Source: Desulfatitalea sp. BRH_c12
Lineage (GTDB): Bacteria; Desulfobacterota; Desulfobacteria; Desulfobacterales; Desulfosarcinaceae
Direction: 5' to 3'
Assembly: GCA_000961655.1 (NCBI GenBank)
Contig: LADR01000047.1
Location: 62,001-126,000 of the forward strand
Length of the DNA stretch: 64,000 nucleotides
Part shown: positions 1 to 64,000 of the stretch, one piece after another
Numbering within the stretch: the first letter of the stretch is position 1
Layout of the letters: each line of letters opens with the position of its first letter
Program-made: the position numbers and the translations under genes
The notes under the pieces: generated by a model
Database searches by the model: none
What the model saw: the letters and a program-made list of their open reading frames with translations, nothing else
What the model was told of the DNA's origin: nothing

Positions 1-2
1 AA

Positions 3-149
3 CCGAGAATCACAAAGCAGAGCAGCCACACCGCCAAAATGGATTCAGCCAGCTATGAAGATCTGGTTTGTGCAATGTGCCTCACAGTTGACGCTTTCGG
101 TAAAGAGGTCTTCGACGAGGTGGCCCGTCTCAGAAAAGCGTCTTTGTAA
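3..149 (+). CDS. 3' end of an unidentified gene
   Basis: An open frame enters from the left edge and ends at TAA 147-149, giving about 48 C-terminal residues that finish ...DEVARLRKASL. The end is helical and charged, with two Cys (CAMC) and no internal stop. I cannot name the family from this fragment. Another frame is also open over most of the stretch, so coding is only likely. No terminator-like hairpin is evident before the next gene. Confidence 0.35.
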   Translation, partial: PRITKQSSHTAKMDSASYEDLVCAMCLTVDAFGKEVFDEVARLRKASL

Positions 150-345
150 ATTAGGCAGGGAAGCTTAATAACCAGGTACTTTTAAGCTCACCACATGCGC
201 AGCATGCAGAAAGGCTGCCGATGAAAGGATACAAAATGAGAAAACTGTGCAGTGACAAAAAATATAAAGATTGATCGATTGATCACTATGATAAAAATAT
301 CCGGTGCAAATACCTATTATTTTTAGCCTATTTGAGGACGTTATC

Positions 346-891
346 ATGGGAAACGCAGCATCCTATTGCGAAAACGGCACTTTGAAAAACGGAATCGGGG
401 TTAGAATCAGATCCATCCGGCCGGACGACAAGCATCGGCTTTTTGAAGCTTTCCGCAACCTCGAAACCGAATCTGTTTATACACGTTTTTTCCACCACAA
501 AAAGACGCTGACCGATGAAGAACTCACAGCCGCAACCGAAGTTGATTTCGAATCTGTGGTCGCTTTGGTCGTTACGGTGGGGGAAGGGGAAAGTGAGACG
601 ATCATCGGGTCCGGACGCTTTATGACGTACGAGGATAAGGGCGCTCTCATGGCGGAGGTAGCCTTTACGGTCGAAGAAGATTACCACGGGCAAGGTGTCG
701 CCGGTCTGCTCCTGCGCCACCTGGTTTCAATAGCACGTACGGCAGGCGTAACGCAACTCGAAGCGGAAGTGCTTTCAACAAACAAAGCGATGCTCCGGGT
801 CTTTTCGCGCAGTGGGCTCCCAATGGAAATGAAGAATGAAGGCGGTGTCGTTCGGGTCGGGCTTATGCTAAAGGATCACCGCAATGTCTGA
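346..891 (+). CDS. GNAT-family N-acetyltransferase
   Basis: A 181-residue protein of the Gcn5-related N-acetyltransferase fold, which transfers acetyl from acetyl-CoA to an amine. The N-terminal half (IRSIRPDDKHRLFEAF) resembles the acetyltransferase part of Pat-type protein lysine acetyltransferases. The acetyl-CoA loop is visible as EEDYHGQGVAGLLLRHLV at about residues 108-125, and LEAEVLSTNKAMLRVF follows as the usual beta-alpha segment. An upstream in-frame ATG at 304 exists, but ATG 346 has a GAGG ribosome site at 332-335 and begins just before the domain. It stands alone and converges on the cytochrome gene. The substrate cannot be told from sequence; lysine acetylation of metabolic enzymes is only a guess from the Pat resemblance. 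Confidence 0.85.
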   Translation: MGNAASYCENGTLKNGIGVRIRSIRPDDKHRLFEAFRNLETESVYTRFFHHKKTLTDEELTAATEVDFESVVALVVTVGEGESETIIGSGRFMTYEDKGALMAEVAFTVEEDYHGQGVAGLLLRHLVSIARTAGVTQLEAEVLSTNKAMLRVFSRSGLPMEMKNEGGVVRVGLMLKDHRNV

Positions 892-972
892 CCGGACAAT
901 CGAACTACCCGATGGTGGATTCAATGCCATAATCTCACAAGGACCGTTTCGTTGCGAAACTCAAGATCAGCC

Positions 973-3120
973 CTATGGTTTCGGTTGTCTTTTCTTTGGG
1001 GTCTTTGGGGCGATTGCAGTGTCGCTCAAAATCGGGTTGTACATCGTGTGAAATGTGCCGCCGCTTTCTATATGACCGACCGCCATTTCGGGCTCGCTTT
1101 CTATGTCCACAACGTTGCCTTTCGTGTCGATCGGTTTCCCCTCATCATTGACGGCTACGATTCCTGTGGGGATGATCCCTTCGCCTTCTTCGTTGAACGG
1201 CCTGCTGGTAATGATTCCGCCAATGGGTATCATCTTGCCGTCAGCGTCTTTGGCCGTGCCGTCAGACCGGAATGTGAACGGGACATTCTCTTCGCCTGAC
1301 CCGAAAACATCTTTGCCGAGATTGAAGCCTTGATCGAGAACGATCTTGCGGTAGAGCTGAATGTTGCTCCTCATGGTCGCCTCGTTAGGATACAGCAAGG
1401 TGCCTTTTACATATAAGTTTCCGGTTGTTTCATCATGGTCGAGATAATCCAGCTCTGCAACAAATGCCCGCATGATTTTTTGTCTTTCTATCAAGAGCGT
1501 TTTTCGCCGATCCTTGCCCAAGCTTTTAAGCTTCTCGTCATCGAAGACCGCGGGATCCATTTGCAGCCCAAGGGACTGCCCTTTGTGGGCCACGAATGCC
1601 TTTAACGCCTCCGCTATTTCATCCGGCATGACGCCATATAAATTGGCCCCGACCACAACATAATAGAAAAAACCGAGTTCACCCATCTCGGAGCCCTCAT
1701 GAACATAGTCCATTAACTTGCTTTTGCCGGGCTTTTTTGAATCGTAATCACCGTAGTCCATTTCACGCCAACCGGTAGATCCGGGAAGCTTTCGCTCAAA
1801 AGACCATACCGAATCGACTGTGTTGCCGACTTTGCCATGACAGCCGATACACTGCATCATCTCCTCAGTGGTTTGCGGGCGAAGCGCACCCTTGCGATCT
1901 TCGATAAATGCAACCAGAAGCCAACCTGCATTGTTGTCAACCCAGCCTTGACCCTCGTTGCCGATGACATAGTCCTCGGGATGGGCATCTTCATCGATAT
2001 TGTCGAGTGTGACCTCTTTCCATTTATACATATATCGCAGATCTTTTAATCGTTTGGCACGTGTTCCGGGAAACTCGTAAGCTTTGCCCTTGTTCTCGCT
2101 GACCCCGTCGACCTTTGCGCCGGCCTGGCCGTCCGCATTTAGATCGACATAGTGCAGCGGGTGGGCGAACTCTGTTCCAACCGGGAAGAATCCCTTTTTG
2201 ACGGTGGTGTCTGAAGCGTCGCCGTAATAGTGGGTCTCTTCGAATGGTCTATTCTTGATGTTTTTTGCAAGCAGTTCGAGATTCTTCTTGTACATCGCAA
2301 GGCTGGGTTTGCCCTGTGCGGTTCTGAAAGGCTCGGGCAGTCTTATGTAGATGCCGCTGACACTGCCGGTCAATGGTGTGAAAATACCGTAAGGGAAAAA
2401 ATTGATGGCGCGCCAACCAGTCAGTTGTGCTTTTTCATCTCTGACAAAACCCTCTTTGTCGATGTATCCGTGGCTCCCGTCCGATGTGGGATTCTGCTCA
2501 CTTTCCGGAAACAGATGCATGGGATTCAGGGCCGGAAACAGCACAAGTTCTTGAGGACCGTCATTAAGCCAGTGACCTGTTTCGTTTGGCCGGGCTTGCT
2601 TGAAGGCTGGCAGCCAGTTGTCCTGTCGTACATAGGTCACATCAAAGATATCCGGCACCGGGATGTTTTCTTTGCGCAACCGTTTATCAATTTCATGCGG
2701 GAAAATAGTGTTACGCCACAGGACTTTGTTTAGATCAGGGGTTGGAAAGCTGTAAAGGATCTGGTCTTCCCCGAGGGGAAATGCGTTTCCATGTTTTTTA
2801 GAGGCAAGATAATCGGTGTGACAATAAAGACAGGCGTTTTGAGTGCCGTACCCCGTTTCGATCCAGCACTGGGCCGGGATCGCTGGGTCCTCGTTGTAAG
2901 ACGGCTTGTAAGCGGATCCGGCACGTTCGAGAAAATTTTCAGGTGCTATCCCTTTGTGAAAATTTTCAAGCCGAATAGCCTCAGCATGCAAGCCCTTCCT
3001 GCCAAGTGCTTCTCTGGCCTCCTTGATTGGATCAAGGGCTTTCATTTCAGCAAAACTTATCACGGTGCTTGAAAGGCAGGCCATGAAAAATAAAAAGCAG
3101 GTTCTACCAGCTGTCTTCAT
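973..3120 (-). CDS. Periplasmic di-heme c-type cytochrome, family unknown
   Basis: A 715-residue exported protein. A signal peptide (basic MKTAGR, then a hydrophobic stretch to about residue 24) is followed by two CxxCH heme c motifs: CLYCH at about 97-101 and CIGCH at about 424-428. The long segments between and after the hemes match no family I can name. The tail is Pro/Lys-rich (PKTPKKRQPKP). A strong AGGGAGGA ribosome site lies upstream of ATG 3120. Two hemes over 700 residues is sparse compared with multiheme electron conduits, which suggests an enzyme or sensor with c-type hemes rather than a wire. It has no operon partner; the neighbours are an acetyltransferase and a metallo-hydrolase. 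Confidence 0.8.
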   Translation of the reverse strand: MKTAGRTCFLFFMACLSSTVISFAEMKALDPIKEAREALGRKGLHAEAIRLENFHKGIAPENFLERAGSAYKPSYNEDPAIPAQCWIETGYGTQNACLYCHTDYLASKKHGNAFPLGEDQILYSFPTPDLNKVLWRNTIFPHEIDKRLRKENIPVPDIFDVTYVRQDNWLPAFKQARPNETGHWLNDGPQELVLFPALNPMHLFPESEQNPTSDGSHGYIDKEGFVRDEKAQLTGWRAINFFPYGIFTPLTGSVSGIYIRLPEPFRTAQGKPSLAMYKKNLELLAKNIKNRPFEETHYYGDASDTTVKKGFFPVGTEFAHPLHYVDLNADGQAGAKVDGVSENKGKAYEFPGTRAKRLKDLRYMYKWKEVTLDNIDEDAHPEDYVIGNEGQGWVDNNAGWLLVAFIEDRKGALRPQTTEEMMQCIGCHGKVGNTVDSVWSFERKLPGSTGWREMDYGDYDSKKPGKSKLMDYVHEGSEMGELGFFYYVVVGANLYGVMPDEIAEALKAFVAHKGQSLGLQMDPAVFDDEKLKSLGKDRRKTLLIERQKIMRAFVAELDYLDHDETTGNLYVKGTLLYPNEATMRSNIQLYRKIVLDQGFNLGKDVFGSGEENVPFTFRSDGTAKDADGKMIPIGGIITSRPFNEEGEGIIPTGIVAVNDEGKPIDTKGNVVDIESEPEMAVGHIESGGTFHTMYNPILSDTAIAPKTPKKRQPKP

Positions 3121-3362
3121 ATTGTATCCTCCCTGATTTGATGGTGCTTACAGGTATCAAGCGTCCGTGGGAATACATAAACACCTGTATGCAAGGCGGA
3201 ATGTGTACTTATCGACGGAAATCGGGAAGAAACTGGCGCAGTCTAACCTGAGTGATGAGGGGGGTTCAAAGAAGATCGTTTGCAGCCACCGCTTGCATTC
3301 AAGTGGTGAGCGCTTTAAAGTCCATTTGCAGATCGGCCATTCAGGATGAAAGCTGGCACCGA

Positions 3363-4109
3363 TTATGGGATCGTCGCCATGGCCGCAAAGCGGGGTTCAT
3401 GCAGCGGGATCAAAATGTCTGCCATCTTTTTCACTTTCACCAAAATATCGTAGGCTTCATAAGTATTGACATGCGTGCCGGGCGGGATGACCTCCATCTC
3501 CATAGCCCGGATTTCTTTAGGCGGAGAGAAGTTCAGATCGATGGTACAAAACCCTGTTATGATCGCCCGGCCCCCTGGGGTGGCCACCATCACCGAGAGG
3601 CCGCCGGGGGTGTGCGCCGGGGTGTGGATGACGGTGATGCCGGGGCATATTTCGTGACCATCATCGACTGTGCGGATTTGGCCATTTTCTTCCACATCGG
3701 CGATGTAATCTTCCAGGTAGCGAAAATCCAGAGGGTGGGGTGTGTGGATCTGGATCAGTTCGTTGGCATGCACGTAGATATCGGCATTGCCGCATTTGTA
3801 ATCGTTTTCGCAGTGGTCGTTATGAAGATGGGTATGTATGATAACATCGATATCTTCGGGGTTTAGCCCCCAGCGGGACAATCCCTGTTCAAACGTGTAA
3901 ATCGGGCCGCCGATGGCCGCCTCGCGGTCCGCTGACTGAATGGGGTTCATTTCACCGGTATCCACCAGAATTTTGCGGTCGCCGCCCTCCAGATACCAGC
4001 AATAAATGGGGATGGTATACGGTTTGCCATAGCCATACTGGTAGGTCATCATGCCCTGGTCGAAAACTTTCGTGCCCATGACGATTGGATGAATTGTGTA
4101 AATGCTCAT
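3363..4109 (-). CDS. MBL-fold metallo-hydrolase, AHL-lactonase-like
   Basis: A 248-residue metallo-beta-lactamase-fold hydrolase. The di-metal motif HxHxDH is intact as HLHNDH at residues 94-99, with a further ligand region HTPAHTPGG, an Asp in FCTIDLN and a C-terminal His in PLHEP. Length and arrangement fit the N-acyl-homoserine lactonase (AiiA-like) branch, whose members open lactone rings. Many relatives act on other esters or lactones, so quorum quenching is not established. The ribosome site is GAAAGGAAACC just before ATG 4109. Translation is divergent from acpH across a 415-bp gap. Confidence 0.85.
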   Translation of the reverse strand: MSIYTIHPIVMGTKVFDQGMMTYQYGYGKPYTIPIYCWYLEGGDRKILVDTGEMNPIQSADREAAIGGPIYTFEQGLSRWGLNPEDIDVIIHTHLHNDHCENDYKCGNADIYVHANELIQIHTPHPLDFRYLEDYIADVEENGQIRTVDDGHEICPGITVIHTPAHTPGGLSVMVATPGGRAIITGFCTIDLNFSPPKEIRAMEMEVIPPGTHVNTYEAYDILVKVKKMADILIPLHEPRFAAMATIP

Positions 4110-4524
4110 GGTTTCCTTTCATGATGCGAAAAAACCATTGCGCCTGCCTGCAGCGAAGGTATTATGGCCAACGGCACTTTGTGCGAAACCCGAACATCAG
4201 TCTATAAATCAACTTTCGGAATTGGCACGTAGCTAAGTGTTCAGTGTAAAGTTTAAAGTGTAAAGGGAGGCATTCTGTCGATTTGACATGCTCACCTTTC
4301 CATGTTGCACAATTTTACGTACAATGCTTTTGTTAAAGGTTCAAAAATGACAACGCAACCTTCTTAGGGCACCCTATACCTGTGTCTTACGGGGGCGAAG
4401 TGCCATATAATCAAATAATAAAAATAAAGTTCGCTGATGGCAAGGAAAACCCTTGTAGTTCTAATAAACGCCGGCGAGCGAAACGCCGGCGAGCGAGAAT
4501 AGAGGTAGTAGGACGTAAATTAAC
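4110..4524. other. Intergenic region without a gene
   Basis: This is the gap between the divergent metallo-hydrolase and acpH genes. It is AT-rich, with a low-complexity stretch of GTGTAAAG-like words around 4231-4265. A TTGACA lies at 4283-4288 without a convincing -10 box, and a perfect 15-bp tandem repeat sits close to acpH. I see no coding potential. Confidence 0.6.
4467..4496. repeat. Perfect 15-bp tandem duplication
   Basis: The 15-mer AACGCCGGCGAGCGA occurs twice in direct contact at 4467-4481 and 4482-4496, 28 bp before the acpH start. It is GC-rich in an otherwise AT-rich gap. The inner GCCGGC is self-complementary, so each copy can pair with the other. No function is evident. Confidence 0.9.
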
Positions 4525-5133
4525 ATGAATTTTTTGGCCCACCTCTTTTTGGCCGACATCACACGCGATTCATTGATCGGGCAGCTGCTGGGCGATTTTG
4601 TCAAAGGCAGCGCCCTTGGCAAATACAGCGGCGATATCCAGTCAGCGATCCTGTTTCATCGCAAAATTGATTCCTATTGCGATGCCCACCCACTCACACG
4701 GGTCAGTCGCAACCGCGTGGGGCCTCGGCGGCGGCGTTTCGCAGGCGTTATCGTGGACGTGGCCTACGACCATTTTCTGGCGCAAAACTGGCACTGTTTC
4801 CATCCCGAGCCGCTATCGGCTTTCGCACGACGAGTCTATGCGGTGCTGCGCCAGGATCCTACGCCCTTGCCGGCGCGGCTCGATAGTGTCCTGCCGAAGA
4901 TGATCGCCCATGATTGGCTGGCCGGCTACCTGGATCTGAACAATATCGCAATGGCGTTAGATCGCATTGCCGGACGGTTGAGCCGTGGCGCACCCTTTTT
5001 AGGGAGCATCGTAGATATCAGGGAGCACTACGTCGGCATGCAGAACGATTTCTTGTCGTTTTTTCCCGACCTGATCCGTTTTTCGAAAGCGTACAGCCGG
5101 CAATCGGCCGCCGCACCGTCACACAGTTCTTGA
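4525..5133 (+). CDS. acpH: Acyl carrier protein phosphodiesterase
   Basis: A 202-residue protein matching AcpH (DUF479, HD-like fold), which removes the 4'-phosphopantetheine arm from holo-ACP and returns apo-ACP. The N-terminal MNFLAHLFLA, the LLGDFVKG segment, the HRKIDSYCDAHP metal-site region and the later VAYDHFLAQNW block are in the order and spacing known for E. coli AcpH (about 193 aa). The extra length is a short Ser/Ala-rich tail. A ribosome site is weak (GAGGTAG about 15 nt upstream). It precedes an enoyl-CoA hydratase by 127 bp, in keeping with a fatty-acid theme, but a shared transcript is not shown. Confidence 0.88.
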   Translation: MNFLAHLFLADITRDSLIGQLLGDFVKGSALGKYSGDIQSAILFHRKIDSYCDAHPLTRVSRNRVGPRRRRFAGVIVDVAYDHFLAQNWHCFHPEPLSAFARRVYAVLRQDPTPLPARLDSVLPKMIAHDWLAGYLDLNNIAMALDRIAGRLSRGAPFLGSIVDIREHYVGMQNDFLSFFPDLIRFSKAYSRQSAAAPSHSS

Positions 5134-5260
5134 TAATCGATGGTAAACCCTTTAAAGACATTCTCTGTCGCACCGGCTTCGCCGGCGAGTTCAGTTTGCG
5201 GTGAGATCGCAACGGTTTGCGATTCTCTAAATGCGGATATCTATCGGGAAAGGACGGAAA

Positions 5261-5962
5261 ATGGCGATGTACGAATACAGTGTGGATGATAATGTGGCGG
5301 TGCTGACCATGAACAATGGGGAGAACCGCTTCAATCTGGATACGATCGCGGCATTCACGCAGGCCTTGGACGATATCGAGCACAAAACCGATGTCAACGC
5401 TTTGGTCGTTACCAGCAGTCATGAGAAGATCTGGTCAAACGGTATCGATCTGGAGTGGCTGATGTCCGCCGTGCAAAAAGAGGGGCAGGGGGCCATGGAT
5501 CACTTCCTGGCCGAATTGTTCACGTTGTTCCGGCGTGTGCTCACGATTCCCATGCCAACCATTGCCGCCATGAACGGTCATGCCTTCGCCGGTGGCGCTT
5601 TTCTGGCCTTCTCGCATGATTTCCGCTTCATGCGCGCCGACCGCGGCTGGATATGTCTGCCGGAAGTGGATCTGGGCATCCCGCTGGGTCCTGTCTTCAT
5701 GGCCATTACCCAGCAAACCATGCCCAGCTACCTGGTTCATGAGATGGAATATACCGCCAGGCGCCTTACCGCCAAAGAGTGTGAGGACTACCACATCATC
5801 ATGAAAGCCTGTCCCTTGGATCAGTTGATGCCGCAGGCCCTGGCCTTCGCCAAAGGGTTGAATAAAAAGCGCGACATCATCGGCCGCATGAAGCTCGAAA
5901 CGCGTGCCGCCATTATTAAGGTAATCGATGACACCGTGGCATCACTGAGAGCCAACGCATAA
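5261..5962 (+). CDS. Enoyl-CoA hydratase/isomerase family protein
   Basis: A 233-residue crotonase-fold protein acting on acyl-CoA thioesters in the cytoplasm. The oxyanion-hole region is seen as NGHAFAGGAFLAFSHDFR, followed by LPEVDLGIPL, as expected for the family. The protein is shorter than hydratases of 255-260 aa and resembles small delta3-enoyl-CoA isomerase-like members, so hydratase and isomerase activity cannot be separated here. I use ATG 5261, preceded by AAAGGAC, rather than an upstream ATG at 5231. A MarR gene and a dienoyl-CoA reductase-like flavoenzyme follow in the same orientation, suggesting a small acyl-CoA or enoate catabolic group. Confidence 0.87.
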   Translation: MAMYEYSVDDNVAVLTMNNGENRFNLDTIAAFTQALDDIEHKTDVNALVVTSSHEKIWSNGIDLEWLMSAVQKEGQGAMDHFLAELFTLFRRVLTIPMPTIAAMNGHAFAGGAFLAFSHDFRFMRADRGWICLPEVDLGIPLGPVFMAITQQTMPSYLVHEMEYTARRLTAKECEDYHIIMKACPLDQLMPQALAFAKGLNKKRDIIGRMKLETRAAIIKVIDDTVASLRANA

Positions 5963-6122
5963 AATGACGCCGTCGAAATGTTTGGTTTTCAGGCATAAAC
6001 CGTTTCCAAACATCAAGTGGGTGCATTTCTTATGACGGCATGTTTTGCCGGACCTTGGCCCAGGCCGGGGTCCGGTCCCCGTCAAAACGATGTCTTCGCT
6101 GCCATTAGGCCGCTCATTTCGC

Positions 6123-6159
6123 TTGACAGCCGTTGTATGCCCATTTATTTAGCATACAA
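6123..6159 (+). promoter_or_regulatory. marR promoter overlapped by an inverted-repeat operator
   Basis: TTGACA at 6123-6128 and TATTTA at 6146-6151 are separated by 17 bp, a plausible sigma-70 promoter for the MarR gene that starts at 6171. A perfect inverted repeat TTGTATGC (6133-6140) / GCATACAA (6152-6159) with an 11-bp spacer covers the spacer and the -10 box. MarR repressors classically bind such palindromes over their own promoter, so autorepression is the natural reading. Confidence 0.65.
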
Positions 6160-6170
6160 AGGAAAAAGAC

Positions 6171-6578
6171 ATGAGCTACGCCGATTGTATTGTATTCCTG
6201 TTAGCCAAGGCTTACCAAAAATCCCAGAACCACCTGAAGGTGAAGTTAAAACCGTATGGTCTGACAGCCGTTCAGGCGCTGATCCTTGAGGCCCTGATCG
6301 AAGAGGACGGGTTGACGGCAGGGGAGATCGGCAAACGGTTGGTTCTGGACAATGCCACCGTTTCCGGCGTTCTCGATCGTCTTGCCGACGGACGCTGGAT
6401 TGTCAAGCAGACCGATGCCGGTGATAAACGCGTTCTGCGGGTCAACCTGGCATTCAGGGCAACATCGGCAATAAAGGATTTGATACGCGAGCGCGACAAG
6501 GCCAATGATGAAATTTTGGAAGGTTTTTCCATGGAAGAACGCATTGTATTAAAACGGCTGCTCAAGGATTTAAGGTAG
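6171..6578 (+). CDS. MarR-family transcriptional regulator
   Basis: A 135-residue winged-helix repressor. The N-terminal helix pair (dimerization) is followed by LTAGEIGKRLVLDNATVSGVL, the recognition-helix region, and by DGRWIVKQTDAGDKRVLRVN, the wing with its typical D-x-R core; the C-terminal helices close the dimer. ATG 6171 follows AAAGGAAAAAG. An inverted repeat lies over its own promoter, and a second palindrome lies between it and the flavoenzyme gene at 6721. It therefore most likely controls itself and that enzyme. The ligand is unknown; the neighbours suggest an aromatic, enoate or CoA-thioester compound. Confidence 0.9.
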   Translation: MSYADCIVFLLAKAYQKSQNHLKVKLKPYGLTAVQALILEALIEEDGLTAGEIGKRLVLDNATVSGVLDRLADGRWIVKQTDAGDKRVLRVNLAFRATSAIKDLIRERDKANDEILEGFSMEERIVLKRLLKDLR

Positions 6579-6584
6579 CCGGAA

Positions 6585-6602
6585 TAATTAGTATGCTAAT
6601 TA
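6585..6602. promoter_or_regulatory. Palindromic operator candidate upstream of the flavoenzyme
   Basis: TAATTAG (6585-6591) and CTAATTA (6596-6602) form a perfect 7-bp inverted repeat around TATG, just after the marR stop and 118 bp before the flavoenzyme start. It shares the word TATGC with the marR operator. It may be a second MarR site; AT-rich palindromes can also arise by chance. Confidence 0.45.
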
Positions 6603-6720
6603 ATTATTCAGACCTGGCAAATTAAATAACCCAAAGGATGTGTGCGCCCTGCTGGCTTCATCATCAAGATGCCTTGGCGCGAAAAGATACCGATAACCCG
6701 TAAAAGTATGAGGGGGCGTA

Positions 6721-8724
6721 ATGAGAGACCCATTGTTCGAGCCGATTATGATCAATCAACTAAAGGTGGAAAATAGGTTTTACATGCCTGCCATGCATAT
6801 GAACATGGCGGTCGACTTCGAGGTCACCGATCGTCTGGTGTCGTTTTACGCCGAGCGGGCCAGAGGCGGCGCCGGGATGATCGTGGTCGGTTATGCTACG
6901 GTGGACGAGCTTTCGGGCAACACGCAGAATATCGGTGCGCATAAAGATCAATTCATCCCCGGGCTGGCGCGCCTGGCTTCGGCTATCAAGGACAATGGGG
7001 CGCGCTCGGCTGTGCAGATCAATCATGCCGGACGCTACAACTCTTCCTTCTTCCTCAACGGACAGCAGCCGGTCGCGCCGTCGGCCATCGCTTCGCGCAT
7101 GACGCGTGAAACACCGCGCGCACTAACTATCGAAGAGATCAAAACGGTCGTCGAAAGCTTTGCCCAGGCGGCGCTGCGCGTCAAACGCGCCGGCTTCGAC
7201 GCGGTCGAAATTCTCAGCGGCACGGGGTACCTGATCAGCGAATTTCTTTCTCCGCTGACCAACCAGCGCGACGATGACTATGGTGGCGACCTGCAGAACC
7301 GGATGCGCTTCGGTATAGAGGTGATGCAGGCCATTCGGCACCACGTGGGCGACGATTTCCCGGTGATCGTGCGCATGAACGGCAACGATTTTATGCCCAA
7401 AGGACAGGGGCGCATCGAGTTGCAGGCTTATGCCCGCGCGCTGGTCGAACAGGCCGGCGTGGATGCGCTATGCATCAATGTGGGCTGGCATGAAGCGCGC
7501 GTGCCTCAGATCATCACCGCCGTGCCGCGCGGCGTATTTGCCTACCTGGCCAGAGGCATCAAGGAGCAGGTGTCCGTGCCGGTCATCGCCAGCCATCGCA
7601 TCAACGATCCTTTGACGGCCAGGGAAATGATTGGTGACGGCATGTGCGACATGGTGGCCATGGGCCGCAGCTTGATTGCCGATCCCTATTTGCCGGAAAA
7701 GGCGCGCACCGGCCGCGACGATGAAATCATCCACTGCATTGCCTGCGCCCAGGGCTGCTTCGATAATCTTTTCAAGCTCAAAGCCGTGGAGTGCCTGTGC
7801 AATCCCAGGGCAGGGCGTGAAGAGGAAACGCGGGCCATCCCGGCAAAGACCCCGAAGAAGGTCATGGTGGTGGGCGGCGGCGCGGCCGGCATGAGCGCCT
7901 CGGTGGCGGCGGCCGAGCGCGGCCATGCGGTCACTTTGTATGAACAAAGCGACCGTCTGGGCGGACAGCTCATGCTGGCCGGAGCCCCTCCGGGACGCGA
8001 GGAGTTTCTGACGCTGGCCCACGATCTTCAAAAGCAGGTCGCCATCAGTCCGGTGACCGTGCGGCTTAAGCAAACCGTGGACGAAGCCGTGATCGAGGCC
8101 GAACGTCCCGATGCGGTGATTGTGGCCACCGGAGCCGTGCCGACGACCCCACCCATTCCAGGCGCGGATCTGCCCCATGTGGTGCAGGCCTGGGATGTAC
8201 TGCAGAACAAAGCCCATGTGGGCCAGCGCGTCGTGATCGTGGGCGGCGGGGCCGTGGGCGTTGAAGTCGCCCTGTTCCTGGCTGAAAAGGGCACTCTGAC
8301 CGGCGATGCGGTCAAGTTTTTGCTGGTTAACCGGGCCGAAAGCCCCGAAACCTTGTACGAACTGGCGGTCAAAGGTACCAAGCAGATTGTGATGATCGAA
8401 ATGCTCGACGCGATCGGCAAGGATATCGGCCGTTCGACCAAGTGGTGCATGTTCCAGGATCTTGAGCGCTCCGGCATCAAGCGCTTGACCGTCACCAAGG
8501 CTATCGAGATCACCGCGAAGGGGATCCGGATCGAAGGGCCCCAAGGCACGCAGGAGCTTGTCGCGGACACCATCGTCATGGCCGCCGGTGCGCGCTCGCT
8601 GAACACACTGTCGGGGCTGTTGGAGAAAAAGGGCATTGCCTGCCTGACAGTAGGCGACGCAAAGCAAGTGGCCCAGGCCATCGATGCCATCCATCAGGGG
8701 TTTAAAGCCGGTCAGGAAGTATAA
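6721..8724 (+). CDS. NADH:flavin oxidoreductase / 2,4-dienoyl-CoA reductase family
   Basis: A 667-residue three-cofactor enzyme. An old-yellow-enzyme FMN barrel occupies about residues 1-335. A 4Fe-4S motif (CIACAQGCF with a fourth Cys in VECLCNP) follows near 340-362, then an FAD domain opening with VMVVGGGAAGMSAS and a second Rossmann motif RVVIVGGGAVGVEVA for NAD(P)H. This is the architecture of FadH and of BaiCD-type enoate reductases, which reduce C=C bonds conjugated to a carbonyl. A GAGGGGG ribosome site precedes ATG 6721. It follows marR and its palindrome, and a hairpin terminator closes the gene. The substrate is not readable from sequence. A second enzyme of the same build lies at 11957-13891. 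Confidence 0.9.
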   Translation: MRDPLFEPIMINQLKVENRFYMPAMHMNMAVDFEVTDRLVSFYAERARGGAGMIVVGYATVDELSGNTQNIGAHKDQFIPGLARLASAIKDNGARSAVQINHAGRYNSSFFLNGQQPVAPSAIASRMTRETPRALTIEEIKTVVESFAQAALRVKRAGFDAVEILSGTGYLISEFLSPLTNQRDDDYGGDLQNRMRFGIEVMQAIRHHVGDDFPVIVRMNGNDFMPKGQGRIELQAYARALVEQAGVDALCINVGWHEARVPQIITAVPRGVFAYLARGIKEQVSVPVIASHRINDPLTAREMIGDGMCDMVAMGRSLIADPYLPEKARTGRDDEIIHCIACAQGCFDNLFKLKAVECLCNPRAGREEETRAIPAKTPKKVMVVGGGAAGMSASVAAAERGHAVTLYEQSDRLGGQLMLAGAPPGREEFLTLAHDLQKQVAISPVTVRLKQTVDEAVIEAERPDAVIVATGAVPTTPPIPGADLPHVVQAWDVLQNKAHVGQRVVIVGGGAVGVEVALFLAEKGTLTGDAVKFLLVNRAESPETLYELAVKGTKQIVMIEMLDAIGKDIGRSTKWCMFQDLERSGIKRLTVTKAIEITAKGIRIEGPQGTQELVADTIVMAAGARSLNTLSGLLEKKGIACLTVGDAKQVAQAIDAIHQGFKAGQEV

Positions 8725-8737
8725 TCTGAATGTTTGT

Positions 8738-8767
8738 CACAGGGGCGCGGTGCGCCCCTGTGTTGAT
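8738..8767 (+). terminator. Rho-independent terminator after the flavoenzyme
   Basis: CACAGGGGCGC (8738-8748) pairs perfectly with GCGCCCCTGTG (8752-8762) around a 3-nt loop, followed by TTGATTT. It sits 14 bp after the stop of the flavoenzyme and may also stop the convergent TPR gene. Confidence 0.75.
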
Positions 8768-8796
8768 TTAAAAACGTAGCAATGGGCAATGGCGGC

Positions 8797-10497
8797 TCAG
8801 AACCGCGAAGAAGAGAGCGTCACATCGGCATCGTTCCAGGCCTGTTCAAAGCGTTTCCGAATTTCGGCGGCTTCCGCACTGCGCCCCTGGGCTTGCAAAC
8901 TTTGCCACAGTCCGTACAGTGAATACCCGTTGTTGCGATATCTCTTCAAGTCCTGCCAGTAGACCACCTCCGCTTCAGCGGGATGACCGGCTTCTATCAG
9001 AACAGCCCCCAGAGTGTGACGCACTGGATAAAACCAGTCGGGCGGTTCGTTGTACGATAAACTATCTTCGAGTCTGGCCGCCCGTTCCAGGTGGCTGATA
9101 GCGGTGTCGAAATCGCGTTGCTTAGCCGCCATCTCCCCCGCCAATACTTCACCGGCGATGGTCAATAACGGTCGCACACTGCTGAAGCCGATCGATTCTT
9201 CGCCGGCATTTTCATTCTGGGCGATGCTTTTCAGCTTGCGAAGTTCTTCTGTTGCCATCTGCGGCCGTCCGGTGTGCGTATAGGCCAGGCCGCGCGCATA
9301 GTGCCACATGCCGGTCATAAAATGCCAATCTTCGGGCGGTTCAGGTTCGGTCAGGACAGCATCCCATTGGCCATAACGGATCAATGTGAAAAGCGGCATG
9401 CTTGCAAAGGTTTGATACAAGGCCCAGTCATTGCCTGCAAGGTCGCGCGGAACTTTTGAAGCGACTTTGCGGGCAACTGTCAGCGCCTGTGCAGGTTTGC
9501 CCAACATCAAGGCCGCCCAGGTTTGAAAGTGCAAGTTGTGCGGATAATAGCCAAGCGGGTAGATTCCCTGTGTGCGGCATTGGATAATGTAGTTTTCGTC
9601 GGCTTTGGCTGCCTGGCCGTTGAGCGTGAACGATTCGGCATAACGGCCCACTTGCATGTAAATGTGCGTAGGCATGTGCACCAGATGACCTGCTCCGGGC
9701 ATTAAACCACGCAAGCGGTCGGCTGCTGCAAGGCCGCGTTCCGCATCGGTCGCTTCGACGATATGAATATAATAATGCAAGGCGCCTGCGTGCGTCGGGT
9801 TTTTTTCCATGACCTTTTCCAAGGTCTGCAGGATTTCGGGCGTGCGTGGCTTTGGTTGGCCATCTTTGTTCCAGTAGTTCCATGGGGAAAGATTCATGAG
9901 CGCCGCGGCATAGAGAGTGGCGGCATCGAGATCGTCTGGGTATTGAGTGTGGACCTTTTTCATGGCTTCGGCGTAGGCAATATCGAGCTGCATTCGATTG
10001 TCTTGGGGTTGGGCATGATACCGTTTGCTCAGGGCATCGATATAGGCGCGTTCACGGGCCGTGGCGTTTTTTTTGCGGGCGACCGCCATCTGAATGGCTG
10101 CATACGCCTGCGGAACCACATCGGCGGACATCGGCAAGTTCAGGTTGGGCCCCAATACCAATGCCCAGCCCCAATAGGCCATGGCGCTATCCGGATCGCG
10201 CCTCACCGCCTCCTTGAAACTGCGCAATGCCTCCTGATGGTTGAAGGCATAAGTTAAACGGAGCCCCTGGTCAAAGAAGTACTGGGCCTGTTTCGATTGG
10301 GTGCTGACCGGATGGTGATGATCGCCAAGGCCTGACAAGACCGGCGCGATCGGGCCGCTGGCTTGACTGGGGTCCTGCGCAAGAGCCCGATGGTCGTAGC
10401 TGGCGATGTGCAAAGAACTGGCACCTGCATAGGTTGCCCATGCAAGCGCAAAAATGAATACTGCAAAAAAAGTTGGTTTTTTGTGATGACGAGACAT
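8797..10497 (-). CDS. Exported tetratricopeptide-repeat protein
   Basis: A 566-residue protein. The start at ATG 10497 has an excellent GGAGGAGG ribosome site and is followed at once by a signal peptide (MSRHHKK, then FFAVFIFALAWATYAGASS). The mature part is built of TPR-like helical pairs: QYFFDQGLRLTYAFNHQEAL, FKEAVRRDPDSAMAYWGWAL, DWALYQTFASMPLF, and the C-terminal GHPAEAEVVYWQDLKRYRNN. TPR proteins are scaffolds for protein contacts. Conserved His and Trp positions (HYYIHIVE, HMPTHIYMQVGRY) appear in a widespread family of exported TPR proteins of unknown role. It stands alone, convergent with the flavoenzyme. Confidence 0.85.
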   Translation of the reverse strand: MSRHHKKPTFFAVFIFALAWATYAGASSLHIASYDHRALAQDPSQASGPIAPVLSGLGDHHHPVSTQSKQAQYFFDQGLRLTYAFNHQEALRSFKEAVRRDPDSAMAYWGWALVLGPNLNLPMSADVVPQAYAAIQMAVARKKNATARERAYIDALSKRYHAQPQDNRMQLDIAYAEAMKKVHTQYPDDLDAATLYAAALMNLSPWNYWNKDGQPKPRTPEILQTLEKVMEKNPTHAGALHYYIHIVEATDAERGLAAADRLRGLMPGAGHLVHMPTHIYMQVGRYAESFTLNGQAAKADENYIIQCRTQGIYPLGYYPHNLHFQTWAALMLGKPAQALTVARKVASKVPRDLAGNDWALYQTFASMPLFTLIRYGQWDAVLTEPEPPEDWHFMTGMWHYARGLAYTHTGRPQMATEELRKLKSIAQNENAGEESIGFSSVRPLLTIAGEVLAGEMAAKQRDFDTAISHLERAARLEDSLSYNEPPDWFYPVRHTLGAVLIEAGHPAEAEVVYWQDLKRYRNNGYSLYGLWQSLQAQGRSAEAAEIRKRFEQAWNDADVTLSSSRF

Positions 10498-11005
10498 ATA
10501 CGCCTCCTCCTGGCCTTGGGGAGCGCGGCTGCCGGCGACAAGCTGTTTCAAGCGTCGGGGCTTGCTTCCAACTGCAAGGTCTTGATGCGAGTGTTGGTGT
10601 GTTGACGTCAGGCATGTTGTCGGAAAATGCCCATTTCGAGGTAGGAAATCCTTGGGGTCAGACACTGATTCAGGGTGTGCTACAATGATGCGCCCTTTAA
10701 ACAGCAGTTCAGATGAAGGTCAAAGACAGCGCTGATCGTATTGCCTGGGTCTACGCTAAGGGTTTATCTTGCGATAGGATGATCCCCCTTACGTTGATTT
10801 TGTTGATCAATAAAGTAGGGCCAGGTAAGCACCCTGTCAAAATGCCCCCGCCCATTAAGTTTGCTGATATGCCAGCGTTAAAGTGAAAGTTTCGGATAGC
10901 TTTGCCCGAATGACCCGAATGAATAGATAAACAGATGGGCCGCGATCGTTCAAAACTGAATAATGTTGGGCTATATTGGCGTATCAGATGTCAGATCGAT
11001 CGTCC
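10498..11005. other. Intergenic region, no gene seen
   Basis: This 508-bp stretch lies between the start of the TPR gene and the end of nudC. Short open frames on both strands lack ribosome sites and protein-like composition. I see no hairpin, repeat or RNA gene in it. The part nearest 10500-10600 presumably holds the TPR gene promoter, but no clear -35/-10 pair is visible. Confidence 0.5.
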
Positions 11006-11815
11006 TCACAGAAGGCGGAACCATTCGATCAATTGGCCTGCGATACTGATGGTCGGCGGAACCCGCGGCAGATCGTCTTTGGTGTACCAATCGGCTTCGA
11101 TGATTTCGGTCATATCGGGTGTGATCGTGCCGCCGGCATAGTCGGCTGTAAATGCGATCATCAGCGAATTGGGAAAGGGCCAGGGCTGGCTGCCAAAATA
11201 GCGGATGTTGCGCACGCTGACCCCGACTTCTTCTTTGACTTCGCGCGCGATGCATTGCTCCAGGGTTTCACCCGGCTCGACGAAACCGGCCAGCACGCTG
11301 TAGAAGGGTGTTTTGGCGCGCACGTTGCGGGCCAGAAGTATTCGGGGGCCATCGATAACCGCCACGATGACGGCTGGAGACAAACGCGGGTAGTTGACCA
11401 GGCCGCATTGCGGGCAGAACAGGGCGCGCTCTTTGGTTTGTTCTTCGGTCGGATGTCCGCACGCGCCGCAGTACCGGTGCGTGCGCTGCCAGTAAAGCAG
11501 ATGGTTGGCCCGGCCAGCCACCCAGATCAACGTTTCATCCAGCCGGTCGAACAATGACCGCAGTTCTTTGAAGGCGAACGGTGCACCGGGCGCGGCGCCG
11601 GTGTCGAGTTCGGCGGCATAACAGGCTTGGCCGTCCAAGGCGCCCAAATACTGCTTGCGCGCGAGACGGAGGCCGCACTTCTCGATATCGGCCGCCTCGG
11701 GTATGTGACACTCTCCATCTGCATTCCTGACCAACAACCGGCCCTGATCGAAGATAAAGAAAAGGGCCGGGAGCTTGTTGTTCAGAGTAGATGATTGTTT
11801 GGCGTCAAAAGTCAT
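11006..11815 (-). CDS. nudC: NAD+ diphosphatase, NudC-type Nudix hydrolase
   Basis: A 269-residue enzyme that cleaves NADH to NMNH and AMP, and in E. coli also removes NAD caps from RNA. A zinc ribbon (CGACG ... CPQCG) sits at about residues 115-135. The Nudix box GFVEPGETLEQCIAREVKEE follows, then the SQPWPFPNS signature that separates NudC from other Nudix proteins. Length is close to the usual 257-270 aa. The start ATG 11815 is preceded by AGGTACCCTG. It lies downstream of the second flavoenzyme in the same orientation with a 141-bp gap; a link through NADH supply is possible but speculative. Confidence 0.93.
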   Translation of the reverse strand: MTFDAKQSSTLNNKLPALFFIFDQGRLLVRNADGECHIPEAADIEKCGLRLARKQYLGALDGQACYAAELDTGAAPGAPFAFKELRSLFDRLDETLIWVAGRANHLLYWQRTHRYCGACGHPTEEQTKERALFCPQCGLVNYPRLSPAVIVAVIDGPRILLARNVRAKTPFYSVLAGFVEPGETLEQCIAREVKEEVGVSVRNIRYFGSQPWPFPNSLMIAFTADYAGGTITPDMTEIIEADWYTKDDLPRVPPTISIAGQLIEWFRLL

Positions 11816-11956
11816 TCAGGGTACCTGCACTTGAAACCGTGCACTGCACTTTCAAAATCAAACGTCAGGCAATATGCGTTTGTTGGTTTTATGTCAACCT
11901 TCGGGTCGGCGATCAGGGATGGTGGGCCGCGCCACCCGGATCGCCTCCCGTGCCAA

Positions 11957-13891
11957 TTATAGTTCCCAGGCCGCCTTGGCGCCTTCTTCGGTGGCTTCCA
12001 TGATGCGGCGTACCTTGAGCGCATCGCCTACGACCGTGTGGGGTGTGGCGCTTTCTTCAAGGTAGGCTTTGAGGTCGTTGCGCGGACGCATGCCGACCGC
12101 CAGAACGACATGATCGAAGCCTGACTGCTGTTCTTCCTGGTCGTTAACGATCAGGGTCACCGAGTCGGGCTGAATGGTTTTCAAGCTGCAGCCGAAGCGC
12201 AGGATACTCGCCTTTTCCCGCAGGTATTTGTGCAGCGAATACCCATGCGAAGTGAATTTAGGCACCGGCGAGGACGGCATTTGCTCGATCAAGGTCACCA
12301 CGCAGCCGCGTGCGGCCAGAAAACAAGCGGTCTCCATGCCGATCAGCCCGCCGCCGACCACCAATGCGCTGCGTCCCGGCGCCACCCGGCCATCCAGAAT
12401 CTGCCAGGCATCGACCACGTGCGGCAAATCGATCCCCGAAATGGCAGGAATGATCTTTTCTCCGCCGGTGGCCAGAATGACCCTTTCCGGTTTTTCCTCG
12501 GCAATCAGGGCCTCGGTGATCTGGGTACCGGTGCGGATGCTTACGCCCGATTGTTCAACCTGGCGGGTCAGCCATTCGATCCAGTCCAGATAGATCTCTT
12601 TGTGAGGCGCTTTGCAGGCATAGAGAATATTGCCGCCCGCGGCGTTTTCCTGATCGAATATACTGACGTCATGGCCCAGCCGTTGGGCCTCGTATGCGGC
12701 GGTCAGCCCGGCCGGACCGGCTCCGACAATCCACACCTTGCGCGGAACTGCCGCCGGTGCTTGGGGATAGACAAGCTCCTGGCCGGTTTCCGGGTTGATC
12801 GCGCAACGGATAGATTTGCCTTCGAACATCTCGCGCTCGATGCATCCCTGGTTGCAGGCGATGCAGAGGCGGATATCGTCATAACGGCCCTGTTTGGCCT
12901 TGGTGAGGAAGTCCGGATCGCACAATTGCTGGCGACCGAAAGCGACGAAATCGGCTTCACCCCTGGCAATGACCTGGTCGGCCTTGCGCGGGTCATTGAA
13001 GCGGCCGACGGCGATGACAGGGATGTTGGCAGCCGCTTTGATTTTTTGGGCGCGCCACACGTTGAAGCCGGTGTCGAACTCCGGCGGTGCGCTGGTGATG
13101 CCGGCCGGACTGCCGTGAGTGCCGACGGAGGCATGCAGCACATCCATGCCGGCCGATACCAGATCGGGCAGAATCGTGAGCAGATCATCGACCGTGTAAC
13201 CGCCCTTGATGTATTCTTCGGCGGAGATCCGCAACAGCACGGGGAAATCGTCGCCCACATGTTTGCGCACCGAGCGCAGTACGTCAATGACGAAGCGGGC
13301 ACGGTTGGCGAAGCTTCCGCCGTAGTAATCGGTGCGATGGTTGGAGATGGCCGAAAGAAATTGGGTCAGCAGGTAACCATGCGCGCCATGGATCTCGACG
13401 GCATCGAAACCGGCTTGCCTGGCCCGGGCGGCTGCCGTGCCGAAACTCAGGATGACTTCTTGAATATCTTCTGGCGTCATTTCTCTGGGCGCCTGCCCAT
13501 ATATCAAACTGGGTGCGGCCGAAGGACCCATGGCACGGCCCTTTTTCAGCAGATAGTGGCTTTCGCGGCCGGCATGGTGCAACTGCATGGCAGCCTTGCT
13601 GCCCGAAAGGTGCATGACCTCGGCCAGTTGTTTCAATCCGGGAATGAACCGGTCGTCCCATGCCGCGATCTGAGCGGGAACAACGACCCCATCGGGATGG
13701 ACGGCGGTAATTTCCGTAATCAGCAAACCGGCGCCGCTGGCGGCCTGCCGGCGCATATAGGCCAGTTGCGCATCGCTGACCGTGCCGTCTCGGTTGCACA
13801 ATCCGGTCCCCATGGGCGGCAGGACAGCACGGTTGGGGATTTCGAGGTTCTTGATGGTCATCGGCGATAGTAGTGCGCGCAGGTTGCTCAT
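11957..13891 (-). CDS. NADH:flavin oxidoreductase / enoate reductase family, second copy
   Basis: A 644-residue enzyme with the same order as the one at 6721: FMN barrel (to about residue 330), 4Fe-4S motif CIACNQGCIEREMF plus IRCAINPETG, FAD site VWIVGAGPAGLTAAYEA, and NAD site SALVVGGGLIGMETACFL. The two are clearly related but far from identical, so they are old paralogues or separate acquisitions with likely different substrates. The barrel start (LLSPMTIKNLEIPNRAVLPP) is typical. It is divergent from an epoxide-hydrolase-like gene; the shared 234-bp region contains GAACGAACGCTCGCT, which recalls TetR-type operators, but this is weak. Confidence 0.9.
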   Translation of the reverse strand: MSNLRALLSPMTIKNLEIPNRAVLPPMGTGLCNRDGTVSDAQLAYMRRQAASGAGLLITEITAVHPDGVVVPAQIAAWDDRFIPGLKQLAEVMHLSGSKAAMQLHHAGRESHYLLKKGRAMGPSAAPSLIYGQAPREMTPEDIQEVILSFGTAAARARQAGFDAVEIHGAHGYLLTQFLSAISNHRTDYYGGSFANRARFVIDVLRSVRKHVGDDFPVLLRISAEEYIKGGYTVDDLLTILPDLVSAGMDVLHASVGTHGSPAGITSAPPEFDTGFNVWRAQKIKAAANIPVIAVGRFNDPRKADQVIARGEADFVAFGRQQLCDPDFLTKAKQGRYDDIRLCIACNQGCIEREMFEGKSIRCAINPETGQELVYPQAPAAVPRKVWIVGAGPAGLTAAYEAQRLGHDVSIFDQENAAGGNILYACKAPHKEIYLDWIEWLTRQVEQSGVSIRTGTQITEALIAEEKPERVILATGGEKIIPAISGIDLPHVVDAWQILDGRVAPGRSALVVGGGLIGMETACFLAARGCVVTLIEQMPSSPVPKFTSHGYSLHKYLREKASILRFGCSLKTIQPDSVTLIVNDQEEQQSGFDHVVLAVGMRPRNDLKAYLEESATPHTVVGDALKVRRIMEATEEGAKAAWEL

Positions 13892-14125
13892 GGGTTCCTC
13901 CTTCGACTGATTGCCCGGTGAATGGGTCGGTCCCTTTTTAACGTACGCGGACCGATATTGCTATTGGAAAATCCGGTTGATCATTGATACATTTACCGAT
14001 AAGTGGCTGTCAATGAAATAGAACGAACGCTCGCTATTTAATGTTTCGACCGCGACGCCCTCGCGTCGGCCGGTCGATCCAGCGCGGCGCTGCCAATTTG
14101 CATCACATCAAAAAAAGGAGAAGTC

Positions 14126-15028
14126 ATGACCCACCGAGAACGATCGATCGAACACAAGTTCGCGGATGTCAATGCTATTCGCCTGCACTATGTATCGGCA
14201 GGGCAGGGCAAGCTGATGCTGTTCCTGCATGGTTTTCCAGAGTTCTGGGCGGAGTGGGAGGCGCAACTGAGTGCGTTTGGGACGGATTACCATGTCGTGG
14301 CACCGGATATGCGTGGGTTCAATCTTTCCTCCAAACCAGCCCACCCGCGAGAATATCATATCAAAATTTTGGTTGAAGACCTGCGCGCGTTGGCCGAACA
14401 CCTGGGGCACACAAAGATGATTTTGATAGCGCACGATTGGGGTGGCGGCGTGGCCTGGGCGTTTGCCCATCGGCATCCCGAATATGTCGAAAAACTCATC
14501 ATTGTCAATTCGCCCCATCCCGTTGTTTTCGCCCGTGAGCTTTTGCGTAATCCGATGCAGCAAAACGCCAGCGCCTACATGAACTTCTTTCATAAATCGG
14601 AAGCTGAAAGTATTTTGACGCAGAATCACTATGCGTACCTCCTCGAGGCTTTGACCGGAAGCGGTTCACGCTGGCGGATGACCGACGTGCTCAGGAAACG
14701 CTATTTGGCGGCTTGGTCGCAACCGGGCGCCTTAACGGGAGGATTAAACTACTACCGTGCTTCGCCTTTGCATCCGGCGACATCCGAATCGGAAAAGGCT
14801 GTGTTACGCCAAATTGCCAATGCCCCGCCCGAGATGTTCGCGGTCACAGTGCCAACATTGGTGATCTGGGGCGAATTGGACACTGCGCTGCTGCCCGGCA
14901 ATCTGGATGGATTATCGGATTATGTAGAGCCATTGACCATCGTCCGCATTCCGGACGGTACCCACTGGGTGGTTCATGAGCAACCGGAACGGGTCACTAC
15001 TTGCATTCGCGCCTTCATTGAACCGTAA
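14126..15028 (+). CDS. Alpha/beta hydrolase, epoxide hydrolase / dehalogenase-like
   Basis: A 300-residue alpha/beta-hydrolase. The oxyanion segment HGFPEFWAEWE is at about residues 35-45. The nucleophile elbow is AHDWGGGVAW, with Asp rather than Ser, which points to epoxide hydrolases and haloacetate or haloalkane dehalogenases. The acid is likely Asp in WGELDTALL and the catalytic His lies in GTHWVVHEQPERV. The ribosome site is AAAAGGAGAAG directly upstream of ATG 14126. It is divergent from the second flavoenzyme, so the pair may act on one xenobiotic or lipid-derived compound. Which of the two reactions applies cannot be told from these motifs. Confidence 0.85.
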   Translation: MTHRERSIEHKFADVNAIRLHYVSAGQGKLMLFLHGFPEFWAEWEAQLSAFGTDYHVVAPDMRGFNLSSKPAHPREYHIKILVEDLRALAEHLGHTKMILIAHDWGGGVAWAFAHRHPEYVEKLIIVNSPHPVVFARELLRNPMQQNASAYMNFFHKSEAESILTQNHYAYLLEALTGSGSRWRMTDVLRKRYLAAWSQPGALTGGLNYYRASPLHPATSESEKAVLRQIANAPPEMFAVTVPTLVIWGELDTALLPGNLDGLSDYVEPLTIVRIPDGTHWVVHEQPERVTTCIRAFIEP

Positions 15029-15120
15029 TCCCAGTAGTCGAAGGTGCTTGAAATGTAGGTGCCTTTGGTTTATTGAGCCTTTTTTACAGCACTAATCGTT
15101 TCCGGTTGGAACGGTTTATA

Positions 15121-15150
15121 TTGTCATTCGTAGTGATTCTCTTTTATAAT
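15121..15150 (+). promoter_or_regulatory. Sigma-70-like promoter of the universal stress gene
   Basis: TTGTCA at 15121-15126 and a perfect TATAAT at 15145-15150, separated by 18 bp, lie 54 bp before the start of the tandem Usp gene. The region around it is AT-rich. Confidence 0.65.
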
Positions 15151-15203
15151 GTTTTTTCTAAACACATATCGACCCGTTTTGTTTGCCGGACAAAGGAGTG
15201 AGG

Positions 15204-16121
15204 ATGGATAGGGAAGGCTTAAAGATACTGCTGGCGTTCGATGGATCCGATTTATCCCTTGAGGCGGTCAATTATGTGGCTGGTCTCATGCCTGCTGCGC
15301 AGACCGAAGTCGTTTTATTCTACGTGGAAACTCAAATTTCCGGTTCTTTCTGGAAATTCGAACATGATATGGACTTCCGATTCAAGGCCCCTAACATCCG
15401 GACCTGCATCACCGAGCAGCACAAACGCATCAATGCTTCCTTGAAAAAAGCGCAGCAGATCCTATTGGATGCGGGATTTCCCGCCCAATCCATCACCACC
15501 AAAATCCAAGCCAAAAATCTGGGCATCGTCAACGATATCGTGCGTGAATCGCACGAAGGGTATGATGCCGTCGTTATGGGGCGCACCGGAGAAAGCAAGG
15601 TCAAGGATATGCTGATCGGCAGCGTGCCCAACCGGCTCATGCATAAAATACAGGGTATTCCGATGATCATCGTTGGCGGGGCGGGACGCCGGAATCGAAT
15701 CCTGGTGGCCTTTGACGGCTCCAAGGAAGTGATGCGGGCGGTTCGATCGATGAGTTGGTTATTAGGGGCTTCCGATTGTAAGATTTCTTTCTGTCATGTT
15801 TTTAAATCAAAGAGCCTTTTTAAAAAGGCGGATGATCCCCAGTGGAAAGAAAGTGAACGCAAACGTTTGGAGCCGATGATCAGCAAGGCCAAGGAAAGCC
15901 TGATTGACGCAGGTTTCGCCTTCAATCAAATATCTTGTGAGGTGCTCAATGAAACCAACGACCTGTCGGGTGAAATCGTCCACAAAGCCCATAGTGACAA
16001 TTACGATACCATCGTGATTGGACGACGCGGGCTCAGCATGTACCAGGAATTTCTTTCAAGACGGGTCGGAGAAAAAATATTCCAGCAAGCAGCTAACCTG
16101 ACAGTTTGGGTCTTCGGGTAA
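15204..16121 (+). CDS. Universal stress protein, two UspA domains in tandem
   Basis: A 305-residue cytoplasmic protein of two Usp domains (about 5-150 and 160-305). Each begins with the strand and Asp of the fold (ILLAFDGSDLS; ILVAFDGSKEV) and each ends with the nucleotide loop (VMGRTGESKVKDMLIGSV; VIGRRGLSMYQEFLSRRV). The first copy keeps a G-x2-G-x(n)-GS-like ATP pattern; the second has SRRV where GS would be, so it may bind nucleotide poorly. ATG 15204 follows AAAGGAGTGAGG, so the TTG-initiated longer frame is not needed. It has its own promoter and terminator. Universal stress proteins aid survival under starvation or redox stress. Confidence 0.9.
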   Translation: MDREGLKILLAFDGSDLSLEAVNYVAGLMPAAQTEVVLFYVETQISGSFWKFEHDMDFRFKAPNIRTCITEQHKRINASLKKAQQILLDAGFPAQSITTKIQAKNLGIVNDIVRESHEGYDAVVMGRTGESKVKDMLIGSVPNRLMHKIQGIPMIIVGGAGRRNRILVAFDGSKEVMRAVRSMSWLLGASDCKISFCHVFKSKSLFKKADDPQWKESERKRLEPMISKAKESLIDAGFAFNQISCEVLNETNDLSGEIVHKAHSDNYDTIVIGRRGLSMYQEFLSRRVGEKIFQQAANLTVWVFG

Positions 16122-16138
16122 TAGCTCATCATTCTTTC

Positions 16139-16166
16139 GGGGCGCCTGCGAAAGTGCGTCCCTTTT
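16139..16166 (+). terminator. Rho-independent terminator after the Usp gene
   Basis: GGGGCGC (16139-16145) pairs with GCGTCCC (16156-16162), including one G-U, around a 10-nt loop; TTTT follows at 16163-16166. It lies 18 bp after the stop. Confidence 0.65.
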
Positions 16167-16487
16167 CTATCTCACCTGCACCCATCTATTTTCAATAGAT
16201 CTATTTTTTTAAAGATCACGCCACATGGAGGAGGCTTGGGCTTACCTGAAAAACGAATCTGCACGAAAGAAGCCTGCCGATAGTTGCGTGCAACAGGTTT
16301 TCCTACCGAAGCGCGTTAGCGTTGAACAACTTCTATTGAATTCTATTCAGTAAATGTGCCTGAATCCATCGCTCCGCAAGATGGTCGTAGAGTTTATTAA
16401 GCTCTTGACGCATGCATTGGTTGGCCCTATAAAACAAAGATTTTTTGACATCCTTTGCTATGTAGTACAACCGTGAAGATGGTACTC
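16167..16487. other. Leader region upstream of the rnf operon
   Basis: This 321-bp gap must hold the rnf promoter. A 12-bp palindrome GTTGCGTGCAAC lies at 16283-16294 and could bind a regulator. A TTGACA at 16445-16450 has no -10 box at the right distance. No open frame with a ribosome site is seen. Confidence 0.45.
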
Positions 16488-17855
16488 ATGAAACTGCTCA
16501 GGCTCAAAGACTTCCCAGGTAAAGGCACCTTCCACAATGGAATTCACCCACCGGATTGCAAGGCGTTTTCACGCGATAGAGCTATTGAGGTCATGCCGCC
16601 GCCCGATAGGGTCGTGTTACCCCTTTTGCAAAATATCGGAGCCCCGTGTGAAGCCATCGTCAAGCCGAAGCAAGAGGTAACGATCGGTGAAATCATTGGT
16701 GAGGGCAAAGCTTTCGTTTCGGCATCCCTGCACTCACCTATCGCGGGCGTTGTCGAGAAAATAGGCGTCTGTACGCTGCCCAATGGTCGTCATCTGCCCG
16801 CGATCTTCATAAAAGCCAAAGGTGAGCAGATCACTGGGCAGGCCCTGTATGACGACGTTATCGGCGGAGAGTGGCCCAAGGATTGCCCTGCCATCTATTA
16901 TCCGAGCACCATTGCCAAAGCAATTCACGATTCGGGTATCGTTGGTCTTGGTGGGGCGGCCTTTCCCACCCATGTCAAAGTCCGTCCCGATGATAAAAAG
17001 ATGATCGATACACTCATGATCAACGGATGTGAGTGTGAGCCCTATCTGACCAATGACTATCGGGTGATGATCGAAGCCCCGGGGCCGATCATCGCGGGCG
17101 CCAAGCACGCGGCGCGCGCCGTTTCGGCCAAAGAGATCATCATTTGCATCGAAGACAACAAGCCGAAAGCCATTGAAGCGTTGCGGGAAGAAGCGCAGGA
17201 CACGGTGATCAAGATCGCCGTTTTGGAAACTAAATACCCGCAGGGCAGCGAAAAACAGCTCATCAAGGCTGTTCTCGACCTGGAAGTACCACTGGGTGGG
17301 TTGCCGGCCGATGTCGGTGTGGCCATGAGCAATGTGGGCACCATCGCCGCGGTCGCGCGTGGCGTGATCAGGGGCAAACCTTTGACCCACCGTGTGATCA
17401 GCGTTTCAGGCGGCGGAATTGCCAAATCCAAAAACCTTTTGGTTCCCATCGGCATCAGCATGAAGGCCGTCATCGATTATTGCGGCGGTTTGACCGAAGA
17501 TGCCGCTCGGATCATCGCGGGCGGTCCGATGATGGGTTTCGCCTTTTCCAATTTGGAGACACCGGTAACCAAGGGTACCAGCGGCCTCACTGTGCTTACG
17601 CATGAGGATTTGCGGCGCGAAGAGGAGACCAACTGCGTTCGTTGCGGCCGCTGTGTCGATGTGTGCCCCATGCAACTCGTGCCGACCAAGATTGCCATGG
17701 CATCGCGCCACGGCAATCTGTCTCTGGCCCAGAGATACAACATTCTGGCCTGCTTCGAATGCGGCTGTTGCACCTATAGCTGTCCGGCACATATCAAGCT
17801 GGTGCAGTTGATCCGCATGGGCAAGGCCATGGTGATGGCCGGAAGGAAAAAATAA
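16488..17855 (+). CDS. rnfC: Rnf complex subunit C (NADH-binding, Fe-S)
   Basis: This is the peripheral subunit of the ion-translocating ferredoxin:NAD+ oxidoreductase, where NAD(H) and FMN are bound. The N-terminus FHNGIHPPDCK is the conserved RnfC opening, and GIVGLGGAAFPTHVK is the flavin/NADH region. Two 4Fe-4S motifs lie at the C-terminus: CVRCGRCVDVCPMQ and CFECGCCTYSCPAH. The start is uncertain: ATG 16479 and ATG 16488 are both possible with weak ribosome sites, and 16488 places the conserved block at the usual distance. It is the first gene of rnfCDGEAB. The length of about 455 aa lacks the long Ala/Lys-rich tail of gammaproteobacterial RnfC. Confidence 0.95.
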   Translation: MKLLRLKDFPGKGTFHNGIHPPDCKAFSRDRAIEVMPPPDRVVLPLLQNIGAPCEAIVKPKQEVTIGEIIGEGKAFVSASLHSPIAGVVEKIGVCTLPNGRHLPAIFIKAKGEQITGQALYDDVIGGEWPKDCPAIYYPSTIAKAIHDSGIVGLGGAAFPTHVKVRPDDKKMIDTLMINGCECEPYLTNDYRVMIEAPGPIIAGAKHAARAVSAKEIIICIEDNKPKAIEALREEAQDTVIKIAVLETKYPQGSEKQLIKAVLDLEVPLGGLPADVGVAMSNVGTIAAVARGVIRGKPLTHRVISVSGGGIAKSKNLLVPIGISMKAVIDYCGGLTEDAARIIAGGPMMGFAFSNLETPVTKGTSGLTVLTHEDLRREEETNCVRCGRCVDVCPMQLVPTKIAMASRHGNLSLAQRYNILACFECGCCTYSCPAHIKLVQLIRMGKAMVMAGRKK

Positions 17856-17930
17856 TCCCGCTTCGATGCACTCCTGAACTGTTGCGACAGAGCGGATATC
17901 GAATGGTTTTCAAAAGAAGGCACCGGCAGC

Positions 17931-18929
17931 ATGATAAAGGCAGCAGAACGGCAACAGACAGTGACAACAAAAGATATCCCCAGCCCGGAAATTCATGTGG
18001 CGCCTTCGCCGCATCTGGGCAACACCCATTTCAGCACCCGACGCATGATGATAGACGTGCTGATTGCGCTGGTCCCGGCCATGGGCATGGCCCTCTATCT
18101 CTTTCGCGAATATGCGTTGCGGCAGTTGCTCATCGGCATCGGCGCCTGCCTGGTTTCTGAACTGATTTTTGTCCGCCTGCGCGGTACAAACGTCTCTTTG
18201 AAAGACTGTTCGGCTGCGGTAACCGGGGTCATTCTGGCTCTTTCCATGCCGCCGACCGCTCCATGGTATGCAACCGCTATCGCGGCCGTCGTGGCCATCG
18301 GGCTTGGCAAAATACTCTTCGGTGGTTTGGGCATGAATATCTTTAACCCAGCCATGGTGGGCCGGGCGTTTGTCATGATCTCCTTTGCCGGCGTAATGGG
18401 CGCGGGCGCTTATGAGGCCACCGGAACCCTCGTAGACGCTCTTTCACAGGCCACCCCGATGAATGCCTTCAAACAGGCAGGCGTCCTGGCGCCGGTGCCA
18501 CAGCTTTTCTGGGGGCTGACCAACGGGTCTCTGGGGGAAACCAGTGCTGTGGCATGCCTTTTAGGCGGCATCTACCTGTGTGTGCGCCGAACTGCCTCCT
18601 GGGAAATTCCAGTGGCGATGATCGCTACCGTGATCGTGATTGCCAGTATTCCGGATATGGCCGGGTACCATGGCGGTCGCCTGATCATGCACCACGTACT
18701 CGGAGGCGCATTGCTGTTTGGCGCTTTTTTCATTGCCACCGACCCGGTCGGCAGTCCACTGACTCCGAAAGGCAAAACGATCTTCGGGATAGGTGCAGGC
18801 GCTTTGGTGATGCTGCTCCGTCTTTACAGTGGGTATCCGGAAGGGGTCATGTTTGCAGTCTTACTGATGAATGCGGTGACGCCGCTGATCAATCGTTGGA
18901 CTATACCCAGGACCATGGGTGAGTATTGA
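17931..18929 (+). CDS. rnfD: Rnf complex subunit D (membrane, covalent FMN)
   Basis: A 332-residue integral membrane subunit with about ten hydrophobic segments starting at MMIDVLIALVPAMGMALYLF. RnfD/NqrB carries a flavin attached to a Thr; the matching segment here is VDALSQATPMNAF near residue 168-180, with the Thr of ATP the likely site. The start ATG 17931 has AAGAAGG upstream. The hydrophilic N-terminus ends in ISPHLG-type sequence (HVAPSPHLGN), typical for the family. It is 75 bp after rnfC and 67 bp before rnfG. Confidence 0.95.
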   Translation: MIKAAERQQTVTTKDIPSPEIHVAPSPHLGNTHFSTRRMMIDVLIALVPAMGMALYLFREYALRQLLIGIGACLVSELIFVRLRGTNVSLKDCSAAVTGVILALSMPPTAPWYATAIAAVVAIGLGKILFGGLGMNIFNPAMVGRAFVMISFAGVMGAGAYEATGTLVDALSQATPMNAFKQAGVLAPVPQLFWGLTNGSLGETSAVACLLGGIYLCVRRTASWEIPVAMIATVIVIASIPDMAGYHGGRLIMHHVLGGALLFGAFFIATDPVGSPLTPKGKTIFGIGAGALVMLLRLYSGYPEGVMFAVLLMNAVTPLINRWTIPRTMGEY

Positions 18930-18996
18930 ACTGATCCCGCACCTGTCGGGGCCATGCGTTCAGGGCGGAAGCTACATAGAAAGATAGAGGCGGCCA

Positions 18997-19668
18997 GTGG
19001 TGGAACAAGGCGACAATACGACCCGAAAGAAAAATGGTTTCCGGAACAATTATATCGTGCAAGCATGGCTGGGCATTGTCCTGGCGCTCGTTTTCGGTAT
19101 CGCTCTGTCCACCGTGCAGGCGGTTCTGGGGCCTGTTATTGCGACCAATAAAATCAATGAAACCAAGGAAAAAGTACCTGAACTGCTGCTCGGCCGCGAC
19201 GCGGGGCAGGACACCGAAGATCGGCAGTTGCAGATCACTATTCTGCCGATGACGGTCGCAAAGAGCGGGATTCAAAAATCCTACAATGTCTTCGAAGCAA
19301 AATATGCGGATGGCACCCTTGCCGGCTGGGTGACCAAGGTCGATGGACAAGGCTACGCCGACCGCATCGAGCTGTTGCTGGGACTGAACCCCTCCGCCGA
19401 GGAGATTACCGGTTTATATATCCTGGATCAAAAGGAAACCCCCGGATTGGGCAACAAAATCGTAGAAGAGCGCTGGCGCGATCAGTTTACCCTGAAAAAG
19501 ACCCAGGGTTCGCTCAGAGTGGTCAAGGGGGGGGCGAAGGAAAAAGATGAGATCGACAGCGTCAGCGGCGCGACGATTTCATCAAACAGCGTGGTGGACA
19601 TTATCAACAAAACCGTCGCCGATCTGAAACAACCGCTGGCTGTCGCTGCTCGCAAGCAAAAGGACTAA
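18997..19668 (+). CDS. rnfG: Rnf complex subunit G (covalent FMN)
   Basis: A 223-residue protein with one N-terminal membrane span (WLGIVLALVFGIALSTVQAV, about residues 24-43) and a periplasm-facing FMN-binding domain. The attachment motif is SVSGATISSNSV near residue 193; the Thr of SGAT receives FMN through ApbE. The GTG start at 18997 has GAGGCGG upstream. No apbE gene is in the window, so flavin transfer must be encoded elsewhere. The rnfE start follows after 4 bp. Confidence 0.94.
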   Translation: MVEQGDNTTRKKNGFRNNYIVQAWLGIVLALVFGIALSTVQAVLGPVIATNKINETKEKVPELLLGRDAGQDTEDRQLQITILPMTVAKSGIQKSYNVFEAKYADGTLAGWVTKVDGQGYADRIELLLGLNPSAEEITGLYILDQKETPGLGNKIVEERWRDQFTLKKTQGSLRVVKGGAKEKDEIDSVSGATISSNSVVDIINKTVADLKQPLAVAARKQKD

Positions 19669-19672
19669 CACC

Positions 19673-20275
19673 ATGGCTGAACAGCCCACCGCCTTGGAAA
19701 GATTCGTTCAGGGAATTCTTCCGGAAAACCCTGTCTATCGCCAACTGATCGGCCTGTGCCCGATTCTGGCCATCACCAACAGCATGCAGGCAGCCGTCAC
19801 CATGGCTGTTGCCGTCACCTTCGTGCTGGTGTGCGCCAACGCGGTGATCAGCTTGATTCGTCCGCTTTTAAAACCCCATTTGCGCATCGTTATATTCACC
19901 CTGACGATCGCCACCTTCGTCACCATTGCCGATCGGGTACTGGCAGCTTACCTGTATCAGATGAGCAAAACCCTGGGGCCCTATATCCCGTTGATCATCG
20001 TCAATTGTCTGATTATCTGCCGATGCGAAGTGTGTGCCTCCAAACAACCCGTATTTACAGCGGTATCAGACGCGGTGGGCCAATCTATAGGCTATGGCCT
20101 GGCCTTGGCAAGCATTGCGTGTGTCCGCGAGGTTCTCGGAACTGGAATGTTCTTTGGAATGCGTGTGATGCCCGCCGCCTGGCCGGATTGGTCGGTCATG
20201 GTGCTACCGCCCGGAGGCTTTATCGTCTTTGGTTTACTTCTGGGAACGGCTAACTGGATTTCAAATCGTCGCTGA
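19673..20275 (+). CDS. rnfE: Rnf complex subunit E (membrane)
   Basis: A 200-residue membrane subunit homologous to RnfE/NqrD. It has six hydrophobic segments, beginning with the conserved [20 protein letters not shown]. The paired half-channel Cys are seen in GLCPILA and [12 protein letters not shown], where RnfA and RnfE together hold an intramembrane Fe-S cluster in known structures. The C-terminus [16 protein letters not shown] is typical. AAAGGAC precedes ATG 19673. Confidence 0.95.
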
Positions 20276-20325
20276 AAACGTTTTCGAACAATCGAATAAG
20301 GATTCACGAGAAACGGAATCGTCCT

Positions 20326-21066
20326 ATGGTTTATTTTATCGATATCCTACTGATCGCCCTGAGCGCGGCCCTGATCAACAATTTTATTTTCTACTACTTC
20401 GTCGGCGCTTGCCCCTTTATTGGTGTGTCGCGTAATGTCGACATGGCTTTCGGCATGGGGTGCGCGGTCACATTCGTGATGAGCATCGCGGTTTTTCTGA
20501 GCTGGACCATCACGACCTTCATCCTGGTACCCGGCGCGCCGGTGTCGACTTTCATCGCCGGTTTCTTTCTGTCAGCCGAACAGGCGGCCACAATAGATCT
20601 GACCATTCTCAGTTATATCATCTACATTTTCGTGATCGCATCATCGGTGCAGTTTGTCGAGATGTACATGCGAAAGTTCCTGCCCCTGTTGTATAAATCT
20701 TTCGGCGTTTTTCTTCCACTGATTACCACCAACTGCGCCATCATGTTCGCTTGCTTAATTATTTTAAGTAAAGTCAGCGGCGTGGAAAACCCAGCCGATG
20801 CATGGGATCTGGGCCGGGCATTGACTTTGGCCTTTTTCGGTGGCGTTGGTTTCACCATCGCCATCGTCATCATGGCCGGAATCCGTGAAGAATTGGAATT
20901 ATGCGATATTCCCAAGCCGTTTCAAGGGGCTGCCATTACTTTGGTGGTTGGCGGCATACTGGCGCTAGCCTTCATGGGGTTCACCGGCGTCAATACCGGC
21001 CTGAAAAAAGCGCTGACTTTTACACCCGTTGCCGAAGCGGAAATGAATGATTCAGGCAGTCATTAG
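20326..21066 (+). CDS. rnfA: Rnf complex subunit A, enlarged
   Basis: A 246-residue RnfA/NqrE homologue. Family hallmarks are [43 protein letters not shown] and [18 protein letters not shown]. Typical RnfA is about 190-195 aa. The extra residues fall in a loop-plus-hydrophobic segment after the second span ([20 protein letters not shown]), in a stretch after SKVSG, and in a C-terminal extension beyond [10 protein letters not shown]. The Cys of GACPF and TTNCA are kept, so the membrane Fe-S site should be intact. It lies 50 bp after rnfE and 41 bp before rnfB. Confidence 0.93.
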
Positions 21067-21107
21067 AATTCATCGCGCCATGCGATCATCGGAACCGAGG
21101 GAGCGTC

Positions 21108-22019
21108 ATGTTTGAGGTAAGCATAGGCCTGGCGGCTGCAACCATGCTGGTAATGGCCCTGGTTATGTCCTATATACTGGGGTGGGCCAATAAAAAGTTT
21201 CATGTCGAGGTTGATTCGCGCGTGGAAGCCGTTCTTGAAGCGCTTCCCGGGGCCAATTGCGGTGGATGCGGATTTTTGGGATGCAGCGATTATGCTGTCA
21301 GCATTGTGGCCGATGGGGCGCCGGTTAACAGATGTCCGGTCGGCGGGCAAGGTTGCGCAAGCCGACTGGCTGGTATTATGGGCGTTGAGGTCGGTGAAAA
21401 TCTTCCCTTTCGTCCAATCGTGCATTGCGGCGCGCATCTCAAAGACCGTTTGGGACGTACTGCCTACATCGGCGAACAGCGTTGCGCTTCCGCCAATCTG
21501 GTAGCCGATGTACAAGGCTGCACGTATGGCTGTCTCGGATTCGGCGATTGCACGCGCGCCTGCAAATACGATGCGATTCACATCGTGGATGGCTTGGCGG
21601 TCGTAGATTACGATGCCTGTATCGGATGTGGCGCGTGTGCCAAAGTATGTCCACGCAATATCATCACGATCACCCCCTTCCGTTCCGAAAGGGTGATGGC
21701 GGTGACTTGCTCGAACAAAGACAAAGGCAAGGATGTCATGGCCGTGTGCGAGGTTGGATGCATCGGTTGTAAGGCATGCTCACGCCTGTCCGAGGTCATT
21801 ACAATCGAAGATAACCTTTCGGTCATCGATTACGACCGCTACACCGCCGAATGCATGCCGGGGTTGATGAAAGCCTGCGAAAAGTGCCCCCGCAGCCGCC
21901 TTGTCTTTATAGGGAAGCCCGCCACCGAGGATCAAAAGGAAGGCGCCGATGTAGAATTGCCGGAAATTGTCGCACCTGATTTCAAAACCACCGTGGACGA
22001 TACGGAATGGCGCGGGTAA
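21108..22019 (+). CDS. rnfB: Rnf complex subunit B (ferredoxin-accepting Fe-S)
   Basis: A 303-residue Fe-S protein that takes electrons from reduced ferredoxin. It has one N-terminal span (about 5-25) and the RnfB-specific cluster motif ANCGGCGFLGC with the later NRCPVGG Cys. The cysteine-rich ferredoxin region includes CTYGCLGFGDCTRAC, CIGCGACAKVCP, CEVGCIGCKACS and the final ACEKCP. It ends the operon; GAGGGAG precedes ATG 21108. The rnfCDGEAB order is the one known in Desulfobacterota and acetogens. No cytochrome gene precedes rnfC here, unlike the Desulfovibrio operon. Confidence 0.95.
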   Translation: MFEVSIGLAAATMLVMALVMSYILGWANKKFHVEVDSRVEAVLEALPGANCGGCGFLGCSDYAVSIVADGAPVNRCPVGGQGCASRLAGIMGVEVGENLPFRPIVHCGAHLKDRLGRTAYIGEQRCASANLVADVQGCTYGCLGFGDCTRACKYDAIHIVDGLAVVDYDACIGCGACAKVCPRNIITITPFRSERVMAVTCSNKDKGKDVMAVCEVGCIGCKACSRLSEVITIEDNLSVIDYDRYTAECMPGLMKACEKCPRSRLVFIGKPATEDQKEGADVELPEIVAPDFKTTVDDTEWRG

Positions 22020-22210
22020 GGGGTGGGGCGCTTTTGTGTGTTCTATCGGCCTGTATGTGGGGTTCAAGGCTCAGCTTTCATCCGGCAATACAGCTAGCTG
22101 GGACGGTTACTGGTGGTGCGGCCGCGTTTTCTGCCGTAGCGGTGACCGGTGGCTGCGAAACCGCCCCGGGGGGTGCCTGTAACCGGAAAATCCCGCTTTT
22201 CGGTAGCTGC

Positions 22211-22663
22211 CTATGGGGATGATGTTACGGGCGTGAGGTCCTCTTTTTCGGTCGCCGATGAGGGTAGTGCCGTGAGCGGCTGCCATGGATTACCAGCGGT
22301 CGGCATAGCCGCCACCGGCTTCTTCGCTGGCGATTCGATTTTTGAACCAGCCTTGGATCGTTCCAGTTCAACAACTCTTTCTTTCAGTTTTTCGGAGCGT
22401 TCGCGTTCCGCTTTTAATTGCTCTTGAATACCTTTCAAAAATTGTTGCGTTCGTTCCAACTCTTGCGCGACAGCAGGATCGGGTACTGTTGATGCAGTCG
22501 CCGCCTTTTTTTCAGACTGTTCGATCAATGTATTGACACGCAACCCGGAGACCGCTGCCAGCAGGCAGGCCGTGATCGTCAGTAGAGCACACACCAACGC
22601 AATTATCTGATAGTTGTTAAAACTAGAGTGCATGTGTTTCACGGTATGCGCTGGACGTGTCAT
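22211..22663 (-). CDS. Membrane-anchored coiled-coil protein, unknown
   Basis: A 150-residue protein with one membrane span (IIALVCALLTITACLLAAVSGL, about 19-40). A charged helix that should form a coiled coil follows (LERTQQFLKGIQEQLKAERE and onward to about residue 105), then a Pro/Ser/Thr-rich tail. AGGGGGCC upstream supports ATG 22663. I do not recognise a family. It lies downstream of a gene of similar build in the same orientation, so the two may work together at the membrane. Confidence 0.6.
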   Translation of the reverse strand: MTRPAHTVKHMHSSFNNYQIIALVCALLTITACLLAAVSGLRVNTLIEQSEKKAATASTVPDPAVAQELERTQQFLKGIQEQLKAERERSEKLKERVVELERSKAGSKIESPAKKPVAAMPTAGNPWQPLTALPSSATEKEDLTPVTSSP

Positions 22664-22796
22664 TCGGCCCCCTGGAATATCACCGGCGAGTGGGATTGGT
22701 CATCCTGATTATCCGGATTGTTAGAAGTGGAAAAGGCATTTCGGTTCGCGTGTCGAGCATCATTGATTCTCGAAGACTTTCACTAATAGCCATGGC

Positions 22797-23579
22797 TTAA
22801 CCCGTGTGACCGACCACCATGGAGATCGACCACTCCCTGTACTTGTTGCTGATCTGTGCGGATACTGGCAATCCTGCGGTGGTTAGTGTGCGTTGAAGAA
22901 ATTTGGCATAGGATGGCGCAGTTTCCTTGCTGTGAATGATCAGCATGATCCCCTCGGGCGGAGAGGAAAAAGCGCTGCGGATAATCTCCGACGTCGACCA
23001 TCCCTGCTTATCGAATATTTCTTTGATGTCAGATGCAATCTCATACGCACGTGGGTCTTCCAGAACCGAAATGATATCCAGTTCCCCTTTCGGACCCGAA
23101 CTGAGAAGCTTGGAAAGCATCTTGCTTTGTTGGGCATCCAAGACGCATTTTTGTTCTGTCTTCTCTTCGATAACCGCGTTGCCATCCTCCTGGGTTTGCG
23201 TGATGTTGATGTCTTTCAGTTCATCGATGCGCTCCCGTAAGGCACCTTCGGCATCGGCGTACCGTATTCTGGTTTTTTCCATTTCTTTACGGAGGGCACC
23301 GGCATCCATTTCGGCCAGACGGCGGCGCTGATCGGCAATATCCTGGTTCTGCTGAGTGGCAAGGAGCTCTTTGCGGATCTGTTCCGCAGCCTTTTCGACA
23401 GCTTTTATTTTTCGGTGTGCACTTTGTTCGCGTTCGCTGATGTATCGGGTCATACGATTACCCTGCATCCAAAGTAAGAGAACACTGACGGTAGTCAGGG
23501 CTGCCCCCAACATGGCGATCATCTGCATCCACGTATTAAAGACGGAAACTGATTCCAGATTTTGCCACCATGCAAACAT
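22797..23579 (-). CDS. Membrane-anchored coiled-coil protein, unknown
   Basis: A 260-residue protein. The span WMQMIAMLGAALTTVSVLLLW (about 17-37) is followed by a long coiled coil (EREQSAHRKIKAVEKAAEQI and on to about 130). A globular C-terminal domain then contains KMLSKLLSSGPKGELDIISV, DIKEIFDKQGWSTSEIIRSA and GIMLIIHSKETAPSYAKFLQ. The last part looks like an alpha/beta domain; DNA-binding or STAS-like folds cannot be excluded. ATG 23579 has GAAGGGGATAACC before it and fits the span better than the longer frame to 23615. Function unknown. Confidence 0.65.
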   Translation of the reverse strand: MFAWWQNLESVSVFNTWMQMIAMLGAALTTVSVLLLWMQGNRMTRYISEREQSAHRKIKAVEKAAEQIRKELLATQQNQDIADQRRRLAEMDAGALRKEMEKTRIRYADAEGALRERIDELKDINITQTQEDGNAVIEEKTEQKCVLDAQQSKMLSKLLSSGPKGELDIISVLEDPRAYEIASDIKEIFDKQGWSTSEIIRSAFSSPPEGIMLIIHSKETAPSYAKFLQRTLTTAGLPVSAQISNKYREWSISMVVGHTG

Positions 23580-23792
23580 GGTTATCCCCTTCAGAGCCAG
23601 GTTAGTTAATATCACGAATAATACCGATGAATTGTGATAGAATCAAGCATAAACTGAATATGCCTGTCAATGCCCCGTTTTTGCCCCTGCAGCTTGAACG
23701 ATGATTCCGGGAATGTCGACTTTTTACGAGATCATCTTTTCTGATACGGACTTTGTATGGTAAACGTCTTTCGTAGGATGACTGGAGCTAAT

Positions 23793-24554
23793 ATGGGGAT
23801 ATTCGGAAAAATTGTCGGCGGAACCATTGGATTCGCGTTCGGCGGGCCGCTGGGGGCTGTCGCGGGTGCCGTATTCGGGCACGCATTAGACAACAGCAAC
23901 GGCGATGTAAGTGACGCTACCGAGCCTGATCCTTACCTTTCCATGATCGAGGAGACACAACTGGCTTTCTTTGCCGCCGTTTTTTCGATGTTGGCAAAAC
24001 TGGCCCAATCCGATGGCCCTGTCACTCATGAAGAAATCGATACGGTCAAGACTTTTGCCGTCACCGATCTTCATTTGACGCCGCCTGCCCAGAATGTTGC
24101 CATCAAGATATTCCGAGCGGCACTCGAATCACCGGCTCGTTTCGAAGATTTTGCCCTGCAATTTTTCCAAAAATTTGGCAGGCATCCTCAAATGACTGAA
24201 ATGATGATTGATGCCTTCTTGCGCGTAAGCCTGGCCGATGGTGCCCTCAATAGGGCGGAAGAGGCTTTGATTTTATATGCGGTGCGGTTATTTGAACTGA
24301 ATGATCAACGGTATCGGCAGATCAAGGCGAGGTATGCTCATGCTGGCGATCGGTTCTATGAAACTCTTGGCTGCCGTCGCGATGACACCATGGATACGAT
24401 TAAACGCCACTATCGTGCTTTGGTTCAGTCCTATCACCCTGACAAGTTTGCGGGTAAAGAACTTCCGGAAGCGGCACGACGTATGGCGTATGATAAATTT
24501 CATGACATTCAAAATGCGTATGAAAGTATCAAAAAAGCGCGTGGCATCAAATGA
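23793..24554 (+). CDS. djlA: TerB-DnaJ protein, DjlA-like co-chaperone
   Basis: A 253-residue protein with DjlA architecture. A glycine-rich N-terminal membrane segment (IVGGTIGFAFGGPLGAVAGA) is followed by a TerB-type helical domain (about 48-170, with FFAAVFSMLAKLAQSDGPVT and MIDAFLRVSLADGALNRAEE). A C-terminal J domain covers about 187-253, where HPDKF is the HPD motif that stimulates DnaK ATPase. ATG 23793 has GGAGC upstream and begins directly at the membrane segment, so the ATG at 23757 is probably not used. In E. coli, DjlA acts with DnaK at the inner membrane and influences envelope stress. Symbol by architecture only. Confidence 0.82.
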   Translation: MGIFGKIVGGTIGFAFGGPLGAVAGAVFGHALDNSNGDVSDATEPDPYLSMIEETQLAFFAAVFSMLAKLAQSDGPVTHEEIDTVKTFAVTDLHLTPPAQNVAIKIFRAALESPARFEDFALQFFQKFGRHPQMTEMMIDAFLRVSLADGALNRAEEALILYAVRLFELNDQRYRQIKARYAHAGDRFYETLGCRRDDTMDTIKRHYRALVQSYHPDKFAGKELPEAARRMAYDKFHDIQNAYESIKKARGIK

Positions 24555-24806
24555 CCGAGCCACCTACCGACTTGCGAGGGCACGATGTGCACTTTCTTGA
24601 GCGAACTGCCCGGAGCGCGGCCGGGATCTCGACATACCCCATGCAGCCCATGTTGACAATCGGGGCAAATTGAGCTACCTGATTTCATATTGTAAAATAA
24701 AGTGGTTAGCACCCGTAAAAGCCTTTCGCGCAGCGAATCTGACGTTTAACAAGGCCATACCCTTTCCGCGATTAGACGCAAAGGGGCCGATGGCATTGAA
24801 AAAAGG

Positions 24807-25373
24807 ATGTTGCCTTTGTTAAAACGCGAATTATTTGTTCTGCTCAGGATTGTGGCTAGTTGCTTGGCTGCGGTGGTGATGGTTTTCTGCATATCTTCTC
24901 TTTCCGGAGAAGATATTCTTACTAAAAACAGTGAAATTAATAGCAGTACGGCCTTGGTCGCCCAGATCAACGGCGAACTCGATGGCGGTATCGCGCAGCG
25001 TCTGGGACAGTTGGGACAAGTGCCTGATCAAGATCCCTCCCGTAAATTCTATGCCGTAGCATTGGCTAAGGAAATTCATGAGTTGTCAGGCCTGACCGAA
25101 AAACAACGCATGCTTTTTGACACATTCGATGTCCGGAATTTTGAAATGCAACTCCAAAGGATGATGGCGTACACGGAAAACTCCGATGTCAAAAGCTTGA
25201 TGGATGAACTGGAAATCGTTCGTAGAGAACTTCGGAATTCCGCCAACCTGATGGAAAAAAAGAGCAGTCAATTGATTCGTCAGCGAACCGCTTATATTGT
25301 TCTGTTCGTTGTTTTCTGGGTTGTCGCTTATCTATACTTCAGTCGTAGGTTCAGAAAACCAGAATACGATTGA
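24807..25373 (+). CDS. Two-span membrane protein, unknown
   Basis: A 188-residue protein with a hydrophobic N-terminal segment (VLLRIVASCLAAVVMVFCIS) and a second near the C-terminus (AYIVLFVVFWVVAYLYFSRR). About 125 mainly helical, charged residues lie between them and probably face the periplasm. No family recognised. The gene ends 34 bp before the start of the ExeA-OmpA ATPase and is co-directional, so co-transcription and a joint envelope role are likely. The ribosome site AAAAAAGG lies close to ATG 24807. Confidence 0.6.
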   Translation: MLPLLKRELFVLLRIVASCLAAVVMVFCISSLSGEDILTKNSEINSSTALVAQINGELDGGIAQRLGQLGQVPDQDPSRKFYAVALAKEIHELSGLTEKQRMLFDTFDVRNFEMQLQRMMAYTENSDVKSLMDELEIVRRELRNSANLMEKKSSQLIRQRTAYIVLFVVFWVVAYLYFSRRFRKPEYD

Positions 25374-25407
25374 TGGTTACATCAACCTTCAAAAAAACGG
25401 ACTCGTC

Positions 25408-27048
25408 ATGTACCTTAAACATTTTCAACTTGCCACCAAACCTTTTCAGATCACCACTGACCCCAAGTTTTTATGGATGGGGGAAAAACATAAAGAAGCA
25501 CTGGCCACGCTACGCTATGGAATTCTGGATAATCGCGGTTTTTTGTTACTGACCGGTGAAGTGGGCACGGGCAAGACCATTCTCATCAATCGGCTGATGT
25601 CCATGCTCGACATGGATACCACGATTGCTACTCTGCCTGATCCGGATTTAATCAGCATGGATTTTTACAACATGCTGGCGGATGGCTTCAAAATGAATCG
25701 CACCTTTGACAGCAAAGGGGCTTTTTTGATTCACCTGCGTGATTTTTTGCACCAGAGTCACGCCAATCGCAAGCAGGTCCTGTTAATTATCGACGAAAGC
25801 CAACGGCTGAACCATCAACTGATGGAAGACATCCGGGTGCTTTCAAACATTGAACTGCACGACCGTAAATTGATCAATATTTTCTTCGTTGGCCAGCAAG
25901 AATTCAATACTCTGCTTGCCGCACCCCAAAACAGGGCTCTGGCGCAACGCATTACAGTGCGCTTCCACATAACGCCGTTAGAATTGGAGGAGGTTGCCAA
26001 ATATGTGCAGCACCGGCTGAAAGTCGCTGGAACCACCCAAAGACTTTTCACCGAAACGGCCATCCAGGAGATTTTTCAATTCTCCGGCGGCATCCCCCGG
26101 TTGATCAACATTATATGCGATCATGCGCTGCTTACCGCCTACGCGCAAGGCGCAAAGCAGGTGGACCAACGGATAGTGAAAGAGTGCGCCGAAGAACTGC
26201 GTATTCCCGTAAAAACACTGTCCGTCGATGCGCAGCTTGCGCCCAACAGCAAATCCATTACCAATGCCGCCTTGCGAACAGCGCAGCCGGCGCCCACGGG
26301 ACCAACGCGTGCGGTTGCAGCCACCACCGTTTCGACCCCGAAGAAGAATACGGGCAGGGCAGCGCTCTGGAAATTTATTTATGCCGGATGTGTGGTCGCG
26401 TTGATCGGTTCGACAGCGTTTGCGATCACCCATTTCAGCCGTGATGACAAACCGCGGTGGGGTGCGGAAGCTTTGACGCCCAGCCAGTACAAGGGCAACC
26501 TGGAGTCGCTCGCCAACCATTCGACCGAAGACGGCGGTAAGAAACAAAAATCGGATACGCCACAGTCAGAACAGGCGGACGAGAAACTTCCGCAAGGTAC
26601 AAGCCAATCTAACGCAAGCGTCCATCGGGTACCCAACCAAAACATCACCGAGGCGGAGACGTCAAAAGCTACCAAGGGCCTCATCGAACCGCTCCCGTTG
26701 ATCAACGACAAGGTCGTCATTCGATTTACGATCAATTCCAATGATATTGAAGATCAATCGTATGCGATCCTGGACCAAATTGCCGCCTACCTAGCCAGTC
26801 ATCCTGAAGAGGTTTTACACGTGCGCGGTTACACGGACAATAGCGGCCAGCCCAGTTATAACGAAACAGTCTCAAGGTTCAGGGCCAACGCCGTGAAGTC
26901 CTATCTGGTCGGAAAAGGAGCTCCGCCCGACCGGATAGAAACCTTCGCGATGGGCGATGCCTCTCCGGTGGCGTCCAATCAGAACTACGCCGGAAGGAGC
27001 CGTAACCGGAGAGTTGAGATCCAATTCGCAAACCGCCAGAGCCAATAG
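25408..27048 (+). CDS. ExeA/GspA-type AAA ATPase fused to an OmpA peptidoglycan-binding domain
   Basis: A 546-residue protein. The opening MYLKHFQLATKPFQITTDPK is the ExeA/MSHA-type AAA start. Walker A is GEVGTGKTI (about 47-55) and Walker B VLLIIDESQRL, and AGGIPRL-like FSGGIPRLINIICD is the sensor region. One membrane span follows (FIYAGCVVALIGSTAFAIT, about 330-348), then a low-complexity linker, then an OmpA C-terminal domain (VVIRFTINSNDIEDQSYAIL ... GYTDNSGQPSYNETVSRFRA ... GRSRNRRVEIQF). The layout puts the ATPase in the cytoplasm and the wall-binding domain in the periplasm, like GspA, which helps assemble secretion pores through peptidoglycan. No secretion genes are nearby. ATG 25408 is preferred over the upstream frame. 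Confidence 0.85.
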   Translation: MYLKHFQLATKPFQITTDPKFLWMGEKHKEALATLRYGILDNRGFLLLTGEVGTGKTILINRLMSMLDMDTTIATLPDPDLISMDFYNMLADGFKMNRTFDSKGAFLIHLRDFLHQSHANRKQVLLIIDESQRLNHQLMEDIRVLSNIELHDRKLINIFFVGQQEFNTLLAAPQNRALAQRITVRFHITPLELEEVAKYVQHRLKVAGTTQRLFTETAIQEIFQFSGGIPRLINIICDHALLTAYAQGAKQVDQRIVKECAEELRIPVKTLSVDAQLAPNSKSITNAALRTAQPAPTGPTRAVAATTVSTPKKNTGRAALWKFIYAGCVVALIGSTAFAITHFSRDDKPRWGAEALTPSQYKGNLESLANHSTEDGGKKQKSDTPQSEQADEKLPQGTSQSNASVHRVPNQNITEAETSKATKGLIEPLPLINDKVVIRFTINSNDIEDQSYAILDQIAAYLASHPEEVLHVRGYTDNSGQPSYNETVSRFRANAVKSYLVGKGAPPDRIETFAMGDASPVASNQNYAGRSRNRRVEIQFANRQSQ

Positions 27049-27128
27049 CGCGCACGAATGATCGCGGGTAGATGGGTTTTTATCTGAAGAAATGGTGTGT
27101 GCCTTCTTCCAGAAGGCTTTTAAATTCC

Positions 27129-27338
27129 TCAACCACCGGATGGACGGCAACTGGGCGCCGCCTTGAATCCACCTTTGCCGGCCGGTGTGCCATTGGGTCT
27201 GAAACTGCCGGCGGACATCATTTTGGTAATTTGCGTGCCGCAGCAAGAAGGACATTGGGGCACAGGATCTTTGTCGGACAATTGCAGGTGCTCAAAATGG
27301 CAGTTGCAATGTTCACAGTAATATTCGAAAATCGGCAT
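27129..27338 (-). CDS. FmdB-family zinc ribbon protein
   Basis: A 69-residue protein with the FmdB start MPIFEYYCEHCNCHFEHLQ and a second Cys pair (QCPSC), giving a CxxC...CxxC zinc ribbon. A Gly/Pro-rich tail follows. GGAGG lies at good spacing before ATG 27338. FmdB-type proteins were named for a putative regulator of formamidase, but their role is mostly unknown. It stands alone on the minus strand. Confidence 0.85.
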   Translation of the reverse strand: MPIFEYYCEHCNCHFEHLQLSDKDPVPQCPSCCGTQITKMMSAGSFRPNGTPAGKGGFKAAPSCRPSGG

Positions 27339-27429
27339 GCTTTGAAACCTCCATCTAAAATTAAAGCAACCCTAATGCAGGCATGTGCTTAGTCAAGCGA
27401 CTCGCGGATCGGAGGCGGCATTGCGTGGG

Positions 27430-27795
27430 CTATAGAATGCCACGGTGGGCCAGCGACCATAAGCCGATCATCAGCGACATAAATCCCAAAATAGCGATCG
27501 CCCAGTTGCGTAGCATGCTAAAGGTGCTTGCATCACGTCTCTTTTTATGTTCCTGACAGAGCAACGCCATGGCAGTCTGGTCCAGAATGTCGATTTTGCC
27601 GCCATTTGGTAGTTTGATGGTATGCCGTTTCTTGGAAAAGGATGATGAAATTTGAAATACGTCACTGAATACCAGTCGGTGAAACGGTTCCGCCAGGTGC
27701 CAGACGTGCAAAATCACGCCGTCGTATTGGACCAGAACCAGTGTCGATTCAGATCCCGATCCCGATAATTGATATTTTCCCTCTAATTCGATCAT
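27430..27795 (-). CDS. Small membrane protein, unknown
   Basis: A 121-residue protein. The N-terminal soluble part of about 85 residues is beta-rich (MIELEGKYQLSGSGSESTLV; GVILHVWHLAEPFHRLVFSD), and a single C-terminal span follows (WAIAILGFMSLMIGLWSLAH). An earlier in-frame ATG at 27867 would add 24 residues; neither start has a strong ribosome site, and I prefer 27795 because the conserved-looking part begins there. No family recognised. Confidence 0.5.
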   Translation of the reverse strand: MIELEGKYQLSGSGSESTLVLVQYDGVILHVWHLAEPFHRLVFSDVFQISSSFSKKRHTIKLPNGGKIDILDQTAMALLCQEHKKRRDASTFSMLRNWAIAILGFMSLMIGLWSLAHRGIL

Positions 27796-28200
27796 TTTAA
27801 GCCCGTATGCAGTTACGGATTCACGCTGCCTCAGCGGCAATGCTGAGGACCGTATAGCATTAGGCATGCCAAGTGCTGTCGGCGTTCAAATCACTGGTTA
27901 CCGGTCGAAATGAACGACATCACAGGTGGTGCAGGGTTTCGGCTGCCAATTTTTGGCAAAAAATGAATGCATTTTGTCATTTGCAGCAACGTTCCGGAAA
28001 GCCGTGAGGCGCGACCCATGCCGTAAGGTGGGTTTGCCAGGGATGGCGTAAAGCTTAGAATAAGGCGCTTATCATCTGTGATAATATTGCCCGAAGTCGA
28101 AGCCTTCTGATTGAGCTGAGCGAGAGATCCCGCTTATTGAATGGCAGGCGATTTCCACTTCGATTGACCCGACTTTGATTGATTGCTTTTTTGCACATCG
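27796..28200. other. Intergenic region, no gene seen
   Basis: Between fabH and the small membrane protein, both on the minus strand, lie about 400 bp. Short frames here lack ribosome sites and protein-like composition. No clear terminator or promoter is seen. Confidence 0.45.
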
Positions 28201-29205
28201 TCAACCGGGGTTTGTTGCGGCCCATTTCAGTAAGGTAGCCCCCCATGTGAGACCAGCGCCGAAACTGACCAGCAGGACAATATCCCCATGGTTGATGCGG
28301 CTGCTACGGTTGGCTTCATCCATGGCCAACGGGATCGAGGCCGATGATGTGTTTCCGTATTTATGCACATTGGTGAAGAATCTATCCATCGGAATTTTCA
28401 ATTTTTCAGCAACCGCCTGGATGATACGCAAATTGGCTTGGTGAGGGATCACCAGTTGGATGTCTTCGCGTGTCAATCCATTTTGTACCAAAGCGGTTTC
28501 CGCGATGCCGGCCATGGAGGAGACGGCCTGTTTGAACAGGCGGTTGCCCTCCATCTTGAGATGAAAGGGGACACTCGCCAAACCTTTTAACAGTTCGGGT
28601 GGGGGATCGTTGCCACTGTCACTGTAGAGAAGGTCCCAGTAACGGCCATCGGACTTGATGTGCGTTGAGAGAATTCCGCCGGGCTCCGCGCGATTTTGCA
28701 GGATGGCGGCGCCGGCGCCGTCTCCCAAAAGCACGCATGTGCCGCGATCTTTCCAATTGACCAAGGTGGTCAAGCGTTCAGCGCCGATCACGAGGCAGGT
28801 TTTGGACATGCCCGCCTTGATGTTGTTATTGGCAATATCCAAGGCATACATAAAACCCGAGCAGCCGGCTGAAATGTCGTAAGCTGCTGCGTTGAAAGCT
28901 TCTATCTCTTTTTGTATCATGCATGCCGCTGACGGAAAAATACGATCAGCCGAAACGGTTCCGGTGATAATGGTGTCGATCTGATCCGCGGAAACGCCTG
29001 CCATTTGCATGGCACGCCGCGCAGCCAAGGCACCCAGGGCGGCAGTGGTTTCATTCTTATCCACCATTGCGATGCGGCGCTCTTTTATGCCCGTACGGCG
29101 TGTAATCCATTCATCGGAGGTATCTACAATTTGCTCCAAGCCGGCGTTGTCCAAAATACGTTCCGGTACCGCCGAGCCGGTTCCGGTGATGTGTGCAAAA
29201 GGCAT
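28201..29205 (-). CDS. fabH: Beta-ketoacyl-ACP synthase III
   Basis: A 334-residue thiolase-fold enzyme that condenses acyl-CoA with malonyl-ACP to start fatty-acid synthesis. The catalytic triad is visible: Cys115 in ISAGCSGFMYAL, His in VIPHQANLRI (about 257) and Asn in KYGNTSSASIPLAM (about 288). DTSDEWITRRTGI is the classic N-terminal signature. AGGAGAG lies upstream of ATG 29205. The gene is isolated from other fab genes, so it may be a second FabH or the producer of a special starter rather than the main housekeeping copy. Confidence 0.93.
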   Translation of the reverse strand: MPFAHITGTGSAVPERILDNAGLEQIVDTSDEWITRRTGIKERRIAMVDKNETTAALGALAARRAMQMAGVSADQIDTIITGTVSADRIFPSAACMIQKEIEAFNAAAYDISAGCSGFMYALDIANNNIKAGMSKTCLVIGAERLTTLVNWKDRGTCVLLGDGAGAAILQNRAEPGGILSTHIKSDGRYWDLLYSDSGNDPPPELLKGLASVPFHLKMEGNRLFKQAVSSMAGIAETALVQNGLTREDIQLVIPHQANLRIIQAVAEKLKIPMDRFFTNVHKYGNTSSASIPLAMDEANRSSRINHGDIVLLVSFGAGLTWGATLLKWAATNPG

Positions 29206-29401
29206 AAGTCCAACACTCTCCTGTCGAAGTGGGAATCTTTCTGAAAGAACAAGGCAGCGGGCAGCCTTGCCGGATCAGCAAACCCCATATTAAAGCATAA
29301 TCAGCCCTTGGAGTCAAAATGATTTGAATATGTCAATCATTTAGCCCGTTCCATACCACGCACGAATGAGAGCGGTACGGCAATTGCGTTGCTTCCGATA
29401 T

Positions 29402-29434
29402 CACCCGCGGGGGAAATTAGCGTCCCCGCGGGTG
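29402..29434. terminator. GC-rich hairpin after asd
   Basis: CACCCGCGGGG (29402-29412) pairs perfectly with CCCCGCGGGTG (29424-29434) across an 11-nt loop, 4 bp past the asd stop. The T-run (29435-29439) is on the asd-proximal side, so for the asd transcript the hairpin is followed by ATATC rather than a U tract. It is probably a terminator of moderate strength. Confidence 0.55.
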
Positions 29435-29437
29435 TTT

Positions 29438-30556
29438 TTATCCGAGGTGTTCGCGAAGAATGTGGAGCATGCGCCGCAACGGCTCGGCCGCGCCCCACAA
29501 GAGCTGGTCTCCTACCGAGAAAGCCGTGAGATAATCGGGCCCCAGGATCAGCTTGCGCATCCGGCCGACAGGTACCGACAGCGTCCCGGACACTTTTGCC
29601 GGCGACAGTTCCTCAAGGGTGATCTGCTTCTCGTTGGGAATAACTTTTACCCATGGATTGTGTTCGGCCAGTATGGCTTCGATTTCATCCAAGGGCAGGG
29701 CCTTGGTCAGCTTGATGGTAAATGCCTGGCTATGGCAGCGCATGGCACCAATTCGCACGCATTGACCGTCTATGGGAATTGGATTGGCGCTGCGTCCCAG
29801 AATTTTGTTGGTTTCCACGTATCCTTTCCATTCTTCGCGCGTTTGCCCGTTTTCCATGGCGCGGTCGATCCAGGGAATCAAACTTGCCGCCAGGGGCGCT
29901 CCGAAATGGGTCTTGGGAAATTCCGGGTCGCGAAGGGTTGCGGTAACCGTGCGGTCGATGTCCAAGATGGAGACAGCCGGGCCCGTCAGCAGGTCAGCGG
30001 CTGCGTGACCGATATTTTGCATTTGTTGCACCAGTTCTTGCATATTCTTTGCGCCCGCACCGGAAGCGGCCTGATACGTCATGGAAGTCATCCATTCCAC
30101 CAGGTTGCGGGCGAACAATCCTCCCAAGGCCATAAGCATCAGGGAAACCGTGCAGTTGCCACCGACAAAGTCTTTGATTCCTTTGGATAATGCCTCATCG
30201 ATGACGGGCCGGTTGACCGGATCCAGAATAATGACGCTGTCGCTTTGCATCCGTAACGTGGAAGCGGCGTCGATCCAATAACCTTTCCAACCGTTCTGAC
30301 GCAGTTGCCCATGGCATTTTTGCGTGTAGTCGCCACCCTGGCAGGAAACGACGATATTCATTTGGCTGAGGCGATCGATATTGTATGCATCTTCCACCAA
30401 CCCATCGTTTTGGCCTAATGCGGGACCTTTGCGGCCAGCCTGGGAGGTTGAAAAGAAAAAATATTCAAAGTGTTTGAAATCGTCTTCAACGCGCATGCGT
30501 TCCATAAGTACGGAACCGACCATTCCGCGCCATCCGACCAATCCGACTGTCAGCAT
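29438..30556 (-). CDS. asd: Aspartate-semialdehyde dehydrogenase
   Basis: A 372-residue NADP-dependent enzyme that converts aspartyl phosphate to aspartate semialdehyde, the branch to lysine, diaminopimelate, methionine and threonine. The N-terminal [18 protein letters not shown] is the nucleotide loop of the enterobacterial Asd type. The active Cys sits in [12 protein letters not shown] (about 137), and the substrate His lies in the C-terminal half ([16 protein letters not shown]). Length matches E. coli Asd (367 aa). AAGGAG precedes ATG 30556. It is monocistronic as far as can be seen. Confidence 0.95.
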
Positions 30557-30866
30557 GGTTGTTCTCCTTTAAAGCCCAAATTGGCGTTGCATAATCGGTC
30601 GATCATTAGGTTGGGTATCCTGAATTGTCAAGGGGATTGTCGGCAGAGCGAACGCTGTTCCATGGATGTGCAGGCGACGGCATAGATTTTTCGCCCGTAT
30701 AGTTGAAGCGTGGGCGCGGTAATGGTATAAACGACTTTGCAGGAGGGTTGCCTGTCAGGCATGGGTAATTATCAAGGGGCCATAGCTGACCTCGTCTGGA
30801 TCGAAAATGGCAGCTGAAGAATCCTGGGCGGAATAGACCCGGCACCAACAAACAGTGGGCGGTAAA
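30557..30866. other. Divergent intergenic region
   Basis: This 310-bp region separates asd (minus) from the DUF1285-like gene (plus). It must contain both promoters. I see no convincing -35/-10 pair, repeat or hairpin. The long minus-strand frame that crosses it is a shadow. Confidence 0.4.
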
Positions 30867-31316
30867 ATGCGGGAAATTGTCATCCCAAAAGAGCAAGCAG
30901 TGTTCCGGATGGACCGTTTCGGATTTTGGTACAATGATGGCGGGCGTTTTGAACACAAGAAAATCATAGACTACTTCAATATCTCCATCCGCAGAGATGA
31001 ACAGGGCTATTTCGTGGAACAGATCACGGAAGACGTTCGTGAGAAAGTGTATTTCGATTATGAAGACACCCCCTTGTTCGCCATCGACGTGCACATTGCC
31101 GAACACATCCGGGTGTTCCTGAATACACGCAAGACACTCCGGCTTTCCCCAGGCAATCTTTTTGTTCAGCAGGATAATCTTTACATGACTGTCGGTGACG
31201 AACGGATCAAATTTTCGGATCGTGCCATGCTCAAGCTTGCTGCCTGCATGGACCATGATGGCGAAAGCTATTGCTTCCTGGTGGACGGGAAGCGTTATGT
31301 TTTGCCCGAGCGATAG
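30867..31316 (+). CDS. DUF1285-like protein
   Basis: A 149-residue soluble protein. The pattern DGGRFEHKKIIDYFNISIRR, DEQGYFVEQITEDVREKVYF and YEDTPLFAIDV resembles DUF1285 proteins (wet-to-dry beta barrels of unknown role). GGGCGG precedes ATG 30867; the GTG at 30855 is a less likely start. The YpsA-like gene follows after 46 bp in the same direction, suggesting an operon. The function is unknown in the family as far as I can recall. Confidence 0.65.
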   Translation: MREIVIPKEQAVFRMDRFGFWYNDGGRFEHKKIIDYFNISIRRDEQGYFVEQITEDVREKVYFDYEDTPLFAIDVHIAEHIRVFLNTRKTLRLSPGNLFVQQDNLYMTVGDERIKFSDRAMLKLAACMDHDGESYCFLVDGKRYVLPER

Positions 31317-31362
31317 AAAGTGGTGGGGGCAGGGCAGGCGTTTTAAAGATGAGGTCATAACA

Positions 31363-32187
31363 GTGGTTCGAAAGATCATTTCCGGCGGACAGACAGGCGT
31401 CGAATTGGCCGCCTTGGACACCGCCATCAAGCTCGGTATCGCCCATGGGGGGTGGACCTCTCATGGTAAACGCAATGAAGATGGGCCGCTGTCAGACATT
31501 TACGCGTTGACAGAAACCGCCTCCTTGGGTTTTTACGAATCCCTGGAAAAAAATGTCCTGGCGGCCGATGGGACGCTGGTCATCTCACGCGGCGCGCATA
31601 CTCCTGTCTCATCGCAGGCCGTCCAAATGACCCTCAGGCACCAGCGTCAGTTCCTGCATGTCGATCTGCGCCAATATGCCCTTTTCGAAGCAGCATCCCT
31701 AGTCAACTCCTGGATGTCGCTAAAACAGATCAAAGTAGCGTATATTACCGGCCCATTGGCCGGCGAAGATGCGGATATCTATAGCCAGGCGCAGAAGGTA
31801 TTGGAAACAGCCTTCTATCTCGGCTTTGTCAAATCGGGCCTGCAGTCGGGACATGCCAACGTAATTTCAGCCATTCCACCTCGCAGTCCTGCCGACTGGC
31901 CCCATAGCGTCCAGGATGGGGTGCAGCGGCTTAAATCCTCTTTACCGCTGAAAGACCGCACTATTCTGGCCAACATGCAGCCGGATGAAGTCAATCATCT
32001 AAATACCGGCATCAGCGAATACATCAAACAACATTTCGGGTTGTACAATGGCAATGAAAAGTTGCTGCAGTCCTGCGCCGAAATCGGACAGCTTAAACAG
32101 CCCCTGGTGGACGAGGCGTGTGCGATCATTCTGCGGGCGCTATGGGAAGATTTGCGGAAGACCCACAAGCTGCGGGTCATCAAATAA
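31363..32187 (+). CDS. YpsA/SLOG-family putative nucleotide-binding protein with extra C-terminal domain
   Basis: A 274-residue protein from a GTG start with GAGG upstream. Residues 1-115 follow the circularly permuted YpsA (putative molybdenum carrier) type of SLOG fold: KIISGGQTGVELAALDTAIK, GIAHGGWTSHGKRNEDGPLS and GTLVISRGAHTPVSS. SLOG proteins bind nucleotides or related ligands. The remaining 150 or so residues (from VAYITGPLAGEDADIYSQAQ) look like a further Rossmann-like piece and a helical tail that I cannot assign. The family's 'molybdenum carrier' label rests on a plant protein and should not be read as function. Confidence 0.75.
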   Translation: MVRKIISGGQTGVELAALDTAIKLGIAHGGWTSHGKRNEDGPLSDIYALTETASLGFYESLEKNVLAADGTLVISRGAHTPVSSQAVQMTLRHQRQFLHVDLRQYALFEAASLVNSWMSLKQIKVAYITGPLAGEDADIYSQAQKVLETAFYLGFVKSGLQSGHANVISAIPPRSPADWPHSVQDGVQRLKSSLPLKDRTILANMQPDEVNHLNTGISEYIKQHFGLYNGNEKLLQSCAEIGQLKQPLVDEACAIILRALWEDLRKTHKLRVIK

Positions 32188-32368
32188 GATTCACCATCCG
32201 TTTCAGTCACAACAAAACGGTGCCACTGAAAAGCAGGCGACACCCTGTCCTGGGCTTTTCGCTTTCTTTCTCATCTTCCGCATTTGACTTGTCGACGGAA
32301 TGTTGATATCTGCCCACCTTTTGCTGGACCGTGCAAATACGGTGTTCGAATTAACCAGGAGATGCCCC

Positions 32369-33691
32369 ATGGCTGAAGTCGTTCCCTTCAAAGGCGTACG
32401 TTACAACCCCGCATTGATCCCCGATATGGCTGCTGTAGTGGCTCCGCCGTACGATGTTATCAGCCCCAAAGAGCAGGAGGGCTTCTACCAAAGCCATCCC
32501 AACAACGTGATACGCTTGATTCTCGGCAAACATCAGGCGGGCGACAATGCCGCTGACAACGTGCACGTTCGGTCGGGCAGTGATTTTCATTCCTGGTTGG
32601 CGCAAAACGTTCTGATGCGGGATTCGGTGGCCGCTTTTTACCTCACGGCGGTTGATTTTACCAGTTATGGCCAGTCGTATACCCGCTACGGGATTATCGG
32701 ACGTGTGCGCCTGGAGCCCTTTGATAAGGGCATCATATTGCCGCACGAGCGCACTTTTTCAAAAGTGAAATCTGAACGGCTCCTGTTGATGAAGGCCTGC
32801 CACGCCAATTTCAGCCCGATTTTCGGCCTCTTTTCCGGTGGCACGGACCTAGTGAAACAAATGCAGGAAATCGCGGCAACGCAGCTTCCTGTGATGGATC
32901 TGATCGACAGCAAAGGGCATCGGCAGCGCATGTGGTGTGTGACTGAAAAGCATGTCGTCAGTCGGCTCACCGCCTTTTTCGAGTCTGAACGCATCTATAT
33001 TGCCGATGGCCATCATCGTTACGAAACCGCATTGAATTACCGCGAATGGGTCAAAGAGAGTGACCCCGCCTTTGCATCCGATCATCCCGCTAATTTTATC
33101 ATGATGAGTTTAAGCAGCATGGCGGATCCGGGCATGATCATTTTGCCCGCGCATCGTCTTCTCAAAAGTGTTCCGCCTAGAGCGAAAGCGGAATTTCAGC
33201 AAAAAATGCAAGATTACTTTGAAATTACGACGGTTGCCACGGACAAAGGCGTGGATGAAGCGGTTGGCCTATTCACACAGACTTTGGAATCTCTGGCAAA
33301 TAAACATGCGATCGGCCTTTTTTCGCGTGAGCCGTCGGTTTTGCAGGTCATGGTGCTGAAGGAAGGGATAATGGCGCGGTTGTTCAAAGACCAAATACCG
33401 CCGGCTTTGCAGGATTTGGATGTCACCATACTGACGCACGTGATCATGATGGCCTTGATGGGTTTTGATCAGGAAACCCTCGATGATCAAACCAAGATCA
33501 TCTACCGCACCGCCATCCACGAGGCATTTCAAAGTATCGAAGAGGGCGAGGCGGACATGGCGTTCATTCTCAATCCTACAAAAATAGAACAAGTGCAGCG
33601 CGTTGCCGAACATGGTCTGATCATGCCGCGCAAATCGACCTACTTTTATCCTAAGGTCATCAGCGGATTGGTTTTCAACCTGCTCAGGTAA
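32369..33691 (+). CDS. DUF1015 family protein
   Basis: A 440-residue soluble protein with the DUF1015 layout. It opens with EVVPFKGVRYNPALIPDMAA and VVAPPYDVISPKEQEGFYQS, with a central IADGHHRYETALNYREW and a C-terminal MPRKSTYFYPKVISGLVFN. The HHRYETA block and KSTYFYPK block are nearly invariant in the family, which occurs in many anaerobes near serine or amino-acid metabolism and may be a HipA-like or kinase-like enzyme; the reaction is unknown. ATG 32369 has AGGAG upstream. No operon partner. Confidence 0.88.
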   Translation: MAEVVPFKGVRYNPALIPDMAAVVAPPYDVISPKEQEGFYQSHPNNVIRLILGKHQAGDNAADNVHVRSGSDFHSWLAQNVLMRDSVAAFYLTAVDFTSYGQSYTRYGIIGRVRLEPFDKGIILPHERTFSKVKSERLLLMKACHANFSPIFGLFSGGTDLVKQMQEIAATQLPVMDLIDSKGHRQRMWCVTEKHVVSRLTAFFESERIYIADGHHRYETALNYREWVKESDPAFASDHPANFIMMSLSSMADPGMIILPAHRLLKSVPPRAKAEFQQKMQDYFEITTVATDKGVDEAVGLFTQTLESLANKHAIGLFSREPSVLQVMVLKEGIMARLFKDQIPPALQDLDVTILTHVIMMALMGFDQETLDDQTKIIYRTAIHEAFQSIEEGEADMAFILNPTKIEQVQRVAEHGLIMPRKSTYFYPKVISGLVFNLLR

Positions 33692-33757
33692 TTCATACGT
33701 GCTGGGTGTATGCTGAGAAGCCTGAGTGGGGCTTAACGGTCCACCCTGCACTTAGCA

Positions 33758-34204
33758 TTAGCGCACCGGCGAAGCCGATGTCGATTTCTGCTCGGATAAC
33801 GCCTTATGTTCGGCGGCCAGTTCATCGAGAAGTCGATGCAGCGGCCAAGCCTCGGAAAAGGGTGTCAAAACAGCCCAGAGCGATTGCTGCATGCCAGCCT
33901 GCTTGCAGCCGGACATCAGGCGATGCAATTCGACTTCATTGATGCCGGCTGCAATAATCGCGCGGGGCAGCAGTGAGTCCACACCTTCTCCGTAACCATC
34001 GGCGTGCTGCAACAACTTGCCGAGTGTTTCGGTGCGGGTATCAACATTGCCCCAAACCAGGGGCAGATCATCGATGGCCAGCCTTTCCAGCAGGGTTTTA
34101 AATTTAGGTTGCGCGGCCGTTGAAAAACCGCACAGCAGCAGTTTGCGCGGACCGTAAAACCTTTTATCCGAATGGCCCACCTTTTCAAAAGTTCCCTCGG
34201 TCAT
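33758..34204 (-). CDS. Hypothetical protein, DUF3783-like
   Basis: A 148-residue soluble protein. RKLLLCGFSTAAQPKFKTLL and LWAVLTPFSEAWPLHRLLDE recall the small alpha/beta domain DUF3783, where the C-terminal part is the more conserved; this is from memory and moderate at best. AAGGAGAT sits before ATG 34204, so translation is well supported. It ends 66 bp from the convergent DUF1015 gene. Confidence 0.6.
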   Translation of the reverse strand: MTEGTFEKVGHSDKRFYGPRKLLLCGFSTAAQPKFKTLLERLAIDDLPLVWGNVDTRTETLGKLLQHADGYGEGVDSLLPRAIIAAGINEVELHRLMSGCKQAGMQQSLWAVLTPFSEAWPLHRLLDELAAEHKALSEQKSTSASPVR

Positions 34205-34275
34205 GGCATCTCCTTAATAGGCATCGCCGGGGTTGACAGCGGATGGCGACATGTTGCTGATGTAGAGATATTAAA

Positions 34276-34320
34276 TGCCGCGTGGGGCGACTCCCCTCGG
34301 GTCCGCACCTATGGTGAACG
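34276..34320. repeat. Dispersed intergenic repeat, copy 1
   Basis: This 45-bp stretch matches 54020-54063 in the same orientation at roughly 39 of 45 positions, with one gap. Both copies lie in intergenic DNA and both contain GGGTCCGCACC. Such short GC-rich dispersed units are typical of REP- or MITE-like families. Confidence 0.65.
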
Positions 34321-34409
34321 GCAGCTTTTCGAAACAATAGGCGGAGAAGTATAAAGCGCTGAATTTCCAAATGCGGTTACCCTGCACAGCGCGAAACGAT
34401 CTTCCCGTT

Positions 34410-35024
34410 TCAGGTTCTCAAGGCCAGGCACAAGCCGTCATGTTCCGGTGAATGTCCAGGCAAAAACCCCCATAGGTTAACCACCTCCCACTTGTTGCTC
34501 TGAAAGATAGCTTGGTTGAAGTTGTGCGCGTCTTTGAAACCGGTGTTGTCGACAAAAAGCAGACCCCCGGGCGTCAGGAGCTGTGCACATGCGGGCAGCG
34601 CCGTCAGGTAATCCTCCTTTTCAATATCCATGAAGATCATATCCAAAGGTGCCTGCATGACCTGCAAGGCCTTCAGTGCATTGGCCTGACGCACCTCAGC
34701 CCAAGCGGATAGCCCCTCCCGATCGATATTCGCGCGCGCGCGCGATGCCAGGGTTTCACTGAGTTCAAGCGAAACAAGATGACCACCCGTATGGCGGCAG
34801 GCATGGGCAAGGTATAAGGTTGAATAGCCGATGGCCGTTCCGAGTTCAAGCAGATGTTGGGCATTGCGCAGGCGGGCTAACAAATACAAGAGCTTTCCGA
34901 CCAGGGGGCCCACAATGGGTATTTGTTCGTTGCGCGCCTCTTCTTCCAATGCTTTCAGGAGGTCCGATCGCGGTGCTATCCACTGGCGAAAATACTCTGT
35001 AGGGTGATCGACGAGCGTGTTCAT
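34410..35024 (-). CDS. Class I SAM-dependent O-methyltransferase
   Basis: A 204-residue enzyme of the catechol / caffeoyl-CoA O-methyltransferase family, which moves a methyl from SAM to a hydroxyl. The SAM motif is LLELGTAIGYSTLYLAHA, followed by GHLVSLELSETLASRARAN (acidic ribose-binding loop) and the metal-site segment LDMIFMDIEKEDYLTALP. The family metal ligands are D and N near the end (FVDNTGF). Length is slightly short for the family. GGGAAGG precedes ATG 35024. A small membrane-protein gene ends 32 bp before it; the substrate is unknown. Confidence 0.87.
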   Translation of the reverse strand: MNTLVDHPTEYFRQWIAPRSDLLKALEEEARNEQIPIVGPLVGKLLYLLARLRNAQHLLELGTAIGYSTLYLAHACRHTGGHLVSLELSETLASRARANIDREGLSAWAEVRQANALKALQVMQAPLDMIFMDIEKEDYLTALPACAQLLTPGGLLFVDNTGFKDAHNFNQAIFQSNKWEVVNLWGFLPGHSPEHDGLCLALRT

Positions 35025-35056
35025 AGTTCCCTTCCCATGGCGTTTGCGTAGGGCAA

Positions 35057-35278
35057 TTACCGTGTGAGTTGGCGGATCGCCTTGATACCTGTCAAGAAAG
35101 TTGGAAAAAGATGCAATAAGAGATCAAAAAGGTCGATGGGTCTCGTCAGTGCGCCATTTTTTAGCATCACGATCTTCTCGACCACATGGGGCATGGGCCT
35201 GAATGGCGCAAGAAGCACGAGCAACGCCAGTACAATCAAAGGTATCCAGGGAAGCGCGTCCAGCCACTTGAACATCAT
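35057..35278 (-). CDS. Small two-span membrane protein
   Basis: A 73-residue protein with a span WIPLIVLALLVLLAPFRP and a second hydrophobic stretch LLLHLFPTFLTGI. The middle HVVEKIVMLKNGALTRPIDL resembles short proteins often labelled 'RND transporter' in databases, though they are far too small to be one. AAAGG precedes the ATG-ATG start. No function can be assigned. Placed between a methyltransferase and a small helical protein on the same strand. Confidence 0.6.
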   Translation of the reverse strand: MMFKWLDALPWIPLIVLALLVLLAPFRPMPHVVEKIVMLKNGALTRPIDLFDLLLHLFPTFLTGIKAIRQLTR

Positions 35279-35335
35279 TGCTTACCTTTGTTAAAGATGT
35301 GGCAGCCGAACCCAGTAGGTCGCGGCTGCCGGTTC

Positions 35336-35653
35336 CTATGCCGTTTGGGATGCTTTTGAATAGACACCGCGGTAGTTGACATAAATGTCGTAAATTCTGC
35401 GCTTCAGGTCTTTTAGATGTTGCGATTGCTCGTTTGAGCTCCACCGGGGTTCGCTGATCGAAAACAGGGCATTGTTTAAATCATCAAAGAGATGTTCGGT
35501 GGTAACGCACCATTCATCCGTGCAAATTTCGGCCATTTCTTTGGCTTCGTCGATGTTCTTCTCAAGCAGTGCCATAGACTTGCCCAGGGCGGCAAGGTAA
35601 GTGCCCCATGCGTTGGCAAGTTCCTGCTGGAGTTCATCTTTGGGCATACTCAT
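35336..35653 (-). CDS. Small helical protein, unknown
   Basis: A 105-residue protein, almost entirely helical and acidic (DELQQELANAWGTYLAALGK; MALLEKNIDEAKEMAEICTD; HLKDLKRRIYDIYVNYRGVY). A near-consensus GGAGGTGA lies before ATG 35653, so expression is likely and the longer frame to 35725 is not used. It has two Cys. It is divergent from mutM. No family recognised. Confidence 0.65.
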   Translation of the reverse strand: MSMPKDELQQELANAWGTYLAALGKSMALLEKNIDEAKEMAEICTDEWCVTTEHLFDDLNNALFSISEPRWSSNEQSQHLKDLKRRIYDIYVNYRGVYSKASQTA

Positions 35654-35799
35654 GATCTCACCTCCTTTGTTTCGAGACTTTTCCAAAATAGGCATACATG
35701 ATTCGATAGCAATTCTTCGGTTCAAAAATCAGCACGGCTCGACAACCGGCTACCCGCATGCTAAAGCCCTCTATTCTAATTTAAAAAAGGGGGGAAAAC

Positions 35800-36636
35800 A
35801 TGCCTGAATTACCTGAAGTTCAAACCATTGTGAACGATCTGAATGCCGCCGGTATGACCGGGCGCCAGGTGGTTCAGGCACAGGTTTTCTGGCCCCGCAC
35901 AATCGCCACCAGTTCACCCGAGACATTTCGTCGTTCGATCAAGGGTCAGGTTATCGGAACGATCGGCAGGCGGGCCAAATTCATATTGTTCGGGTTTAAG
36001 AGCGGCAAACGTCTGGCAGTGCATTTGCGCATGACCGGCCGTTTTCAAATCGGCAAAAGCGATCGACCCAATGGGCATGTTCATGTCATCCTGAGCCTGG
36101 ATGACGGAAGGTCCCTCTGGTTTCATGATACCCGCAAATTCGGTCGTTTTTACCTGATGGACACATCGGAGAGCGAGAGCCTTCTGGCATCTCTGGGACC
36201 GGAACCGCTGGACGCCGCTTTCACGCCGGGTGTTCTCGCGGGGGGACTTGCCAGGCATCATCGGCAGATCAAGCCGCTGCTGCTCGATCAGACTTTTATT
36301 GCCGGTCTGGGCAATATTTATGTGGATGAATCCTTGTGGGCCGCGCGCATACATCCTTTGCGCAGAGCCGACACGCTCTTGCCGGCGGAGGTCAAGGCGT
36401 TGCACGCGGCCATACGGCACACGCTGCGCCAGGGTTTGAAATATGCCGGTACAACGTTGGGACGGGGGCAGAGCAACTTTTATTCACTCGGGGAGTCCCG
36501 GGGTACAAACGATACCCATTTAAAAGTGTTCCGCCGGACAGGATTGCCCTGTGAGCGGTGCAAAAGGCCTATTGAAAGGATAGTCGTCGGGCAAAGAAGC
36601 ACTCATCTATGCCAATGGTGCCAGCGGCTGCAATGA
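35800..36636 (+). CDS. mutM: Formamidopyrimidine-DNA glycosylase
   Basis: A 278-residue base-excision enzyme that removes 8-oxoguanine and formamidopyrimidines and nicks the abasic site. The catalytic N-terminal Pro and Glu are in MPELPEVQTI; the Lys of KSGKRLAVHLRMTGRF is the conserved catalytic Lys region. The helix-two-turn-helix is QTFIAGLGNIYVDESLWAAR, and the C-terminal zinc finger is CERCKRP ... CQWCQRLQ. AGGGGGG precedes ATG 35800. A uracil-DNA glycosylase gene follows about 700 bp later, so two base-excision enzymes are close but not clearly co-transcribed. Confidence 0.95.
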   Translation: MPELPEVQTIVNDLNAAGMTGRQVVQAQVFWPRTIATSSPETFRRSIKGQVIGTIGRRAKFILFGFKSGKRLAVHLRMTGRFQIGKSDRPNGHVHVILSLDDGRSLWFHDTRKFGRFYLMDTSESESLLASLGPEPLDAAFTPGVLAGGLARHHRQIKPLLLDQTFIAGLGNIYVDESLWAARIHPLRRADTLLPAEVKALHAAIRHTLRQGLKYAGTTLGRGQSNFYSLGESRGTNDTHLKVFRRTGLPCERCKRPIERIVVGQRSTHLCQWCQRLQ

Positions 36637-36682
36637 CGCATAGAACCGGTCGGCAGCGGATAACGGACGCGCTGGCAATTGA

Positions 36683-36994
36683 CTATGTGATCACCAAAAA
36701 GCCATTGAAATTATTTAACATTTGTTTGACCCGGGTCAATATGATCTTCGCCGGATCATCGTCCTCGTCAGCACTTTGGCGATAACACGATTCCAGAAGA
36801 TCGTCGTTGCCCTGCCAAATCTGGAATTCCTCGTTCAGAAAAGGGGTCACATGTTCGCAAAGCATATCGAACTCTTTTTCGGTCATACAGGACAACGATT
36901 GCAGATGTTGGATCAATAGGTCTGACAAGAGCAATTCCGCCGCTTCATTGACGGTGCGCGGTTTACGATATCGTTCCTTTTTTTTTTGGATCAT
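36683..36994 (-). CDS. Hypothetical protein
   Basis: A 103-residue protein with a very basic N-terminus (MIQKKKERYRKPRTVNEAAE) and an acidic helical remainder (MTEKEFDMLCEHVTPFLNEE; SADEDDDPAKIILTRVKQML). AGGGAT lies upstream. I recognise no family. Composition suits a cytoplasmic protein. It converges with mutM. Confidence 0.5.
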   Translation of the reverse strand: MIQKKKERYRKPRTVNEAAELLLSDLLIQHLQSLSCMTEKEFDMLCEHVTPFLNEEFQIWQGNDDLLESCYRQSADEDDDPAKIILTRVKQMLNNFNGFLVIT

Positions 36995-37335
36995 AATATA
37001 TATCCCTGCTCATAAAGTTGGGCGCAATTTATGCGGGTGCCTATCTGCGCTTACTTTCAATATCGTCAGCAGGTATGCGAAGGTTTAGCAGAAAATGAAA
37101 TCGTACAGAGGGGTCGGTTCATCAATAGCAATAAGGATATTCGGGCAAAGGATATTTCGGACAACTTCCCGCAAAAATTAATCGTAACTTGTATGAACTT
37201 TCTGGTTCCAAATGTCAATGAAGGATGAGATCTTATGTGCGTTTTTTAAGAGTGGATGCGAGTATGTGACTCATCGATGCAGGGGAACCATTTGCCTGAA
37301 GATGTCTTTATGAGCACAGATTTAGCGAGGGGGAT
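36995..37335. other. Divergent intergenic region
   Basis: This 341-bp region lies between the hypothetical gene (minus) and the uracil-DNA glycosylase gene (plus). It is AT-rich. A 65-codon plus-strand frame at 37031-37228 has no ribosome site and unusual composition; I do not call it. No clear promoter motif is seen. Confidence 0.4.
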
Positions 37336-38073
37336 ATGGTGGATACGATGAAACAGGTCGAAGAAACGATCGATGCGCTCGTCAAGGAACTGGCGTGCCT
37401 TGATTTCAGCCCTCCCGTTGAATTTGTTTACAACCCGCTGATATACGCCCATTCCGCACATATGGGCTATTGGCAATCTTTCGGCTGCCCCCCCAAGGAG
37501 ATCATGTTTCTGGGCATGAATCCCGGTCCCTGGGGAATGGTGCAATCCGGTGTGCCTTTCGGCGATGTCGGTATGGTGCGTGAATGGCTGGGACTTTGTG
37601 AGCCCGTCGATCAGCCGGAACGGGTGCACCCTAATAGACCGGTACAGGGGCCCGCCTGCCCGCGCGCTGAGATCAGCGGTCGGCGTCTTTGGGGGTGGGC
37701 CCGATCACGGTTCGGAACGCCCCATGCCTTTTTCAGGCGTTTCTGGGTCGCCAATTACTGTCCGCTGGCGTTTATGGAGGCGAGCGGCCGCAACCGAACC
37801 CCCGATAAGCTTCCCCGACATGAAAAAGAACCGCTGCTGAACGCGTGCGATCTTGCCTTGCTGCGCATCGTTGCGATCGTGCGGCCGCGCATCGTCGTTG
37901 GCGTGGGCCGTTTTGCAACCCAGCAGGCGCAAAGAGCATTGGCACGGACCGATGTAAAGGTAGGGCAGATCACGCATCCCAGTCCAGCCAATCCCCGTGC
38001 GAACGCAGGCTGGGAAACATTGATGGAAACAGAGTTGGCGGCTTTGGGCATAGAGATCAAGTCTGCGGACTGA
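37336..38073 (+). CDS. SMUG1-type uracil-DNA glycosylase
   Basis: A 245-residue enzyme that excises uracil and related bases from DNA. The SMUG1 motif is clear: FLGMNPGPWGMVQSGVPFGD (about 57-76), where family members keep GMNPGP and the GVPFG block. ISGRRLWGWARSRFG and FWVANYCPLAFMEASGRNRT follow, and the C-terminal HPSPANPRAN carries the catalytic His. Bacterial SMUG1 is uncommon compared with family-1 Ung, and is known from Geobacter. AGGGGG lies just before ATG 37336. It is convergent with the flavoprotein gene. Confidence 0.9.
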   Translation: MVDTMKQVEETIDALVKELACLDFSPPVEFVYNPLIYAHSAHMGYWQSFGCPPKEIMFLGMNPGPWGMVQSGVPFGDVGMVREWLGLCEPVDQPERVHPNRPVQGPACPRAEISGRRLWGWARSRFGTPHAFFRRFWVANYCPLAFMEASGRNRTPDKLPRHEKEPLLNACDLALLRIVAIVRPRIVVGVGRFATQQAQRALARTDVKVGQITHPSPANPRANAGWETLMETELAALGIEIKSAD

Positions 38074-38097
38074 CATTCCGGTGATCCGGCAATGGCG

Positions 38098-39252
38098 TCA
38101 GCGCCAAGGCAGCAGGAGGCGTGACAAGGGCTTTTGTCCGTGCACGGCGAATTCGAGTCTTTTGGGAAACAGGCGCAGGAATAACTTTAGTCCGCGATAG
38201 CGGCGGTTGTAGCCGCCGAAAAAGAGGATGTCACGCAAGCGCTTGAACCAGAATAGTTCACGCAGCAGCTTTTTGCGCAAGGTTCGGTTGTAAATATAAG
38301 CCGCATCGTTGCCGCTTGGATAGGCTTCGGCAATGGCCTCGGCAGCGATTTGGGCGCTGCGATGGGCATAGAAGATGCCTTCGCCCAGCAGAGGGTCAGC
38401 CAGCCCGCACGCATCACCAACAAGCAGGGCTTTGCCACACCCGGGTGTGTAAAGAAAATTGCCATAGGGCAGGGGCCAGCTTTTGGGTGTGGATATGTGC
38501 TTGGGGTCGATCGCGAGCGTCGCGAGCAAGTTGTCAAAAATGCCGCGCAAGTTACCCCGGTTCCTGTGCGGCAGGCACGCCAGCCCGATCGTCCGGCTTT
38601 CTGGTCCGGGAAACGACCACCCATAGCCCCAGGCCACTTGTCCGAAGTGCAGTGACGCATAGGAAGACGGACTTTTCCCAATGTTGGGCTGGTAAGATTC
38701 TATCGTAGCGGCCAGATTGCGGCGCCAGAATTTTTTCTCTTTTTCGCGCAGGGGCATGGCCAGGCGAACTTTGCTGCCCACGCCGTCGGCACCGATAACG
38801 GTGTTTGCCCGAACAACGCGATCGTCAACCAGGGTAAGCGTGCCTTCGAAGGGATCCACCCGTTTAACCGCCATGCCGGTTTCCACCCGAACGCCGGCCT
38901 TTTCAGCCCTCTTGAGCCAGTAATGATCATATTTCGCACGATCGACAAAATAGAAAGGAAAATCGAGATGGCCCCTGCCAATCTCGGTCTGCTCAAAATA
39001 GATGCGATAGTCGCGGCAGGCATGGACTACAATTGCTTCCCGCATTAATTCACGCGGACTGACGGCCCATGTCCGGTCAATAAAATCAATGGTTTTCCAT
39101 GTGAGCAAGCCGGCGCACACCTTTGGGCGCGGGTAGGTTCGTTTATCGAACAACCGGACGTGCATACCCTGGCGGGCCAGCAGGTAAGCAGCGGTGGCAC
39201 CGGCGGGTCCGCCGCCGACGATGGCGACATCGCATGCAGAAGAGCGATTCAT
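38098..39252 (-). CDS. Geranylgeranyl-reductase-family FAD oxidoreductase
   Basis: A 384-residue flavoprotein. CDVAIVGGGPAGATAAYLLA is the FAD/ADP-binding motif. KVCAGLLTWKTIDFIDR and the C-terminal ALLVGDACGLADPLLGEGIFY (the GD motif plus the typical LLGEGI) mark the geranylgeranyl reductase / ChlP family, which saturates isoprenoid or quinone side chains. ATG 39252 has GGAGGG upstream and starts the domain exactly. Its first codon overlaps the stop of the pseudouridine synthase (ATGA), so the two are translationally coupled. Menaquinone side-chain or lipid reduction is a plausible but unproven role. Confidence 0.88.
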   Translation of the reverse strand: MNRSSACDVAIVGGGPAGATAAYLLARQGMHVRLFDKRTYPRPKVCAGLLTWKTIDFIDRTWAVSPRELMREAIVVHACRDYRIYFEQTEIGRGHLDFPFYFVDRAKYDHYWLKRAEKAGVRVETGMAVKRVDPFEGTLTLVDDRVVRANTVIGADGVGSKVRLAMPLREKEKKFWRRNLAATIESYQPNIGKSPSSYASLHFGQVAWGYGWSFPGPESRTIGLACLPHRNRGNLRGIFDNLLATLAIDPKHISTPKSWPLPYGNFLYTPGCGKALLVGDACGLADPLLGEGIFYAHRSAQIAAEAIAEAYPSGNDAAYIYNRTLRKKLLRELFWFKRLRDILFFGGYNRRYRGLKLFLRLFPKRLEFAVHGQKPLSRLLLPWR

Positions 39253-40088
39253 AACGGCTGGATTCCCTCCGGATCGATCGTAACCGCAACCCGTCCTTTG
39301 CCGAAAGGACAATCGAACGCCAGTGAATCGGCAACGAGTTGCAACCCGGCTGTATTTTTGTTGTTCTGACCATAGCGCGGATCACCGATCACCGGAAAGC
39401 CGATCATATCCATGTGGCGCCTGATCTGATGCAAGCGGCCGGTACGAAGGCGAACCCGCACCAGGGTATGATCGGTTTCCTCCAAATAGCGGATCACCTC
39501 GTATTCCGTGTGTGCGGCTTTTTCATCCAGAATGAAATCGATATGCCCCGAGCGTCGAAAATGGGACAAGTCGCCGCGTACGCAGATACGATAGCTTTTT
39601 TCGATGGCGTGGTTGCGAAGCATGCGTGAAAGGTGCGCGGCGGCGGAACGGGTGTGGGCTACGATCAGCAAACCGGATGCCTCGCGGTCGAGGCGATGAA
39701 CGACGTAAACCTTGCGTTTGCCGCCAAAATGGTGTTCAACTTGGCGTGAAAGGGCACAATGATCGCCGAAACGGGTGCCCTGCGTCATCAGCCCGGCAGG
39801 TTTGAACCAGATGCTATATTGGCTATGGTCACGCAAACAGTGGGCGGCAGGCGGCCGCAGTTCCAGGATCGTGGGGTCATGATAAAGCGCCAAACGATCC
39901 CCGATGTGAACAATCATGGTGGCCCGTCGGATGCGGCGTGGCCGCTCACCCGGACGCTGCAGCCACACAGCCCCCTTGATCATGGCCTGCTTTACTTTCG
40001 ATTTAGAAAGTCCCGTGCGACGGGTCAGTGCATCGCAGGCAACCGCCGGATCAGAGCGGTCAATGGTGATGTCGAAACGGGTCTGCAT
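39249..40088 (-). CDS. RluA-family pseudouridine synthase
   Basis: A 279-residue enzyme that isomerizes uridine to pseudouridine in rRNA or tRNA. The catalytic motif is VVHRLDREASGLLIVAH, with Asp of HRLD as the nucleophile. An S4-like N-terminal RNA-binding segment is visible (LTRRTGLSKSKVKQAMIKGA). The later RLHQIRRHMDMIGFPVIGDP is the RluA/RsuA core. I use ATG 40088 (AGGT upstream) instead of the longer frame to 40127. It overlaps the following flavoprotein gene by 4 bp. The target nucleotide cannot be inferred. Confidence 0.88.
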   Translation of the reverse strand: MQTRFDITIDRSDPAVACDALTRRTGLSKSKVKQAMIKGAVWLQRPGERPRRIRRATMIVHIGDRLALYHDPTILELRPPAAHCLRDHSQYSIWFKPAGLMTQGTRFGDHCALSRQVEHHFGGKRKVYVVHRLDREASGLLIVAHTRSAAAHLSRMLRNHAIEKSYRICVRGDLSHFRRSGHIDFILDEKAAHTEYEVIRYLEETDHTLVRVRLRTGRLHQIRRHMDMIGFPVIGDPRYGQNNKNTAGLQLVADSLAFDCPFGKGRVAVTIDPEGIQPL

Positions 40089-40533
40089 AGTACCTGTTTT
40101 TCCTTTTACGCCCAGGGGAAACCTCATAACCTGCTTCGGGCGTCAAGGCAAGTGAACGGTTTAATCCGTGCAGACCGCAATTGAAAACCAGACACCTGAA
40201 TCACATCAACGATAAATAACTTCAGAGTTATTCCGCCTCGGATGAAGTGACAGGACGGGTGATCGGTGCGGCGCCAGCGTCCTCCGAATGGGTCTGTGTC
40301 AACCGTTTGTCACCCACAAGCGTTTCGGACGACATGATTGGAGCCGTGATTTGCTTTTTTCGCTAAGGGTGCACGCCTGCCAGGCTTTCGGAACTCGGGC
40401 ATGGCTCTTGCTTGATTGTACGTGGCGTAGTATCACCGCTGCGGTGTTGGACGTGCACTGTGAGTTGGTTGCAGGCAGCGCAGGAATTTTTCAGAAATCG
40501 CATCATTGAATGGTGGTTTAAGCGATCATCGGC
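40089..40533. other. Divergent intergenic region with a palindrome
   Basis: This 445-bp region lies between the pseudouridine synthase (minus) and the amidase (plus). AATAACT (40215-40221) and AGTTATT (40226-40232) form a perfect 7-bp inverted repeat around TCAG, a possible operator. Short frames are unconvincing. Confidence 0.45.
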
Positions 40534-41667
40534 ATGTTATCAAAAACCACGCACAACTTACATCATAAAGAAGCGATACTCAGGGGCGTTTTCAACGACA
40601 ATCTGCGCATTGCCGGAAAACGGGTCGATGATGACCTGCCGGTAAAACGTGCCTCTCTTTTCGTCATCGTGCGCTGGATGCTTCCGGCATTGTTGATCGG
40701 GATGATGAGTTTAATGCCGGGCCTGTCATCGTCTGTTTCCGTCAACGCCGAATTGTCTTTGAATGCGTTTCCGGCGCTTCCGCCGCTGCCCCCTGTGCCG
40801 GAGCAGCCCGGCATTTACGCTGAACCGGACGCGTCATGGCAATCTGCCTTCGTTAATCCGGACTGGCTCGACCAGCTTTCGCGATCTTCCGGTCCGAATG
40901 TGGATATGCCCGACAATCGTTCCATGGATTATAGCCTGTTATTCTCCGGGGACGAGCGCGTGCGCCTCATGTCACTGTTCGGCCTGAACATCAAAACCTT
41001 GGTCATCGATCCGGGACATGGGGGCAGCGATCCCGGCGCTATCGGTGGCATGAGGACCAAAGAGAAAGATATCACGCTCGATGTCGCGTTAAAGCTCAAA
41101 GAACGGTTACGACGGGGCGCGAATTACAACATTCTGCTCACGCGGCATAGCGATCGGACGCTCTCATTGACCAAACGGGTCGAATTTGCGAAAGAGCACA
41201 AGGCTGATCTGTTTATTTCAATTCATGTCAATGCGCTGCCCAACCAATCGGTCAACGCCATTGAAACCTATTACTTCGGTCCACCGCTGAATGCCGAAAC
41301 CTTGCGGTTGGCCGAACAGGAAAACAAGGGGTCTCTTTATTCGATAGGAGAACTAGGCGGGATAATTCAGGATATCGGCAACACGGTGAAGCGCCAGGAA
41401 TCGGAGATGCTCGCCGCATCCATTCAGAAAAGCCTTTATAGAAATGTGCGCAATCTGGACACGCAAGTTTTCGATGTCGGTATCAAGATGGCCCCTTTTG
41501 TTGTTCTTTCGAAGGTGGCGGTTCCCAGCGTGCTCGTCGAGATATCCTGTCTCAGCAAAGAAGAGGAAGAGGCCCGATTGAACTCCACAGACTACAGGGA
41601 CAAGATTGCTTCATTCATTGAGGAAGGTATTATCGCGTACTTGATCAATAGCACTTCAAAATCATAG
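40534..41667 (+). CDS. N-acetylmuramoyl-L-alanine amidase, AmiC-like
   Basis: A 377-residue cell-wall hydrolase that cleaves the bond between MurNAc and the stem peptide. It has a cytoplasmic N-terminal tail and one span (VIVRWMLPALLIGMMSLMPG, about 45-64). A Pro-rich linker (ALPPLPPVPEQPG) is followed by the Amidase_3 domain from about residue 150. Zinc ligands are His in LVIDPGHGGSDPGA, His in LFISIHVNAL, and Glu near the first (KEKDITLDVALKLKERL); the catalytic Glu is in SVLVEISCLSKEEEE. It lacks an AMIN domain. The MamK-like actin gene starts 11 bp later, so the two are almost surely co-transcribed. Confidence 0.9.
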   Translation: MLSKTTHNLHHKEAILRGVFNDNLRIAGKRVDDDLPVKRASLFVIVRWMLPALLIGMMSLMPGLSSSVSVNAELSLNAFPALPPLPPVPEQPGIYAEPDASWQSAFVNPDWLDQLSRSSGPNVDMPDNRSMDYSLLFSGDERVRLMSLFGLNIKTLVIDPGHGGSDPGAIGGMRTKEKDITLDVALKLKERLRRGANYNILLTRHSDRTLSLTKRVEFAKEHKADLFISIHVNALPNQSVNAIETYYFGPPLNAETLRLAEQENKGSLYSIGELGGIIQDIGNTVKRQESEMLAASIQKSLYRNVRNLDTQVFDVGIKMAPFVVLSKVAVPSVLVEISCLSKEEEEARLNSTDYRDKIASFIEEGIIAYLINSTSKS

Positions 41668-41678
41668 GGGAGAAAAAA

Positions 41679-42704
41679 ATGAGTGAGAAAAAAGAAACCA
41701 AGGCGTTTCTCAACGTCGGTATCGACCTGGGCACTTCCAGAAGCGCAATTTCCGCGAGCAACGGCGGCAGACATTGGGTCGAGAGCTATGTCGGTTGGCC
41801 AAAGGATTTCATCGCCCGCAAGGTCCTGGGAAAAGCGGTTCTTTTCGGGGAAGAGGCATTGGAGAATCGATTGTCGCTGGATATATACCGTCCGCTGGAG
41901 CACGGGGTCATCAAGAACGGGTCTGCCCGGAGTGAAGCGGCCGTTAAAGAATTGATTCATTATCTTGTTCAGTTGGCGCAGGGCACTGATACACATGAGG
42001 GGATCCGCGCCGTGGTCGGCGTTCCGGCTGAATCGTTCAAAATCAACAAGGTAGCCATCAAACACGCCGTTGCTGATTTTGCGGATGCTATTATGGTCGT
42101 ATCGGAGCCTTTCTCAGTGGCTTACGGGGTCGATGCCCTGAATAACGCCATGGTCGTCGATATCGGGGCCGGCACCATGGATTTTTGCATCATGCATGGC
42201 ACGATGCCAACCGATGAGGACCAGAAAACCATCCTGACAGCCGGCGATCATATCGATCAGCAGTTGCAAAGCATGATACATGAGCGTTATCCGGCAGCCG
42301 ATTTCACTCTCAACATGGTTCGCCGCTTCAAAGAGCAATATAGCTTTGTGGGGCAATCGTCCAGCCCGGTGATCGTGGATATCCCGGTTGAGGGCAGGCC
42401 TACCGCGCACGATATCACCGCCGAGATGCGGCGTGCTTGCGAAAGCATTCTACCCGGCATGGTCGAAACCATGCTGGAACTGATTGCCGGGTTTGATCCG
42501 GAATTCCAGAAAAAGGTGCGCAACAACATTATTCTTGCAGGAGGAGGCTGTCAAATCAGGGGCTTGCGCGAACATCTGGAAACAATACTTAAAGAGTACG
42601 GCCCCTGCAATGTGCGTAAGATCGATGATCCTCTGTTTGGCGGCGCCGACGGGGCGCTCGCCCTGGCTGCCGACATGCCTGACGCGTATTGGGAAAAAAG
42701 CTGA
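41679..42704 (+). CDS. MamK-like bacterial actin
   Basis: A 341-residue actin-fold ATPase. The phosphate-1 loop is VGIDLGTSRSAIS (about 14-26), phosphate-2 MVVDIGAGTMDFC (about 158-170), and adenosine loop ILAGGGCQIRGL (about 287-298). It follows MamK rather than MreB along its length: VVSEPFSVAYGVDALNN, MPTDEDQKTIL, ERYP, KEQYSFVG and ALALAADMPDAYW all recall the magnetosome filament protein from memory. MreB-type amphipathic membrane motifs are absent. GGGGAG precedes ATG 41679. It follows an amidase by 11 bp and faces an FHA histidine kinase. No other magnetosome gene is visible. It could position a cell-wall or organelle structure. Confidence 0.85.
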   Translation: MSEKKETKAFLNVGIDLGTSRSAISASNGGRHWVESYVGWPKDFIARKVLGKAVLFGEEALENRLSLDIYRPLEHGVIKNGSARSEAAVKELIHYLVQLAQGTDTHEGIRAVVGVPAESFKINKVAIKHAVADFADAIMVVSEPFSVAYGVDALNNAMVVDIGAGTMDFCIMHGTMPTDEDQKTILTAGDHIDQQLQSMIHERYPAADFTLNMVRRFKEQYSFVGQSSSPVIVDIPVEGRPTAHDITAEMRRACESILPGMVETMLELIAGFDPEFQKKVRNNIILAGGGCQIRGLREHLETILKEYGPCNVRKIDDPLFGGADGALALAADMPDAYWEKS

Positions 42705-42730
42705 ACAGATAAGGGCGGTACACCTGCGGT

Positions 42731-44446
42731 TCAGGGGTGTGTTTTAGCTTCTTGAGACGCAGCCAGGGCCGATTTGGTGAATGTCATGCGAACCGTTGTG
42801 CCGACATTTATCTCTGAGACAATGGCGATCGTGCCGCCCATCTTTTCGACAAACTTCTTGACCATCGGCAATCCCAGGCCGCTTCCGCCCGTTCCTTTGG
42901 TGGTATAAAAGAGGTCGAAAATCAGAGGCAGTTTGTCCTGGGATATGCCGCATCCGTTATCGGAAACGCTGACAATCAGACTTTCCTTGTCCAAAGCGGT
43001 ACTCAGCACGATGATGCCGTCCGCTGTTTCCTTGACGGCATCAACCGCATTGACCACCAGGTTAAGCAGGGCGCGCTGGAACTGGTTGGCATCAATCATC
43101 CATTTGGTGTCCGCGTCGGACAGATTCAACTGCAGATCGATGCCTTTGCTGGCCAGGCTTTGCTCAATGGCATCGCGGGCTGCCAAAACGATCCGATTGA
43201 TGGGGATCCACTGCAAAACCATCTCTTGCTCTCTGGCAAAGCCCAGCATATTGGCCGCGAGATTATTGATGCGTGTAAAACTTTGCAGAATGTACCGCCA
43301 GCTTTTATCGATGCGGCTGTCTTCCAGTTTTTTAAGCTGAAGTCCCAGCAAGTCAACCGCGTTCTGATTCAAGGAAAGCAGGTTTTTGATATTGTGCGCC
43401 AGATTGGACATGGTCAGTCCGATCGCGGCCATGCGCTCGATCTGGATCAGTTCGTTTTGCAGGCGAATGTTTTCGGTGCAAAGCGCCAGTTCGTTCGCCA
43501 CTGCGGCCGCGAAGGCCAGATCCTGGCGGGTGAAAGCATGCAGCAGATCTCGTCCGTCGATATAGATCATGCCGATGACACGCTCATTCTTCATCATGGG
43601 AACCACGATGATACTGTTGAGATTATGCAGGCGGATGGAATCGGAATGCTTGAAGCGTTGATCTTCGGACAGGTTTTGGCTGACCAACGCTATTTTTTCA
43701 GTGAGGACCCAATCGATTACGGTTCGACTCACGGGAAATGCGCTGGTGTTTGCCTTCGGATCGCGAAATTTGGCTGCGCAGACATCCAGGTTTTCGCTGT
43801 TTTGCGATCTGAGCAACACCATCGCACGCTGGGCCGTATGCAAGGCATTCAGAAGCAGCGTGAGCCCCTGGTTCAGGATTTCATCCTGCCTTTTAGCAGA
43901 CCTTAATTTTTCGCTGAGTTGGTACAAAAGTGACAGTCGCTGATGGGCCAACGAGCCTATTCCGGATGCCATCCGTGGATCGCCTGCCGGTGCCTTGAAG
44001 ATTTCCAGGGCGGCATCCGTAGCACTTTGCGCCAACAACTCTGAGGGCTCCAGTTCTTCTTCCAGGATGTTAAATGTCTTGTTGGCGTCGCCAATGAGTG
44101 GTTTGGTGTCTTCACCACCCCCACGTGCTTCGGATTTCAGTAAAAAGATATAACTGCTCTTTCCAAAAGAAATTTTATCATGATGATGGAGGGCGGCGAC
44201 CGTAATTCGCTCGCCATTGATACAGGTGGCATTTTGACCTTCACGCTCGATCAACACGTATTTTCCATTATCAAAGGATATGACGGCGTGATGATGCCCG
44301 ACCGACTCGTGCGTTATCTGAATGACATTTGACTGTTCACGACCGATGGTCGTTTTTCCCAGCCGAATGGGGATGGGTTTCGAGAAAGTTTCGGCAGGAT
44401 AGGGGATAAGATACGCTTCAGGGCTGGAATGATTAAGCGATGCCAT
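42731..44446 (-). CDS. Histidine kinase with FHA and GAF domains
   Basis: A 571-residue cytoplasmic sensor kinase. The FHA domain (about 25-105; GKTTIGREQSNVIQI, SVGHHHAVISF, CINGERI) binds phosphothreonine. A GAF domain follows (about 190-345; ALHTAQRAMVLLRSQNSENL ... VVPMMKNERVIGMIYIDGRD). The phospho-acceptor His is in MSNLAHNIKNLLSL (about 370-383), and the ATPase domain has NLVVNAVDAV (N box), VSDNGCGIS (G1) and GTGGSGLGLPMVKKFVEK (G2). No membrane span. FHA at the front of a kinase suggests coupling to a Ser/Thr kinase pathway. The start is taken at ATG 44446; two earlier in-frame ATG exist. It converges on the actin gene, and no response regulator is adjacent. Confidence 0.87.
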   Translation of the reverse strand: MASLNHSSPEAYLIPYPAETFSKPIPIRLGKTTIGREQSNVIQITHESVGHHHAVISFDNGKYVLIEREGQNATCINGERITVAALHHHDKISFGKSSYIFLLKSEARGGGEDTKPLIGDANKTFNILEEELEPSELLAQSATDAALEIFKAPAGDPRMASGIGSLAHQRLSLLYQLSEKLRSAKRQDEILNQGLTLLLNALHTAQRAMVLLRSQNSENLDVCAAKFRDPKANTSAFPVSRTVIDWVLTEKIALVSQNLSEDQRFKHSDSIRLHNLNSIIVVPMMKNERVIGMIYIDGRDLLHAFTRQDLAFAAAVANELALCTENIRLQNELIQIERMAAIGLTMSNLAHNIKNLLSLNQNAVDLLGLQLKKLEDSRIDKSWRYILQSFTRINNLAANMLGFAREQEMVLQWIPINRIVLAARDAIEQSLASKGIDLQLNLSDADTKWMIDANQFQRALLNLVVNAVDAVKETADGIIVLSTALDKESLIVSVSDNGCGISQDKLPLIFDLFYTTKGTGGSGLGLPMVKKFVEKMGGTIAIVSEINVGTTVRMTFTKSALAASQEAKTHP

Positions 44447-44598
44447 GGTGATGTGCATTCCTTTAGAGCATTGATCGAAGTCAAAGGTAAGCAATAACCG
44501 GATTCATTGATCACCTATCAGGCGTGGGGTTTTTCTTGTATTATCGGAAGATATAGGCAAAATGTCAATTTCAATCCTGCAATTCAGGGGGACGAACC

Positions 44599-45348
44599 AT
44601 GATCTGTCCGAAATGTGGCTCTGAAACGGGTGAAAATCTTATCGAATGCATGCGCTGTGGGATCGTTTTCTCAAAATATTACACCTTGCACTCGGCTCAC
44701 AGTGTGCCGACACCAACAAGCACCCCCGCACAAACCCGCGCATTCACATTCAGAGATTTTTTTTGGCCGGTTGTCCATGAGGAGGTTGATCCAATCGCGC
44801 TTGCCGGCCGGATACTGCTTTTGACCTTATTGGCGCTATGGAGCCTTAAATTTGTTTTTTCCACAGTGGAATCCAATTATGCTGGTGCCAGTTTCATGCA
44901 CCTGGTCAATTTACCCTTTCATGAAGCCGGCCACATTATCTTCAGTCCACTGGGCCGTTTCATTGCAGTTCTGGGCGGCACCATGGGACAGTTGTTCATG
45001 CCTGCTATATGCCTGGTCGTTCTTTTGATTCGCACGCGGGACGTGTTCGGCGCCGCAGTGGCACAATGGTGGTTGGCGGAAAGCTTTATGGATATTGCGC
45101 CTTACATCAACGATGCCAGGGATCTGAACCTGATTCTGCTGGGCGGCGTGACCGGCAGAGAGGTCGCGGATTATCACGATTGGGAGTATATTTTACGTCA
45201 TCTGGGCATGCTGCATCTGGACCACTTCCTGGCGAACCTGGCGCAGACCGTTGGCATTGTTCTTATGATTGCGGCTCTGGTGTGGGCGGCGTCATCGATC
45301 TTGATCCAATTTGTCACCTGGCGTAACGTAGCATCAAACAGGAAATAA
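44599..45348 (+). CDS. Zinc-ribbon membrane metalloprotease, M50-like
   Basis: A 249-residue protein. A zinc ribbon (CPKCG ... CMRCG, residues 3-20) is followed by a linker and about five membrane spans. The second span ends in LVNLPFHEAGHIIF, a HExxH metalloprotease motif, and the region resembles site-2-type proteases. A second ligand Asp may be in SFMDIAPYINDARDLN. Site-2 proteases cut membrane-embedded substrates such as anti-sigma factors. ATG 44599 follows AGGGGG. It is next to an FHA kinase (divergent) and a ferritin-like gene; its substrate is unknown. Confidence 0.8.
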   Translation: MICPKCGSETGENLIECMRCGIVFSKYYTLHSAHSVPTPTSTPAQTRAFTFRDFFWPVVHEEVDPIALAGRILLLTLLALWSLKFVFSTVESNYAGASFMHLVNLPFHEAGHIIFSPLGRFIAVLGGTMGQLFMPAICLVVLLIRTRDVFGAAVAQWWLAESFMDIAPYINDARDLNLILLGGVTGREVADYHDWEYILRHLGMLHLDHFLANLAQTVGIVLMIAALVWAASSILIQFVTWRNVASNRK

Positions 45349-45479
45349 GGGTCAGCTTATCTCTGCGGGACCCATTCGCCGATGAGCGGACGGGGGGCGT
45401 TCACGGCCAAAACCATTTCGATCAGAAGCGAAGGCTGCGCTCGGTGAGCTGCGCTCAGCCGATTCAGGAGGTCGCACGT

Positions 45480-45947
45480 ATGTTTACCTTTGCGGATATC
45501 CGCGATATTGCCATCCAAATCGAACGCAATGGCGAGGCAGTCTATCGGCGCACGGCAAAAAATGCCCAAGACCTGAACGTTGCCCGCATGCTTGAATGGT
45601 TGGCTGAAGAAGAGGCCAGGCATGCCCAATGGTTCGAGAGTTTGCCGCTTTTGCGGGCGTTTGAGCCCCAAGACGATCAAATCCATAATCTCGGGCGCGA
45701 ATTGCTGCAGGGTATGATGGCTCAGCAGACATTTTCTCTGGACCCCGCCCGTTTGTCCGACGCATCCGAAATCAATGCCCTATTGCGCGACGCTATAGAG
45801 TTTGAAAACGACACGATCCTGTTTTATGAAATGTTGTATAGCTTTTTGGATGATTCGCAGACCATGCATCAACTGGAACAAATCATCGCCGAAGAAGGTG
45901 CGCATGTTGCGCAACTGAAAGAAATAATCGCATTGCGTGGTGATTAA
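45480..45947 (+). CDS. Ferritin-like (rubrerythrin-type) diiron protein
   Basis: A 155-residue four-helix bundle. The iron ligands are in helix pairs: IERNGEAVYRR, LAEEEARHAQWF (E-x2-H), IEFENDTILFYEML and IAEEGAHVAQL (E-x2-H). The usual C-terminal rubredoxin domain of rubrerythrin is absent. Such proteins remove peroxide or store iron in anaerobes. CAGGAGGT precedes ATG 45480, so the longer frame from 45444 is not needed. It lies 131 bp after the membrane protease, same strand. Confidence 0.83.
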   Translation: MFTFADIRDIAIQIERNGEAVYRRTAKNAQDLNVARMLEWLAEEEARHAQWFESLPLLRAFEPQDDQIHNLGRELLQGMMAQQTFSLDPARLSDASEINALLRDAIEFENDTILFYEMLYSFLDDSQTMHQLEQIIAEEGAHVAQLKEIIALRGD

Positions 45948-46007
45948 GCGGTCACTCAGGCCGAATTACTGCGTATTTCTTTGGCGTGCGGCGTTTTAAG
46001 GGGGGAT

Positions 46008-46033
46008 GCAGGGTGGCGCGAGCGCCACCCTGC
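46008..46033. terminator. Perfect 12-bp hairpin between convergent genes
   Basis: GCAGGGTGGCGC (46008-46019) is the exact reverse complement of GCGCCACCCTGC (46022-46033) with a 2-nt centre. It lies between the ferritin-like gene and the convergent HTH gene. There is no T-run on either side, so the terminator call is moderate. An AT-rich tract follows at 46080-46160. Confidence 0.5.
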
Positions 46034-46242
46034 CGGCAAGAGAGGAAGATGATGATGAAAAAGTTAGGCTTCGTGTTTTGTAATGCATGTGTTATGCCAT
46101 AATTATTCAAAAATCTTAATTATTTATAATTATCAATAAAACAGATACTTAAATAGATAAACCTAAAGCGGTCTGCAGTGCCCGTCCCGGAAAGACTTTT
46201 GCAATTTGCAAACTGAAAAAGCAAAATGCAAATTTCAAAGAG

Positions 46243-46647
46243 TTACCTGCGCAGCAATCTTTTAATCGTGGCTTTTTCCAAGTTCAGGGAATCAATGTAC
46301 CATTGGCCGTCAGGTTTGCGGGTGCCGCTCAAGCGGCCGTTCTTGACGTACTGTTCCACACCAAAAGGCGTCAAATAGGTCATTGTGCTGAATTCTTCAA
46401 TCGAGTAGCCGATCGTTTCAGCGTGAGGCGGGGATGTTGCCGCCTTCTTGGACGGATCGGAAGAGCAGGGCACGGGTGTTGGCAGCGAAGCCAATAATTC
46501 GAGTTGATCAATTGGTATCAGCCATTTACCGCCATTTTTGCGGCCTTTGATCTTTCCGTTGCGCAGCCATTTCGATAGGGTGCTTGTCGATACGTTCGCT
46601 TTTTTTGCAAATTGCTGAGTCGTCAACATCGCTTGTGATTCGGACAT
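46243..46647 (-). CDS. Tandem winged-helix DNA-binding protein (excisionase/MerR-type)
   Basis: A 134-residue protein with two excisionase-like wHTH units. The first is at about 8-52 (LTTQQFAKKANVSTSTLSKW, then GKIKGRKNGGKWLIPIDQL). The second is at about 80-130 (YSIEEFSTMTYLTPFGVEQY, then GRLSGTRKPDGQWYIDSL). Each has the recognition helix followed by a wing that reads 'G..W.I'. AAAGGAG precedes ATG 46647. Single-domain relatives recruit recombinases or act as small regulators; the double form could bind a longer site alone. The HDOD gene lies 131 bp upstream on the same strand. No integrase is nearby. Confidence 0.72.
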   Translation of the reverse strand: MSESQAMLTTQQFAKKANVSTSTLSKWLRNGKIKGRKNGGKWLIPIDQLELLASLPTPVPCSSDPSKKAATSPPHAETIGYSIEEFSTMTYLTPFGVEQYVKNGRLSGTRKPDGQWYIDSLNLEKATIKRLLRR

Positions 46648-46778
46648 CACTAAACTCCTTTCGAACAATGGCCCCATTCTCAACAGGCGCGATTATCTCA
46701 AAAAGCGAAGAAAGAAGCAAGTTGTCTGCCGAAAGAACCGACAGAACAACATACCTCAAAGCAACACAGGGATCCTGA

Positions 46779-47822
46779 TCACAGCAAAGAGGTTGTGATT
46801 TCATCGACAGAGGCAGTGACTTGAGCGGTAAACGCCGCGATGTCCTCCTCCTTTAATCTTAATCCCGCCATGCTGTCGGCATTAACAGGTTGTCCGTCGA
46901 AACCGGGGCCTCCGCCGAAACCGGCCCGGAATGCAATGTTATTGGCAATATGGACAATATGGGCCAACTGGTTGCCCTGGGATGCTTCCGGCGAGTGATG
47001 AAAGCGCATAGCGGCTGCATGGTTTTCGGGAAGTTTCCATTTTTGACTGAGATCGTGGGCGATCTCCGTGTGATCGAAGCCCAGTACCCGTCGTTCCGCC
47101 TCCAGGAAGGAGGGGGATTGGTCCCGCAAAAAAGCATCTATTTCACTGCGTTTGCTCAGGACATAGCCATCGAGGGCCAGTTTGCCTGCATCATGAATCA
47201 GGCCGACGGAAAAAGCGTCATTTTCCAAACTGGGCGCTCGAAGTTTAGCGATCAACCGGCAAGCCATTGCTGTAGCCAGACTATGTTTCCACAACACTCC
47301 CGCATTCAAACCATACCCCTTCAGTTGCTTACCTAATAAAGAGGTTGTGGACACCATCGTAATGACTTGCTCAAGGGTCTGATACCCCAGGACCACTGAC
47401 GCCTGGTGGATGGAACTGACCATGCCGCTGAGACCGTAGTACGCCGAATTGGCCACTTTAAGTATTTTTGCGGCAATGGCTTGGTCGGTCTCGATGATCT
47501 TGGAAATGTCTTTGAAACTGGAATTCTGGTCGGAAAGTACCGCCCGCGCCTTGAACAATACTTTGGGCATGGGCGGAAGGTCGTTAATGCCCTTGATGAT
47601 TTTCTTTTTCAGATCGTCGGTGGACAGCCCCGATTCAGTCTCATCCGCCAACGGTTTGTAAACCAGTCGGTCGGAAGCGCCGGCAATTTCCTCTTCGATG
47701 CGCAGATCGAGTGTGATTTTTCCTTTGCATGCAGGGCAGGGGAACGAAACGACCTTGCCCTGTGGCAGGCGCTCGTCAGGCAGCGTGTAGGATTTTTGGC
47801 ACGTTGAACATACGATACGCAT
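46779..47822 (-). CDS. HDOD-domain signalling protein with N-terminal zinc ribbon
   Basis: A 347-residue cytoplasmic protein. A MJ0042-type zinc finger is at the front (CSTCQKSYTL ... CPACKGK, about 5-37). The HDOD domain begins at about 75 (INDLPPMPKVLFKARAVLSD) and includes IHQASVVLGYQTLEQVITMV, FSVGLIHDAGKLAL and the later HTEIAHDLSQKWKLPENHAA. HDOD proteins are non-catalytic relatives of HD-GYP enzymes and tie signalling to motility, biofilm or stress. GAGGGAATTT precedes ATG 47822. It is divergent from the quinone oxidoreductase gene. Confidence 0.87.
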   Translation of the reverse strand: MRIVCSTCQKSYTLPDERLPQGKVVSFPCPACKGKITLDLRIEEEIAGASDRLVYKPLADETESGLSTDDLKKKIIKGINDLPPMPKVLFKARAVLSDQNSSFKDISKIIETDQAIAAKILKVANSAYYGLSGMVSSIHQASVVLGYQTLEQVITMVSTTSLLGKQLKGYGLNAGVLWKHSLATAMACRLIAKLRAPSLENDAFSVGLIHDAGKLALDGYVLSKRSEIDAFLRDQSPSFLEAERRVLGFDHTEIAHDLSQKWKLPENHAAAMRFHHSPEASQGNQLAHIVHIANNIAFRAGFGGGPGFDGQPVNADSMAGLRLKEEDIAAFTAQVTASVDEITTSLL

Positions 47823-48118
47823 AAATTCCCTCGTATATCTCTGGCTTAAAGCATGTCACCACCGCGCCTTTCTGGTGGTGCAAAGGAGGTCCAAGCACCG
47901 ATGTCCTTTCAGGATCTCCAATCTGTATTATTATCGGTCACACCAGCGGCAAAGTTGAGCATGAAATGCCTGACTTTTTCAACATACTCTAAATCCAAGA
48001 GGCAGGTGTCCGCTTGGTTTAAGAGCGCAACTTGTCGGGTTCCAAAAACCGGTGAACCGTGTGGGTGGTTTGCGTCCAAAAAGTTGCTATACCAATATCA
48101 AGACAAGAGAGGTGTAAG

Positions 48119-49096
48119 ATGGTCAAAGCGGTGGTCATGCACAAGACCGGCGGCCCAGAGGTACTACAATTGGAAACATATGACCCAGGGCCACCGGGAC
48201 CAGGACAGGTTCGGGTGCGCCATGAGGCGATCGGTGTAAATTACATCGACATTTATCATCGGACCGGGCTTTATCCTTTACCGCGAATGCCGGCTGTTCC
48301 AGGTTTGGAAGGTGCGGGAATCGTCCAGGCGGTCGGAGCGAACGTCGCCGATCTGCACGTCGGAGACCGTGTGGCTTATGCGGGCGGACCGGCAGGGGCC
48401 TATGCGCAGGAACGTCTGATTCCCGCCGATCGCCTGGTCAAATTACCAGACGGCATCGACAGTGAGCAGGCCGCCGCCATGATGCTCAAGGGCATGACGG
48501 CGCGTTTTTTGTTGCATGGCTGCTACCCTGTAAAAAAAGGGGATACCCTCCTGATTCATGCCGCTGCGGGTGGCGTGGGGTCTATTCTCTGCCAATGGGC
48601 GCACTATTTGGGTGCGACTGTAATCGGCACTGTCGGTTCCGAGGAGAAAGCCGCTTATGCAGTTGAACGCGGCTGCGATTTTCCGATTCTATACCGAAAT
48701 GAGGATTTTGCGGACAGCGTCAAACGCATTACCGCCGGCATCGGCGTGGATGTGGTGTATGACGCTGTGGGGCAAGCCACCTTCATGCGGTCTTTATCGT
48801 GTATACGGCCAATGGGGACCCTGGTCTCATTCGGACAATCATCGGGGGTGATTCCCCCCTTCGATATCAGCCTGTTGGCTGCCAATGGATCTCTTTTTCT
48901 CACGCGCCCGTCCTTGATGACTTATACGGCCGATCGCGCTGATTTGCTGGCGCATGCCCAGGATCTGTTCGAGGTGCTATTAAAGGGCGCTGTTCGTGTG
49001 GAGATCAACCAACGCTATGCCCTAAAAGACGCAGCGCGGGCACATGCGGCTCTGGAAGCGCGCCGGACTACAGGTGCTTCATTGCTTTTACCGTAA
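48119..49096 (+). CDS. Quinone oxidoreductase, medium-chain reductase type
   Basis: A 325-residue NADPH:quinone reductase-like enzyme of the zeta-crystallin branch. The catalytic domain opens with KAVVMHKTGGPEVLQLETYD. The NADPH-binding site is LIHAAAGGVGSILCQWAHYL with the following VGSEEKAAYAVERG. No structural or catalytic zinc Cys pattern is present, as expected for QOR. ATG 48119 follows AGAGGTG. Members reduce quinones or enones by one or two electrons. It stands alone after a 296-bp divergent region. Confidence 0.9.
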   Translation: MVKAVVMHKTGGPEVLQLETYDPGPPGPGQVRVRHEAIGVNYIDIYHRTGLYPLPRMPAVPGLEGAGIVQAVGANVADLHVGDRVAYAGGPAGAYAQERLIPADRLVKLPDGIDSEQAAAMMLKGMTARFLLHGCYPVKKGDTLLIHAAAGGVGSILCQWAHYLGATVIGTVGSEEKAAYAVERGCDFPILYRNEDFADSVKRITAGIGVDVVYDAVGQATFMRSLSCIRPMGTLVSFGQSSGVIPPFDISLLAANGSLFLTRPSLMTYTADRADLLAHAQDLFEVLLKGAVRVEINQRYALKDAARAHAALEARRTTGASLLLP

Positions 49097-49269
49097 CATG
49101 GAAAAATTGATCGGCAGTTTGTTCCATGGAACATCACCTCGGCTTCTTGGAGATCTTGCTACGCTGCGGACAGTAAGTCGTGATTTTGACAAATCACCAT
49201 GGCCGTTTTACATTCCCGGCTCTTTTGAACGGGGCATCCAAGGCAAAACAGCATGAAGGATTAAGGCGC

Positions 49270-49827
49270 ATGAAGATCACCCTGGTCATGGCGATGACCG
49301 CCGATGGCAAGATCGCTCGTCACGGCGCGCATTTCCCCGATTGGACCGGCAAGGCCGACAAGCGTATGTTCAAGCAGATGACCATCGGCGCAGGGGTCGT
49401 GATCATGGGGTCGCGCACCTTCGATACCATTGGCAAGCCGCTGCCCGGTCGTCTCAATGTGGTGATCACGCGACATCCTGAGAGATATCCTTCCTCTGAA
49501 AATTTGTTGTGCACGGCGGATTCTCCTGAAATCATCCTGTCCAGATTGACGGATCGTGGATTCACTAAGGCCATTTTAGCTGGTGGGGCAACGATCAACT
49601 CACTTTTTTTGCGCGCCCGTTTGATCGACGATATGGTCGTAACGATCATTCCGGTTCTATTCGGCCAGGGTTTGTCGATGTTTTCCGAACCCATGAATGC
49701 CGGTCTCGAGTTGATTGATACATGCAAACTTGCCGGGGGAGTATTGGTGCTCCACTATACGTTTATTTACGATCCCAATATGCCATCCATAGATTCGATT
49801 GACAATGCCCCGATTCCTGGGGCATAA
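49270..49827 (+). CDS. RibD/dihydrofolate-reductase-like protein
   Basis: A 185-residue protein of the RibD C-terminal / DHFR fold. MKITLVMAMTADGKIARHGA is the family start; GAGVVIMGSRTFDTIGKPLP and GRLNVVITRHPERYPSSENL are the NADPH region; FTKAILAGGATINSLFLRAR is the core loop. RibD reduces a pyrimidine intermediate of riboflavin synthesis; stand-alone members have varied roles. No other rib genes are near. ATG 49270 has AAGG upstream. cysS follows after 126 bp. Confidence 0.85.
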   Translation: MKITLVMAMTADGKIARHGAHFPDWTGKADKRMFKQMTIGAGVVIMGSRTFDTIGKPLPGRLNVVITRHPERYPSSENLLCTADSPEIILSRLTDRGFTKAILAGGATINSLFLRARLIDDMVVTIIPVLFGQGLSMFSEPMNAGLELIDTCKLAGGVLVLHYTFIYDPNMPSIDSIDNAPIPGA

Positions 49828-49953
49828 AATGTCGTTAATGCGCCCGTAGCGTTTGCGCTTGAGAATTGGAGTGAAGATCAAAATCATTTCATCTTGTCGC
49901 GTGAAGCATGCATATGGGCCTGGTAGCATAACTATTTTCGGGTGAGAGTGACT

Positions 49954-51342
49954 ATGGAGCTACAACTGTATAATACGATGTCGCGTCGTAAAGAGACGTT
50001 CCAACCCATACATCCACCCGAAGTCGGCCTTTATACGTGCGGGCCGACCGTTTATAATTATGCCCATGTTGGAAACCTGCGGACCTATATCTTTTCGGAT
50101 ATATTGAAACGCGTGCTTCTATACAATGGCTTAGAGGTTAAACATGTCATGAATATCACCGATGTGGGGCATTTGACCGGTGATCGTGACATGGGTGAAG
50201 ATAAACTTGAAAAGGGCGCCCGCAGGGAAGGTAAAAGTGCGTGGGAGATAGCGGAACACTACACCCAGGCTTTCAAGAAGGACATTGCGCGCCTGCACAT
50301 TATGGATCCTACCATCTGGTGCAAGGCTACTGAAACGATAGAAGATCAGATTGCCTTGATCAAGGCGCTCGAAGAAAAAGGGTATACCTATCGTACCAGA
50401 GACGGCATTTATTTTAATACTGCCAAATTCGATGGCTACACCCGTTTATCCCATCAGGATCTTGCATTTTTGCAGGAGGGCGCGCGGGTGGAGAAAAATC
50501 CGGAAAAACGCAATCCAACCGATTTTGCACTATGGAAATATTCTCCGGAAGGGGTTCAGCGCCAAATGGAGTGGGCCTCACCCTGGGGCGTTGGTTTTCC
50601 CGGTTGGCATATTGAATGTTCGGCCATGAGCATGAAATTTCTGGGGGAAAAGCTCGACATCCATTGCGGAGGAACCGATCACATCGATGTGCATCATACC
50701 AATGAAATCGCCCAATCGGAAGCGGCCACAGGTAGAAAATTTTTCAACTTCTGGATGCACGGCGCCTTTCTCATTATCGCCGGTGGCAAGAAAATGGCCA
50801 AAAGCGAGGGTAACTTTCTCACGCTGGACGCGGTGATCGAAGCTTGCAAAATCGAGCCATTGGCCTACCGGTATGCAGCTTTTCAGACCCATTACCGGAA
50901 ACCGATGGAGTACAGCGAAGAAGCCATGATGGCTGCACAAAACGGCCTGCAGCACGTGCGCAATCAAGTGCGCACCTTATTGGATTCAGCAAGCCCGTCC
51001 AAAGTCGATGCCGCTTATCAGGAGAAATTCTTGCAGGCGATCAATAATGACTTAAACATGCCCCAAGCGATGGCCGTTGTCCAGGACCTGCTCAAATCTG
51101 ATCTGGCGCCTGATATCAAACTGGCAACCGTTTTCGATTTCGACCGGGTGCTGGGGCTCGATCTTCAAAGCGCGGCAGCCGGTCAAACGTTGCCGGAGGA
51201 GATCCAGGCGCTGGCCGATGCGCGCCTTACGGCGCGCAAGGAGAAGCAATGGGCGTTATCGGACCAGTTGCGCGACCAGATTCAATCCTTGGGGTACGCA
51301 GTGCAGGATACGCCTCAGGGCATGAAAGTCTTCAAACCGTGA
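49954..51342 (+). CDS. cysS: Cysteinyl-tRNA synthetase
   Basis: A 462-residue class I aminoacyl-tRNA synthetase that charges tRNA-Cys. The zinc-binding Cys and the HIGH motif are in [15 protein letters not shown] (about 27-41, HVGN version). Other zinc ligands lie in [14 protein letters not shown] and [19 protein letters not shown]. The KMSKS motif reads KKMAKSEGN (about 267). The DALR anticodon-binding part follows, then a C-terminal [20 protein letters not shown] segment. ATG 49954 is chosen over an upstream GTG. This is an ordinary housekeeping copy. Confidence 0.97.
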
Positions 51343-51360
51343 CGTTCGTTCGCTTGCCGG

Positions 51361-51528
51361 TCACTTTGACATGCACGCACGCGCGCGTTTGCCACTCTCT
51401 TTGGCCACATTCAGCAAGCACCGATGATGTCCCTCCCAATTGTCGGAGCAAAAATCGCATTGGCGAATTTCTTCTTTTAACCTTTGGTTTTCCAACGTGC
51501 AGCATCGCGTTTTATTGATCACGGCCAT
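51361..51528 (-). CDS. Small Cys-rich protein (55 aa), unknown
   Basis: An ORF of 55 codons with a near-ideal AGGAGGTGCC site 2-3 bp before ATG 51528. The product starts MAVINKTRCCTLENQRLKEE and continues with CDFCSDNWEGHHRCLLN. Cys occur at 9, 10, 24, 27, 37 and 52, and His at 34-35, a pattern that could bind zinc. It ends 18 bp from the convergent cysS stop. I know no family. The ribosome site and Cys/His spacing are the only support. Confidence 0.6.
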   Translation of the reverse strand: MAVINKTRCCTLENQRLKEEIRQCDFCSDNWEGHHRCLLNVAKESGKRARACMSK

Positions 51529-51802
51529 AAGGCACCTCCTGGGGTATTTAAGTGCTTGGTATTTAGTGCGCCCGATCCATCCCTGCTATGATGTCCACAA
51601 GGAAGGGAAATGAAAAGACTGTCGCGTTCCTATACGGGCATTTCGGTGCGTGGTCACAGGCCACGTGGTCGAATGCATCGAATGTGTCGAAAAAAACGAT
51701 GCGTCAATTGAAACTTAAGCCGACGCTTCTTAAAGTCAACCATACGCAATTCAGATGGCAAAAGCACAACGGGCGGCATGTGCCCGTTTGATGGGACACA
51801 AA

Positions 51803-52675
51803 ATGGATAACACTCGGAAGTTCGAAACCGGCCGCTTGGCGGATTTGCCGAGGCGAATTCGCGATTCGGTGGGAGACTTGGGGTTACAAGAAGAGATTAT
51901 CGATTTGCCTGCCGACGAACTGAAAAAGGCGTCGGTGGTTTTGGTCACCTTGAGCCAATGCAATGGAGGCAATACGAATGATGGGCACGCGTGCCTGATA
52001 CTCAACAAACGGTCGTCGCAAGTGCGTCAAAGTGGTGATTTATGTTATCCAGGCGGTGGACTTTCCTGGAGAAAGGATCGTTTTTTGGCGCGCTTGCTCG
52101 ATCTGCCGGGATCGCCATTGAGACGCTGGCAACGCAAGCGACGCCTGCCCTCCAAGAGCGGGTCCTTGCGTCTTTTGCTGGCCGCCGGGTTGCGAGAAGC
52201 TTGGGAGGAAATGCGGCTCAACCCGTTGCGTTTCGAGTTCCTCGGTGTGCTTCCTAAACAACATTTGGTGATGTTCGACCGGGTCATATACCCGATGGTG
52301 GGTTGGGTCGCCCCTCATCGGCTTACACCGAATTGGGAGGTAGACAGGATTGTGCCCATCGCTTTGCACAAACTGCTCGATCCGCGGCACTACCATCGAT
52401 TTCGTCCGACGTTCAACAGTCGTGGGCCAGGCAACAGACAACCGTTGCGTTACGAAGATTTTCCCTGTTTCGTTCATCAAGATGACGGCGGCCGCGAAAT
52501 GTTGTGGGGGGCGACTTATCGCATCACCCAGCATCTTTTGAAACTTGTTTTCGATTTTAGTCCGCCGCATATCGAATCCTTGCCGCTGGCTCAGCGGCAT
52601 CTGGACGAAACATACTTAAACGGCACACGCGGGCATCCCCAGGCAGCTGACAGACGCGGTCAAGCCGATTGGTGA
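51803..52675 (+). CDS. Nudix hydrolase, CoA-pyrophosphatase-like, with split Nudix box
   Basis: A 290-residue protein. SSQVRQSGDLCYPGGGLSW resembles the start of CoA pyrophosphatases (NudL type), and AAGLREAWEEMRLNPLRFEF is the REUxEE half of the Nudix box with the acidic metal ligands. The two halves are usually about 14 residues apart; here about 47 basic residues lie between (LARLLDLPGSPLRRWQRKRR and beyond). The C-terminal half is also longer than in NudL. Catalysis may persist, as the metal-binding Glu are present. The start is uncertain: ATG 51803 is preferred, ATG 51755 is possible. The function is likely in nucleotide or CoA-derivative hydrolysis. Confidence 0.72.
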   Translation: MDNTRKFETGRLADLPRRIRDSVGDLGLQEEIIDLPADELKKASVVLVTLSQCNGGNTNDGHACLILNKRSSQVRQSGDLCYPGGGLSWRKDRFLARLLDLPGSPLRRWQRKRRLPSKSGSLRLLLAAGLREAWEEMRLNPLRFEFLGVLPKQHLVMFDRVIYPMVGWVAPHRLTPNWEVDRIVPIALHKLLDPRHYHRFRPTFNSRGPGNRQPLRYEDFPCFVHQDDGGREMLWGATYRITQHLLKLVFDFSPPHIESLPLAQRHLDETYLNGTRGHPQAADRRGQADW

Positions 52676-52920
52676 TCATACCACTGATGGTGGCGATTCG
52701 TTTTCGGAAGAACCACATATTGTATTTTCTGGTTACCACTTCGGTCAAGCCAGATACGGCGTGTGTGATGAAGGAAAACCCCGGTGATCACCTCCTCCGT
52801 GCAAATCCCGAATGCACTTCGAAACAGTCTGCGTGGTCCTGCCAGCGAGACTTGGATGCGCAGTACCAACCTATTTTCAGGCATCATGTGAACTGAGAAA
52901 AACACTGTGCGGATGAAACG

Positions 52921-54264
<1,344 letters not shown>

Positions 54265-54297
54265 CGCGGCGCTCCTCGACTTAGGGGGAGCGCCGCG
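54265..54297 (-). terminator. Terminator of nrfHA
   Basis: On the minus strand, 11-bp arms (54297-54287 and 54275-54265; CGCGGCGCTCC with its complement) form a strong hairpin 22 bp after the nrfA stop. GATCATTTTG follows, a weak U tract. Confidence 0.65.
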
Positions 54298-54318
54298 CGG
54301 CATCGTTGAAAACGGTTT

Positions 54319-55785
54319 TTAAAAGAACTTGTCCTGAATCCCCATGGGATCTTTGAATTCCAGGTTCGGATCGAAGCGCAGTTTTTTCTCTCCGCGTTCA
54401 TCCACATATTTCATGATTTCCAGATCCACTTTGAGCGGCACCTCGACCCCGGCCTGGGCCAGTGCTTGGCGCAGATAAGCTTCGGCGCGTGTGCCAAAGG
54501 CCAGGGAATCGCCAAGAATCCGTAGCCCTTCGGTGGGGTTGTGAAACCCGATCGAGTTTTCCGCACCCATGAACAGAGAGCGATAGAAGGCCTCTTCATA
54601 AAACTCTTTGGCCTTGTCGTACAGCGCTGTGTCGATCGTTTTACCTTCGGCCTGGGCATTGTGGGTCAATTCGAACAGTTTGGCCACAGTGGCCGTCTGA
54701 TAACCGGCCCGAATCATGATTGAAATCGTCTGGTCCTGCATGGTGAAAACACGGTCCCTGAGCCACTCGGCATTCTCGGCGTGACACTGCCGGCAAGCTT
54801 TCATATCCGCCTGCACCGGGCTCATGACGCGGTGGTCGGAGATCTTGTGAACCCCGGCCACGGTGTAAGGCATGTGGCAATCCGCACAAGACGCACCAGC
54901 TTTGAAATGGGTGCTGCCGTTGGTCCAGAATTCATATTCAGGATGACGGATGAAGGCCATTTTGAAACCGGTTACACCTTGTTTCCATTCCAGCACGCTA
55001 TCGTCATCGCGGATCTGCTGGATAATATCTTCGATGGTGATTTTACCGGATTTGCTGTTCTGCCATGGGAAGTACAGACCGACCGATTTGCCCTCCGCGT
55101 CTTTTGGGATATTATACGTGACATGGCATTGCGCGCATACCATCGAGCGCATTTCCTGGCGGGTCAGTTGCGTGGGGTCCTTGTCGATATGCTTCATCGC
55201 TTCGACGAGCGTGAATCCACGGGAAATCTTCAAGCTCATATCTTTGTTGTCATGGCAGTCGATGCAAGCGACCCCAAGTTCCCTGAACTCTTCGGGGATT
55301 TGTTCGAGGACCTCTTTGAAAGGCCGCTTATAATAATCCGTCCCCATGTCCTTTTGAAGTATCGGCGCATAGGGCGTCTTGCAGCTCAGACAGACCCCTC
55401 CGGACTTGAGGCGCGAGGAGTCGATCTCCAGTTGATCGCGGATCATGTACGCATGTCCGCGCGGCTCGTTGTACTCCACTCCAAACCCCCAACCATTGAA
55501 AAGGAGCGCCATGTAGGGAAATTGCGACAGTTTATCCACGCCAATGGCCCCGCTGTCCATGCCGGTTTTGTACTTGCTGCGGCGCGTGCCCACGGGTTCG
55601 GCAGTCTTCTTCCACAATTCATATTCCTCGGGATAGGCTCTGCCCCAGACCGCCGGATCGACTGTACCGTCGGGAATCTCGACGACCTGCCGGGGCTTGG
55701 GCTCGGGTGGACTGCATCCGACGAGAACGACCAGCAGGCCGAACAGTACGCATGCTGTCAGTTTTTTTCTTGAGCTGAAACCCAT
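54319..55785 (-). CDS. nrfA: Cytochrome c nitrite reductase, catalytic subunit (lipoprotein)
   Basis: A 488-residue pentaheme enzyme that reduces nitrite to ammonia with six electrons. The catalytic heme motif CLSCK (C132-C135-K136, Lys ligand) identifies NrfA. Four CxxCH motifs follow: CIDCH, CAQCH, CADCH and CRQCH. The signal ends in VVLVGC (C24), a lipobox, so the protein is likely lipid-anchored in the periplasm rather than freely soluble. GGAGGAG precedes ATG 55785. nrfH lies just upstream (132-bp gap) in the same operon. Confidence 0.96.
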   Translation of the reverse strand: MGFSSRKKLTACVLFGLLVVLVGCSPPEPKPRQVVEIPDGTVDPAVWGRAYPEEYELWKKTAEPVGTRRSKYKTGMDSGAIGVDKLSQFPYMALLFNGWGFGVEYNEPRGHAYMIRDQLEIDSSRLKSGGVCLSCKTPYAPILQKDMGTDYYKRPFKEVLEQIPEEFRELGVACIDCHDNKDMSLKISRGFTLVEAMKHIDKDPTQLTRQEMRSMVCAQCHVTYNIPKDAEGKSVGLYFPWQNSKSGKITIEDIIQQIRDDDSVLEWKQGVTGFKMAFIRHPEYEFWTNGSTHFKAGASCADCHMPYTVAGVHKISDHRVMSPVQADMKACRQCHAENAEWLRDRVFTMQDQTISIMIRAGYQTATVAKLFELTHNAQAEGKTIDTALYDKAKEFYEEAFYRSLFMGAENSIGFHNPTEGLRILGDSLAFGTRAEAYLRQALAQAGVEVPLKVDLEIMKYVDERGEKKLRFDPNLEFKDPMGIQDKFF

Positions 55786-55917
55786 TTCTCCTCCTCTGAG
55801 CTAAACCGGCTGCGCCGGAGTGAAAAGTAGAAAGTACTCGCGGAGCATATATTCAGGGCTACGCGAGTGATTCTGTTGCTTGCTTGTGTGCTCGCACTAT
55901 CATGGCGTATCCACGCA

Positions 55918-56379
55918 TTAATTGACCATTCGTACACCGGCCAGTTGATGCTGTAAAAAACGATGGCAGTCCCAGCAGTTGCGTTCCTGGTCGATCATTT
56001 GGACACGTTCGGAATGACAACGGACACAGTTGTCGCGCACGAACCGCTGCCCGCGTTCCGACACCTGAATGTATTCCGGTGTATGACCCGAGTGGAATAC
56101 AACAACATCTTTCATGCCATCGATTGATTTCCAGAGATAGTAGAGGGCCAGATTGTCGTGGGGTAAATGGCAGTCCACGCAACGGATACTGCGGTGTGCG
56201 CCAACATTGAACCAGGCCTCAAATTGCCCCTGCATGACATGGCACGAGGAACAAAAGAGCGGCGATTCCGTGCGCGCCATGAGTTTGGGTGGACCAAACG
56301 CCAGAAAGATGCTGATGATGGCCGCGACAATCACAATGCCTATCAAGAATTTCCATCTGTGTTTTTTAATGACACGCAT
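55918..56379 (-). CDS. nrfH: Cytochrome c nitrite reductase, quinol-oxidizing subunit
   Basis: A 153-residue NapC/NirT-family tetraheme protein that oxidizes menaquinol and passes electrons to NrfA. A single N-terminal span (FLIGIVIVAAIISIFLAFG, about 11-29) is followed by four CxxCH motifs: CSSCHVMQGQFEAW, CVDCHLPHDN, CVRCHSE and CWDCHRF. The Met after the first heme is the usual axial ligand region. GAGAGGT precedes ATG 56379. It is divergent from the PocR-Hdr operon across 285 bp. Confidence 0.95.
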   Translation of the reverse strand: MRVIKKHRWKFLIGIVIVAAIISIFLAFGPPKLMARTESPLFCSSCHVMQGQFEAWFNVGAHRSIRCVDCHLPHDNLALYYLWKSIDGMKDVVVFHSGHTPEYIQVSERGQRFVRDNCVRCHSERVQMIDQERNCWDCHRFLQHQLAGVRMVN

Positions 56380-56576
56380 TAAATGACCTCTCGAACCCGC
56401 TTGTCGGACAAGCGGAGGGCTGTGGGTATGTATTCACGTTGCGTGTTGAATGGAACTGAAAGGAACTTCTTCATTTATAGAGGATAATCGAGTTTGTGTA
56501 AAGCAATACGATCAATGCCATCCGTGCGGCCCGGCTGATCGGATGACCGAACGCCTGCATTCAGGATTTCCTTTCC

Positions 56577-56605
56577 TTGAAAATTTAAGGCCCTGGGTCT
56601 ATAAT
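56577..56605 (+). promoter_or_regulatory. Sigma-70 promoter of the PocR-Hdr operon
   Basis: TTGAAA (56577-56582) and a perfect TATAAT (56600-56605) are separated by the ideal 17 bp. They lie 60 bp before the PocR-domain gene and are placed to drive all four genes. Confidence 0.75.
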
Positions 56606-56664
56606 TGTTTTTAATGTTCATTAGCGTGCATGGGCGGATAGCGTCCGCATAAAAGGAGACCTTG

Positions 56665-57177
56665 ATGGAACTGGTAGATTTGTGTTCACTCGAGACCTGG
56701 GCAGCGCTCGAGAAAGATATTCACGATCGTTCCGGACTGAACCCGGCGGTTTTCAATGTCGATGGCATTCGGGTCAATCCGAACCCGCTTTGGCCCAACC
56801 GGTTGTGTCCCGAAATCAAAGCCAATCCCAAAGGGCAGGCCTTTATCTGCGCCACAGCGCACATGAATCTCGCCAATACGGCCCGCCAACAGCGCCAGGC
56901 GGTGATCGAAGAGTGTGATGCGGGTATGGTCAAATTGGTGGTGCCTATCTTTTTTGAAGGCACTTTTCTCGGAGCTGCCGGCGGCTGCGGTCTGCTTCTT
57001 GGCGACGGCGAAGTGGAAACCTTTCTGGTAGCCAAGATCACGGAAATGCCAGAGGAAAAAATCGAACGACTGTCTGAGGCAATCCCATCGATCAGCGAGC
57101 AGAAAGCGCAGGCGCTGGCGGACTTCATTCAGGAACGGATCGAGGGCATTGTCGCCAACTACAAAGCGCGGCATTAG
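56665..57177 (+). CDS. PocR-type sensory domain protein
   Basis: A 170-residue stand-alone PocR domain. The opening LCSLETWAALEKDIHDRSGL, NRLCPEIKANPKGQAFICAT and VKLVVPIFFEGTFLGAAGGC follow the pattern of this PAS-related ligand-binding domain. PocR was first known in propanediol regulation and often occurs in sensors of hydrocarbon-related compounds. Here there is no output domain, so it could sense a ligand or redox state through its Cys (two in the PocR motif, others at ECDAG and GGCG). AAAAGGAG precedes ATG 56665. The HdrA-like gene starts 2 bp after its stop, so they are tightly coupled. Confidence 0.8.
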   Translation: MELVDLCSLETWAALEKDIHDRSGLNPAVFNVDGIRVNPNPLWPNRLCPEIKANPKGQAFICATAHMNLANTARQQRQAVIEECDAGMVKLVVPIFFEGTFLGAAGGCGLLLGDGEVETFLVAKITEMPEEKIERLSEAIPSISEQKAQALADFIQERIEGIVANYKARH

Positions 57178-57179
57178 AC

Positions 57180-58280
57180 ATGATGAGCTCGGATCGGGCG
57201 TTTAAGGAGCTGTTCGTGAACCTGAAGGGCAAACAAGGGGTTGTCATCGGTGCAGGCGTCGCTGGATTAACAGCCGCCGCCGCTTTGAGCCGTTGGGGCG
57301 TCCAGGTGTGGTTAATCGATAAAGCGCCCGTGATTGGCGGGCACGCCATCCAGTTCAGCTGCAAGGCAATCGAGGGATGTGTGCAGTGCGGTGCCTGTCA
57401 GGTCCACGAACGCGCACAACAGGTCTCGCGGCAAAAGAATATCACGTTTGTGCCGGGGGCACGGATAGTGCGCAGTCGCGGAAATGGCCGCCTTGAGTTG
57501 ACGCTTGCCGCCAGCGGACAGGGCGCGGGCCAAAGCGCAGGTCGTTTCCCGGACACCTTGAATGCCGATGCTCTGCTCGTCACGACCGGTTTTACCGTTT
57601 ACGATCCTTCCCACAAACCGTATGGCTACGGCCAGTTCGCCAATGTACTGACCAACCTGGATGCCGAACGGATATTGCATGCCACAGGCGCTTTGGCGCG
57701 TCCGTCCGACGGCCGTTTGCCCCGGCGCATGGCGTTTATCCAATGTGTCGGCAGCCGTGATCATCGGATCGGGCATGACTGGTGCAGCAAGATATGTTGC
57801 GGTTCGGCGCTGCGCATGGCGCGCCTGGTCCAGAGCCGCCAGCCTGGAACAGCGGTGACTTTTTTCTACATCGATGTACAGAGTTTCGGTCGCCAATTCC
57901 AGGCGATCTACGACGGCTGCCGAGAACGGATTCGAACGGTACGCGCCATACCGGCCGATATCCGCAAAACAGCCGACGATGATATGCAGGTTACCTATTT
58001 CGATCCCCAGGACCGCAACGCGACAGATGCTGTTTTTGATTTGGTCGTGCTGTCTGCTGGGCTGACGCCCACTGCTGACAATGCCGTTCTGGCTTCCGTG
58101 CTTGGAATGCGCCTGCTGGAAAATGGTTTCTTTTGTCCTCACGACAATGACACGCAACCGCCGGGCATGTTTGCGGCCGGCGCCGCCCTGGGACCGATGA
58201 GTATTGCCGAAAGCATCGATAGTGCTGGCAAGGCAGCCTTTGACATGGTCCGTTATCTGGATGGCGGGCGGCTTCGATAA
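57180..58280 (+). CDS. HdrA/QmoA-like FAD subunit
   Basis: A 366-residue flavoprotein. GVVIGAGVAGLTAAAALSRW is the FAD motif. IQFSCKAIEGCVQCGACQVH holds a Cys cluster, and the HdrA-specific AFIQCVGSRD and WCSKICCGSALRMA blocks are present. MFAAGAALGPMSIAESIDSA is the typical C-terminal flavin contact. It is shorter than full HdrA and lacks its C-terminal ferredoxin domains, which matches QmoA. QmoA-type subunits confurcate or relay electrons between quinone and soluble carriers. It is the second gene of the operon; no apr genes are near, so it is a paralogue rather than the sulfate-reduction QmoA. Confidence 0.85.
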   Translation: MMSSDRAFKELFVNLKGKQGVVIGAGVAGLTAAAALSRWGVQVWLIDKAPVIGGHAIQFSCKAIEGCVQCGACQVHERAQQVSRQKNITFVPGARIVRSRGNGRLELTLAASGQGAGQSAGRFPDTLNADALLVTTGFTVYDPSHKPYGYGQFANVLTNLDAERILHATGALARPSDGRLPRRMAFIQCVGSRDHRIGHDWCSKICCGSALRMARLVQSRQPGTAVTFFYIDVQSFGRQFQAIYDGCRERIRTVRAIPADIRKTADDDMQVTYFDPQDRNATDAVFDLVVLSAGLTPTADNAVLASVLGMRLLENGFFCPHDNDTQPPGMFAAGAALGPMSIAESIDSAGKAAFDMVRYLDGGRLR

Positions 58281-58333
58281 GAATGCTTTTTCACGAGAGC
58301 ATCACAACTGATGAACAAGGATTGCGATCCACA

Positions 58334-59923
58334 ATGACGATTTATTCCGAAACGCTCGTCATCGGCAGCGGCCCCTGCGCCAGCCATGTGGCCGATAACC
58401 TGGCTGAACAGGGCATCGGCGTGACATGGGTGACCGGCAATGTTACTGACGCGGTGAACACGATCGCACTTCAGCCCCCTGCCAGAGTCAACCGTGTGCA
58501 GGGCAGTGCGCTGGTGGGCTGTCAGGGACAGGCCGGCTCGTTCCGGATCATTCTCGACCAGGGTGGCGTTCGCACGGCACACGGGGTGGCAAGTATTATT
58601 GTGGCCGAAGAAGCGTTGTACCTGCCCAATTTCTCCGAATATGGGCTTCAGGCGTCCAGACGAGTTGTCACGCTATCGGCGATCGAAGCCAAAGCGCGCG
58701 ACGTTGCGTTGGAAAGCCTCATCCCACCGGAGGCGCGCGTGGTGTTTTTAAATGGCTGGCGACGCGACAGCCATCCGGCGATCGCTGCGCGCATGTTGGC
58801 GTTTTGCCTGCGCTTGCAGAAAATCAGCACCGCACGAACTGTGTTCATGACCGGCAACTTGAAAGTGTCGATGGATCACATGGAAGCCTGCTGCCAGGCG
58901 GCGAAAGCCGCCGGCGCCATTTTTGTCAAGTTTGGCGATCGCGTGCCGCGCATGGCGATGCTGGACGACACCCGCGTTCAGATCGATTACCACGACGAGA
59001 CCAGTGGAATGGATTTTCGCGTCTCCGCGGACCTGGTCATTGTCGACGAAACAGTTCACGCCCACCCGTCATTGGCCGGTATAGCCGAGATCCTGCGGCT
59101 CGAACGGGATGCGACCGGCTTTTTGCAGGCGGACAACGTTCACCGCCTCAGCAACAGCACCAACCGGCGTGGCGTATTCGTGGCGGGCGGATCACGCGCG
59201 GTGGCCGGCGCCGAACAGCAGAAGGCCGATGCTGGGCAAGTCGCCTTGCAGGTGGTTGAATTTCTCGCGGGGCGTGACCGCGAGTCGCTGCGCACGGTCG
59301 ATATCGACCAGGGCCGCTGCGCACGTTGCCTGACCTGTTACCGGTTGTGCCCCTATATGGCCATCGACATCAGCCCGCGCATGACGGTCGTTGCCCAGGC
59401 GTGTCAAAGTTGCGGCCTGTGTGCGGCCGGATGTCCGAACCAGGCCATCCGCATGAGTGATGCCGGTGTGCCCGAGGCGATCGAAGCCCTTTCCCGAATC
59501 GAAGGCAATCCCGCACGATCAGTGCCATTTACCCCCAGGCTGGCGATTTTCGGCTGCAACAGATCAGCGGCCCTGGCTCGCGAAGCGGCCTTCGCCCTGG
59601 GCCATAAGCTGTCCGCCGGGGTAACATTCGTCGAAGGGCTGTGTGGCGGCTCTTTCTCAGTGAACCATCTTCTGAAGGCTTTCGAGGCTGACGCGGATGG
59701 CGTTTTGCTGTTGAGCTGCCACGAAGGCAACTGCCATTCAGGCACCGGCACCTCTCACGCACGCAAAAGGTGTGCTGAAGCGGCCAAGGCACTTTCCTGG
59801 GCCGGTGTGGAACCTCAACGTATCCATTACGGCACGCTGTCCGCCTCTATGGGATGTGAATTCGTGCAAGTGGTCGATGACTTTGTCACTCGCATTGCGG
59901 CTCTGGGGCCGTTGACACGCTGA
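58334..59923 (+). CDS. HdrA-MvhD/QmoB-like Fe-S flavoprotein
   Basis: A 529-residue fusion. An HdrA-type FAD domain is first (SETLVIGSGPCASHVADNLA). Two 4Fe-4S motifs lie at about 330-375 (CARCLTCYRLCPYMAI, CQSCGLCAAGCPNQAI). An MvhD/FrhD-like domain follows (AIFGCNRSA, GLCGGSFSVNHLLKAF, LLLSCHEGNCHSGTG), normally a 2Fe-2S carrier that feeds Hdr. The same order is found in QmoB. ATG 58334 has AAGGA upstream at 11 nt; ATG 58283 is an alternative that adds 17 residues. With the previous and next genes it forms an Hdr-like electron-transfer set. Confidence 0.85.
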   Translation: MTIYSETLVIGSGPCASHVADNLAEQGIGVTWVTGNVTDAVNTIALQPPARVNRVQGSALVGCQGQAGSFRIILDQGGVRTAHGVASIIVAEEALYLPNFSEYGLQASRRVVTLSAIEAKARDVALESLIPPEARVVFLNGWRRDSHPAIAARMLAFCLRLQKISTARTVFMTGNLKVSMDHMEACCQAAKAAGAIFVKFGDRVPRMAMLDDTRVQIDYHDETSGMDFRVSADLVIVDETVHAHPSLAGIAEILRLERDATGFLQADNVHRLSNSTNRRGVFVAGGSRAVAGAEQQKADAGQVALQVVEFLAGRDRESLRTVDIDQGRCARCLTCYRLCPYMAIDISPRMTVVAQACQSCGLCAAGCPNQAIRMSDAGVPEAIEALSRIEGNPARSVPFTPRLAIFGCNRSAALAREAAFALGHKLSAGVTFVEGLCGGSFSVNHLLKAFEADADGVLLLSCHEGNCHSGTGTSHARKRCAEAAKALSWAGVEPQRIHYGTLSASMGCEFVQVVDDFVTRIAALGPLTR

Positions 59924-59945
59924 TTGCGCGTGGATAGGAGCTTTT

Positions 59946-61178
59946 ATGACCAATCCCACCCCCTCTTTTGTTCGTTTGGAGGATTTGGATGCCGGGCTTT
60001 GCAAGCATTGGCCGTACGCCCAGGACGTCTGTCTGACGTGCGGCATGTGTTCAGGGGCGTGTCCCGTGGCCGGAATGAATGATTTCGATCCGCGCAAAGT
60101 CGTCCGATTGGTCTCTATGGGCATGCTCAATTGGATCGTCGGCGAACGCTGGCCATGGATATGCACCATGTGCGGCAAGTGCGAGCAGGTGTGCCCCATG
60201 GGCATCGACATCGCGGATATGATGCGCGCCATCCGGGCGCTGCGCGATCGTGTAAAGATTCCCGGCATTTTGCAGGACGGCCTGGCAAACGCTTTGCGCA
60301 CCGGCAACAACCTGGCTTTGCCCAAAGAGGATTTTGTCTTCATTCTCGAGGATGTGGCCGAGGAGATGACCGAAGAACCCGGTTTAAAGGATTTCAGCAT
60401 TGCGATCGACAAACCGGGCGCCAATATCCTGACCACCATCCACAACAAGCTGGTCAACACCCATACCGAGGACCTGAAACACTGGTGGAAAATTTTCCAC
60501 GCAGCCGGCGAAGACTGGACCATCGCTTCCGATAATTGGGAAGGCACAAGCTGGGGGTATTTTACCGGAGACGACGAGGCCATGAAAATCATGGCGGGCC
60601 GTATTGTGGACAACATGCGGCGACTGAAGGCCAAAACGCTCTTGTGGCCCGAATGAGGGCACGCGTATCTGGCGACCCGGTCGGGTCTGCAAAAATGGTA
60701 CCCGGAAGCACTCGCGGAATTCGAAACCGTAACGGTATTTGATCTGCTGATCCGCTACATCCAGGAAGGCCGCATTACTCTGGATCGTAGCCGATTTACC
60801 GATCTGGTCACTTATCACGACCCATGCAATTACGGCCGACGTGCGCAAAAAAAATTCGGCCATGGGTATTTCGCGGAACCGCGCTGGATTCTCGACCAGT
60901 GCACCACCCAATGGGTGGATCTGCACCCCAACGGTCTCTATCAAACCTGCTGCGGTGGCGGCGGCGGCGCGCTGACCACTGGTTATAACGAGGAACGCAC
61001 CTATTATGGCCGCCGCAAGATGGAACAGATCCGGGCCACCGGTGCCGGCACACTGGTGGTGCCCTGCCACAGCTGTCACGGTCAACTCAACAACATCAAA
61101 ACCCATTACGCCATGCCCGACCTTAAGATCAAATATCTCTGGGAACTGGTGGCCGACTGTCTGGTTCTGCCGGAATAG
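59946..61178 (+). CDS. HdrD/DsrK-like CCG-domain oxidoreductase, probable selenoprotein (UGA = Sec)
   Basis: I read one 410-residue protein with an in-frame UGA at 60654-60656 translated as selenocysteine 237. Two 4Fe-4S motifs are at the front (C29-C32-C35-C39 in CLTCGMCSGACP; C73-C76-C79-C83 in CTMCGKCEQVCP). The UGA falls in LLWPE-U-GHAYLATR, where HdrD/DsrK relatives are expected to carry Cys (ECGHA). The same frame runs on for 173 codons without another stop and supplies the full CCG signature: C294 (YHDPCN), C335-C336 (TCCGGGGG), C374 and C377 (PCHSC). A hairpin with a GGUC loop begins 15 nt after the UGA. AGGAG precedes ATG 59946. The subunit would reduce a disulfide or relay electrons as part of the Hdr-like complex. 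Confidence 0.85.
60672..60690 (+). promoter_or_regulatory. Candidate bacterial SECIS hairpin
   Basis: GACCC (60674-60678) pairs with GGGTC (60683-60687) around the loop GGTC (60679-60682). Two further pairs extend the stem with one bulged T at 60688. The loop begins 22 nt after the UGA. E. coli fdhF has a closely similar AGGUCU apical loop, and known bacterial elements place the loop about 16-37 nt downstream with a G among the first loop bases. Fit to SelB is inferred, not shown. Confidence 0.6.
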
Positions 61179-61268
61179 ACAACGGCCTGCCTTGACCCGA
61201 CCCCTGCTTTGGGATAAGTGATTGCACCTCGCAGTACCGAGGGGACATCATTACTTATTGCCAGGTTC

Positions 61269-62765
61269 ATGGATATCCAACAACTATTCTTTAAGGACAG
61301 GACTTTTCATTTTTTCGGCCCGCTTACCGGTCGTTACCGGGAAATGGCGGTGTCGTGTATCCGCAATCTTTATCTGCGTCTGAACGGACCAGAGGCGGAC
61401 TACAGCTACCATCTGACCCGCGGGGATGTGCTCGATATTTTTGGTGCCAGTATCCGTTCGGCGCCGGCGCTTGATGACGATGTGCCGGGTTCCGCGGCGG
61501 CTAAAATGTCGCTTCAGGACCGGACGGCGTGGATGCTTAAAAAACTGACCGATGCAGGTTGGATCGAAGCGTACATGGATTCGGGAACCATGCAGACGGC
61601 CTACCGTTTCACCCCCCAAGGCCGGCAATTCGCCGCGCCGTTTGCCCAACGGCATTCCGAGATTATTACCAACACGCAGCACACCCGCAGCACCCTTTCC
61701 CACCTCCAGAGCTTTGTAACCAAGATGCAGAGCGGTGTATTATCGGTCGGAGACTTGATGATCGCCGCCAAATTGTCCGGGGAGATTATCAGCGATTTCA
61801 ACGAAATCATCGAGGAGATCGTGGAACAACGCCGGGCGCTGATCGCCTCGGTCAACCGGGAAATACTGGCGGCCAAGCAGGCCGGGGATAATTTTTTCGA
61901 ATTCATGGAAAAACGCTTTATTCCCGATATGTGCGTCCGGTTCAGCCGGGATTCGGTAGAGCGTTACCGCAATGAAATTCTGGACCTGCTGGATGCGATT
62001 CGGGGACAAACCGACGATACCAAGGCCGCCATAGAAAAGGAACTTCGCAATTTTTATCCGCACCTGTTAAGAGCCGGTCGGCCTTCGATCCTGATATGGG
62101 TTCTGGATTCGATCGAACAGCGCCTGACGGCCGCCTGTGATGTAAAGATACCCGAGCTGCGCGCCCAGACCGAAAATTTCATTCGGCGCGCCCAGGTTCT
62201 GATCAACCATCTGGCCAGCCTGGCCTTTGGCGAAATCGATACCGATTCAGTGTTCTCTTTGGTTAAACGGCTGTCCGGTTTAGACGAGGCGGATGTGCGG
62301 GCCATTCTCGAAGATGAACGCAGCCGTCCGGCACGCGTTGCCATCGGCTTGGTCAATCCCGCAAAAGTGAAACTGCCGGGGAAAAGAGCGATGCGGCACA
62401 TACACACTGCTTTGGAAAAGCAAGCCCAGGTCCGGCCTGAAGAGCAGCGCAAAGCCTATATCCGGCAGGAACTTGCCCTGGCGTTTCGTATCGATACCGC
62501 CAGCATCAAGGATTTTGTGATCCAGCAGTTGCTGGGGGGACATAAAATTCGGGCATCCGATTTTATTATTCACGATGCAGCATCCCTTTTGGGAGCCATC
62601 CATGCACCCATGATAGGCAGTGCCGGAAGGAGCGGGCAGCTGTTTCGCATCACGCCCATCGATGAGACGATTGAAAACGATTATTTCACCAGCAATGATT
62701 TTACCATTGAATACTTGGGCCCGATCGTCGGCGCCGAGAACAAGGACGGTAAGGATGTGGACTGA
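61269..62765 (+). CDS. jetA: Wadjet defence protein JetA
   Basis: A 498-residue protein matching JetA, the kleisin-like winged-helix subunit of Wadjet, an SMC-type complex that recognises and cuts closed circular plasmid DNA. MDIQQLFFKDRTFHFFGPLT starts the domain. Helical segments such as QHTRSTLSHLQSFVTKMQSG and EQRRALIASVNREILAAKQA follow, and winged-helix-like parts flank them. ATG 61269 is preferred over the upstream GTG. It overlaps jetB by 11 bp. It is 90 bp after the Hdr operon and may have its own promoter. Confidence 0.85.
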   Translation: MDIQQLFFKDRTFHFFGPLTGRYREMAVSCIRNLYLRLNGPEADYSYHLTRGDVLDIFGASIRSAPALDDDVPGSAAAKMSLQDRTAWMLKKLTDAGWIEAYMDSGTMQTAYRFTPQGRQFAAPFAQRHSEIITNTQHTRSTLSHLQSFVTKMQSGVLSVGDLMIAAKLSGEIISDFNEIIEEIVEQRRALIASVNREILAAKQAGDNFFEFMEKRFIPDMCVRFSRDSVERYRNEILDLLDAIRGQTDDTKAAIEKELRNFYPHLLRAGRPSILIWVLDSIEQRLTAACDVKIPELRAQTENFIRRAQVLINHLASLAFGEIDTDSVFSLVKRLSGLDEADVRAILEDERSRPARVAIGLVNPAKVKLPGKRAMRHIHTALEKQAQVRPEEQRKAYIRQELALAFRIDTASIKDFVIQQLLGGHKIRASDFIIHDAASLLGAIHAPMIGSAGRSGQLFRITPIDETIENDYFTSNDFTIEYLGPIVGAENKDGKDVD

Positions 62766-63450
62766 GCATCTCGCGCAGGAACTGAAGAACCGCAATCTGA
62801 GCATGGCTGAGTTTCGGGCGGTGTTGCTGCGTCTGCTGGACAAACAGGTCATCTACCGTCACGAAAGTCAGGTTGAAGCCGAATTGTACGATCTTTTCGT
62901 GCGCATGCAGGCGGTGGTGGAAACCTACTTGGATATCCTTGGCATCACGGTTTTTTATAATTCGCAGCTCAATTTTGTTATCGCTTATCCGCCGGGCAGT
63001 GATATTCCCGGGGTTGCGATCGGAGATGCCGGCCAGACCGCGCTGCAACGACGGATCCATGCCGATGAAGCTGGATTGATGATCACCTTGCGCTTGTTGT
63101 ACGAAGAAAAGATCCGCGAAGGTGACATCGATGAGCAAGGGTGTGTTTTTGTTCCGTTGGAGACCGTTTTTACGCGCTATCTGAGCATTACCAAAAAAGA
63201 GATGCCGGCCGCTGAAGCCGAGCGTCGTTCCCTTTTCAATGCCCTTAAACAACTTCGCATCGTGACCTATTCGGATCTGGCCGGCGCCGAGCAATGGATA
63301 GGCATCCGGGAGATCATCATGCATTTCACCTTGAACGGGATTGTTGAGGCCCTGTCGGACCGGGAAATTCGGCCCACAGGCGTGCAAGATGCCGAACCGA
63401 TCGAACCGGATCGGGCCGGAATACAAATACCGGATCAGGAGGATGCATGA
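62755..63450 (+). CDS. jetB: Wadjet defence protein JetB
   Basis: A 231-residue DUF4194-type protein, the KITE-like partner of JetA. MSMAEFRAVLLRLLDKQVIY-like sequence (SMAEFRAVLLRLLDKQVIYR), DILGITVFYNSQLNFVIAYP and ALKQLRIVTYSDLAGAEQWI show two winged-helix regions. The start ATG 62755 lies inside the end of jetA (11-bp overlap), and its stop overlaps the jetC start (ATGA), so all three are translationally coupled as in known Wadjet operons. Confidence 0.87.
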   Translation: MWTEHLAQELKNRNLSMAEFRAVLLRLLDKQVIYRHESQVEAELYDLFVRMQAVVETYLDILGITVFYNSQLNFVIAYPPGSDIPGVAIGDAGQTALQRRIHADEAGLMITLRLLYEEKIREGDIDEQGCVFVPLETVFTRYLSITKKEMPAAEAERRSLFNALKQLRIVTYSDLAGAEQWIGIREIIMHFTLNGIVEALSDREIRPTGVQDAEPIEPDRAGIQIPDQEDA

Positions 63451-64000
63451 AACTTAACTCAATGGGGTTGCTCAATTGGGCCAATCTGCCCAACCGCGAT
63501 TATGACTTCAGCCAGATCAACATGATCACCGGTGAATCCGGGGCCGGAAAGACCACTTTGCTGGATGCCCTTCAAACCATCCTCACCGGGACCACGGCCG
63601 GTCTTTTTCAGTACAATCCCGGTCAGGAGGAAGCCACTCAGCAAAGCCGTGTCAAAGAGGTGCGGACCCTGGCCTCCTATATTCTGGGCTGTGACGATGC
63701 CTCCTACGCGCGTCCACAGGGTGCCCATGGTTACCTTTTCGCCAACTGGGTCCCTGAAATGGGTGATAAATCCCAGCCGTTCACCGCCCTGATCGGAGCC
63801 AGCGCCTATCTGGACAGTGCCGGCAACAAACGCACGGCCAAGGAAGAGGATCTTGTCCTGGCGGTGGTACGATCCGCCACGTTGTGCGTGAAGGACCTGC
63901 TGCTATCCCCCGATCAGGGAGAAGAGCAGGCAGGGGAGCAGATTATCCCCGTGGCCATGCTGGCCAACCATTTAAAAACGAACCATCCCGGCATGCAGGT
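63447..64000 (+). CDS. jetC: Wadjet SMC-like ATPase JetC, 5' part
   Basis: The first 184 codons of the large SMC/MukB-like ATPase run off the window edge. The opening MKLNSMGLLNWANLPNRDYD and the Walker A loop ITGESGAGKTTLLDALQTIL (about 27-46) are typical of JetC. The product should be over 1000 residues with a coiled coil and hinge beyond the edge. AGGAGG precedes the ATG. JetD, the toprim-like nuclease, is expected next. Confidence 0.9.
   Translation, partial: MKLNSMGLLNWANLPNRDYDFSQINMITGESGAGKTTLLDALQTILTGTTAGLFQYNPGQEEATQQSRVKEVRTLASYILGCDDASYARPQGAHGYLFANWVPEMGDKSQPFTALIGASAYLDSAGNKRTAKEEDLVLAVVRSATLCVKDLLLSPDQGEEQAGEQIIPVAMLANHLKTNHPGMQ

Follow-up and report, generated by a model that had tools for sequence, protein, structure and literature searches.

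The frame at positions 59946-61178, to all appearances a broken gene, most likely makes an intact selenocysteine (Sec)-containing electron-transfer protein in a relative of sulfate reducers, and the UGA at 60654-60656 that interrupts it almost certainly stands for Sec. The DNA analysed (hereafter the window, to which all positions refer) comprises 64,000 nt of Desulfatitalea sp. BRH_c12, contig LADR01000047.1. The explanation that we favour as a whole, and to which we assign a probability of about 0.75, joins a Sec gene, a complex with HdrA-like/FlpD proteins, and Sec acting as a redox group beside a noncubane cluster. The recoding signal, the exchange of Sec and Cys, the domain composition and the arrangement of the genes are evident from the sequence itself. 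The features concerned are:

56662-57177, + strand: stand-alone PocR sensory domain protein, first of a co-directional run (Pfam PocR).
57180-58280, + strand: HdrA/QmoA-like flavoprotein (Pfam Pyr_redox_2; PDB matches to HdrA chains and to 6tjr_A, residues 21-355).
58283-59923, + strand: HdrA/QmoB-like protein with a C-terminal FlpD (MvhD-type) domain, directly upstream of the selenoprotein gene (Pfam FlpD; NCBIfam HdrA2, partial and below cut-off).
59946-61178, + strand: selenoprotein gene for a soluble HdrC-HdrB (HdrD-type) Fe-S protein of 410 aa with Sec237 (read-through translation, Pfam, AlphaFold2 model, fold matches).
60030-60194, + strand: two HdrC-like cubane [4Fe-4S] sites, C29 C32 C35 C39 and C73 C76 C79 C83 (Fer4_8; conserved cysteines).
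60654-60656, + strand: UGA codon read as Sec, residue 237 (site codons in 190 homologues; Sec machinery in the genome).
60674-60687, + strand: apical hairpin of the predicted SECIS, with 5' arm 60674-60678, loop GGTC 60679-60682 and 3' arm 60683-60687 (5/5 pairs).
60825-61076, + strand: complete second CCG motif (C294, C335-C336, C374, C377), a predicted noncubane [4Fe-4S] site (Pfam CCG; EtfD alignment).

A preliminary description of this DNA had proposed that a single TGA interrupts an otherwise open frame, that a complete set of CCG cysteines follows it, and that a gene caller would split the gene in two. Translation bore this out: the TGA is the only internal stop, corresponding to residue 237 in the context LLWPE-U-GHAY, and the frame closes at TAG 61176-61178 to give a read-through product of 410 residues. 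The cysteines C294, C335-C336, C374 and C377 lie where they had been placed and do not vary among the 28 rows of an alignment, and the mechanical list of open reading frames (ORFs) contains two separate entries, 59946-60656 (236 aa) and 60915-61178 (87 aa). The window was also screened for frames interrupted by a single TGA that have at least 60 codons on each side of it and overlap little with comparable ORFs. Five candidates emerged, 59946-61178 among them; of the other four, two were scanned with Pfam, and in both the domains were confined to one side of the TGA.

The codon at the site was compared in 190 aligned homologues: 150 have TGA, 34 have TGC and 6 have TGT, and these three are the only codons seen. 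Relatives with Cys at the UGA position, which the preliminary description had anticipated, are thus present. Homologues were gathered from 395 genomes of the phylum plus a named genome collection, and comprise 30 loci from the phylum search, 80 loci from the named collection and 80 regions hand-picked among the phylum matches listed (one locus, L167, is partial, and another, L056, has a second stop near the C-terminus, inside the matched stretch). All 80 loci from the named collection, the best 80 of 548 relatives, carry TGA at the site. One relative from this collection, Desulfosarcina alkanivorans PL12 (L066), has a homologue 73% identical to the window protein. Of the two patterns used to scan this collection, one was a Cys-coded motif and the other covers a different part of the protein, so that UGA was not favoured by the scan. 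In these best 80 of 548, residues 238-400 had a mean identity to the window protein of 0.681 and residues 101-236 one of 0.716 (n = 80). The TGA is therefore more than chance, as it is kept in relatives and is followed by sequence nearly as conserved as that preceding it. On a tree of 115 of the 190 rows (short search), the Sec and Cys labels require at least seven changes, and the window protein falls in an all-Sec clade of 16 rows. Two positions beyond the site, residue 239 is His in 161/190 homologues and Gly in 29/190; a Cys-only branch (L136-L147 and others) shows the motif PDCGGGSYG and near variants, with Gly in place of the conserved His. For annotation, a standard ORF caller breaks up such genes, and UGA is present in 150 of the 190 chosen homologues.

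Downstream of the UGA, a five-pair stem is found at positions 21-34 counted from the first base of the codon, in one of two registers and with a loop that mostly begins with GG. Some of the named loci and genomes appear to be duplicate records (e.g. L060 and G132:C3), and distinct stretches (142 UGA, 39 Cys) were therefore used for the hairpin. All five pairs form in one of the two registers in 118 of the 142 distinct UGA genes and four pairs in the remaining 24; five pairs plus a GG loop occur in 106/142. Because the registers were picked after the sequences had been inspected, and related sequences are not independent, the argument is carried by the shuffle and slide controls and not by the raw count. 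Synonymous shuffling, with both the encoded protein and the codon usage of each gene held constant, gave a complete stem in 2.3% (mean 3.3, maximum 8 of 142), and sliding the stem by 1-6 bases left 0-3 of 142 complete, versus 118 at shift 0. Among the Cys genes, 5/5 pairs were present in 6/39, none of these six having the GG loop. For the window sequence taken alone, 94 of 5000 synonymous shuffles reached five pairs.

Folding and model searches of the same region count against the hairpin. The stand-alone fold of 51 nt of the window has no unusual stability (z -0.89), and Rfam searches of 201 bases at E values up to 10 returned no SECIS match, only unrelated weak ones. A search with RF00031, which we take to be a model of the eukaryotic SECIS, found nothing in the Desulfatitalea genome; it also found nothing in 14 control genomes, and this null is therefore uninformative. 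RNAalifold gave almost no consensus energy (-0.27) when all 142 UGA genes were pooled, probably because the two registers were mixed; for 67 sequences close to the window it gave no more than -2.75, and three pairs of the stem formed. After sorting by register (74 and 44 sequences) the values were -7.07 and -8.03 and the hairpin was recovered, a result that is circular given the sorting. The SECIS hairpin that a bacterial selenoprotein should have just 3' of its UGA is nevertheless supported: the stem is conserved beyond the shuffle and slide controls, although there is no Rfam match and the single-sequence fold is not significant.

The genome encodes the machinery for Sec insertion. As the preliminary description had presumed, selA, selB, selC and selD are all present, each above its family cut-off; the tRNA-Sec, likewise above cut-off, has the anticodon TCA. 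The SelD gene (L216, C66:111700-112626) itself contains one internal TGA. Counting the window gene, a search of the genome with the window protein gave four members of the family, each interrupted by a single TGA, and the TGA was confirmed at the same site for the window gene and for the paralogue C30:224102-225232. The three further TGA members, on C30 and C66, are L175 (5103-6233, - strand), L246 and L247, and the L175 member adjoins an ORF of 1506 residues with HdrA matches. A relative without an internal TGA, possibly a selenium-free counterpart, lies in the same genome near an HdrA-like ORF of 1010 residues (L248, 5135-6562, - strand). Taken together, site codons, conserved hairpin and Sec machinery strongly support the view that the UGA encodes Sec at the Cys position of an Hdr-like protein.

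Pfam detected two domains above gathering scores, Fer4_8 at residues 27-87 and a single CCG domain at 288-381. The best PDB sequence matches of the Fer4 part were HdrC chains. An AlphaFold2 model with Cys replacing Sec (pLDDT 84.1, pTM 0.84) matched the fold of Mycobacterium smegmatis EtfD (9ojn) best along the chain, with Z 25.0 over residues 14-410, and further matched HdrB over about 158-409 (8rvu_B, Z 19.8; 5odc_B, Z 18.8) and HdrC over 22-214 (5odh_I, Z 9.6). The preliminary description had called the protein HdrD/DsrK-like. Its HdrC-HdrB (HdrD-type) domains and fold uphold the first half of this name, whereas its scores stayed below the curated NCBIfam cut-offs for DsrK (158 bits vs 400), HmcF (186 vs 750) and TmcB (184.5 vs 735), and these identities were rejected, as was QmoC (54.3 bits vs a curated cut-off of 300).

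The alignment with EtfD suggests where Sec237 lies relative to the metal sites. In a profile match of modest strength (31.8 bits, E 1.1e-6), the C-terminal part pairs E236 with T580, U237 with C581, G238 with P582, H239 with H583 and A240 with C584, and C294, C335, C336, C374 and C377 with Cys637, 672, 673, 709 and 712. Passages of the EtfD report (PMC13083937) give Cys503, 538, 581 and 584 as ligands of cluster D1, and Cys637, 672, 673, 709 and 712 together with His583 as ligands of the noncubane cluster D2. Residues 84 to 236 of the window protein include no Cys, and A240 stands in place of Cys584, so that of the four D1 ligand positions only Sec237 remains. An HdrB/HdrD protein with two noncubane clusters was ruled out on the same grounds, with one CCG match and no Cys in 84-236. 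Sec237 sits in a remnant of the first CCG domain and, by the alignment with EtfD, should be close to the noncubane cluster.

We next considered the neighbouring genes among relatives, using the best 80 of 548. In 56 of the 68 relatives with more than 1.8 kb of upstream sequence, a homologue of the HdrA/FlpD gene lies on the same strand no more than 500 nt upstream. Of the 60 for which upstream sequence exceeds 3.1 kb, 50 have an HdrA-type homologue of the first HdrA-like gene at a distance of 1.5-2.3 kb upstream. Since 12 of the 68 relatives are without the HdrA/FlpD neighbour, a complex containing it is not universal for the family. PocR homologues occur near the selenoprotein gene in 24 of these best 80 of 548 (18 upstream, 6 downstream), many of the stretches being short. 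When the ORFs of five regions of the Desulfatitalea genome were compared, the best match of the HdrA/FlpD protein was the QmoB-like ORF that precedes qmoC (88.6 bits). The first HdrA-like protein fitted a large HdrA-like ORF (124 bits) and the QmoA-like ORF (119 bits) about equally well; QmoA and QmoB were here named by their position before the QmoC match. QmoC itself is encoded separately in the genome and scored above cut-off.

The Pfam scan of the window neighbours found no Etf gene and no hydrogenase gene among them, the genes being HdrA-like, FlpD and PocR on one side and Wadjet on the other. The latter is a Wadjet-type defence system (JetA, JetB and the start of JetC, 61218-64000, + strand) that begins 39 bases past the selenoprotein gene; JetA had no match at E 1e-15 in the fetched stretches of the best 80 of 548 relatives. 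At 54319-56379 (- strand), genes of the cytochrome c552 family (NrfA-like) and of the NapC/NirT type (NrfH-like), assigned by Pfam, face away from the operon. Both the first HdrA-like protein and the selenoprotein give weak matches, far below cut-off, to the NCBIfam model NF045663, 'diclust_near_Sec', whose name suggests a related Sec-linked system.

On this evidence we hold it to be virtually certain that 59946-61178 is one intact selenoprotein gene whose UGA would be decoded as Sec by SelB/tRNA-Sec. The predicted SECIS hairpin, beginning 17 nt past the UGA, would direct SelB/tRNA-Sec to insert Sec. From the conserved gene order we infer that the soluble HdrD-type product probably works in a three-protein complex whose other members are the products of the two upstream HdrA-like genes, the second bearing an FlpD domain. 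In such a complex, flavin and Fe-S centres in the HdrA-like/FlpD subunits would feed electrons into the two cubane clusters and thence into the noncubane cluster held by the intact CCG domain. There, Sec237 would stand in for the missing second noncubane cluster, forming and breaking a bond to the substrate, which might be a disulfide, a persulfide or a thiol. The chances that Sec237 is such a bond-making group in place of the second cluster appear to us slightly short of even.

That the TGA is instead a true stop or a sequencing error, leaving a pseudogene or a truncated protein, is the reading that a standard gene caller would favour by yielding two ORFs. We regard it as exceedingly improbable. 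A base error is disfavoured because TGA stands in 150/190 homologues, and the other 40 carry a Cys codon; conservation falls off little beyond the TGA, and the hairpin is maintained. Pseudogene, base error and plain stop were accordingly rejected on codon conservation and downstream conservation. Decoding of the UGA as Trp or another residue is likewise unlikely because only TGC and TGT occur as alternatives.

What Sec does once inserted is less sharply constrained. Residue 237 might directly bind the noncubane cluster through its selenolate, or bind a remnant second cluster in this way, and so tune the cluster's potential without being a catalytic selenol; the pairing of U237 with the D1 ligand Cys581 and of H239, two residues on, with a D2 ligand fits such a role, but the other D1 ligands are missing and the window chain alone therefore cannot hold an EtfD-style D1 cluster. 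We consider this rather unlikely, and more unlikely still a relay of the EtfD/FadF kind, in which Sec would protect the site or adjust transfer with a flavin partner and no disulfide chemistry would take place. The relay draws on the fold comparison, in which EtfD ranks first along the chain (Z 25.0), and on FadF and DgcB reportedly also lacking the cluster D1 cysteines according to passages of PMC13083937; against it stand the lack of Etf genes among the scanned window neighbours and the occurrence of Sec or Cys in 190/190 homologues examined, for which a relay does not itself account. The same passages describe the His-capped noncubane cluster of EtfD as non-catalytic, and its counterpart here may therefore merely relay electrons.

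Returning to Sec237 as the bond-making group, a more far-reaching version, which we put forward as doubtful, is that in this subfamily Sec, at the one ligand position left of the lost second noncubane site, replaced a whole Fe-S cluster, that a neighbouring His caps the remaining noncubane cluster, that the pair of Sec and His-capped cluster cleaves a disulfide or persulfide, and that the HdrA - HdrA/FlpD - HdrD complex may bifurcate electrons. If true, disulfides or persulfides would be cleaved by Sec and a His-capped cluster instead of by two open clusters. Sulfate reducers commonly encode Hdr-like proteins, and the Sec/Cys site marks the probable place of the chemistry and makes it testable.

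Several known systems resemble this protein. The preliminary description had regarded a Sec site outside Sec-HdrA as new, which does not hold against published passages: a selenoprotein family 'Fe-S oxidoreductase (GlpC)' with 5 selenoproteins was listed in 2006 (PMC1794560), in 2026 a 'Fe-S oxidoreductase-like protein' with the motif UGH was listed (PMC13188914), and Desulfobacterium autotrophicum is reported to have an HdrD4 that contains Sec (PMC2702500). By the description of the GlpC UGH family in such passages (listed example WP_174406253.1), it has the same UGH UGA in an Fe-S/CCG protein of Deltaproteobacteria, with Cys homologues; the window protein shows PE-U-GHAY, Cys codons in 40/190 homologues, and Fer4_8 plus CCG. 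That Fer4 plus CCG defines the family is our reading of its COG0247 label. A Sec homologue from Desulfogranum marinum (L124), 52% identical, is followed by HdrA-like, Oxidored_q6 and NiFeSe-hydrogenase-family proteins, an order that, the position of frhD aside, fits the glpC-hdrA-frhD-frhG-frhA operon as given in published passages. The window setting differs in consisting of HdrA-like, HdrA-like/FlpD and Sec genes, without a hydrogenase among the scanned neighbours. HdrD4, compared by its description in passages of PMC2702500, is likewise a soluble HdrC+HdrB fusion with Sec.

HmcF, TmcB and DsrK are the best NCBIfam matches of the window protein, yet their curated cut-offs are far from reached. 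EtfD of M. smegmatis shares the noncubane ligand cysteines and His583 in alignment, but it is membrane-bound and has the cysteines for a linear [3Fe-4S] D1 cluster, of which the window protein keeps the Sec position only. Compared with methanogen HdrBC (5odc, 8rvu), the window protein has the HdrC and HdrB folds in one chain, and only one complete CCG motif where methanogen HdrB has two noncubane clusters. QmoABC and QmoAB-HdrD have the same order of an HdrA-like protein, an HdrA-like protein with FlpD and then an Fe-S subunit. In passages of PMC10504309, QmoAB-HdrD and QmoAB-HdrBC are named as alternative complexes of sulfate reducers, among them some Deltaproteobacteria, and these passages mention no Sec subunit; the window genome has its separate QmoC. 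At the level of abstracts and passages, the literature searched yielded no description of an HdrA - HdrA/FlpD - Sec-HdrD operon. Set against these known systems, as far as such abstracts and passages describe them, the placing of Sec on the EtfD structure and the conserved HdrA - HdrA/FlpD - Sec-HdrD gene order may be new.
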